Part shown: positions 1-29,905 of the stretch, in pieces
Numbering within the stretch: the stretch's first letter is position 1
Layout: each line of letters opens with the position of its first letter
Source: a virus
Direction: 5' to 3' (one strand)
IMG/VR virus record: IMGVR_UViG_3300014720_000120
Coordinates: 1 to 29,905 of that record
DNA length: 29,905 nt
The notes under the pieces: model-generated
Databases searched by the model: none
The model's input: only the letters and a program-made list of their open reading frames with translations
What the model was told of the DNA's origin: nothing
Made by a program: the position numbers and the translations under genes

Positions 1-1
1 A

Positions 2-244
2 GTGAATAAGGCCGATAAAACCGATGGTCTATCACAAAAGGCCGTAGATGCTTATCGCCGTGAGAATCCAGGTTCAAAGTTAAAAACAGCCGTTACAGAA
101 AAGAATCCAAAAGGTAAACGAGCTGCACGCCGTAAATCATTCTGCTCTCGCATGGGTGGTATGAAGAAACGCCTTACGAACCCAGAAAATGCTCGTGATC
201 CAGATAGCCCAATCAACAAGGCATTACGCCGTTGGAATTGCTAA
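2..244 (+). CDS. Small basic phage protein, C-terminal part (DUF6321-like), 5' partial
   Basis: The frame is open to the window edge, so the gene probably begins upstream; the GTG at position 2 may be only an internal valine. The 80 visible residues are rich in Lys and Arg. They carry the blocks SQKAVDAYRRENPGSKLKTAV, RRKSFCSRMGGMK and a C-terminal ALRRWNC. I recognise this pattern from T4-like and other phage genomes, where it is annotated as DUF6321 or hypothetical and can be the tail end of a larger virion protein. Function is unknown. It sits directly before virion structural genes, which fits a particle-associated or DNA-binding basic protein, but that is inference. Confidence 0.7.
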   Translation: MNKADKTDGLSQKAVDAYRRENPGSKLKTAVTEKNPKGKRAARRKSFCSRMGGMKKRLTNPENARDPDSPINKALRRWNC

Positions 245-247
245 TAA

Positions 248-1537
248 ATGACACAGTTTAGTACCCACACGAACGAATTTTTAAATACCAACAAGACCAT
301 CTATGAAGTGGTCATGTTGGCAGACCGTTATGGTAATCTCGCTGGTGGTACTGGTGGTACCTCAGTTGATGGTTTTGGCCGTTTGCGTGTCGGTAATCCA
401 CACACTATCTTTGAATCAAGTAATCGTTTTCAATTAAATGAAGCCTTCTCATCTTCAAATACAGCGAACACTACAATTACATTTGTGGATAATGATGGTT
501 GTGTTAATCTTACCGTTGGTACCGCAGCTACAGATAGTATTGTAAGAGAAACAAAGAAAGTATTTCCATATCAACCAGGTAAATCATTACTTGTTTTAAA
601 TACCACAACATTTTCTGAACCACAAGCCAATCTTACACAAAGGGTTGGTTATTTCAGTGCCAACAATGGTGTTTACTTAGAACAGGAAGGAAATACCGCA
701 TACATGGTGATGCGTAGTCAATCAAGTGGTGCATCATTAGCAAATAATCGTATCGCACAATCCGATTGGAATGTAGATAAATTTGATGGTTTAGGTCCAA
801 GTGGTTATACATTAGACATGACCAAATCGCAAATCTTCTGGTCAGATTTTGAATGGCTTGGTGTTGGTACCGTAAGAACAGGTTTTGTAATTAATGGTGA
901 ATTGGTAATGGCTCACAAGTTTCACCATGCCAATCTTGGTGAATCAACTTACATGACCACAGCCTGTTTACCAATTCGTTATGAAATATTTAATACTGGT
1001 GTAACATCAAGTAATAGCACGATGAAACAAATTTGTAGTGCTGTTATTTCTGAAGGTGGTTATAATCAAGTAACCATTACAAGGTCATCATCAACAGGAA
1101 TTACGGGCAAAACATTACCATCTGGTGGCGTAAAAACTCCAATGATTAATATTCGTTTGAAAAGTGGTAGAACGGATGCGATTGTCATACCTTCTTCAGT
1201 GACAATGTATGGTTTTCAAAATACACCATTTAAAATTTACATTATGAAAGATGGTACATTACAGAACACCACATGGACAACTACAGACACAAAAAGTTCT
1301 GTTGAGTATGATTTAACCGCAAACACAATTACCGGTGGTACAATTGTTTATGAAGCAGTTTTTAAAGGACAAGAAACAGTAGCACCATTACTTTTAATGG
1401 ATCATTTCAATCATTCTTTACAACTTACAAGAGACTTAGGCAAAACAGAAGGTAACGTATTTTCTATAGTTGTAGAGGCGACAACAAACAACGATAAAGC
1501 ACTTACAACATTATCTTGGCAAGAACATACAGTTTAA
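248..1537 (+). CDS. Virion structural protein (conserved in aquatic T4-like phages)
   Basis: This 429-residue protein has a near N-terminal block DGFGRLRVGNPHTIFESSNRF, then RETKKVFPYQPGKSLLV, RVGYFSANNGVYLEQEG, and a central GPSGYTLDMTKSQIFW followed by FEWLGVGTVRTGFVINGE and CSAVISEGGY. I know this order of motifs from structural proteins of marine cyanophage and pelagiphage T4-like genomes. The fold looks beta-rich, with no signal peptide or membrane segment. The start is the ATG four bases after the previous stop, with only a weak ribosome site. The C-terminal third is less familiar. It may be a baseplate, fibre or head decoration protein; the exact position in the particle cannot be told. 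Confidence 0.8.
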   Translation: MTQFSTHTNEFLNTNKTIYEVVMLADRYGNLAGGTGGTSVDGFGRLRVGNPHTIFESSNRFQLNEAFSSSNTANTTITFVDNDGCVNLTVGTAATDSIVRETKKVFPYQPGKSLLVLNTTTFSEPQANLTQRVGYFSANNGVYLEQEGNTAYMVMRSQSSGASLANNRIAQSDWNVDKFDGLGPSGYTLDMTKSQIFWSDFEWLGVGTVRTGFVINGELVMAHKFHHANLGESTYMTTACLPIRYEIFNTGVTSSNSTMKQICSAVISEGGYNQVTITRSSSTGITGKTLPSGGVKTPMINIRLKSGRTDAIVIPSSVTMYGFQNTPFKIYIMKDGTLQNTTWTTTDTKSSVEYDLTANTITGGTIVYEAVFKGQETVAPLLLMDHFNHSLQLTRDLGKTEGNVFSIVVEATTNNDKALTTLSWQEHTV

Positions 1538-1550
1538 AAAGGGGAAACAA

Positions 1551-3428
1551 ATGTCTATCTATGACAAATCAATCAAAAACGTAGCTGAAGCCGCTGCAAA
1601 AATCATGGGTGAAGCATTGAAAGGTAATCAACATAAAATTGATGCCAACAAGAATAACAAAATTGATTCACATGACTTCAAATTACTTCGTGCTGGTAAG
1701 AAACCAGAACAAGTAAAAGAATCTGGTGAAATGGGTCCTGTAAAAAATACTATGGGTTCAGTAATGATGAAGCATAAAACATCAGGAAAAGAAATCAATA
1801 TTATAAACACTCCTGAAGCCATTAAGCAACACCAGGCAAGAGGCTATGAGAAACTTTCTACAGTAAAGAAAGAAGAAGTGGAACAGTTAGATGAATTGTC
1901 ACCATCAACTCTTACATCTTATAGACATAAGGCTAGAGATAGTGAATTAAGAAATAAAGAAACCGTTCGCCGTGATGCTGAGTTTCAGCAGCAAGCAACG
2001 AATCCTAGAGTAGCAGCCAAATCTGCTGCCTATGCTGTGAAAGCCCAGGCAACAGCTGAAAAACGCCGTGCTGGTATAGAGAAAGCGACTAGTCGTTTAT
2101 CAAAAGAAGAAGTGGAACTCCAAGAAATGAGTGATATGATTGATGCTCTAATTCAAGAGTATGAATCAAAAGGTGGAACATATAGACACAAAGGCACATA
2201 TGGTTACGGTGGTAAAGGTGCCGAGCATGGTGAGACAGATTATAAAAAAGAAAATGATCTGTCTAAAGCAACAGAAAAACCAGCCAAAAAGAAATATGGT
2301 TCACGCCAAAATTATGTTCGTTCAACTCGTGTCAATGAGTCTTTTTCTGAACTTCTACAAAAATATACCGAAGGTGGTGTAAAATCACTGAACGAATCAA
2401 TGTATGTTTTACAAGAAGAAGCCGACAATGACCAATTTACTGCTGAACTAGAAAAATCCAAAAAGAAAGATGCTGGTCAGGATCGTAATGATAAAGCGAT
2501 TGCTGCTGGTGCCACACAATCAGTAAAATCAGTCAGTGAAGAAGTAGATAACATAGAAGAAGCAATGAGTCATCAAGCTGCGACTACGATGAAGCACATC
2601 AAACCAGGAACTTTAAGACAAAATTATGGTGATAAGAAAGATGCTGCTAACATTAAACCTGGAATTTCAGGTGTTGCGGACAGATTAGCCATGCTTAATA
2701 GAGCCAAAAAAGAAGGTCGCCTTAAAGAGGATCAAGAACAGATTGATGAGAATCTTCCAATGACCAGTCTAAAACCAGGCCATGATGAAAAGGCCGCAAG
2801 ATTTTTAGCTCGTCAAGTAAAAGGCACACCAGTTAAAGGTAAGGCTCAAAGTGCTCCACAAAAAGAAGGCGGCATGAAGAAAGTTAAGGAAGAAGTAGAA
2901 CAGCTAGATGAAGGTCCATTTTCTTCCGGTGCATTAAAACCATCTAAAGAATTTTTGGACAAAGCAAAGAAAGTTCCATCAAAGGGCACGATTCGTGGTA
3001 AAGATCATAAAGGTGTTTATACTTCTAAGACGGTAAACGGCAAAGAAGTTTCCCGTGTATATGAAGATGCAGAACAGGTTGATGAACGCACAATGACCGA
3101 ACCAGAAATGAAAGAGCGTGAGCGTATCGTTAAGGGTATGAAGAAAGGCCTATCTGGTTTCAAACAGCGTTATGGTGAGCGTGCTAAATCTGTTCTTTAT
3201 GCCACAGCATCCAAGCAGGCCATGAAAGAAGAATCTGAATCTGAACATTACAAAGCTGGTCACGATTATGCTTCAGACCACGCACAAGATTCTGGTTTTA
3301 AAGTAACTGCTCGTGCAAGAAAGAAAGAGATGTTGTCTGATAATCCTCATAAAAAAGGGACACCAGAACACGCTGATTGGCATAAAGGTGCTTTAGCCGG
3401 TCACCAAATGGCTTTAGATAACATGTAA
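1551..3428 (+). CDS. Long charged head-internal protein with repeated L/I-x-E sites (putative)
   Basis: This 625-residue Lys/Glu-rich protein is preceded by a clear ribosome site (GGGGAAA). Residues 31-42 (D31, N33, N35, I38, D39, D42) form one EF-hand/dockerin-like calcium loop. The phrase EEVEQLDE or a relative recurs: LDE at 113-115 and 452-454, IDE at 398-400, LQE at 190-192 and 287-289, IEE at 335-337, and a variant VDE at 510-512. L/I-x-E is the cleavage consensus of the T4 gp21 prohead protease. Between these sites lie separate basic modules, for example residues 515-560 with KERERIVKGMKKG and QRYGERAKSVLYATASK. The likely role is an internal head or scaffold protein cut during maturation. 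That is inference; databases usually call such proteins hypothetical. Confidence 0.7.
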   Translation: MSIYDKSIKNVAEAAAKIMGEALKGNQHKIDANKNNKIDSHDFKLLRAGKKPEQVKESGEMGPVKNTMGSVMMKHKTSGKEINIINTPEAIKQHQARGYEKLSTVKKEEVEQLDELSPSTLTSYRHKARDSELRNKETVRRDAEFQQQATNPRVAAKSAAYAVKAQATAEKRRAGIEKATSRLSKEEVELQEMSDMIDALIQEYESKGGTYRHKGTYGYGGKGAEHGETDYKKENDLSKATEKPAKKKYGSRQNYVRSTRVNESFSELLQKYTEGGVKSLNESMYVLQEEADNDQFTAELEKSKKKDAGQDRNDKAIAAGATQSVKSVSEEVDNIEEAMSHQAATTMKHIKPGTLRQNYGDKKDAANIKPGISGVADRLAMLNRAKKEGRLKEDQEQIDENLPMTSLKPGHDEKAARFLARQVKGTPVKGKAQSAPQKEGGMKKVKEEVEQLDEGPFSSGALKPSKEFLDKAKKVPSKGTIRGKDHKGVYTSKTVNGKEVSRVYEDAEQVDERTMTEPEMKERERIVKGMKKGLSGFKQRYGERAKSVLYATASKQAMKEESESEHYKAGHDYASDHAQDSGFKVTARARKKEMLSDNPHKKGTPEHADWHKGALAGHQMALDNM

Positions 3429-3478
3429 GGTGTAACCATGTATAATACTGCCATCAAAACTAGAATGAAGGACTAAGA

Positions 3479-4513
3479 ATGAAAAAAGCATCGGATGTTT
3501 TTAAGTCTATCCGATTTGCCAAAGGAGAGCCTCGTGGTAAACCTCATTTATCTACTGACGATGAGGAACACGGGGCAGTTGGTGAAAAGGAATTTAATCA
3601 ACAAGTTCAACATGTAAAGAAACGGGCTATGCAAGAAGAAAAGAAAGATAAGTATGACGAAGGTGAATATGACCAAGAAGGTGATATGGCGAAATCAGAC
3701 CTTCGTTCAATCATAGCAAACGCACAAAAACTCCATGATATGATTGATGATGCCGATAATCTTCCAGAATGGGTTCAATCTAAAATTACAGTGGCTGAAG
3801 ATTATATGTCAACCGTTGCAAATTACATGACGGCTGAAATGTCTGAGGCCGTGAAAAAACCTAATGCTACCACTCGTCATCTAAGGCAATATCCAGTCAG
3901 TGATAAGGATGTGGCTAAACCTGTTTTTAAAGACCCAAGTCCTATGATGAAAGACAGTATTAAGCAAGATAAAATCCGCAGTCTAAAAAATCTTATTGCT
4001 GTTGCCAAAGTAAAAGGCGTTCATCATAAAGTCAAAGAATACGAATCAGAATTGAAAAAGTTGAAAGAAATGGCGGAAGAAACTGAATACCTTGAAGAAA
4101 AGAATAAACCAACCAATCCAGAATTATGGTCTAGAGCAGTATCTATGGCCCGTTCTAAGTTTGATGTATACCCTAGCGCTTATGCTAATGGTTGGGCTGC
4201 TAAGTGGTATAAATCAAAAGGCGGTGGTTGGAAATCTGTAAGTGAGGCTAAAGAAAATCCACCTTTTGATCCACCATACAAGACCGTGAAAAAAGATGTA
4301 GTTGATAAGTCTGGTGCAAAACATGGACCAATGTCTATAGCCAAGCATTTAGCAAAAACAGCCGCACAAAAACAAGCCACTGCGAAGAAACCATTAAAAG
4401 AATCTCGCAAAGCTGAAATTGTAAAAGAAATTGTTAAGAAAAAGAAAGATGAAAAGGCCAAAGACAAATTTGAGGCCGATCCGACTTTATCTAGTGAAGT
4501 TATGAAAGATTGA
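3479..4513 (+). CDS. Charged phage protein with a WVQSKITVAEDYM helix module and a YPSAYANGWAAKWY module
   Basis: This 344-residue protein is rich in Lys, Glu and Ala. The helical module DLRSIIANAQKLHDMID...LPEWVQSKITVAEDYMSTV lies at about residues 73-120. A compact module with KFDVYPSAYANGWAAKWYK and KGGGWK lies at about 215-255. I have seen both modules shuffled among uncharacterised virion-region proteins of T4-like aquatic phages. The C-terminus is a strongly basic tail. It follows the 625-residue protein and shares its composition, so a joint role in the head interior or in DNA packing is plausible. No enzymatic motif is visible. The start ATG is followed by KKASDVFKSIRF; a ribosome site is poor (AAGGACTAAG). 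Confidence 0.7.
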   Translation: MKKASDVFKSIRFAKGEPRGKPHLSTDDEEHGAVGEKEFNQQVQHVKKRAMQEEKKDKYDEGEYDQEGDMAKSDLRSIIANAQKLHDMIDDADNLPEWVQSKITVAEDYMSTVANYMTAEMSEAVKKPNATTRHLRQYPVSDKDVAKPVFKDPSPMMKDSIKQDKIRSLKNLIAVAKVKGVHHKVKEYESELKKLKEMAEETEYLEEKNKPTNPELWSRAVSMARSKFDVYPSAYANGWAAKWYKSKGGGWKSVSEAKENPPFDPPYKTVKKDVVDKSGAKHGPMSIAKHLAKTAAQKQATAKKPLKESRKAEIVKEIVKKKKDEKAKDKFEADPTLSSEVMKD

Positions 4514-4517
4514 TACG

Positions 4518-4525
4518 GATAAATA
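4518..4525 (+). promoter_or_regulatory. Candidate T4-type late promoter (GATAAATA)
   Basis: GATAAATA lies in the 45-base gap after the stop codon at 4513, about 33 bases before the ATG at 4559. It fits NATAAATA, the late-promoter octamer recognised by gp55-type sigma factors in T4 and T4-like cyanophages. Only one other exact NATAAATA was found when scanning the plus strand by eye (8567), and that one is also at a gene boundary. Confidence 0.5.
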
Positions 4526-4558
4526 ACAGAACAAATCAAATTTCTAGGAGAGATAAAA

Positions 4559-5362
4559 ATGTCACTTTGGTCAAACACAGATGCAAACACTAGCGTTCCA
4601 AAGTTTGCACCTTCAACTGTAAAGTTAGAAAATACACAAGATAATAGCAATCTAATGTATGCTAACACTACAGCGGATGCTTTCATCACTGGAGCGACAA
4701 TCGGTGTATTCGGTGTGTCACCAGATGAAACATTTGGAACAGGAAACGTTGGTACATTAACAATTGTGGCCGCTGGTACAGGCTTCACAGCACGTCCAAC
4801 TCTTACAATCACTGGTGCAAATACAACGCAAGCAACGGCACTTGCCAATGGTACAGTTGTTTCTGCAACAATTACCAATGCTGGTACTGGTTATGCTGTA
4901 GGCAATACATTCACCGCAACTGCTGGCACAGGCACTTCAGCTGTTCTTACAATCACCACAGTTGATGGTAACGGTAACGTAACTGCTGTTTCTATTACAA
5001 CAGCTGGTGATTATACCGTTCTGCCAACCCTTACAAACAACCCATTTACTTCAAACACTGGCTCTGGTACAGGATTCACCGCCAATCTCGCAATCGGTGT
5101 CGGTTCTACACAAATCACTGCTGCTGGTGAAGCCTATGAAGCAAACAGTGTGGCCGTAACTGTTGGTGGTTCTGGTGGTACAGGTGCTTCTGTAACTGCT
5201 GGTTTAACTGGTCAAGACGCAAGTAACAAAGGTGCTCATGCTGGTTGGATATTACGCACTGTAGGTTCTGGTGGTCGTGCTGGTCGTGTAAACGTTGAAA
5301 CTCTTGTTGCTATGGGTTCAATGACTGGCGATGGTGATGACGATACCGTTGTAGCACCGTAA
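4559..5362 (+). CDS. Gly/Thr-rich virion structural protein
   Basis: This 267-residue protein starts MSLWSNTDANTSVPKF and ends with KGAHAGWILRTVGSGGRAGRV followed by ETLVAMGSMTGD. These two end blocks are typical of a structural protein family in T4-like aquatic phages. The middle carries two or three degenerate repeats of the type GTLTIVAAGTGFTARPTLTITG, that is, beta-strand repeats with a G-T-G-F/Y turn (GTGFTARPT, GTGYAVGNT, GDYTVLPT). Such repeats vary in number between phages. An AGGAG ribosome site lies upstream. Location in the particle is unknown; head decoration or tail surface are both possible. Confidence 0.75.
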   Translation: MSLWSNTDANTSVPKFAPSTVKLENTQDNSNLMYANTTADAFITGATIGVFGVSPDETFGTGNVGTLTIVAAGTGFTARPTLTITGANTTQATALANGTVVSATITNAGTGYAVGNTFTATAGTGTSAVLTITTVDGNGNVTAVSITTAGDYTVLPTLTNNPFTSNTGSGTGFTANLAIGVGSTQITAAGEAYEANSVAVTVGGSGGTGASVTAGLTGQDASNKGAHAGWILRTVGSGGRAGRVNVETLVAMGSMTGDGDDDTVVAP

Positions 5363-5724
5363 TGCGGTTTAAGCAATATGTTACTGAAATGGAATCCATC
5401 ACATTGGCGATGGATTCCGAAGACCTTGTTGATGTTATAAATCAACAATTGGAGGCTGAACTCTCACAGAATTTTTCATCACCCGAATCTGGATTTGAAA
5501 AACTCCGTGAGATTGTCAGTGGCTATGGTGGAGAAATGCCACCACTCAGTGACTTAGATTCCGAAGGAGATGAAATAGCAATTGATGTGAATGAAGATTT
5601 AGTTTTGTATGTAATATATTCCTTGACAGATGCTGGTGATTATGAATTCTATGCTGAAATTACAGATGATGAAGGCCTTGAAGAAATCATGTCTGAAGGG
5701 GATGACGAAGAAGAAAAAGACTAA
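5362..5724 (+). CDS. Acidic small protein, unknown function
   Basis: This 120-residue, strongly acidic protein begins at the A of the previous TAA stop (TAATG junction), so it is translationally coupled. The N-terminus MRFKQYVTEMESITLAMD resembles the MKxFKQYL-type starts common in this genome (compare the fibre gene at 6110). The C-terminus is an Asp/Glu run. No membrane segment or known domain is seen. Its place between virion genes suggests an assembly or chaperone-like role, but nothing in the sequence proves it. Confidence 0.7.
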   Translation: MRFKQYVTEMESITLAMDSEDLVDVINQQLEAELSQNFSSPESGFEKLREIVSGYGGEMPPLSDLDSEGDEIAIDVNEDLVLYVIYSLTDAGDYEFYAEITDDEGLEEIMSEGDDEEEKD

Positions 5725-6113
5725 TGTTTGAAGATTTAAATAATGAAAACTTTATCATCTATGCTATGAAGGCCTATGATAAACCAAACTGCCTAATGAG
5801 TGAGTTCAAAGAAGATATGAAGAAGTTTAATTATCTTAAAAGACTTTTTCATAAGTATCGCAAAGCAGGAGAACTAAGAGAACAATTAGTTTTGAATCAT
5901 CTTGTTGTAATATATAATGTCTTTGGCCCTGAACCTGCAACAAGAATGCTCTTTTACAGAATGTCCAAAGAAGATTATTCGGCTTTGAAGACGTATTTGA
6001 TTTTTTTAAACTGGATGCCAAATGTTGTAAAAGGTATCAAGGGTCAAGATATAAGATCGTCAGACATAGAGGTAGACATGACGATAGCAGAGGCACTCAG
6101 GAAAATTAAATGA
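5724..6113 (+). CDS. Conserved phage protein, DUF7207-like
   Basis: This 129-residue helical protein has [17 protein letters not shown], a [25 protein letters not shown] core, and [20 protein letters not shown] recognise this set from small proteins next to tail and fibre genes of T4-like aquatic phages (DUF7207 in recent annotation). It starts at the overlap with the previous stop (TAATG) and its own TGA stop overlaps the next ATG. No catalytic motif is seen. A structural or regulatory helper role is likely but unproven. Confidence 0.75.
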
Positions 6114-7813
6114 AAAAATTTAAGCAGTATCTTGTTCCAAAAGAAGAAAGAAATACCGATTCTCCAAAATCTTTAGTAGAACAAGCCTGGGCTCGGGCAA
6201 AAGAAAAAATTGAAAATAATCGGATTGTTATTGAACCTACGATTATAGAGCATGTTCAGCCCAAACAACAATTACTCACTGAAGAAATTATACCTGAAGA
6301 AAAACCACAACCACCTGTAGATTTAATTTCTGAGGTCGTAAACACTGGTGCCGACAGTGTTTTGTTAAAATTAAACAAAGGTGAAAAAGGTGACAAGGGA
6401 GATAAAGGAGACAAAGGTGATCCTGGGCCACAAGGTGAACGTGGTATTGCCGGTATTATGGGTCTTCGTGGTGAAATAGGTCTTCCAGGTCCCGAAGGCA
6501 AACAAGGTAAACAGGGTATCAAAGGTGATGTTGGTCCACAGGGTAAAACCGGAGGCAAAGGGCCAAAAGGTGACCGAGGAGAAAAAGGTGATCCTGGGCC
6601 ACAAGGACCACAGGGGGAACAAGGCCCCGAAGGACCGCCAGGACCACAAGGGCCTAAAGGTGATTTACCGGATATTGCACCATTCTTAGAAAAATTCAAT
6701 AAACTTTCCAAAAACTTTAACGATAGAATTGATAGAGTTGTTTCTACTGGCGCTTTGGCTGGTGGTGTTGGTTCAGGTTCTTATTGGTTGCATGACTTAG
6801 GTGATACTGATTATAACTTAAAAAATGCTACCGACGGCCAAGTTTTAACATATGATTCTACTTTAGAAAAATGGACGGCCAAAGATTCAACCGGCGGTGG
6901 CGGAACAATAGATCAATTCGCAAGAGATACCGCTAATTCTTCATCTACATTAGCGCAAGCTGCATTTAATCAAGCAAATACTGGTGTTAATGTTTTTGAT
7001 CAAAACTTAAACACATCTAATAGTGTGACATTCAATGAAGTTACAGCAAACAATGTTTACTTTGATAATCTAAATTTAACAGGTAACATTTTTAATAGCA
7101 CCGCTTGTAGTGCAATTAATTTTATTGACAATAATTCTGGTGATGGTTACGGTGGTTCTACAATTGAAATAATTCCTGATACCAATTTAACTTTCAATGA
7201 CAGATATTTAATTATTGATCCAACTGCTCCAAATCACATTCATATTCGTGCGGGTGGAACACAAGATGATAGTAACGCAGAATTATATCTTGGCGGCGAA
7301 AACAGTTATTTTAAAGTTGACAATGGACAAGATCCATTAGTTCAAATTTCATCAAATACCTATCTTTGGACATTCCAAACAGACGGTACATTATTATTTC
7401 CAGATTCTTCAACACAAACTACTGCATATCAGACAGAAGTTTGGGATACTGCCAATGCAGCATTTGACGCTGCAAATAATGCTGCGTCTACAATACCTCA
7501 AAATCGTCAAACAACTAATTATACTCTACAATTGTCTGATGCCGGTAAACATATCTATTATCCTCAAGCATCTGACATAGTATTATTCATACCAACGACA
7601 GCTAATGTAGCCTTTGCAAACGGTGATACAATTATGTTAGTGTCACAAACAACATCAAGTGCAAATGTAACAATTACTCCTAACACTGGAGTATCTTTAT
7701 ATTTAGCTGGAAATACAACATCATCTTCTCGCAATTTAACTTCTTATGGCATGGCAACATTAATACAGGTTGCTGCAAATACATGGTTTATTAATGGTAC
7801 CGGGCTTGCATAA
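6110..7813 (+). CDS. Collagen-like tail fibre protein
   Basis: This 567-residue protein has a charged N-terminal region (1-90), then 32 uninterrupted Gly-X-Y triplets at residues 91-186, which should form a trimeric triple helix. A short helical stretch ([16 protein letters not shown]) and a Gly-rich hinge follow. The C-terminal beta-rich head contains [21 protein letters not shown] (a repeat seen in many T4-like fibres), [20 protein letters not shown], and a terminal domain with [14 protein letters not shown] and a final WFINGTGLA. The start overlaps the previous stop (ATGA). It is probably a receptor-binding or whisker-like fibre on the particle surface. The next gene adds a lectin-fold protein. 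Confidence 0.85.
6380..6667 (+). repeat. Collagen Gly-X-Y repeat tract (32 triplets)
   Basis: Each 9-base unit codes for Gly-X-Y, with GDK, GDP, GPQ and GEK most frequent. Proline falls in the Y position in only four triplets (GDP twice, GLP, GPP). Such a tract can expand or contract by recombination and explains the long antisense ORFs on the other strand. Confidence 0.9.
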
Positions 7814-8571
7814 TGTCTAGTATTATGATGGTTGCTATGAATAATGTTCAAGCGCCAGTGGTAACACCACAAAGTAATCTTGTAACAGATAATTTATTTT
7901 TACATTTAGATGCTAGTGACGTTTCTTCTTATCCAGGATCTGGCACTACATGGTATGATTTAACTCCTAACAATAATGATGCAACTATCAATGGCGCAAC
8001 CTACAGTGAAACGGATGGTGGTATATTTGATTTAGATGGTTCTAATGATAATATACAAATACCACATGTTTCTTCATTATCATTATCAACCTCGGTGCAA
8101 AGAACAATTCAAGTATGGGTTAAAATTGATGCTTTACCTGCCTTAAATGCACAGATACCTGTGTTTGGAAAATTATCAAGCAGTTTTAATTTTGATGGCT
8201 ATTGGGGTGGATTATTTTCTAACGGAGGCGTTGTCAGGTGTGTAACAAATGGAACAGGTATTCAAAGAATTTCTAATTCCACATTAACCATTTCTATTAA
8301 TAATTGGTATTTTTTTACGTTTATGTCAAGAATTACTAGTACCACAAACACCACCAAAGTTTATATAAACGAAACTGAATATATCACCACAGCTCATGGT
8401 ACAGATGGTTACACCGAAAGTAATCCGTTGTATCTAGGATATATTGGTGCTGGAGTCAGTTCTCCATACTTAAACGGGAAAATAGGAGCCTGTTATTTTT
8501 ACACGAAAGGTTTAAGTGCAGCTGAAGTTTCACAAAATTTTGACGCAACAAAAACTCGGTATGGATTATAA
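7813..8571 (+). CDS. LamG/concanavalin A-like lectin-fold fibre protein
   Basis: This 252-residue protein starts at the last A of the fibre stop codon (TAATG). After a short leader it reads LFLHLDASDVSSYPGSGTTWYDLT...NNATINGATY, then the signature FDLDGSNDNIQIPHV, WVKID, WYFFTFMSRI, KVYINE and a closing GKIGACYFYTKGLSAAEVSQNF. This is the standard order of a LamG-type jelly-roll domain, which binds carbohydrates in many phage adhesins. It has no signal peptide. Because it is coupled to the collagen-like fibre gene, it is probably a fibre tip or co-adhesin that sets host range. Confidence 0.85.
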   Translation: MSSIMMVAMNNVQAPVVTPQSNLVTDNLFLHLDASDVSSYPGSGTTWYDLTPNNNDATINGATYSETDGGIFDLDGSNDNIQIPHVSSLSLSTSVQRTIQVWVKIDALPALNAQIPVFGKLSSSFNFDGYWGGLFSNGGVVRCVTNGTGIQRISNSTLTISINNWYFFTFMSRITSTTNTTKVYINETEYITTAHGTDGYTESNPLYLGYIGAGVSSPYLNGKIGACYFYTKGLSAAEVSQNFDATKTRYGL

Positions 8572-8574
8572 ATA
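8567..8574 (+). promoter_or_regulatory. Candidate T4-type late promoter (TATAAATA)
   Basis: TATAAATA is the exact T4 late octamer. It overlaps the TAA stop of the lectin gene and ends 18 bases before the ATG at 8593, so a transcript would begin near 8580. It would head the lysis and envelope cassette. Confidence 0.55.
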
Positions 8575-8592
8575 TACTAGCAGAGAAAAACG

Positions 8593-8949
8593 ATGGCTAA
8601 TGAATTCAAAAAAGAGTGTGGTGTAGGCATGTATTGGTGTAATACCGATAAGAAATGTAAGCCTATCCAAGAAGCAAATGCAGCTGCGATTGCTGCAGCC
8701 ACGGCCATAGCAAAGAAAAAATCTGGTAATTATGATAAGAAGGGATTTAGAAGAACACCTTATAAAAATCCAGATGCACCAAATGTTAAAACTAATGCTC
8801 AACGCCGTAAAGAAATGAAAGAAGACGCACCAGTAAACGCCGTTGGTGGTGGTCAAGTCGCAGGCCTTGGTGTAGGACCACAGGGTGAACCGGGCATAAG
8901 TAAGAAAAAGAAACTCGCATCGTTTATTTCATTTATTCGTAGGAAATAA
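8593..8949 (+). CDS. Small basic phage protein with a GVGPQGEPG tail
   Basis: This 118-residue protein has an N-terminal Cys-containing part (CGVGMYWCNTDKKC), an Ala-rich helix, and a C-terminal segment APVNAVGGGQVAGLGVGPQG...KKKKLASFI ending in basic residues. I have seen the AVGxGxVAGxGVGPxGEPG tail in other virion-region proteins of T4-like aquatic phages, attached to unrelated N-termini, so it behaves like a portable module. No function is known. The gene follows a late-promoter octamer and precedes the spanin-like genes. Confidence 0.7.
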   Translation: MANEFKKECGVGMYWCNTDKKCKPIQEANAAAIAAATAIAKKKSGNYDKKGFRRTPYKNPDAPNVKTNAQRRKEMKEDAPVNAVGGGQVAGLGVGPQGEPGISKKKKLASFISFIRRK

Positions 8950-8951
8950 AA

Positions 8952-9494
8952 ATGTTGTTTATATTAGAATTTCTTCCTTCTTGGGTATTTTTAGCACTGA
9001 TTGGCCTTGGTGCCCTCGGGTATCTTGCCACTTATCTTATCAAATTTGTACCCATTCCTATGGTGTACGTCTATAAGGCACCAATACAAATAGCATCAAT
9101 TGTTCTGATGATTTTTGCCACGTTTATGTATGGCGGTGCGTATAATAATGACGCATGGATGGCAAAAGTTAAAGAGATGGAGGACAAAGTTGCCGTTGCC
9201 GAAGAACAGGCCAAAAAAGAGAATGTAAGAATTGAAGAGAAGATTGTAGAAACGACCAAAGAAATCAAAGTCAAAGGTGATACAATCGTTAAAGAGATTC
9301 AGGTACCTGGTCCCGAAAGAATTAAAGAAGTTACCAAAGACATGAGTGAAGACCAGAAGAAGGCCTACGAAGCAAAAGTAGCCGAACTTGAAAATGCGAT
9401 TAAGAATTGTCCAATACCTTCAATGATACTTGACGCACACAACAAGGCAGCAAATCTTGTACCACCTGCGAAATCCACTGGAGAAAAGAAATGA
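8952..9494 (+). CDS. Inner-membrane protein with coiled coil, i-spanin-like
   Basis: This 180-residue protein has two hydrophobic segments at about residues 5-32 and 41-63, then a long Lys/Glu heptad-rich coiled coil (about 68-150), and a Cys-containing tail. An i-spanin normally has one N-terminal anchor plus a periplasmic coiled coil, so the second anchor is unusual. Its 3' end overlaps the next gene, a short lipoprotein, by four bases (ATGA), as in many Rz/Rz1 pairs. The likely role is inner-membrane half of the spanin bridge that fuses the membranes at lysis. Alternative: a structural coiled-coil membrane protein of unknown role. Confidence 0.55.
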   Translation: MLFILEFLPSWVFLALIGLGALGYLATYLIKFVPIPMVYVYKAPIQIASIVLMIFATFMYGGAYNNDAWMAKVKEMEDKVAVAEEQAKKENVRIEEKIVETTKEIKVKGDTIVKEIQVPGPERIKEVTKDMSEDQKKAYEAKVAELENAIKNCPIPSMILDAHNKAANLVPPAKSTGEKK

Positions 9495-9808
9495 GAGTTA
9501 TATTATTATCTCTAGTGATTTTTATGTCTGGTTGTGCCATGTTTCAGAAACCGGTACCTGTGGCACCAAAGTGGCCTGATGTACCACCTGCACTCAAAGA
9601 AAAATGTGAGGCACTTAAAACAGTTGCAATGGAGAAAGTTTCAATTACCGATATGATGAAAGTGATTGTTGAAAATTATACACTACATTACCAGTGTTCA
9701 GCCAAAGTAGATGGTTGGAACGAATGGTATAATTCGCAGAAGAAGATTTATGAGACTGTGGTTCCAGATAAAAGTAAGAAACCATGGTATAATTTCTGGA
9801 GCAGATGA
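9491..9808 (+). CDS. Small lipoprotein, o-spanin-like
   Basis: This 105-residue protein has a short signal MRVILLSLVIFMSGC with the lipobox cysteine at residue 15. A proline-rich stretch follows (PVPVAPKWPDVPPALK) and then a helical region with two more Cys. Rz1-type outer-membrane spanins are short, proline-rich lipoproteins, and this one overlaps a coiled-coil membrane protein gene. At about 90 mature residues it is larger than Rz1. The probable role is outer-membrane half of a spanin complex. Confidence 0.6.
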   Translation: MRVILLSLVIFMSGCAMFQKPVPVAPKWPDVPPALKEKCEALKTVAMEKVSITDMMKVIVENYTLHYQCSAKVDGWNEWYNSQKKIYETVVPDKSKKPWYNFWSR

Positions 9809-10071
9809 TGAAATATACAATACTTGGACTGTTATTTCTTACTTTCGTTCTCAGTGGTTGTGCTGCAAGTAAACACGAACTTTATTATGAAACCACAAAG
9901 TCTGTAAGTAAAGATAACACCATGTCACAAACGGCCTGCTGGGCAGCCATAGGTGAGATAGCAAAGGGATCCGATAGTGCTGTGAGAGTTGGTGCGATAG
10001 CCCTTGCTGATAGATGTAAGAATGAAGCCACTAAAGTAGAGCCACCAAAAACAAATTGGTTAGGACTATAA
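9805..10071 (+). CDS. Second small lipoprotein
   Basis: This 88-residue protein has a signal peptide ending LSGC (lipid-modified Cys19, or 18 if the second ATG at 9808 is used). The mature part is helical with two further Cys (in TACWAA and ADRCKNE), suggesting a disulphide. The start overlaps the previous stop codon. It could act with the spanins or in superinfection exclusion; the sequence does not decide between them. Confidence 0.65.
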   Translation: MMKYTILGLLFLTFVLSGCAASKHELYYETTKSVSKDNTMSQTACWAAIGEIAKGSDSAVRVGAIALADRCKNEATKVEPPKTNWLGL

Positions 10072-10074
10072 CAC

Positions 10075-10698
10075 ATGGATTTAACAGTAGAACAATTAAA
10101 ACAATTACTTCCAAAGAACCCTTATGTGACCTACTGGCATACAGCTCTAGCGCAGTTGTTTCCAGACTATGAAATTAATACACCACAAAGAATGGCTGCA
10201 TTTGTAGCACAGTGCGCCCATGAATCTGGTGGTTTTATGGTTCTACAGGAGAACCTGAATTACAAATGGCAATCTCTTCGTAAGGTATTTCCAAAGTATT
10301 TTCCAACCGATGAGATAGCCCAACAATACGCAGGTAAACCAAACAAACAAGAAGCAATCGCCAACCGTGTATATGCCAGTCGTATGGGGAATGGACCTGA
10401 AGATTCTGGTGATGGTTGGCGTTATCGTGGTCGTGGTTTGATTCAATTGACAGGCCGTGATAATTATGCTTGGTTTGCTGCATCTCTCAGCATTTCACCA
10501 GAAGAAGCAACAGAATACCTTGGCACCTTTGAAGGTGCTGCACAATCAGCCTGTTGGTTCTGGGAAACAAATAAACTGAATCAATTTGCTGACAAGGGAG
10601 ACATTGTAACATTAACAAAACGCATTAACGGTGGCACGATAGGACTTCAGGATCGCATTAAACATTATGAACATGCGCTTCACGTCCTGGGGGTATAG
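10075..10698 (+). CDS. GH19-type endolysin (chitinase-like muramidase)
   Basis: This 207-residue protein is a single GH19 catalytic domain. The general acid Glu50 lies in AAFVAQCAHESGGF, with a second conserved Glu59 in QENLNY. The conserved GWRYRGRGLIQLTGRDNY follows at 114-131, and TKRINGG at 181-187. GH19 proteins in phages of Gram-negative hosts cleave the peptidoglycan glycan chain. There is no signal peptide or cell-wall binding domain, so release needs a holin. Candidate holins lie downstream (10988 and 11542). The length is typical for single-domain phage GH19 lysins. Confidence 0.9.
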   Translation: MDLTVEQLKQLLPKNPYVTYWHTALAQLFPDYEINTPQRMAAFVAQCAHESGGFMVLQENLNYKWQSLRKVFPKYFPTDEIAQQYAGKPNKQEAIANRVYASRMGNGPEDSGDGWRYRGRGLIQLTGRDNYAWFAASLSISPEEATEYLGTFEGAAQSACWFWETNKLNQFADKGDIVTLTKRINGGTIGLQDRIKHYEHALHVLGV

Positions 10699-10998
10699 AT
10701 GGTGGCAGACCAAAAACTTTTCAAATTTTTAATGTTTTTGCTTGTACTACCACTTGGTCTTGCCATTTTTGGTGGAGACCGTTTTCGTTATCCGTGCCAA
10801 GACCCACAGAATTGGGAAAAACAAATGTGTAAGTTTCCCGATTGTGATGTAACAAGAACATGTCCAGAGCATGTATTCAAAGGGCAACGTGATCCAAGAT
10901 TAGGACCACCGCCAACAAGAGTAGAACCAATGGCCTCCGCAACACCTGCACCACAGAGTTGTCCTGCGCCGGCACAAGGAGCAAATTGTGGAAAATAA
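10699..10998 (+). CDS. Cys-rich single-TM phage protein, unknown
   Basis: This 99-residue protein begins directly after the endolysin stop. One hydrophobic segment (about residues 8-25) is followed by a conserved Cys region with FRYPCQDPQNWEKQMC and CDVTRTCPEHVF, then a proline-rich tail ending CGK. I have seen the PCQDPxNWE...TRTCPE pattern in small lysis-region proteins of T4-like aquatic phages, without known function. The Cys spacing suggests disulphides on the periplasmic side. Confidence 0.7.
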   Translation: MVADQKLFKFLMFLLVLPLGLAIFGGDRFRYPCQDPQNWEKQMCKFPDCDVTRTCPEHVFKGQRDPRLGPPPTRVEPMASATPAPQSCPAPAQGANCGK

Positions 10999-11467
10999 TA
11001 ACAGTTTTATATACACAGAAGAGCAGTTAATGGCTCGTCTGAAGTTTTTTATTGGTGTGTGTCTGGCATTGACACTCACTGGTATTGTTTTTGTTGTTTT
11101 GTATTCTTTGATTTTCGTTACACAACCATTGAACGCCATTTCACCGATTGACCAAAAATTCTTTGAGTTGATTGTACCAATTGCAACCTTTCTTACTGGT
11201 ACACTTTCTGGTATCATGTTAGCAGGTGCCAAGAAAGAAGACCAAGAGGCCATGTTAGCTGCACAAAAGATGGCCAACGAAAACTTTGAGGCAACCAAGA
11301 AAGCCATGACAGCACCGCCACCACAACAATCATCCATGCCTACAGTGACAGTAGGAAATAATGGTGCGATTACAATAGGCGGTGGTAGTAATGGTGCGCC
11401 GCCAGGTGTGATTGTTGGTTTTGGTGGAAAACCTGCACCTCCAATGGCACCACAACCGGAACTGTAA
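10988..11467 (+). CDS. Two-TM membrane protein, holin candidate
   Basis: This 159-residue protein uses a GTG start (GTGGAAAAT) that overlaps the previous gene by 11 bases. An ATG at 11030 is the alternative, but it would remove FIYTEEQL, which looks like part of the family. Two hydrophobic segments lie at about residues 20-45 (FFIGVCLALTLTGIVFVVLYS) and 62-83. A Gly/Pro-rich, low-complexity cytoplasmic or periplasmic tail follows (ITIGGGSNGAPPG). Small two-TM proteins next to an endolysin are often holins, but the tail is unusual for one. The role is uncertain. Confidence 0.65.
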   Translation: MENNNSFIYTEEQLMARLKFFIGVCLALTLTGIVFVVLYSLIFVTQPLNAISPIDQKFFELIVPIATFLTGTLSGIMLAGAKKEDQEAMLAAQKMANENFEATKKAMTAPPPQQSSMPTVTVGNNGAITIGGGSNGAPPGVIVGFGGKPAPPMAPQPEL

Positions 11468-11468
11468 A

Positions 11469-11573
11469 ATGACTTGGTTTAGGCACCGTAGAAAAAGTCC
11501 ACCACCTAAACCAATACCAAATCCGCCACTGCCACCTACTGATGAAAAACCTAATCCAAAGTATTTTTCGTGA
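11469..11573 (+). CDS. 34-residue proline-rich basic peptide, overlaps next gene
   Basis: This short ORF starts ATGACTTGGTTT just after the previous stop and codes for a peptide with WFRHRRKSPPPKPIPNPPLPP. It has ten prolines in 34 residues. Its last 32 bases overlap the start of the membrane protein gene at 11542 in another frame. The tight spacing and the absence of any other gene in 11468-11541 support expression. A translated leader that couples the next gene is an equally good explanation. Confidence 0.5.
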   Translation: MTWFRHRRKSPPPKPIPNPPLPPTDEKPNPKYFS

Positions 11574-11814
11574 CAGTATAGATGGTTCGTGGAGTAGCCG
11601 TAGAATTATAACGTTTTTAGCATTTGTATTTTGTAGTATTGCCTTCTTTGCCAATTTGTTTTGGGAGAAAAATATAAATGCCGCAATGTTTGAAGGAATG
11701 ATGTATATTGTATTAGGTGGTCTGGGATTTACAGTGAGTGAAAAATTCGCAAGTAAACCTCAGGTAAAATTTTATGGCACACCACTGCCAAAAACTAAGG
11801 AGAAAGAAATATGA
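11542..11814 (+). CDS. Small two-TM protein, holin candidate
   Basis: This 90-residue protein has an N-terminal amphipathic stretch (SIFRDSIDGSWSSRR), two hydrophobic segments (about 22-41 and 51-67), and a basic tail. Size, topology and position after the endolysin fit a class II-type holin or antiholin. It is a better holin candidate by size than the 10988 product. The start lies inside the 34-residue proline-rich ORF. Confidence 0.6.
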   Translation: MKNLIQSIFRDSIDGSWSSRRIITFLAFVFCSIAFFANLFWEKNINAAMFEGMMYIVLGGLGFTVSEKFASKPQVKFYGTPLPKTKEKEI

Positions 11815-11942
11815 AATCAGTAATCGCATTAATTTTCACATCACTATTTGCCACTTCAGTTATTGCTGCCGAGGCTAAGAAAGAAGAACCAAAGAAAGAC
11901 GCACCTAAGGCTGAGGCGAAGAAAGCCGAAGCTAAAAAATAA
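11811..11942 (+). CDS. Exported Lys/Glu/Ala-rich peptide (43 residues)
   Basis: The ATG overlaps the previous TGA (ATGA junction) and an AAGGAGAAAG ribosome site precedes it. The product has a clear signal peptide (SVIALIFTSLFATSVIA, probable cleavage after about residue 20). The mature part is about 23 residues of Lys, Glu and Ala repeats (KKEEPKKDAPKAEAKKAE). The next gene is a longer relative. A free or membrane-associated charged periplasmic peptide is expected; its role is unknown. Confidence 0.7.
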   Translation: MKSVIALIFTSLFATSVIAAEAKKEEPKKDAPKAEAKKAEAKK

Positions 11943-11954
11943 TCGGAGAATCGG

Positions 11955-12188
11955 ATGAAATATTTTATCACACTCTTTGCGACAATGGCTATGGCTGCAT
12001 GTGCCTATGCCTCTGAACCAGCAAAGAAGGAAGAGCCAAAGAAAGCCGAAGTCAAAAAGGTTTGTATTGACAAGGTGACAAAAGATGGCAAACCTGTTAT
12101 GGATAAAGATGGAAAACAAGCTCAAGATTGTAAAGAGATGAAAGTCCACCAGAAACTTGAAGGTACTAAAGTTCCTGATAAGAAATAA
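11955..12188 (+). CDS. Exported Lys-rich protein, paralogue of the preceding peptide
   Basis: This 77-residue protein has a signal peptide MKYFITLFATMAMAACAYA with likely cleavage before SEP; a lipobox reading (MAAC) is possible but weaker. The mature N-terminus PAKKEEPKKAEVKK matches the 43-residue neighbour. It then adds a Cys-containing part with two Cys (VCIDKVT and AQDCKEM). RBS CGGAGAATCGG precedes it. The pair looks like a duplication of a secreted phage peptide in the lysis cassette. Confidence 0.7.
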   Translation: MKYFITLFATMAMAACAYASEPAKKEEPKKAEVKKVCIDKVTKDGKPVMDKDGKQAQDCKEMKVHQKLEGTKVPDKK

Positions 12189-12191
12189 TCC

Positions 12192-12506
12192 ATGGCTACC
12201 ACTGCCGAACGTCTTGGTGTCGTTGAAACCAAGGTAGAAAATCTAAATGAAAAGGTTGATGAGCTAAAAGTTGAGATAAAAGATTTACATGAGTGCCTTG
12301 ATAGAACCAGAGATGGTTTGGCCGAGAAACTTGATGTAATGTATAACGCATCTTGTGACCAACATAAAGCTCTAGCCTCAGATTTAGAGAAACTTAAAAA
12401 AGACAAAGATAAAATTGTTTGGTTAGTAGGCGGTGGTATTGCCTTTCTTGGTTGGTTAAGTGGCCATTCAGATAAGGTTTTGGAAGTAATCAAAACTTTT
12501 ACTTGA
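12192..12506 (+). CDS. Coiled-coil protein with C-terminal membrane anchor
   Basis: This 104-residue protein has a long heptad coiled coil (about residues 5-75, VETKVENLNEKVDELKVEIK) and one hydrophobic segment (79-93, IVWLVGGGIAFLGWLSG). The layout resembles XhlA-type phage haemolysin or holin-accessory proteins. Such proteins sit in the membrane beside a holin. The sequence similarity to XhlA is only at the level of architecture. Its stop codon TGA lies inside the -35 box of the next promoter. Confidence 0.6.
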   Translation: MATTAERLGVVETKVENLNEKVDELKVEIKDLHECLDRTRDGLAEKLDVMYNASCDQHKALASDLEKLKKDKDKIVWLVGGGIAFLGWLSGHSDKVLEVIKTFT

Positions 12507-12531
12507 CACGCATCTTCGTATGCTTTATAAT
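12503..12531 (+). promoter_or_regulatory. Consensus sigma70 promoter for primase
   Basis: TTGACA (12503-12508), a 17-base spacer and TATAAT (12526-12531) form a perfect host-type promoter. Transcription would begin about 12537-12540, at or within three bases of the primase ATG at 12540. This marks the switch from late genes to DNA metabolism genes. Confidence 0.8.
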
Positions 12532-12539
12532 GGATCGTT

Positions 12540-13565
12540 ATGTTATCACTTGATATTAAATATCTTCGCCTTCTTTCTTCCCGTTTGCGTAATTTCAAGC
12601 AGAAGAAAGAGGGCCTTTTTAATTTCTCTTGCCCAATTTGTGGAGATTCTAAGAAGAATCTTACCAAAGCCCGTGGGTATGCGTTTGCCAAGGGTAATGA
12701 TTATTTCTATCGTTGCCACAACTGCGGAATAAGTACAAATGTTGGTAACCTCATTAAATACATTGACGCTACCACCCACAAAGAATATGTCCTTGAACGG
12801 TACACCTCGGGTAGAACCAATAACGCCAATTCAGCCAACGCAGTATTACAAATATCCGCACCAAAATTTGGAAAACTACAAAAGCAAAAGGTTTTTGAGC
12901 ACGCTGAATGGTGCGACAAGTTACCATCTGGACATTTTTGCCTAGAGTACCTAAAAAGACGACAGATACCAGAAAATGTCTACAAGTTACTGCTGTTTAC
13001 TAGCAAGTACGCAGATTTTGTTACATCAATTTATTCCGAGCATGGAAAACAACTAACTAATGATGCAAGACTGGTGATCCCTTTCTATGATGAAAACGAT
13101 GAATTAATTGCTGTTTCGGGCCGAGCCCTTGAAACCAGTGATAAATCTCTTCGGTATGTGACCGTTCGTACTAATCAATCACAAAACAAATTGATTTATG
13201 GTCTTGATAGAATAAAATCATCGGAAAAAATACTCTTGGTTGAGGGTCCACTAGATTCCCTTTTTCTAAATAACTGTCTGGCCTCAGGTGATGCCAACTT
13301 GGCCCTAACGGCAAAAGAAATCTCTGGTGATGTAACATTAATATTTGATAATGAACCTCGTAACAAAGAAATATTGAAAATGATGAGTAGAGCGATTGAT
13401 ATAGGTTACGATGTGGTTATATGGCCTGAATCAATTGAAGGTAAAGACATTAATGAGATGGTGATGAGTGGTATTTCACCAAGTGAGATTTCAGATATTA
13501 TAAGTAGTAACACATTCAATGGGATAACAGCGAAACTAAAATTTAACATGTGGAAGAAATTATGA
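12540..13565 (+). CDS. DNA primase, T4 gp61 type
   Basis: This 341-residue protein matches T4 gp61 in length and layout. The zinc finger is C31xxC34...C59xxC62 (CPICGDSK and RCHNCG). The Toprim core shows LLVEGPLDSLFL with Glu235 and Asp239, then LIFDNEPRNKE (Asp270) and KDINEM. The C-terminal NGITAKLKF recalls the T4 end. The enzyme makes RNA primers for lagging-strand synthesis with the gp41 helicase, which lies outside this window. The start is fixed by the T4-like N-terminal length and the promoter right before it. Its stop overlaps the thyX start. Confidence 0.9.
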   Translation: MLSLDIKYLRLLSSRLRNFKQKKEGLFNFSCPICGDSKKNLTKARGYAFAKGNDYFYRCHNCGISTNVGNLIKYIDATTHKEYVLERYTSGRTNNANSANAVLQISAPKFGKLQKQKVFEHAEWCDKLPSGHFCLEYLKRRQIPENVYKLLLFTSKYADFVTSIYSEHGKQLTNDARLVIPFYDENDELIAVSGRALETSDKSLRYVTVRTNQSQNKLIYGLDRIKSSEKILLVEGPLDSLFLNNCLASGDANLALTAKEISGDVTLIFDNEPRNKEILKMMSRAIDIGYDVVIWPESIEGKDINEMVMSGISPSEISDIISSNTFNGITAKLKFNMWKKL

Positions 13566-14233
13566 AAGTCAGCTTAGTGAGTTACAGTACAGCAGCACCT
13601 TTACTATGTGGTGAGGGTGTTATAGAAATAAAGGATTTAATTGCATTTTGTGCTCGTGTATCAAATCCAAGTAATCAAACAAACACCGAAACAAGTGAGA
13701 AATTGATTCGTTATCTAATTAAGAATAAACACTGGTCACCACTTGAAATGGTGAATATGTGTTTAGAGATTGAAACCACCAGAGACATAGCGAGACAGAT
13801 ATTGCGACACCGATCTTTTTCATTTCAAGAATTCAGTCAACGATATGCTGATCCAACCAAAGACCTAGATTTTGAAGTTCGTGAAGCCCGCCTGCAAGAC
13901 AATAAGAACCGACAAAACAGTATAGAAACTGATGATGAAAGACTCCAAAAGAAATGGGAGATGGCGCAGCACCGGGTTATCCATGAGGCCCGAGCTGCAT
14001 ATGAGTGGGCTATCAAAAATGGTATCGCCAAAGAGGTTGCTAGGGTTGTATTACCTGAAGGCAATACCGTTTCTCGCATGTATATGAATGGTACCCTTCG
14101 TTCATGGATTCACTACATAGAACTCCGTTCAGCCAACGGTACACAAAAAGAACATAGAGATATAGCACTGGCCTGTGCTGAAGTCATTGGGAATGTTTTT
14201 CCAATGGCCAATGAATTCGCATTACAACAATAA
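13562..14233 (+). CDS. thyX: Flavin-dependent thymidylate synthase ThyX
   Basis: The 223-residue product carries the ThyX signature RHRSFSFQEFSQRY at residues 82-95 and the C-terminal substrate-binding region RVVLPEGNTVSRMYMNGTLRSW. It converts dUMP to dTMP with FAD, NADPH and methylene-tetrahydrofolate, without the classical ThyA. I chose the ATG at 13562, which overlaps the primase stop (ATGA) and follows GGAAG at good spacing. A GTG at 13550 would add four residues. It opens the nucleotide-synthesis run with nrdA, thioredoxin and nrdB. Confidence 0.92.
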   Translation: MKVSLVSYSTAAPLLCGEGVIEIKDLIAFCARVSNPSNQTNTETSEKLIRYLIKNKHWSPLEMVNMCLEIETTRDIARQILRHRSFSFQEFSQRYADPTKDLDFEVREARLQDNKNRQNSIETDDERLQKKWEMAQHRVIHEARAAYEWAIKNGIAKEVARVVLPEGNTVSRMYMNGTLRSWIHYIELRSANGTQKEHRDIALACAEVIGNVFPMANEFALQQ

Positions 14234-14247
14234 TAACGGAGCATTAT

Positions 14248-16044
14248 ATGGATAATATCGTTCACGGTATCAAGGTAGACTTTTCTCGTGATAATTTATT
14301 TGATGACCTTGGTGTCAAACGATTAAAAGAGTCCTATATGAGAGAAGATGAAAAATCACCACAAGAAAGGTTTGCGTATGTCTCAGCAGCATTTCGATCA
14401 AATCCAGAACACAGTCAGCGTCTTTATAATTATAGCTCTATGCACTGGCTTAGCTATAGCACACCAATACTCTCTTATGGACGTTCAAAGCGGGGTCTTC
14501 CTATTAGTTGCTTTCTACCTTATTTGGATGATAGTGCTGAAGGTCTGGTCGACACTTTATCGGAAGTCAATTGGCTCTCAATGCTTGGTGGAGGAGTAGG
14601 AATTGGTGTTGGTATTCGTTCAGCGGATGATAAAAGTGTTGGAGTCATGCCACATCTTCGCACATATGACGCATCATCTCTCGCTTATAGACAAGGTAGG
14701 ACTCGTCGTGGTTCTTATGCTGCATACCTTGATATTTCTCACCCTGATATTTTAATGTTTTTGGACATGCGTAAACCCACCGGTGATCCTAATATGCGAG
14801 CACTGAATTTACACCATGGAGTTAATATCTCTGATGATTTTATGCACATACTTGAAAAATGTATGCTTGATCCTGAGGCCGATGATACATGGGAACTGAA
14901 AGATCCACATGATGGTACAGTAAGAGAAACTATATCGGCTCGTGAACTATGGCAACGTGTATTAGAATTGAGGATGCAAACTGGAGAACCTTATCTCCAT
15001 TTTATTGACACAAGTAATAAAGCCCTACCAGACTTTCAAAAGAAACTTGGTTTGAAAATTCGTCAATCAAACCTATGCTCAGAGATTATTTTACCTACCG
15101 ACAAACAAAGAACGGCCGTATGTTGCCTTAGTTCAGTCAATCTGGAGTATTATGATGATTGGAAAAATGATAAGTATTTTCTTCGGGACGTTGCCGAGAT
15201 GCTTGATAATGTATTGCAGCACTTTATTGATAATGCTCCTGATTCTGTTTCACGGGCTAAATTCTCTGCTTCTAGTGAGCGTAGCATTGGTGTGGGCGCT
15301 CTCGGCTATCATGCTTACTTACAAAGGAATGGTATACCTTTTGAATCCGCCCTCGCAGTAAGTAAAAACAAACAAATTTTTAAACATATTCGTGAAGGAT
15401 TAGATCATGCAAATATCGAACTCGGAAAAGAAAGAGGCGAGGCTCCTGATGCTACAGGTACAGGTAAGCGTTTTAGCCACATGCTTGCTATTGCTCCTAA
15501 TGCTTCAAGTTCCATTATTATGGGCAATACTAGCCCCTCCATTGAGCCTTATCGTGCTAATGCTTATAGACAAGACACTCTTTCGGGTGCTTTTCTAAAC
15601 AAAAATAAATGGTTAGACAAAATTATCATGGAGAAATGCAATGCCGATTCTAACTTGGACTACAACGAAATCTGGTCAAGTATCATCGCCAATGATGGCA
15701 GCGTTCAACATCTTGAGTTCCTATCAGACTGGGAACGTGACGTATTTAAGACCTCTATGGAAATTGACCAAAGATGGGTCATACAGCATGCCGCTGATCG
15801 CCAGCCCTATATTGATCAAGCGCAAAGTCTCAATCTCTTTTTCAGACCAGACTCAAACATCAAATACATCCACGCAGTACACTTTATGGCGTGGAAACAA
15901 GGACTCAAAACGCTTTACTACTGCCGCTCAGAGAAGATTGGCAAAGCTGATAAAGTCTCTAAGCGAATTGAAAGACAAGTCATAGAAGAAATAGATTTAA
16001 AACAATTAGCAACCGAAGAGGTTTGCTTAGCTTGCGAGGGATAA
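14248..16044 (+). CDS. nrdA: Ribonucleotide reductase class Ia, alpha subunit (short form)
   Basis: The 598-residue protein has the catalytic pattern of class I alpha subunits: Cys88 in SCFL, NLCSEI with Asn275, Cys277 and Glu279, the second redox Cys in VCCLSSVNL (292/293), and PNASSSIIMGNTSPSIEP. The C-terminal tail ends in CLACEG (Cys593/596), the shuttle pair reduced by thioredoxin. The protein is shorter than bacterial NrdA (about 760), and the N-terminal ATP-cone is missing, so dATP feedback is probably lost, as in T4-like cyanophages. RBS ACGGAG precedes it. It reduces ribonucleotides for phage DNA synthesis together with NrdB at 17437. Confidence 0.93.
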   Translation: MDNIVHGIKVDFSRDNLFDDLGVKRLKESYMREDEKSPQERFAYVSAAFRSNPEHSQRLYNYSSMHWLSYSTPILSYGRSKRGLPISCFLPYLDDSAEGLVDTLSEVNWLSMLGGGVGIGVGIRSADDKSVGVMPHLRTYDASSLAYRQGRTRRGSYAAYLDISHPDILMFLDMRKPTGDPNMRALNLHHGVNISDDFMHILEKCMLDPEADDTWELKDPHDGTVRETISARELWQRVLELRMQTGEPYLHFIDTSNKALPDFQKKLGLKIRQSNLCSEIILPTDKQRTAVCCLSSVNLEYYDDWKNDKYFLRDVAEMLDNVLQHFIDNAPDSVSRAKFSASSERSIGVGALGYHAYLQRNGIPFESALAVSKNKQIFKHIREGLDHANIELGKERGEAPDATGTGKRFSHMLAIAPNASSSIIMGNTSPSIEPYRANAYRQDTLSGAFLNKNKWLDKIIMEKCNADSNLDYNEIWSSIIANDGSVQHLEFLSDWERDVFKTSMEIDQRWVIQHAADRQPYIDQAQSLNLFFRPDSNIKYIHAVHFMAWKQGLKTLYYCRSEKIGKADKVSKRIERQVIEEIDLKQLATEEVCLACEG

Positions 16045-16060
16045 CAAAATGGAAGAAATT

Positions 16061-16231
16061 ATGGCCTTTAATTTCTTTTCATTACATTTAGATAATATTA
16101 ATTTATTATCTATAATGATTGGTATGTTATTAGGGTCTACCATGTTCCGCCATCGGGCTGCATTTTGGGTTGCAGTTTATTTTATTATCATTTTTGTTTA
16201 TTACTTTATCAGATACACATATAAAATTTAA
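16061..16231 (+). CDS. Small two-TM membrane protein, unknown
   Basis: The likely start is the ATG at 16061, which follows GGAAG at six bases; an upstream ATG at 16049 would add MEEI but has no ribosome site. The 14 bases around this start (TGGAAGAAATTATG) are identical to those at the thyX start. The 56-residue product has two hydrophobic segments (LLSIMIGMLLGSTMF and FWVAVYFIIIFVYYFI) separated by RHRA. It sits inside the nrd cluster, but no link to nucleotide metabolism is evident. Confidence 0.6.
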   Translation: MAFNFFSLHLDNINLLSIMIGMLLGSTMFRHRAAFWVAVYFIIIFVYYFIRYTYKI

Positions 16232-16241
16232 CGGAGAATAG

Positions 16242-16484
16242 ATGAAAATACTTAAGTTTCAAGCCGATTGGTGTGAACCTTGTAAGGCTCTCACCAAACT
16301 CATGGAAGAAATTGATACTAAAATTGAAGTAGAAGTTATTGATATTGACAAAGAGCCACTAACATCAGCGAAGTATGGTATTCGTGGTGTTCCTACATTA
16401 GTGAAAATAGATGAGAATGGTATTGTGGATAGGCTAACTGGTTACAAAAATAAAAAACAAATAGAGGATTTCATTAATGGTTAA
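16242..16484 (+). CDS. Thioredoxin-like protein (WCEPCK)
   Basis: This 80-residue protein is a short thioredoxin or glutaredoxin fold with the active site W10-C11-E-P-C14-K and the conserved cis-proline region GIRGVPTLV. The likely role is to reduce the C-terminal Cys pair of the phage NrdA. A CGGAGAATAG ribosome site precedes the ATG. The 3' end of this gene also contains the left copy of a 13-base repeat derived from the nrdB start. Confidence 0.88.
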   Translation: MKILKFQADWCEPCKALTKLMEEIDTKIEVEVIDIDKEPLTSAKYGIRGVPTLVKIDENGIVDRLTGYKNKKQIEDFING

Positions 16485-16488
16485 AAAG
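16476..16488 (+). repeat. Left copy of 13-base direct repeat (nrdB start remnant)
   Basis: AATGGTTAAAAAG here is identical to 17436-17448, where it spans the nrdB start. In this copy it reads ATG GTT AAA AAG GAT TGA, a five-codon remnant MVKKD that matches the nrdB N-terminus MVKKQ. An AGAGGA ribosome site eight bases upstream is retained. Confidence 0.8.
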
Positions 16489-16496
16489 GATTGAAA

Positions 16497-17420
16497 GTGG
16501 AAACAACTTTGTTAATTGACGGTGGGCTTGGAAGATTTATTTCAGCAATACCAGCGTTAGAAAAATTTGTAAAAAAAAATCCAGACACGATAATTATCAC
16601 CTATTATTGGACTCAAATATACTGGGGTAATAAAATTTTAAGACCGTCTGTTATAGATTCTTCAACAAAAGGAATATTTAAAATAATAAAAGACACCAAG
16701 ATTATTAAACCAGAACCTTATTACAATACAAATTATCTTAATAATAGAATTTCAATAGTGGAAGCTTTTAATGAGGAAATAAATGGTGATAATGAAAAAA
16801 TGTCTTTGCCAAAAATTTATCTATCAGCCGAAGAGTTAAAAAGTGGAAAAAATATAGCAAAACAAAACAATAAAAAACTCGTTGTTTTCCAACCTTTTGG
16901 CCAAAATGCGGTGTTTACAAATGATGATGTAATTGACAATAGTATTCGTTCTTTGAGTAAAAAGATGACTTTGGATATTATTCAAATGTTAAAAAATCAA
17001 AATTTCGACATAGCGTTTTTCGATAATAGAGAAGTGCCTTTTTTAAATAAAAATCTTTTTTTGCCGATACAAAATGTTGATTGTAGAGTTTGGTCTTCTA
17101 TTATTGCTAATTGTGATTATTTTATTGGGTGTGACAGTGCTGGCCAACACATAGCTAGAGCCTTTAATATTCCAGGAACTGTTATTTTAGGAGGAACTAG
17201 TGAAATTAATACAAGTTATCCTGATCATTTTAATATTGTAAGAAGAAATGAAGATTATTCATATGCAAGTTACCGTTTAGCAGATTTTGATAATTATCTC
17301 TCTTGCTTGGAAAATAGTGATTTGATGAACTTTACAGATGAAGAAATTTTATTATTGAAAGAAAATATTTTAAAAAATTTAAATATAACACTAAAGAATT
17401 ATAGCACAATTAAAATTTAA
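16497..17420 (+). CDS. GT9-like (heptosyltransferase-family) glycosyltransferase
   Basis: The start is taken as GTG 16497, six bases after AAGGA; TTG 16491 would add two residues but touches the ribosome site. The 307-residue product shows an N-terminal LLIDGGLGRFISAIPALEKF, a mid VVFQPFGQ and a C-terminal CDYFIGCDSAGQHIARAFNI with VILGGTS. The last block is the GT9 signature (D-x-x-x-G-x-D-S-G/A-x-x-H-x-A) for sugar-nucleotide binding. The gene is much richer in A/T than its neighbours (14 G/C in 16561-16620 against 21 in 17641-17700 of nrdB) and breaks the trx-nrdB junction. It may modify host LPS or the virion, an exclusion or decoration role that I infer. Confidence 0.7.
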   Translation: METTLLIDGGLGRFISAIPALEKFVKKNPDTIIITYYWTQIYWGNKILRPSVIDSSTKGIFKIIKDTKIIKPEPYYNTNYLNNRISIVEAFNEEINGDNEKMSLPKIYLSAEELKSGKNIAKQNNKKLVVFQPFGQNAVFTNDDVIDNSIRSLSKKMTLDIIQMLKNQNFDIAFFDNREVPFLNKNLFLPIQNVDCRVWSSIIANCDYFIGCDSAGQHIARAFNIPGTVILGGTSEINTSYPDHFNIVRRNEDYSYASYRLADFDNYLSCLENSDLMNFTDEEILLLKENILKNLNITLKNYSTIKI

Positions 17421-17435
17421 AGGTAATTTAAAGAA

Positions 17436-17448
17436 AATGGTTAAAAAG
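17436..17448 (+). repeat. Right copy of 13-base direct repeat at the nrdB start
   Basis: AATGGTTAAAAAG includes the working nrdB start codon. The only nearby ribosome site (AAAGG, 17419-17423) is 13 bases from the ATG, so it is poorer than the AGAGGA that precedes the left copy. Confidence 0.8.
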
Positions 17449-18429
17449 CAACATACAAATCTTACACAAGAACGACAGTATTATAAACCATTCAACTATC
17501 CATGGGCCTATGATGCTTGGTTAAAACACGAACAGAGTCATTGGCTTCATACGGAAGTACCAATGCTTGAAGATGTGAAAGATTGGAAAAATAAACTATC
17601 AGACCATGAGAAGAAATTCCTCACCAATATCTTTCGTTTCTTTACGCAAGGTGATATTGATGTGGCTGGCGGTTATGTTAAAAACTATTTGCCATATTTT
17701 CCACAACCCGAAATTCGTATGATGCTATGTGGTTTTGCAGCAAGAGAGGCCTTACACATTGCTGCCTATTCTCATCTCATTGAATCTCTTGGAATGCCAG
17801 AAACTACATACAATGAGTTTCTACAATATTCCGAGATGAAAGAGAAGCATGATTACCTTTTGGATCTCAGCTCGAAAAACGGCACTAAAGAATCTACCGC
17901 CACACACATTGCTGCGTTCTCAGCGTTTACGGAAGGCATGCAGCTCTTTAGTTCTTTTATTATGCTTCTTAATTTTCCTCGTCACGGCCTAATGAAAGGC
18001 ATGGGTCAAATTGTAACTTGGTCAATTGTAGATGAAACTCAACATGCTGAAGCCATGATTAAATTGTTTCGTACCTACATAGAAGAAAATAAAGAAATCT
18101 GGAATGACGATCTTAAATCTAAAATTTATACCATTGCAACAAAGATGGTTGATTTGGAAGATAAGTTTATTGACCTGGCATTTGGTGTGGTACCTTTGGC
18201 TAATTTGGACGCTAGTGACGTTAAACAGTATATCCGCTATATTGCTGACCGTCGCCTTATTAGCCTGGGTCTTAAAGGAATCATGAAAGTCAAGAAGAAT
18301 CCTCTGCCGTGGGTTGAAGAAATGATTAATGCGCCAACACATACCAATTTCTTTGAGAATCGTGCTACAGATTATGCCAAAGGTGCTCTGAGTGGTAATT
18401 GGGATGAGGTGTGGGCCAAGGCTGCATAA
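17437..18429 (+). CDS. nrdB: Ribonucleotide reductase class Ia, beta subunit
   Basis: The 330-residue protein has the full diiron-tyrosyl set: Asp73, Glu104, His107 (REALHIAAY), Tyr111, Glu166 (FTEGMQLF), Glu200 and His203 (DETQHAEAM). Spacings of 31 residues (73-104), 7 (104-111) and 34 (166-200) match E. coli NrdB; the 104-166 interval is shorter, as in phage forms. It makes the radical used by NrdA. The gene was probably coupled to the thioredoxin gene before the glycosyltransferase insertion (see the repeat). The stop overlaps the next start (TAATG). Confidence 0.93.
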   Translation: MVKKQHTNLTQERQYYKPFNYPWAYDAWLKHEQSHWLHTEVPMLEDVKDWKNKLSDHEKKFLTNIFRFFTQGDIDVAGGYVKNYLPYFPQPEIRMMLCGFAAREALHIAAYSHLIESLGMPETTYNEFLQYSEMKEKHDYLLDLSSKNGTKESTATHIAAFSAFTEGMQLFSSFIMLLNFPRHGLMKGMGQIVTWSIVDETQHAEAMIKLFRTYIEENKEIWNDDLKSKIYTIATKMVDLEDKFIDLAFGVVPLANLDASDVKQYIRYIADRRLISLGLKGIMKVKKNPLPWVEEMINAPTHTNFFENRATDYAKGALSGNWDEVWAKAA

Positions 18430-18578
18430 TGCCTACACTTAAACACACTTGCGATAACTGTGATTCGGTGTTTTCAATACGTTATGAGGAAGAGTTTTGC
18501 GAAGATTCACCACACTATTGTCCATTTTGCGGAGACTATATAATCCAAGATGATTATATAGATGAAGAAGATGACTAA
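18429..18578 (+). CDS. 49-residue zinc-ribbon protein
   Basis: The ORF starts at the last A of the nrdB stop and ends at the A that begins the next gene, so all three are coupled. It codes for MPTLKHTCDNCDSVFSI, then YCPFCGDYI and an acidic tail. Two CxxC pairs (CDNC and CPFC) form a zinc ribbon. Such miniature zinc proteins are common in T4-like phages; some bind RNA polymerase or RNA, but this one has no known role. Confidence 0.75.
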   Translation: MPTLKHTCDNCDSVFSIRYEEEFCEDSPHYCPFCGDYIIQDDYIDEEDD

Positions 18579-18985
18579 TGTGGACATACAAAGGCCAGGA
18601 ATTTTGCGAAGAACATATCGGCTCTACTTACGGTTATGTTTATTGTATTACCAATCTACAAGATGGCAAACAGTACATTGGTAAGAAGTTTTTCAGTAAG
18701 GCTGGTTATAAGACCGTAAAAGGTAAACGCAAGAAAATCCGAAAACCCTCAGACTGGTTAACCTACTGGGGGTCTAACAAAACTCTCCTTGAAGATATGC
18801 AAAGGCTCGGTGAACAACATTTTCGCCGAGAGATTTTGCATTTATGTACTACCAGATCCGATTGTGCCTATTTGGAACTAAGAGAACAAATAGACCGGCG
18901 TGTATTAGAATCTGATAGGTATTATAACGATTGGATCATGGTAAAAGTTCGTAAAGATCATATAAAATTTCATAAGGTGAAATAA
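18578..18985 (+). CDS. GIY-YIG nuclease-domain protein
   Basis: This 135-residue protein contains YGYVYCITN at 18-26 and QYIGKKFF at 32-39, the two strands of a GIY-YIG nuclease core. SDWLTYWGSNKTLLEDM and FRREILHLC with YLELREQI follow, holding the expected Arg and Glu. The family is widespread in T4-like phages; some members are labelled Seg-like. It is not inserted in a conserved gene here, and it lacks a separate DNA-binding domain, so a free-standing homing role is uncertain. Repair or host-DNA degradation are alternatives. Confidence 0.75.
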   Translation: MWTYKGQEFCEEHIGSTYGYVYCITNLQDGKQYIGKKFFSKAGYKTVKGKRKKIRKPSDWLTYWGSNKTLLEDMQRLGEQHFRREILHLCTTRSDCAYLELREQIDRRVLESDRYYNDWIMVKVRKDHIKFHKVK

Positions 18986-18991
18986 TCTATG

Positions 18992-19021
18992 TTGCAATGC
19001 GTCATGAAAAGCATATATAAT
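18992..19021 (+). promoter_or_regulatory. Sigma70-type promoter
   Basis: TTGCAA (18992-18997), 18-base spacer, TATAAT (19016-19021). The predicted start near 19028 gives a leader of about 30 bases before the ATG at 19060, with AGGAG at a normal distance. It begins the accessory block downstream of the nuclease gene. Confidence 0.65.
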
Positions 19022-19026
19022 ACTAT

Positions 19027-19044
19027 GGCGCCTTACAAAGGGCC
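19027..19044 (+). other. Hairpin at the predicted 5' end of the mRNA
   Basis: GGC-G-CCTT-ACA-AAGG-GCC forms a seven-pair stem with a single bulged G. It begins at the predicted transcription start, so it may protect the 5' end from RNase or mark a processing site. Confidence 0.4.
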
Positions 19045-19059
19045 ACAACAGGAGAATAT

Positions 19060-19200
19060 ATGCTTAGAAAGATTTTTGAGTTCTTTAAATTAGATTACCA
19101 GTCTATGTTGGATGACTACATTAGCGCAAGAAACCCAACTTGCGAAGCTGATGTTGAAAGGCTCGTGAAAGAGTTTGAGCGTAAGTTTTCCATCCATTAA
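19060..19200 (+). CDS. 46-residue phage protein, unknown
   Basis: The ATG follows CAGGAGAATAT, a strong ribosome site. The product MLRKIFEFFKLDYQSMLDD, then SARNPTCEADVERLVKEFE, is a short helical protein of the kind found in phage early regions, distantly like DUF3563 proteins. No functional motif is visible. It is the first gene after the promoter at 18992. Confidence 0.65.
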   Translation: MLRKIFEFFKLDYQSMLDDYISARNPTCEADVERLVKEFERKFSIH

Positions 19201-19220
19201 ATCGTCTAAAGGAGATTAAC

Positions 19221-19424
19221 ATGTTTGATGCTTTTATTGATACAGTCCAGAGTTACAAAAAACAATTCGTGTCCACTTTTGTTACTGAAAAGTCCACTCG
19301 TGATGCACTGACAAAATGGCTTGATGCCGAAACTGATTTTGCCAAGCAGTCATTCAAAACAGCTGAAGTCCTAAGTAAAGAAACTTATGGTCATTTCAGT
19401 AAGATGGGATTCAAAACCAACTAA
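19221..19424 (+). CDS. Small helical protein, phasin-like
   Basis: This 67-residue protein is preceded by AAAGGAGATTAAC. It is all helical, with FDAFIDTVQSYKKQFVSTF and WLDAETDFAKQSFKTAEVL, resembling short phasin-like phage proteins. Phasins coat polyhydroxyalkanoate granules, but in phages the role of this look-alike is unknown. Confidence 0.55.
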   Translation: MFDAFIDTVQSYKKQFVSTFVTEKSTRDALTKWLDAETDFAKQSFKTAEVLSKETYGHFSKMGFKTN

Positions 19425-19431
19425 TTTGGTA

Positions 19432-19483
19432 GAGGTTTTCTAAAGCATACATAAGAGTATGCAGAAACGAATTAGAAAACCTC
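19432..19483 (+). promoter_or_regulatory. Compound hairpin over a start codon
   Basis: A perfect 12-base inverted repeat (GAGGTTTTCTAA at 19432-19443, TTAGAAAACCTC at 19472-19483) encloses a second perfect stem (GCATAC 19445-19450, GTATGC 19457-19462). The ATG of the next gene (19459-19461) lies in the inner stem and its ribosome site (AAGAG) is in the loop ATAAGA/G. No T-run follows on the plus strand, so it is not a normal terminator. Confidence 0.7.
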
Positions 19484-19719
19484 AAAAATCCCAGGCCTTC
19501 ATTGATACTGAAGTTAATTGTATGTCTTTCATGCCTGTAAATCGTAATGGTTGGTGGATTAAGTTTTCCACCAATAGAAATGGTAACATCTTGTTATTGT
19601 TTACTTCGGCATTTACAGGCCAAACCGTTGTAAGATTTTTTGACCTTGAAGATGAAGCCGTGAAGTTTGTCAATTTCATCACCGAATGTGATCCCACCGA
19701 AGAATTAGTCTTCCAATAA
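19459..19719 (+). CDS. Conserved phage protein, unknown (NRNGWWIKFSTNRNG)
   Basis: This 86-residue protein has a basic N-terminus (MQKRIRKPQKSQAF) and a core MSFMPVNRNGWWIKFSTNRN, SAFTGQTVVRFF, and EAVKFVNFITECDPTEEL. I have seen this core in small proteins of T4-like phages. The start is inside a compound hairpin; the first codons form the outer stem. A later in-frame ATG (codon 22) could be used if the hairpin blocks the first. Function is unknown. Confidence 0.7.
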   Translation: MQKRIRKPQKSQAFIDTEVNCMSFMPVNRNGWWIKFSTNRNGNILLLFTSAFTGQTVVRFFDLEDEAVKFVNFITECDPTEELVFQ

Positions 19720-19720
19720 A

Positions 19721-19748
19721 TTGCCGCATATACTCTTTATTATATGTT
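19721..19748 (+). promoter_or_regulatory. Probable sigma70 promoter with near-leaderless start
   Basis: TTGCCG (19721-19726), 16-base spacer, TATGTT (19743-19748). Initiation would fall near 19754-19756, only 3-5 bases before the ATG at 19759. The match to consensus is moderate. Confidence 0.4.
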
Positions 19749-19758
19749 AAACTGAAGC

Positions 19759-20211
19759 ATGTATATTGAAGGCAGACTTACCAACTTACAGAAAAAGGCA
19801 ATACATTACTTTGCCAATAAACTCTTTTCTTACCAACTTAAACGCAATCTAAGTGTTCGTGTTATCATACGGCGAAAACCAATGGAATTCTACGGTCTGG
19901 CTGAAGTGATTTCTTATAACACCAGTGGTCGTGCTCGTGAGTTTAATATTGAAATTAACGGAACAATAAGTACCGAAGACAAGATAAGAACATTGGCACA
20001 CGAAATGGTACACATTAAACAATATGCTTATGATGAGTTGAATGGTGAAATGACCTTGTGGCGTGGTAAAAAGGTAGATCCTGATAAAATACCATATGCA
20101 CAACAACCATGGGAAATAGAGGCCTGGACAAAAGGTGATAGGCTTTATAGGAGTTTTATGAATGGGCATGTTCGATTATGTGCGCTACAACAGCCACCAA
20201 TATCAAACTAA
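19759..20211 (+). CDS. SprT-like zinc metallopeptidase
   Basis: This 150-residue protein carries the HExxH motif at His81-Glu82-His85 (TLAHEMVHIKQYAYDEL). A likely third ligand is in PWEIEAW (Glu119 or Glu121). The layout fits phage SprT/WLM-type metallopeptidases. Cellular relatives cut DNA-protein crosslinks, but the phage target is unknown. The 3' end overlaps the next gene by 50 bases. Confidence 0.75.
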   Translation: MYIEGRLTNLQKKAIHYFANKLFSYQLKRNLSVRVIIRRKPMEFYGLAEVISYNTSGRAREFNIEINGTISTEDKIRTLAHEMVHIKQYAYDELNGEMTLWRGKKVDPDKIPYAQQPWEIEAWTKGDRLYRSFMNGHVRLCALQQPPISN

Positions 20212-20485
20212 AGATACACCAGCACAATTATTGGATCATTATGAAATCCGTGAGGATGGTACACTATGGCATACTGCCTATGACACCGAATGGATTGAAG
20301 ATGAAACCTATTTTTTAAAGGCTTATCTTCGGCATTTTAATGAACGTGAAGAATTTTGTGGTGATTTTATTGGTGAGATTAGGTTTTATCGGAGCCTAGA
20401 TAAAGAATATAAAATTTGGGAAGAATATTCGGCCTATTTTGTGAAAGGCCAAATGCGTGAAATACATAAAATAAGTGGAGAATAA
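20162..20485 (+). CDS. Conserved phage protein MGMFDYVRYNSHQYQTKD, unknown
   Basis: This 107-residue protein starts at ATG 20162 after AGGAG. The N-terminus MGMFDYVRYN and the HYEIREDGTLWHTAYDTEW block belong to a family common in phages and prophages, with no known function. It is acidic and has many aromatic residues. It is nested at its start within the metallopeptidase gene. Confidence 0.7.
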   Translation: MGMFDYVRYNSHQYQTKDTPAQLLDHYEIREDGTLWHTAYDTEWIEDETYFLKAYLRHFNEREEFCGDFIGEIRFYRSLDKEYKIWEEYSAYFVKGQMREIHKISGE

Positions 20486-20486
20486 C

Positions 20487-20882
20487 ATGGCAAATTCAAA
20501 TACTATTCGTTCTATTATTCCAGTAACCTCAAACAACTTAGACACACTCACAATCACTGGAGCAAATCAGATTCAACCATTAACAACATATCCATTTCAA
20601 GTATTGACTCCTGTAGATATAGATACTTATCAAGGAGAAATGGTAGTGGCTGAAATAACTATACCAGATAGTGATGCCATGATTACAGGTATGTCAGCAG
20701 CAGGCTTTAGAGAAGAAGTAAAGAAAAAGTTATTATATTTGCTTGCTGAACAACTAATGAAAAATAAATTAATTGAGTTTACGAGCCAACAATTTGCACA
20801 TTCAAACGATACAAAATTTCGTGCCAGAATTTTTGCTGTACCTGACCAACGAATAAGAATGATTCGTAAAAATATGCCATGA
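20487..20882 (+). CDS. Conserved hypothetical phage protein (131 residues)
   Basis: The ATG at 20487 follows GGAGAATAAC; the GTG at 20475 is the ribosome site itself, so it is rejected as start. The product has ITIPDSDAMITGMSAAGFR, a helical KKKLLYLLAEQLMKN and FRARIFAVPDQRIRMI. It is soluble and mixed alpha/beta. I do not recognise a functional domain. Its stop overlaps the next start (ATGA). Confidence 0.65.
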   Translation: MANSNTIRSIIPVTSNNLDTLTITGANQIQPLTTYPFQVLTPVDIDTYQGEMVVAEITIPDSDAMITGMSAAGFREEVKKKLLYLLAEQLMKNKLIEFTSQQFAHSNDTKFRARIFAVPDQRIRMIRKNMP

Positions 20883-21034
20883 AATACACCTTAATCAAAT
20901 ATAGAGATGCTGGGTTACACACCTATACTTGGTTTTGGATTGATGAAAATGACCGAATGGTGAGTCCTTTTTTTGATACTGAAGATGAGGCGAAAAAATG
21001 GGCAAATATTACGGAATTATTTAAGCATTCGTAA
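20879..21034 (+). CDS. 51-residue phage protein, unknown
   Basis: It begins at an ATGA overlap and codes for MKYTLIKYRDAGLHTYTWFW, then DENDRMVSPFFDTEDEAKKWA. The W-F-W-I-D and DTEDEAKKWAN patterns are typical of small phage proteins with a beta-hairpin plus helix. The stop codon lies within the first GTAA of the candidate Pho box upstream of pstS. Confidence 0.65.
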   Translation: MKYTLIKYRDAGLHTYTWFWIDENDRMVSPFFDTEDEAKKWANITELFKHS

Positions 21035-21056
21035 TTTCTAAGTAAATGATTATGTA
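21031..21056 (+). promoter_or_regulatory. Candidate Pho-box-like array upstream of pstS
   Basis: GTAA occurs at 21031, 21042 and 21053, with exact 11-base spacing, ending 20 bases before the pstS ATG. PhoB-type sites are tandem repeats with an 11-base period. The repeat sequence itself is not the enteric CTGTCAT form, so this is only a candidate. Confidence 0.35.
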
Positions 21057-21075
21057 ACCCTTTTTGCGAGGTCGT

Positions 21076-22083
21076 ATGAAAAAACTTTTAACAATTCTAT
21101 TTTTCTCTTTATTTTCTCTTGGTGCCAATGCAGCCGACATTACAGGTGCAGGTGCCACATTTCCTTATCCAATCTATGCCAAATGGGCTGAATCATACCA
21201 CAAGGCCACTGGTGTTGGATTAAACTATCAATCAATCGGTAGTTCTGGTGGCATAAGACAAATCAATTCAAAAACCGTAACATTTGGTGCGACCGATGCA
21301 CCAGTGAAAGGTGAGGACCTAGATAAAAATGGTCAAATCCAATTTCCTGCTATCATTGGTGGTACTGTACCTGTGGTTAACCTGGATGGATTCAAGCCCG
21401 GTGAATTGCGAATTACTGGACCTGTTTTAGCTGATATTTACATGGGCAATATAACAAAGTGGAATGATGAAAAACTTAGCAAACTTAATCCTGGAAAGAA
21501 GTTACCTGATACTCAAATTACTGTTGTTCATAGGGCTGATGGTTCTGGCACTACTTTTAATTTTACCGATTATCTTAGTGAAGTTAGCAGTGAGTGGAAG
21601 ACTAGAGTAGGTAAAGGTGCCGCAGTAAAATGGATACCACAAACAGCAGTGGGCGGTAAAGGTAACGAAGGTGTTGCAGCGAATGTTGGTCGTGTAAAAG
21701 GTGCCATTGGTTATGTAGAATATGCCTATGTGAAAAAGAACAATATGAATTTTTTACAGTTACAAAACAAATCAGGTAACTTTGTAAGCCCCGATGATAC
21801 AACATTTGCTGCAGCTGCGGCAGGTGCAGACTGGTTCTCGGTACCAGGTATGGGACTGAGTATTGTAAATCAGGGTGGCAAAGATACCTGGCCTATTTCA
21901 ACGGCAAGTTTTATTGTCATGTATAAAGACCCTGCTGATAAAAAGGCCTCGGCTGAAGTAATTAAGTTTTTTGATTGGTCATTTAGAAACGGTAAGAAGA
22001 TGAGCGAAGATTTAGATTACGTTCACCTTCCTGAAACGTTACAAAATGCCATACGAACTAAAGTATGGTCACAAATTAAATGA
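21076..22083 (+). CDS. pstS: Phosphate ABC transporter substrate-binding protein PstS
   Basis: The start is ATG 21076 after GCGAGG; an upstream TTG (21064) is less likely. The 335-residue product has a signal peptide MKKLLTILFFSLFSLGANA. The mature part has ITGAGATFPYPIYAKWAESY, GSSGGIRQI, FGATDAPV and HRADGSGTTFNFTDYL, the known phosphate-binding loops. It captures phosphate in the periplasm for the host PstCAB permease. It is a typical auxiliary metabolic gene of marine and freshwater T4-like phages, where the host PhoBR system can induce it. Confidence 0.93.
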   Translation: MKKLLTILFFSLFSLGANAADITGAGATFPYPIYAKWAESYHKATGVGLNYQSIGSSGGIRQINSKTVTFGATDAPVKGEDLDKNGQIQFPAIIGGTVPVVNLDGFKPGELRITGPVLADIYMGNITKWNDEKLSKLNPGKKLPDTQITVVHRADGSGTTFNFTDYLSEVSSEWKTRVGKGAAVKWIPQTAVGGKGNEGVAANVGRVKGAIGYVEYAYVKKNNMNFLQLQNKSGNFVSPDDTTFAAAAAGADWFSVPGMGLSIVNQGGKDTWPISTASFIVMYKDPADKKASAEVIKFFDWSFRNGKKMSEDLDYVHLPETLQNAIRTKVWSQIK

Positions 22084-22178
22084 CACCCACTCTTTGGTTG
22101 TTTGTAGCGGTAGTATTCATTATAACTGCCGCTATAGTGATACCAAATCTGATAGTATGGCGAAGACGTAGAAAATAA
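22080..22178 (+). CDS. 32-residue single-TM microprotein
   Basis: It begins at the ATGA overlap with the pstS stop. The product is MTPTLWLFVAVVFIITAAIV, then IPNLIVWRRRRK: one membrane helix followed by a basic cytoplasmic end. The coupling with pstS suggests co-translation, perhaps an effect on the phosphate permease, but there is no direct evidence. Confidence 0.55.
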   Translation: MTPTLWLFVAVVFIITAAIVIPNLIVWRRRRK

Positions 22179-22191
22179 ACAGGAGAATATA

Positions 22192-22575
22192 ATGGCTAAG
22201 TGGAAAATTACCCCAACGTTCAAAAAATCAATCTTAGAGGTTCAAGAATGGGTTAAAAATGGTGAACCTGGTTACATAAACCATGAGATTGGTTGGCGTT
22301 GGGGTGAATTTATTGTAGAAACTGATGATGACAATCCGCCCGACCTACAAGAAGGTGTTGATATGTTTGATTGTGGTTATGACTGTGATGAATGGGAAAC
22401 TACCGATGGATGGTGGGAAGATACCGAGGTAGATATTTCCAGTGATGAAGAAAAAGAAGAGATTGAAGAGTTTCTCACCGAAAATTCTCTCTACGACCTT
22501 GAAGAAAAAGGTTGGGTCATGTCCGACTCCTACATGTATATTAATTGTGAGCTAAATATTGAAAAGATAAATTGA
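22192..22575 (+). CDS. Acidic phage protein, unknown
   Basis: This 127-residue protein starts after AGGAGAATATA. It is very acidic with many Trp (GYINHEIGWRWGEFIVETDD, DGWWEDTEVDISSDE). A DNA-mimic or chaperone role is conceivable from charge alone. I do not recognise the family. Confidence 0.65.
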   Translation: MAKWKITPTFKKSILEVQEWVKNGEPGYINHEIGWRWGEFIVETDDDNPPDLQEGVDMFDCGYDCDEWETTDGWWEDTEVDISSDEEKEEIEEFLTENSLYDLEEKGWVMSDSYMYINCELNIEKIN

Positions 22576-22615
22576 TAGAGTATAAACAAAAGACTAATAC
22601 AATTAGGTGTTAAAA

Positions 22616-23182
22616 ATGTTATATAAGTTTGACATAAGAGATTACATGAAAATTTATTCTGATTTTCTAACAGAAGAAGAGTGTAAAGAAACTATTAATT
22701 TATTAGAAGAACAGTATTGGCAGAAGCATAGTTACAAAGATGGTGTGACTGGAAATTCTGAACAATATGAAAATGATTTATCAGTTTGCTTTGGTTATGG
22801 TGATTTTTTTGATGAACAAATGAATAAAATTTGGGGTTTCATAAAAGAATATTATACCCATATCAATCAAAAAACATTTGATACATGGCATGGATACACA
22901 CGAATTCGTTATAATCGTTATAGTGAGGGTGAAGAAATGCGTAACCATATAGATCATATAAACACAATATTTGACGGAGAAAGAAAAGGTATTCCAGTTT
23001 TATCTGTTTTGGGTTCTTTAAATGATGATTATGAAGGTGGTAAATTATTGTTTTTTAATGATGTTGAAGTGATTATTCCACCTGGTTCTATTCTTATATT
23101 CCCAAGCACTTTTATGTGGCCGCATCTTGTTACACCAGTTACAAAAGGTAAAAGATATAGTTTTGTGTCGTGGGTTTGGTAA
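22616..23182 (+). CDS. 2OG-Fe(II) oxygenase (prolyl 4-hydroxylase-like)
   Basis: I chose ATG 22616, after TTAGG; a GTG at 22607 is the alternative. The 188-residue product has the facial triad His111-x-Asp113 (MRNHIDHINTIF) and distal His170 (WPHLVTPV), with Arg180 for 2-oxoglutarate (KGKRYSFVSW). These enzymes hydroxylate proteins, nucleotides or small molecules. The substrate is unknown; a collagen-like fibre with Y-position prolines is encoded in this genome. The gene is AT-rich, like the second oxygenase at 23600. Confidence 0.82.
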   Translation: MLYKFDIRDYMKIYSDFLTEEECKETINLLEEQYWQKHSYKDGVTGNSEQYENDLSVCFGYGDFFDEQMNKIWGFIKEYYTHINQKTFDTWHGYTRIRYNRYSEGEEMRNHIDHINTIFDGERKGIPVLSVLGSLNDDYEGGKLLFFNDVEVIIPPGSILIFPSTFMWPHLVTPVTKGKRYSFVSWVW

Positions 23183-23199
23183 ATTTTCTGAGTTAAATA

Positions 23200-23379
23200 A
23201 TGAATGAAAATGATTTAGTTTATCGCCTTTTGAAGAGAGCCGAGATACGCCGGCAGATACCTACCAGGAAATCAGTGCAAAACAATGAAGCTGACCGTAT
23301 TGCTGACTTACTTGAAGAGGCCGCTGCAGAAATTTCACGTTTAAGGTTTTACGAGAAAGAATATATCGGGAGAGAATAA
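23200..23379 (+). CDS. 59-residue helical phage protein
   Basis: It starts at ATG 23200 and ends at the A that begins the next gene (TAATG). The product MNENDLVYRLLKRAEIRRQI, then EADRIADLLEEAAAEISRLR, is a short coiled-coil-like helix protein found in many phages, often with unknown function. The EAAAEISRLR end recalls small proteins of phage early regions. Confidence 0.65.
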   Translation: MNENDLVYRLLKRAEIRRQIPTRKSVQNNEADRIADLLEEAAAEISRLRFYEKEYIGRE

Positions 23380-23600
23380 TGGCAAGAAAAAAGAAAGAAA
23401 CCAAAATGACCATGGAAATGCCAGGTACCTTAGGTCATCCAAAAGTTATTTTACCTGAGCAAGAAGAAGTTTGGCCTAAGGTAACCAAAGGGAGTTATTC
23501 CACCCGCACTGAACACAAAGATGGTACAGTTGATTTTTATACCGATTGGAAGGCCCTTGGTGCCCATGTGAAAGAAGTGTTCAAAAATATGGACAAATAA
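23379..23600 (+). CDS. Conserved phage protein, unknown (73 residues)
   Basis: The product is MARKKKETKMTMEMPGTLGH, then EEVWPKVTKGSYSTRTEHKD and FYTDWKALGAHV. It is basic at the N-terminus. Its start overlaps the previous stop and its stop overlaps the next start, so it is part of a coupled run. No domain is recognised. Confidence 0.65.
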   Translation: MARKKKETKMTMEMPGTLGHPKVILPEQEEVWPKVTKGSYSTRTEHKDGTVDFYTDWKALGAHVKEVFKNMDK

Positions 23601-24232
23601 TGTTTACTGAGAAAATCATTACAAAAATCGGTTATATAGAAGCTACAATACCTTTTGCATATTATAATCAATTGCTTCAAAACATCAATGAAAATCCACC
23701 AACAGAGCTTTATAATAAAAGTTTAGCTGGTCAAATTGAAAATGAGAAAAAAATTGATTTTAATTTATTTCCGCAAGAAATAAAAAATATTATATTTGAT
23801 GGTTGTGTAAAATATATTGATACTTTTGGCCATGATTTTTTCATTAAAAATGTTTCATTAAAACATAAACTTCAATTTTTGAATATTTGGATAAACTTCC
23901 AAAAATCTGGAGAATACAATCCAATTCATAATCATACCGGAGACTTAGTTTTTGTTACTTGGTTGCAAATTCCATATGATCTAAATGAAGAGCAAAGTCA
24001 ACCCTCTTGCATACATTCAAATTTTCCAGTGGCTTCAAAATTTCAATTTACAAACATAACAAACCCCTATACCGATAAAATAAACAATTTGTTAGACATT
24101 GATAAATCATATGAAGGTAAAATTATTATTTTTCATGCCGATATGTACCACTTGGTATATCCGTTTTTTACTAGTGACAAATACAGAATTTCTGTTTCTG
24201 GAAATTTAAGGATAATGCCTGATGAAGATTAA
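23600..24232 (+). CDS. Second 2OG-Fe(II) oxygenase, PF13759-like
   Basis: The ATG at 23600 overlaps the preceding stop; an upstream in-frame start at 23546 lies inside the previous gene and is rejected. The 210-residue product shows FLNIWINFQKSGEYNPIHNH (His110, His112), VFVTWLQIP, and the distal IIFHADMYHLVYPFF (His184) with Arg196 in YRISVSGNLRI. This is the pattern of the phage 2OG-FeII_Oxy_5 family. The gene is very AT-rich. A remnant of a Rossmann-type gene overlaps its end, suggesting that an oxygenase-plus-flavoenzyme unit was once present. Confidence 0.8.
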   Translation: MFTEKIITKIGYIEATIPFAYYNQLLQNINENPPTELYNKSLAGQIENEKKIDFNLFPQEIKNIIFDGCVKYIDTFGHDFFIKNVSLKHKLQFLNIWINFQKSGEYNPIHNHTGDLVFVTWLQIPYDLNEEQSQPSCIHSNFPVASKFQFTNITNPYTDKINNLLDIDKSYEGKIIIFHADMYHLVYPFFTSDKYRISVSGNLRIMPDED

Positions 24233-24299
24233 AATTTGTGTCTTAGGAACCGGAACTGTAGGTGTTATGTCGGTTTGCCATTATTTAAAGTATCTTTAA
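24222..24299 (+). pseudogene. Remnant of a Rossmann/FAD-type gene (25 codons)
   Basis: The ATG overlaps the end of the oxygenase gene. The frame reads MKIKICVLGTGTVGVMSVCH, then YLKYL and a TAA. The GxGxxG pattern (GTGTVG at residues 9-14) with leading beta strand KIKICVLG is the start of an FAD/NAD-binding fold. Phage tryptophan halogenases begin this way. Nothing of the rest of such a gene follows, so it is a truncated stub left by a deletion, or a short independent peptide. Confidence 0.55.
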
Positions 24300-24310
24300 A
24301 CACACTTAAA

Positions 24311-24583
24311 ATGCCTAATGTTCGGCGAGAAAAAACTTGCCCTCAGTGCCAAAAGAAACACCGGCGCCGAGGGCCATTTTGTTGCCAAGGATGCCATAAT
24401 CGTTTTCGCCCACCGTCGGATGTTCAGCGAGAGCATATGCGAAAGGTGGCTATAGAATATAATAAAACACCAGAAGCCATAGCACACCAGAAACTATTTG
24501 GTATTGATTCTGAAGACTTTGCCATTGAAATACCAACAATATATGACATGCCCGATGGTTATGAAAAATCCGAGGACTGGTAA
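24311..24583 (+). CDS. Zinc-finger phage protein (90 residues)
   Basis: I chose ATG 24311 (MPNVRREKTCPQCQKKHRRR); the frame is open upstream, but that part lies in the remnant region. Two Cys pairs (CPQC and CCQGCHNRF) form a zinc finger at 10-30. The acidic tail DFAIEIPTIYDMPDG...YEKSEDW is a block I know from small T4-like phage proteins. It probably binds nucleic acid or protein; the role is unknown. Confidence 0.7.
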   Translation: MPNVRREKTCPQCQKKHRRRGPFCCQGCHNRFRPPSDVQREHMRKVAIEYNKTPEAIAHQKLFGIDSEDFAIEIPTIYDMPDGYEKSEDW

Positions 24584-24645
24584 CCACTACACTCAAACAC
24601 GAGAAATTCTCATTTCCTGCGAACTCCTACACTCCCGATATAGTG

Positions 24646-24695
24646 TGTTGTATTTTCGCAACAGCCCTTGACAATGACCAGATTTCATGTATAAT
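24646..24695 (+). promoter_or_regulatory. Dyad-sigma70 promoter module A
   Basis: A dyad TGTTG (24646-24650), 8-base loop, CAACA (24659-24663) is followed by GCCC, then TTGACA (24668-24673), a 16-base spacer and TATAAT (24690-24695). The start should fall near 24702 and leads into the gene at 24723, which has GGAG. The 60 bases upstream of the dyad (24584-24645) hold two copies of CTACACTC and no gene. Module B (27791-27839) repeats the design. Confidence 0.75.
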
Positions 24696-24722
24696 GGGCA
24701 ACATAGTGATTTGGAGTTTGAA

Positions 24723-24956
24723 ATGAGAATTGTTTTTGATTATGGTTTAGTCCGGGTTATCAGTCTTGGTGATCCCTTTAATAACAGCGCCGATATACAG
24801 GTGCAAGTAAAAAACGGTGAGAATTGGATGTTTCATACGGGATTTAACAGTCTCAGTGATGATTACGCTTACACCAATGCCCGTGAGGCCGCTGGTCGTG
24901 CCGTTGCCAAGATTGCTGCTGAAAAGTCTGCCTCTTTACCTGCTGAAAAGGTGTAA
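24723..24956 (+). CDS. Small phage protein, unknown (77 residues)
   Basis: The start is fixed at ATG 24723 because upstream in-frame starts lie inside the -10 box; GGAG precedes it. The product reads MRIVFDYGLVRVISLGDPFN, then NGENWMFHTGFNSLSDDYAY and an Ala-rich helix AREAAGRAVAKIAAEKS. Function is unknown. It is the first gene of the module A transcript. Confidence 0.7.
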   Translation: MRIVFDYGLVRVISLGDPFNNSADIQVQVKNGENWMFHTGFNSLSDDYAYTNAREAAGRAVAKIAAEKSASLPAEKV

Positions 24957-24957
24957 T

Positions 24958-25041
24958 ATGATGAGTGACCGTGAAGTTTTTTCTGGTATTGTAATAATTT
25001 TTTGTTTTACCCTTGTGTTATTGACCGTGGGTATTATTTGA
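24958..25041 (+). CDS. 27-residue single-TM microprotein
   Basis: ATG 24958 or 24961, after AAGGTG. The product is MMSDREVFSGIVIIFCFTLV, then LLTVGII. A frame-extended version from 24817 is only a shadow of the gene at 24723. It could be a real membrane peptide, or a spacer that couples the flanking genes. Confidence 0.45.
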   Translation: MMSDREVFSGIVIIFCFTLVLLTVGII

Positions 25042-25049
25042 GGTGTGAT

Positions 25050-25448
25050 ATGGGAACTAGATCATTAACTTTTGTCTATGATGAAAACGATACACCAATC
25101 CTTAACATGTATCGTCAATTTGATGGTTATCCATCAGGCCATGGTGCCGAACTTGCAGAATTCCTAGCAGGACTCAAACTGGTCAATGGCTTTGGCAATA
25201 ACGGCAAGGGCTTGGCCAATGGTATGGGCTGTCTTGCTGCTCAAATGATTGCTCACTTTAAAGATGGTGTAGGAGGCTTTTACATCCACTCGGTCTTGGA
25301 AACGGACTTGGGTCAGGACTATGAATATCATGTCTACGAGGACAAAGTCCGTATAACGAACGGCTACTCCGACAACGAAGAAATTTTCAATGGCTCTTGG
25401 GCAAAATTTGTTAAGTTTTGTAAGAATCCAGTTGTGCAGCAAGGGTAA
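25050..25448 (+). CDS. Conserved protein MGTRSLTFVYDE, unknown
   Basis: This 132-residue protein starts at ATG 25050 after GAGGTG. MGTRSLTFVYDENDTPILNM, then YRQFDGYPSGHGAELAEFL is a family seen in many phages and some bacteria. It is soluble. No catalytic motif is known. The start is fixed by this family N-terminus; an upstream extension (25002) is rejected. Confidence 0.8.
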   Translation: MGTRSLTFVYDENDTPILNMYRQFDGYPSGHGAELAEFLAGLKLVNGFGNNGKGLANGMGCLAAQMIAHFKDGVGGFYIHSVLETDLGQDYEYHVYEDKVRITNGYSDNEEIFNGSWAKFVKFCKNPVVQQG

Positions 25449-25449
25449 T

Positions 25450-25758
25450 ATGAGTCTCTACCGCCATTTCTGTAAAGAGTGGGACTTCCTTGAAATTGAT
25501 GAAAATGATCCAGAATTTGAAGCCTGCATGTGCTCGTTTAAAGGTGACAGCGTGAAAATTCAATTTGCTCATACACCAGCTTTGTTTGAGATGTTTCCAC
25601 TAGACAAATGGAGCCGAGACCACACCGTAAAAATACTTGGTGCTCGGCAAATTGGCTATGATATTACACCAACCACCATGGGATACTCTTTTCGGTTTAG
25701 AACCAAAGAGGATTTTGAGTTAGCCAAATCTTTAATACAAAATGCAGACGTTGAATGA
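25450..25758 (+). CDS. Small phage protein, unknown (102 residues)
   Basis: The start is ATG 25450 after AAGGG. The product reads MSLYRHFCKEWDFLEIDEND, then a beta-rich CSFKGDSVKIQFAHTPALFE and KILGARQIGYDI. Acidic and aromatic-rich, no known family. It is part of a run of small unknown genes. Confidence 0.65.
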   Translation: MSLYRHFCKEWDFLEIDENDPEFEACMCSFKGDSVKIQFAHTPALFEMFPLDKWSRDHTVKILGARQIGYDITPTTMGYSFRFRTKEDFELAKSLIQNADVE

Positions 25759-25779
25759 TGATGATGAAAGTTTATATAC

Positions 25780-26034
25780 ATGGCTGATTTTGCTAAGCGT
25801 AGGTGGGAAATAGATAAGGCTCGCAATAAAAAAATGCAGGAGCTCATGGCAGAATATGATAAGACTGTCTATTATCCTGCCAAAAAAGCTTTGATTGAAG
25901 AATGTGGTAAGATTGGTCATCGTGGCGGAAAATACCATGACAACGGATTTGGTTGGTCATGGTTTTATTGTGCTGGATGTGGTGGTCGATACGATATAAC
26001 TGGACCAAATGGTGAAAAAAGTGATGAAAAATGA
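25780..26034 (+). CDS. Small zinc-binding phage protein
   Basis: This 84-residue protein has a helical N-terminus (FAKRRWEIDKARNKKMQEL) and a C-terminal zinc site: Cys and His in ECGKIGHRGGKYH and the pair in WFYCAGCGGRYD. The family is common in T4-like phages and has no known function. Its 3' end overlaps the next gene. Confidence 0.65.
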   Translation: MADFAKRRWEIDKARNKKMQELMAEYDKTVYYPAKKALIEECGKIGHRGGKYHDNGFGWSWFYCAGCGGRYDITGPNGEKSDEK

Positions 26035-26368
26035 ATGGCTTGATGAAGACGGTTATCCTACTGAAGCATCACTTGACAAAATTGCCAATTGGCACTACAA
26101 TGATGATACTGGCTGGTTTGAGTTTATAAAAGAACTTTGGCATCTGAAAGAATATGGTTGGGAAGAAAAGACTGTACCTCATCCATGGAAAGAAAATACC
26201 ACTGTTTATCAATATCATATCAGTACCGCTGGTTGGTCTGGCAATGAAGATATTATAAGAGCAATGACAAAAAATCATGTGCTCTGGAGTATTTGTTGGG
26301 TGCAATCTCGGCGTGGTGGCCATTATATTTTTGAAAAATGGAAAAATGGGATGGTGGAAAATGAATAA
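26024..26368 (+). CDS. Conserved phage protein WLDEDGYPTEASLDKI, unknown
   Basis: The start is uncertain: ATG 26024 gives 114 residues; ATG 26009 adds MVKKV. The family block WLDEDGYPTEASLDKIANW and the C-terminal STAGWSGNEDIIRAMTKNH, RRGGHYIFEKW occur in many phages. No function is known. The coding sequence contains a promoter-like motif and a 12-base palindrome near its 5' end (26073-26101). Confidence 0.75.
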   Translation: MKNEWLDEDGYPTEASLDKIANWHYNDDTGWFEFIKELWHLKEYGWEEKTVPHPWKENTTVYQYHISTAGWSGNEDIIRAMTKNHVLWSICWVQSRRGGHYIFEKWKNGMVENE

Positions 26369-26774
26369 CAATACAGAACCATTATTTTCTGTAACTGCCC
26401 GTGATTGTGATTGGTCTTATACCAGAGGTACTGGTGCAGGCGGACAGAAGCGAAACAAAACCTCTTCGGCTGTTCATTGTACCCACCGACTATCAGGTGC
26501 TCGTGGGTATTCTGAGTCGAGCCGCTCACAATTGGACAATCGCCGTGATGCCTTTCGTAAGATGGCCGCCACCGATAAGTTTCAAAAATGGGCACGAATT
26601 GAGTTTATGAAGCGTACCGGGCAACAATTAGAATTTGAAAGATGGCTTGAAAAAGAGTTGACAAAGATAAAAATTGAGATTAAAATAGATGGAAAGTGGA
26701 CAGAGGTCAAGGCACATATGTTGGTAGATGATCCTGAGGATTTTAAAATTGAATGGTTGGCAACAAATGAATAA
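26361..26774 (+). CDS. GGQ-domain release-factor-like protein
   Basis: The start is ATG 26361, eight bases before the previous stop, with GGTGG as ribosome site. The 137-residue product has GTGAGGQKRNKTSSAVHCTH with the GGQ at 27-29, followed by RSQLDNRRDAFRKM. This is the peptidyl-tRNA hydrolysis domain of RF1/RF2 and ArfB-type proteins without the codon-reading domain. A role in rescue of stalled ribosomes, or a release-factor-like activity during infection, is plausible. The C-terminal half (WLEKELTKIKIEIK) is lysine-rich and may bind rRNA. Confidence 0.82.
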   Translation: MNNNTEPLFSVTARDCDWSYTRGTGAGGQKRNKTSSAVHCTHRLSGARGYSESSRSQLDNRRDAFRKMAATDKFQKWARIEFMKRTGQQLEFERWLEKELTKIKIEIKIDGKWTEVKAHMLVDDPEDFKIEWLATNE

Positions 26775-26835
26775 TTATGAAAAACATGCAATGCGAGAAT
26801 TTAGAGCAGCAGGTTGGACTGATGAGATATTTTAG
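26767..26835 (+). pseudogene. Truncated start of a phage gene (22 codons)
   Basis: The ATG overlaps the end of the GGQ gene. The frame reads MNNYEKHAMREFRAAGWTDE, then IF and TAG. This looks like the N-terminus of a phage protein family (NYEKHAMxEFxAAGW) whose remainder is absent. The next gene starts inside it (26822), as if a deletion joined the two. Confidence 0.5.
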
Positions 26836-27058
26836 TTACAATGAATATGATCCAGACAATCCTCTGGCAGATGAGACTGGTGGCTATGTTGTGACCATGC
26901 CCGAATCTGAAATACGCAAAACATACTGGCCCTATTGGTATGAAAGAATGTGCAAGAAGTTTGGCAAGACCGAAGTTGATGCCAAGTTTACCTTTGAAGA
27001 TTGTCTGGATGATTGGGTAATTCTAAATTGGGCATGGGAAAGTAACAATGAACATTGA
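26822..27058 (+). CDS. Conserved phage protein MRYFSYNEYDPDNPLADETGG, unknown
   Basis: I chose ATG 26822, which matches the usual N-terminus MRYFSYNEYDPDNPLADETG; an upstream ATG (26777) would add residues that overlap the remnant in another frame. The 78-residue product has IRKTYWPYWYERMCKKFGK and FEDCLDDWVILNWAWE. It is a small acidic family of phages with unknown role. A GCAGG ribosome-like site lies upstream. Confidence 0.7.
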   Translation: MRYFSYNEYDPDNPLADETGGYVVTMPESEIRKTYWPYWYERMCKKFGKTEVDAKFTFEDCLDDWVILNWAWESNNEH

Positions 27059-27260
27059 AAATCAAGCAAGATGGTATGCTACAAAGTTAATCTTGGTATA
27101 CTTCAGCATCATGGGGGTGCTAGGGGGCCTGGCCTATATTAATGTTCTTTATATGCTAACTATCATATTACTATTTTTAGTATTCGCAGTAGCAAGAGCC
27201 ATTTATCAGGATGCTTACTACGATAAACTAAGAGAGTTGGAAAGAAAGAATGAAAGATGA
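27048..27260 (+). CDS. Two-TM membrane protein (70 residues)
   Basis: The product MNIENQARWYATKLILVYFS continues into two hydrophobic segments (about 14-32 and 35-53), then a charged tail (YYDKLRELERKNER). It overlaps both neighbours. A role in the inner membrane is likely; function unknown. Confidence 0.65.
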   Translation: MNIENQARWYATKLILVYFSIMGVLGGLAYINVLYMLTIILLFLVFAVARAIYQDAYYDKLRELERKNER

Positions 27261-27426
27261 CCGCCTGGAAATGTTAAGTGATAAGGTTCGTATGGGTGAA
27301 CCGATAGGCTTTAATGAGGCGATTGATGTTATAGATTATCAGATGAAATTAAAACAAGAACGAATCAACAATTCTTGGTTTAACAGAGTACGAAGATTTT
27401 TTGGGATGAAAAATGAACATAATTAG
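27250..27426 (+). CDS. 58-residue phage protein, unknown
   Basis: It starts at ATG 27250 inside the previous gene and codes for MKDDRLEMLSDKVRMGEPIG, then FNEAIDVIDYQMKLKQER and FNRVRRFFGMK. The GEPIGFNEAIDVIDYQ block is a small phage family. The product is helical and basic at the C-terminus. Confidence 0.65.
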   Translation: MKDDRLEMLSDKVRMGEPIGFNEAIDVIDYQMKLKQERINNSWFNRVRRFFGMKNEHN

Positions 27427-27625
27427 ATTACGCAAGAGAGAATTAAATAGAATCAAAGAACTATTTGACACCATTCACACCACCGGAGATGTGGGATTTG
27501 TAACGCTTACTCAACATGATGAAGAATCTGGCATTGGCTATGAACTAAGAGCCACCTTCCAGATTACTCACAAAGACACCGTTGGTGATTTTGTTATAAC
27601 CATCACTGACCACAGGGACTGGTAA
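27413..27625 (+). CDS. Small phage protein, unknown (70 residues)
   Basis: The product begins MNIIRLRKRELNRIKELFDT, then HTTGDVGFVTLTQHDEESGI and a beta-rich GDFVITITDHRDW end. It overlaps the preceding gene by 14 bases and its TAA overlaps the next ATG. No known domain. Confidence 0.65.
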   Translation: MNIIRLRKRELNRIKELFDTIHTTGDVGFVTLTQHDEESGIGYELRATFQITHKDTVGDFVITITDHRDW

Positions 27626-27789
27626 TGGGTAATACATACGAAGTTAAAGTATGGGAATCAGCGGTAGCCAGTAACCACTTTTACTGGTTGGAGATTTACA
27701 AAGGTGAGAGTTTACTGAAAGCGTTATATAATCTATGGTGGTGCCGCCGAAATGGTTGGAAGTGCATTAAACTAGAGTACCGCCCGTAG
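27625..27789 (+). CDS. 54-residue phage protein YRGESLLKALYNLW-like, unknown
   Basis: It starts at the A of the previous TAA and codes for MGNTYEVKVWESAVASNHFY, then YKGESLLKALYNLWWCRRNG and IKLEYRP. The EV-W...YKGESLLKALY...IKLE pattern is a tiny phage family. It ends at the TAG whose G is the first base of an inverted repeat before module B. Confidence 0.65.
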   Translation: MGNTYEVKVWESAVASNHFYWLEIYKGESLLKALYNLWWCRRNGWKCIKLEYRP

Positions 27790-27790
27790 C

Positions 27791-27839
27791 TGTTGCTTCC
27801 ATACAACAGCCTTGACAATTGCCGTGGTTTCTGTATAAT
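27791..27839 (+). promoter_or_regulatory. Dyad-sigma70 promoter module B
   Basis: The dyad TGTTG (27791-27795), 8-base loop, CAACA (27804-27808) extends to seven pairs (GCTGTTG/CAACAGC). GCC follows, then TTGACA (27812-27817), a 16-base spacer and TATAAT (27834-27839). Start near 27846; it drives the gene at 27865. The layout repeats module A (24646-24695), including TATAATGG and a downstream CATA...GTGA. Confidence 0.75.
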
Positions 27840-27864
27840 GGCACCATACAGTGAGAAACAAGAC

Positions 27865-28668
27865 ATGAAATTACTTTCTACCGGCAATCCCAAGATCCTC
27901 AAAGGCACCAGCCAAGGGTTCAATACTTACATTTTACACCTTGCACCCGCCAATGTGAGTGGCTACGAAACCTGTCCCAAGCGTACCGCAGGCTGCACCG
28001 CTGCCTGTCTTAATACTGCCGGTCGTGGTGGTATGTACAAAAAAGGCGAAAACACCAACGTAATTCAAGAAGCCCGTAAGCGCAAAACACGGTTCTTTTT
28101 TGAAAACCGTACCGAATTTATGCGCCTCCTTGTTGCCGATATTGAATTGGCTATTAAACAATGTCAGCGTATGGCGGAACGGGACAATGCACTTGCACGG
28201 ACTGATCCTTCGTTTGAACCAAAAAAGGCTTTGATACCCGTGTTTCGGCTCAATGGCACCTCCGACCTTGCATGGGAAAAATACCCGGTGATCCGTGGTG
28301 GTGTAGAATATGCCAATATCTTCCTGGCCTTCCCTAATGTCCAATTCTATGATTATACCAAGGTGCTCGGTCGTAAAGTAAAAGCCATTGCCAACTACCA
28401 CTTGACCTTTTCGGCGGCTGATGGTAATGATGATGATGTAAACAAAGCCATTCAGCAAGGTTACAATATTGCTACGGTGTTCGGTATCAAGAAAACCCTA
28501 CCAATGCCTGAGACCTACAAAGGTTTACCGGTGTTCAATGGTGATGATTCGGACTTGCGCTTTCTTGATCCAAAAGGTGTTGTGGTTGGTCTATATGCCA
28601 AAGGTAAGGCTAAAAAAGATACCTCGGGCTTTGTGAAATTTCCTGTAATGATGATGAAGGTTGCTTAA
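27865..28668 (+). CDS. GP88-family protein (mycobacteriophage L5 gp88-like)
   Basis: The start is ATG 27865, because in-frame starts upstream lie inside the promoter. The 267-residue product reads KILKGTSQGFNTYILHLAPA, then YETCPKRTAGCTAACLNTAG with Cys37, Cys44 and Cys48, and RKRKTRFFFENRTEF. These match the GP88 family of phage proteins, whose function is not established. The Cys cluster suggests metal or iron-sulphur binding. Later blocks include IPVFRLNGTSDLAWEKYP and FAFPNVQFYDYTK-like sequence. It has its own promoter, module B. Confidence 0.82.
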   Translation: MKLLSTGNPKILKGTSQGFNTYILHLAPANVSGYETCPKRTAGCTAACLNTAGRGGMYKKGENTNVIQEARKRKTRFFFENRTEFMRLLVADIELAIKQCQRMAERDNALARTDPSFEPKKALIPVFRLNGTSDLAWEKYPVIRGGVEYANIFLAFPNVQFYDYTKVLGRKVKAIANYHLTFSAADGNDDDVNKAIQQGYNIATVFGIKKTLPMPETYKGLPVFNGDDSDLRFLDPKGVVVGLYAKGKAKKDTSGFVKFPVMMMKVA

Positions 28669-28866
28669 ATGGATAAACTTCATTTTTTAATTCGTGCTGA
28701 AAAGTATGCAGAAGCTCGAGGTGATGAAAATTATTTTAAGCATTGGTATACTCGGTATCGTGAATGGTATAATGTCGAGGATAGTGTTTGGTGTGCTTTG
28801 GCTTGGTTGTATGATGAAGATACGGCTAATTTGTTAAAATACCAATATTGGGGACCTGCATTATGA
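28669..28866 (+). CDS. Small phage protein, unknown (65 residues)
   Basis: It starts at the ATG directly after the GP88 stop. The product MDKLHFLIRAEKYAEARGDE, then KHWYTRYREWYNVEDSVW and CALAWLYDEDTANLL is helical and aromatic-rich. No family is recognised. Its TGA overlaps the next ATG. Confidence 0.65.
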   Translation: MDKLHFLIRAEKYAEARGDENYFKHWYTRYREWYNVEDSVWCALAWLYDEDTANLLKYQYWGPAL

Positions 28867-29102
28867 ACAAACGAATACAAAAGTGGTTGAAAAATCATTT
28901 AGTTAGGGATGAATATACTGAATTTGGTTGGCAAGAATGTCACCGTTATGAATTTGATGAAAATGAAATAAAAGAATTCACTGAGTTGATTGTGCGTGAA
29001 TGTATGGAACAGTTGAATATTTCTAATGTACCTGCTCCAATCTCCTTAGGACTAAATCTTGGTAGAGTAGCGATTAAAGAACATTTCGGAGTTGAAGAAT
29101 GA
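28863..29102 (+). CDS. HFGVEE-family short protein, copy 1
   Basis: ATG 28863 overlaps the previous stop (ATGA); the upstream ATG at 28848 is rejected. The 79-residue product ends IKEHFGVEE and contains FTELIVRECMEQ. This is the first of three relatives in tandem (29099, 29508) with the shared frame F-x-E-L-I-V-R-E-C...HFGVEE. Such repeated small genes are known in T4-like phages; function unknown. Confidence 0.75.
   Translation: MNKRIQKWLKNHLVRDEYTEFGWQECHRYEFDENEIKEFTELIVRECMEQLNISNVPAPISLGLNLGRVAIKEHFGVEE
29077..29102 (+). repeat. 26-base direct repeat, copy 1 (HFGVEE end)
   Basis: The bases for EHFGVEE plus stop are identical at 29077-29102 and 29325-29350. The stop overlaps the next gene's ATG in both copies, so each unit is a self-contained gene plus junction. 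Confidence 0.85.
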
Positions 29103-29350
29103 ACGAACGAATCAAACAACTATTAGGGCAAGCCTATGATGAGGCAGTGCCCGAAACTTGGACTACGCTATCTTCTGAACAACTGGGAAGAATATATGAT
29201 AAGTTCGCCGAGTTGATTGTTAGGGAATGTATGCTCCAATGTATCAAAGTGGAGAATGATGTTGAATTGAGCGATTATGAAGGTGGATTCAAAGATGGTG
29301 CGCTGTTGTGTTATCAGGAGATTCAAGAACATTTCGGAGTTGAAGAATGA
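29099..29350 (+). CDS. HFGVEE-family short protein, copy 2
   Basis: This 83-residue protein starts MNERIKQLLGQAYDEAVPET, holds KFAELIVRECMLQC and ends QEHFGVEE. The ATG overlaps the stop of copy 1. The 32 bases for KFAELIVREC (29201-29232) are identical to copy 3. Function unknown. Confidence 0.75.
   Translation: MNERIKQLLGQAYDEAVPETWTTLSSEQLGRIYDKFAELIVRECMLQCIKVENDVELSDYEGGFKDGALLCYQEIQEHFGVEE
29201..29232 (+). repeat. 32-base direct repeat (KFAELIVREC), copy 1
   Basis: Identical to 29595-29626 in copy 3 of the family. With the 26-base end repeats it offers homology for gain or loss of whole units. Confidence 0.85.
29325..29350 (+). repeat. 26-base direct repeat, copy 2 (HFGVEE end)
   Basis: Second copy of the sequence at 29077-29102. 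A similar but not identical end occurs at 29692-29714 (CATTTTGGAG in place of CATTTCGGAG). Confidence 0.85.
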
Positions 29351-29511
29351 GTAAATTCAGTGAATTACTTGAAGAATATCTAGACGAGCGTGATCGCCAA
29401 AATAGCGATTACTACGATGACCGATATATTGGTTCCAGAATTCAAGGCAGAGAATTGATGCAGGAACTAGCGAAAGCAATGGATAAATTGATTCATGGAG
29501 TTAAAGATTGA
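29347..29511 (+). CDS. 54-residue phage protein between family copies
   Basis: ATG 29347 overlaps the stop of copy 2. The product MSKFSELLEEYLDERDRQNS, then YYDDRYIGSRIQGRELMQEL, ends IHGVKD, a faint echo of HFGVEE. It may be a diverged member of the family or an unrelated gene carried in the array. Confidence 0.65.
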   Translation: MSKFSELLEEYLDERDRQNSDYYDDRYIGSRIQGRELMQELAKAMDKLIHGVKD

Positions 29512-29714
29512 ACGAACGAATCCGAGAACTTGCTGAACAGGCCGGGATGTACATTGTTGATGATGAATTTTCAACTTATGGAAAGTTCGCCGAAAAGTTC
29601 GCCGAGTTGATTGTTAGGGAATGTATTGAATGGTGTAATGCTCACGCTACGATTAATGGAACGGCACAGCAAGTTCGTGATTCGATTAAACAACATTTTG
29701 GAGTTGAAGAATGA
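29508..29714 (+). CDS. HFGVEE-family short protein, copy 3, TTG start
   Basis: The 68-residue product begins with TTG (TTGAACGAACGAATC), where copy 2 has ATGAACGAACGAATC, so the start is supported by the relative. The TTGA overlaps the previous TGA stop. A 12-base tandem duplication (29582-29593 and 29594-29605) gives KFAEKFAEL. It ends KQHFGVEE. A weak start suggests lower expression than copies 1 and 2. Confidence 0.72.
   Translation: MNERIRELAEQAGMYIVDDEFSTYGKFAEKFAELIVRECIEWCNAHATINGTAQQVRDSIKQHFGVEE
29595..29626 (+). repeat. 32-base direct repeat (KFAELIVREC), copy 2
   Basis: Second copy of 29201-29232. Its first 11 bases overlap the right half of a 12-base tandem duplication in the same gene. 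Confidence 0.85.
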
Positions 29715-29905
29715 CTAAAGAATTGGATTTAATTTTATTGAGAGGTCCGAGAACGGACGATGCTGGGAATAAAATTCCAGTACGGGTTCAAGTGGTTCGT
29801 AGATCAGAAACAGACCTGTCGAACTATTCATTTCTCTGTAAGCAAGAGAAGATGGAAGAATGGGTACCAACCAAAGAACTTGAATTGTATAAGATGTTAT
29901 TAAAA
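29711..29905 (+). CDS. Phage protein, unknown, 3' partial
   Basis: ATG 29711 overlaps the stop of copy 3 and the frame runs off the window (65 codons visible). The product MTKELDLILLRGPRTDDAGN, then PVRVQVVRRSETDLSNYSFL and EKMEEWVPTKELELY, is mixed alpha/beta. I do not recognise a family from this part. Confidence 0.6.
   Translation, partial: MTKELDLILLRGPRTDDAGNKIPVRVQVVRRSETDLSNYSFLCKQEKMEEWVPTKELELYKMLLK

Follow-up and report, generated by a model that had tools for sequence, protein, structure and literature searches.

The DNA analysed here, which we refer to as the window, covers positions 1 to 29,905 of the virus record IMGVR_UViG_3300014720_000120 and is given as one strand. In its ribonucleotide reductase region, a gene for a predicted glycosyltransferase (GT) stands between trx and nrdB. 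The features of this locus, some of them defined relative to L002, a single viral contig of 5,721 bp, are as follows.

14248 to 16044, plus strand: nrdA (598 aa), with the Pfam ribonucleotide reductase barrel domain.
16049 to 16231, plus strand: a 60-aa ORF between nrdA and trx, with no counterpart in L002.
16242 to 16484, plus strand: trx (thioredoxin, 80 aa; Pfam Thioredoxin, E 2.9e-14); the L002 protein is 95% identical.
16464 to 16469, plus strand: AGAGGA, the former ribosome site of nrdB, now ahead of a relict ATG (-5.8 kcal/mol); the same sequence is used by L002 nrdB.
16476 to 16488, plus strand: left copy of the doubled overlap, a relict nrdB start within the trx tail (13-mer match).
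16477 to 16494, plus strand: the relict frame, five codons read from the sequence as MVKKD-stop, ending 2 nt 5' of the GT start.
16489 to 17435, plus strand: the inserted stretch relative to L002, 947 bases between the two 13-base copies.
16497 to 17420, plus strand: predicted GT9-fold glycosyltransferase gene (AlphaFold2/Foldseek), GTG start, 307 aa, phrog_8954 (E 8.2e-58); missing from L002.
17436 to 17448, plus strand: right copy of the doubled overlap, the working nrdB start (13-mer match).
17437 to 18429, plus strand: nrdB (330 aa; Pfam Ribonuc_red_sm, E 4e-75).
18578 to 18985, plus strand: a SegE-type GIY-YIG endonuclease gene beside nrdB (PF19835, E 4.9e-36), a candidate source of breaks.

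The GT gene is flanked by two copies of the 13-mer AATGGTTAAAAAG. An earlier note on this DNA had reported these copies, and its observation of a doubled 13-mer is confirmed; both are present and there is no other exact match in the window. As that note had described, the left copy lies over the trx stop (AAT GGT TAA, 16476-16484, with the stop at 16482-16484) and reads ATG GTT AAA AAG GAT TGA, a relict nrdB start, while the right copy holds the working start (MVKKQ, ATG 17437). The stronger ribosome site that the note had assigned to the left copy was recovered as an anti-SD pairing of -5.8 kcal/mol for the relict ATG versus -3.9 kcal/mol for the nrdB ATG. The insert had also been called A/T-rich, and at 27% GC the GT gene is indeed the lowest among the 41 ORF-based genes of the window (median 39%). 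By homology, the gene starts at GTG 16497, preceded by AAGGA at a distance of 6 nt, and not at TTG 16491. The GT gene alone fills the insert, which contains no transposase, integrase, or endonuclease gene, as had been claimed.

The statistics of the repeat alone are not decisive, since chance alone would give approximately 0.11 exact 13-mer repeats spaced within 1 kb for every 2.6 kb of like composition. The repeat is taken to be real because each copy lies at a gene junction and because L002 presents the empty site, which rules out a chance repeat. The NrdA, Trx, and NrdB proteins of L002 are 90-95% identical to those of the window (95% for both Trx and NrdB). The earlier note had suggested looking for a relative without a gene between trx and nrdB; in L002 the trx stop overlaps the nrdB ATG, trx continues into nrdB as TTCATTAATGGTTAAAAAGCAACC, and the GT gene is missing. 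For the note, absence of the 13-mer from closely related insert-free phages would have refuted its model; L002 was found to hold it once. Window positions 16238-16488 align with L002 3893-4143 at 92.0% identity, and positions 17436-19026 align with L002 4131-5721 at 91.3%. These alignments overlap by 13 bases on L002 and are separated by 947 in the window, and the single L002 13-mer matches both window copies. The comparison thereby supports the reading that a gene probably entered a former trx/nrdB overlap. The 60-aa ORF is missing from L002 as well, where the nrdA TAA abuts the trx ATG, so that the window carries two added genes relative to L002. No direct repeat surrounds the 60-aa ORF, which has no relative among the compared loci. 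Apart from L002, a search of viral contigs gave no high-identity relatives of the window trx, and annotated phage records held no close relative, the DNA matches being short pieces of about 64-71% identity. When the trx tail plus overlap was sought as a degenerate pattern, 60 stretches matched, L002 included.

An overlap between the two genes is the common arrangement in related phages. In 54 of the 67 distinct loci where trx precedes nrdB, the start of nrdB lies over the trx stop, and in 36 of those 54 the overlap is exactly 8 nt, mostly ATGRTTAA. The trx of locus L041 is 49% identical to that of the window, yet the same TTAATGGTTAAAAAG is found at its junction. Because of this distribution, the overlap is taken to be older than the GT gene; the nrdB start lies within the trx tail, so that an overlap came first in any case. 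Filled loci neighbour overlap-bearing ones in the nrdB tree (the window with L002, L084 with L085, L112 with L101, L098 with L095 and L105, and L151 with L127 and L118), with the reservation that not all of these forks are strongly supported and that the branches around the window, L002, and L088 are weakly supported. The empty site of L002 could itself have arisen later, by a clean deletion across the repeat, without altering the history of the overlap.

The same junction holds different genes in different phages. The trx/nrdB overlap is occupied by a GT9-type gene in three loci (the window, L083, and L084) and by a c15-cluster endonuclease (GIY-YIG-type) in two (L112 and L151); L098 has an aspartyl/asparaginyl hydroxylase-like gene there, L116 a DUF5672 gene, and L062 and L069 larger blocks. 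Across the relatives, the nrdA-nrdB interval as a whole contains more than 60 protein clusters. L084 differs from L085 by an 896-base GT insertion at the overlap, with flanks that are 97-98% identical and that drop to 80% over ∼30 nt on either side of the insertion. As judged from these sequence comparisons, the trx/nrdB overlap is a recurrent docking point for new genes in related phages. Two GT9-type paralogues are present in L084 (L084:808-1698 and L084:3399-4301), one in the trx/nrdB overlap and one after nrdB. In L098, the hydroxylase-like gene (L098:9392-9940) uses the relict nrdB ATG as its start and stops on the second overlap copy, with a repeat of 12 nt; it overlaps both neighbours because its frame runs from the left ATG to the right TAA. 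The trx ahead of it is a C-terminal remnant only. A tentative generalization, which we consider possible rather than probable, is that the ATGRTTAA-type overlap acts as a transposase-free docking sequence: genes would enter by recombination with doubling of the overlap, a newcomer may borrow the left start and the right stop, as in L098, coupling would be kept along the chain, the repeat would permit clean loss, and the GT9-type gene would often be the cargo.

The length of the repeat is informative about its origin. The exact repeat in register around the two ATGs varies across seven filled loci, from 13 bases in the window, 12 in L098, and 7 in L151 to 6 each in L083, L084, and L019 and 4 in L112. 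Eight of the 13 bases in the window (ATGGTTAA) are necessarily doubled because both overlapping genes must survive insertion. The remaining five comprise an A before the ATG (p about 0.4) and AAAG after the stop (p about 0.01). The AAAG leads into the AAGGA ribosome site of GTG 16497, and a TAAnAGGAT GT leader is common to the window, L082, and L083; the GT genes of L082 and L083 have upstream neighbours unlike that of the window, with TAAnAGGAT at the same place. The repeat is best read as a doubled overlap, perhaps with joining at short homology, and not as a target-site duplication. What the earlier note had called a direct duplication stands insofar as both copies match the single L002 copy, but the doubling is mostly forced by the gene overlap. 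Elsewhere in the window, the small ORFs in a run at 28848-29733 share junction sequences present in 3-5 copies (GGAGTTGAAGAATGA and others), perhaps through serial gene duplication along with the start/stop junction.

Putative homing endonucleases occur in this region in several relatives. L112 matches L101 at 100% identity for 2,150 bp upstream and at 99.8% for 4,729 bp downstream. What sets the two apart is the endonuclease gene and the initial ∼117 nt of nrdB, where identity is 47-90% per 30-nt bin. Such a co-conversion footprint has been described for the homing endonucleases of T-even phages (PMC2988022), and the replaced 5' end of L112 nrdB shows a footprint of the homing type at the trx/nrdB junction itself. 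An endonuclease gene is likewise present at the junction of L151 and missing from its kin L118, as it is from L101. Homologues of c15 are located at the nrdA end in L146 and L128. Only L146 passes the Pfam GIY-YIG cut-off; L112 and L151 fall below it and were assigned by homology to L146 and by a shared alignment with the YIG motif. A search with the L112 endonuclease itself matched its own contig only (also present as L228). In L082, which has the GT gene closest to that of the window, the order is GT, a degraded c15 homologue, nrdB. A group I intron was detected within nrdB of L151 (L151:8240-8469; RF00028, 60 bits, E 7.8e-15) in a focused search, while a search of whole loci at Rfam gathering thresholds gave no match; the intron and the adjoining junction endonuclease gene are a candidate for collaborative homing. 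A SegE-type gene is present 3' of nrdB in most relatives, and the SegE-type GIY-YIG gene downstream of nrdB is the sole one kept by the window. The protein that it encodes also matches phrog_447, whose 'NAD synthetase' annotation looks wrong given the Pfam SegE match. Among the ORFs scanned, a homing endonuclease was recognised on one side of the window insert only, the nrdB side, and comparison with L002 gave no identity dip of the co-conversion kind at the insert.

The earlier note had been unable to name a mechanism, which now has a candidate because GIY-YIG-type genes occupy the same junction in relatives. Our preferred reading, to which we assign a probability of roughly 0.72, is that a cassette was captured by recombination at the trx/nrdB overlap, probably driven by the repair of homing-endonuclease breaks from another phage. 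In the ancestor, trx and nrdB would have shared an overlap of 8 nt (ATGGTTAA), into which a single-gene cassette with the GT9-fold glycosyltransferase would then have recombined through joins at short stretches of homology near the overlapping start and stop. Both trx and nrdB would have survived because the overlap is present on both sides, the left copy ending trx and the right copy starting nrdB. The likely driver would be breaks made by a putative homing endonuclease in the nrd region and repaired from a different co-infecting phage, during which accessory genes such as the GT9-type gene may enter or hitch-hike from foreign templates. Breaks are taken to promote repair of this kind because of the co-conversion in L112 and the occupancy of the junction by endonucleases in relatives. 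The empty site and the recurrence, like the occupancy and co-conversion, are evident in the compared sequences; that a homing-endonuclease break caused the window's own insertion we infer.

Other histories would place the GT gene at this junction differently. The GT gene might be the older state in the clade and L002 might have lost it by recombination between the 13-base copies, restoring the overlap exactly. A deletion across the repeat would yield precisely the L002 sequence, the wider group often carries genes of the same GT family in its nrd operons, and branch support near L002 is weak. We nevertheless regard this history as unlikely, since the nrdB start in the trx tail means that the overlap predates the GT gene anyway, the overlap is kept throughout most of the trx and nrdB loci (54/67), and the L084/L085 and L112/L101 pairs display filled sites with donor-like flanks, as gain predicts. 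Somewhat less likely again is that the insertion took place earlier and elsewhere and that the window received a ready-made trx-GT-nrdB block from another phage through ordinary homologous recombination within nrdA and nrdB. Identity to L002 falls from ∼92% in trx and nrdB to 84% in nrdA, which leaves room for a crossover close to where nrdA meets trx, and the L084 flanks look donor-derived. However, identity to L002 is equal on both sides of the GT gene (trx 92.0%, nrdB 91.3%), which fits insertion into the same background.

A true 13-bp target-site duplication, made by a transposase or integrase acting in trans, would explain why the insert is bounded by exact direct repeats and why the empty site is clean, but we consider it very improbable. 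There is no enzyme, no terminal inverted repeats were found at the insert ends, eight of the bases are forced by the gene overlap, and the variable length of the repeat, which ranges from 4 to 13 nt among the seven loci filled at this junction, largely refutes it. Transposition with a fixed target duplication was rejected on the same grounds of variable repeat length and the lack of inverted ends and of an enzyme.

The product of the inserted gene was modelled with AlphaFold2 from 12 sequences (pLDDT 90.1, pTM 0.89). The top Foldseek matches of the model are GT9 proteins, led by 3tov (E 1.2e-10) and followed by TibC, WaaF, and WaaC; on the model, the product is predicted to be a GT-B fold, heptosyltransferase-like GT9-fold protein. 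It resembles the heptosyltransferases WaaC, WaaF, and TibC in its GT-B fold, for which they are the best structural matches, but shares 10-13% identity with them and belongs to a phage family, phrog_8954, that is annotated as of unknown function. The Pfam GT9 model PF01075 scores 15.7 bits, under the curated 22, and matches 8 of the 12 family members weakly (best E 6.7e-4). A search of prokaryote genome contigs gave no confirmed relative of the family, and its profile matched no solved structure by sequence. The earlier note had proposed to look for the GT9 gene with other flanks, and several nrd-operon arrangements were found: nrdA-GT-nrdB (L229, L240, L242), nrdA-c16-GT-nrdB (L239), nrdA-c16-GT-c2-trx-nrdB (L095), trx-GT-nrdB (the window, L083, L084), and nrdB followed by GT (L085, L086). 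Most of the fetched family members lie in or beside an nrd operon. Another accessory gene of the window, an auxiliary metabolic gene at 21064-22083, encodes a phosphate transporter subunit (phrog_5385).

In L002, nrdB begins within the end of trx and is served by the -5.8 kcal/mol site. Termination-reinitiation into the GT gene is plausible in the window because the 5-codon frame stops at TGA 16492-16494, 2 nt before GTG 16497. The relict start and strong ribosome site would thus now feed GT translation, with nrdB left on the weaker site. A moron would bring its own promoter and terminator. Promoter-like matches are common across the A/T-rich insert region; no terminator-like site was found between GT and nrdB, the two matches falling within ORFs.

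In lambdoid phages, short boundary sequences ('linkers') at gene ends are sites of module exchange. The junction described here is similar in that exchange points lie at gene boundaries with start/stop overlaps, but differs in that a gene is added and the boundary doubled, where lambdoid modules are swapped. The presence of mobE between nrdA and nrdB of T4 and the movement of core-gene islands by homing endonuclease genes (HEGs) are already known (PMC2988022, PMC3653736, PMC10448857). As in the intronless homing of T4 mobE and the free-standing homing endonucleases of T-even phages (PMC2988022), an intruder gene lies in the nrdA-nrdB interval, co-conversion is seen between L112 and L101, and a SegE-type GIY-YIG gene adjoins nrdB; unlike mobE, the window insert is a glycosyltransferase and not a nuclease, and its site is a trx/nrdB translational overlap that doubles. 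Core genes, nrd among them, are also exchanged between phages near homing endonucleases in HEG-islands (Barth, Dunham and Seed 2023, PMC10448857), whereas here single accessory genes enter inside an operon at one overlap. Doubled-overlap gene gain is a variant of homing-endonuclease-linked exchange and not a new kind of element. Our literature search on gene insertion at start/stop overlaps gave nothing on point, and among the papers searched we found none describing a translational overlap that gains single genes again and again, is doubled in the process, and takes in nucleases in some phages and accessory genes in others.

Phage genomes are full of overlapping genes, and the question is how whole genes are added without breaking their neighbours. 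At the trx/nrdB junction, a route of single-gene gain is directly testable because the states before and after are known, several times at one junction and with differing cargo. In a phage genome, short direct repeats on either side of a gene may be the cost of splitting an overlap and not the footprint of transposition. The homing endonucleases at the same junction also tie the gain of accessory genes, glycosyltransferases among them, to the way in which selfish nucleases spread.
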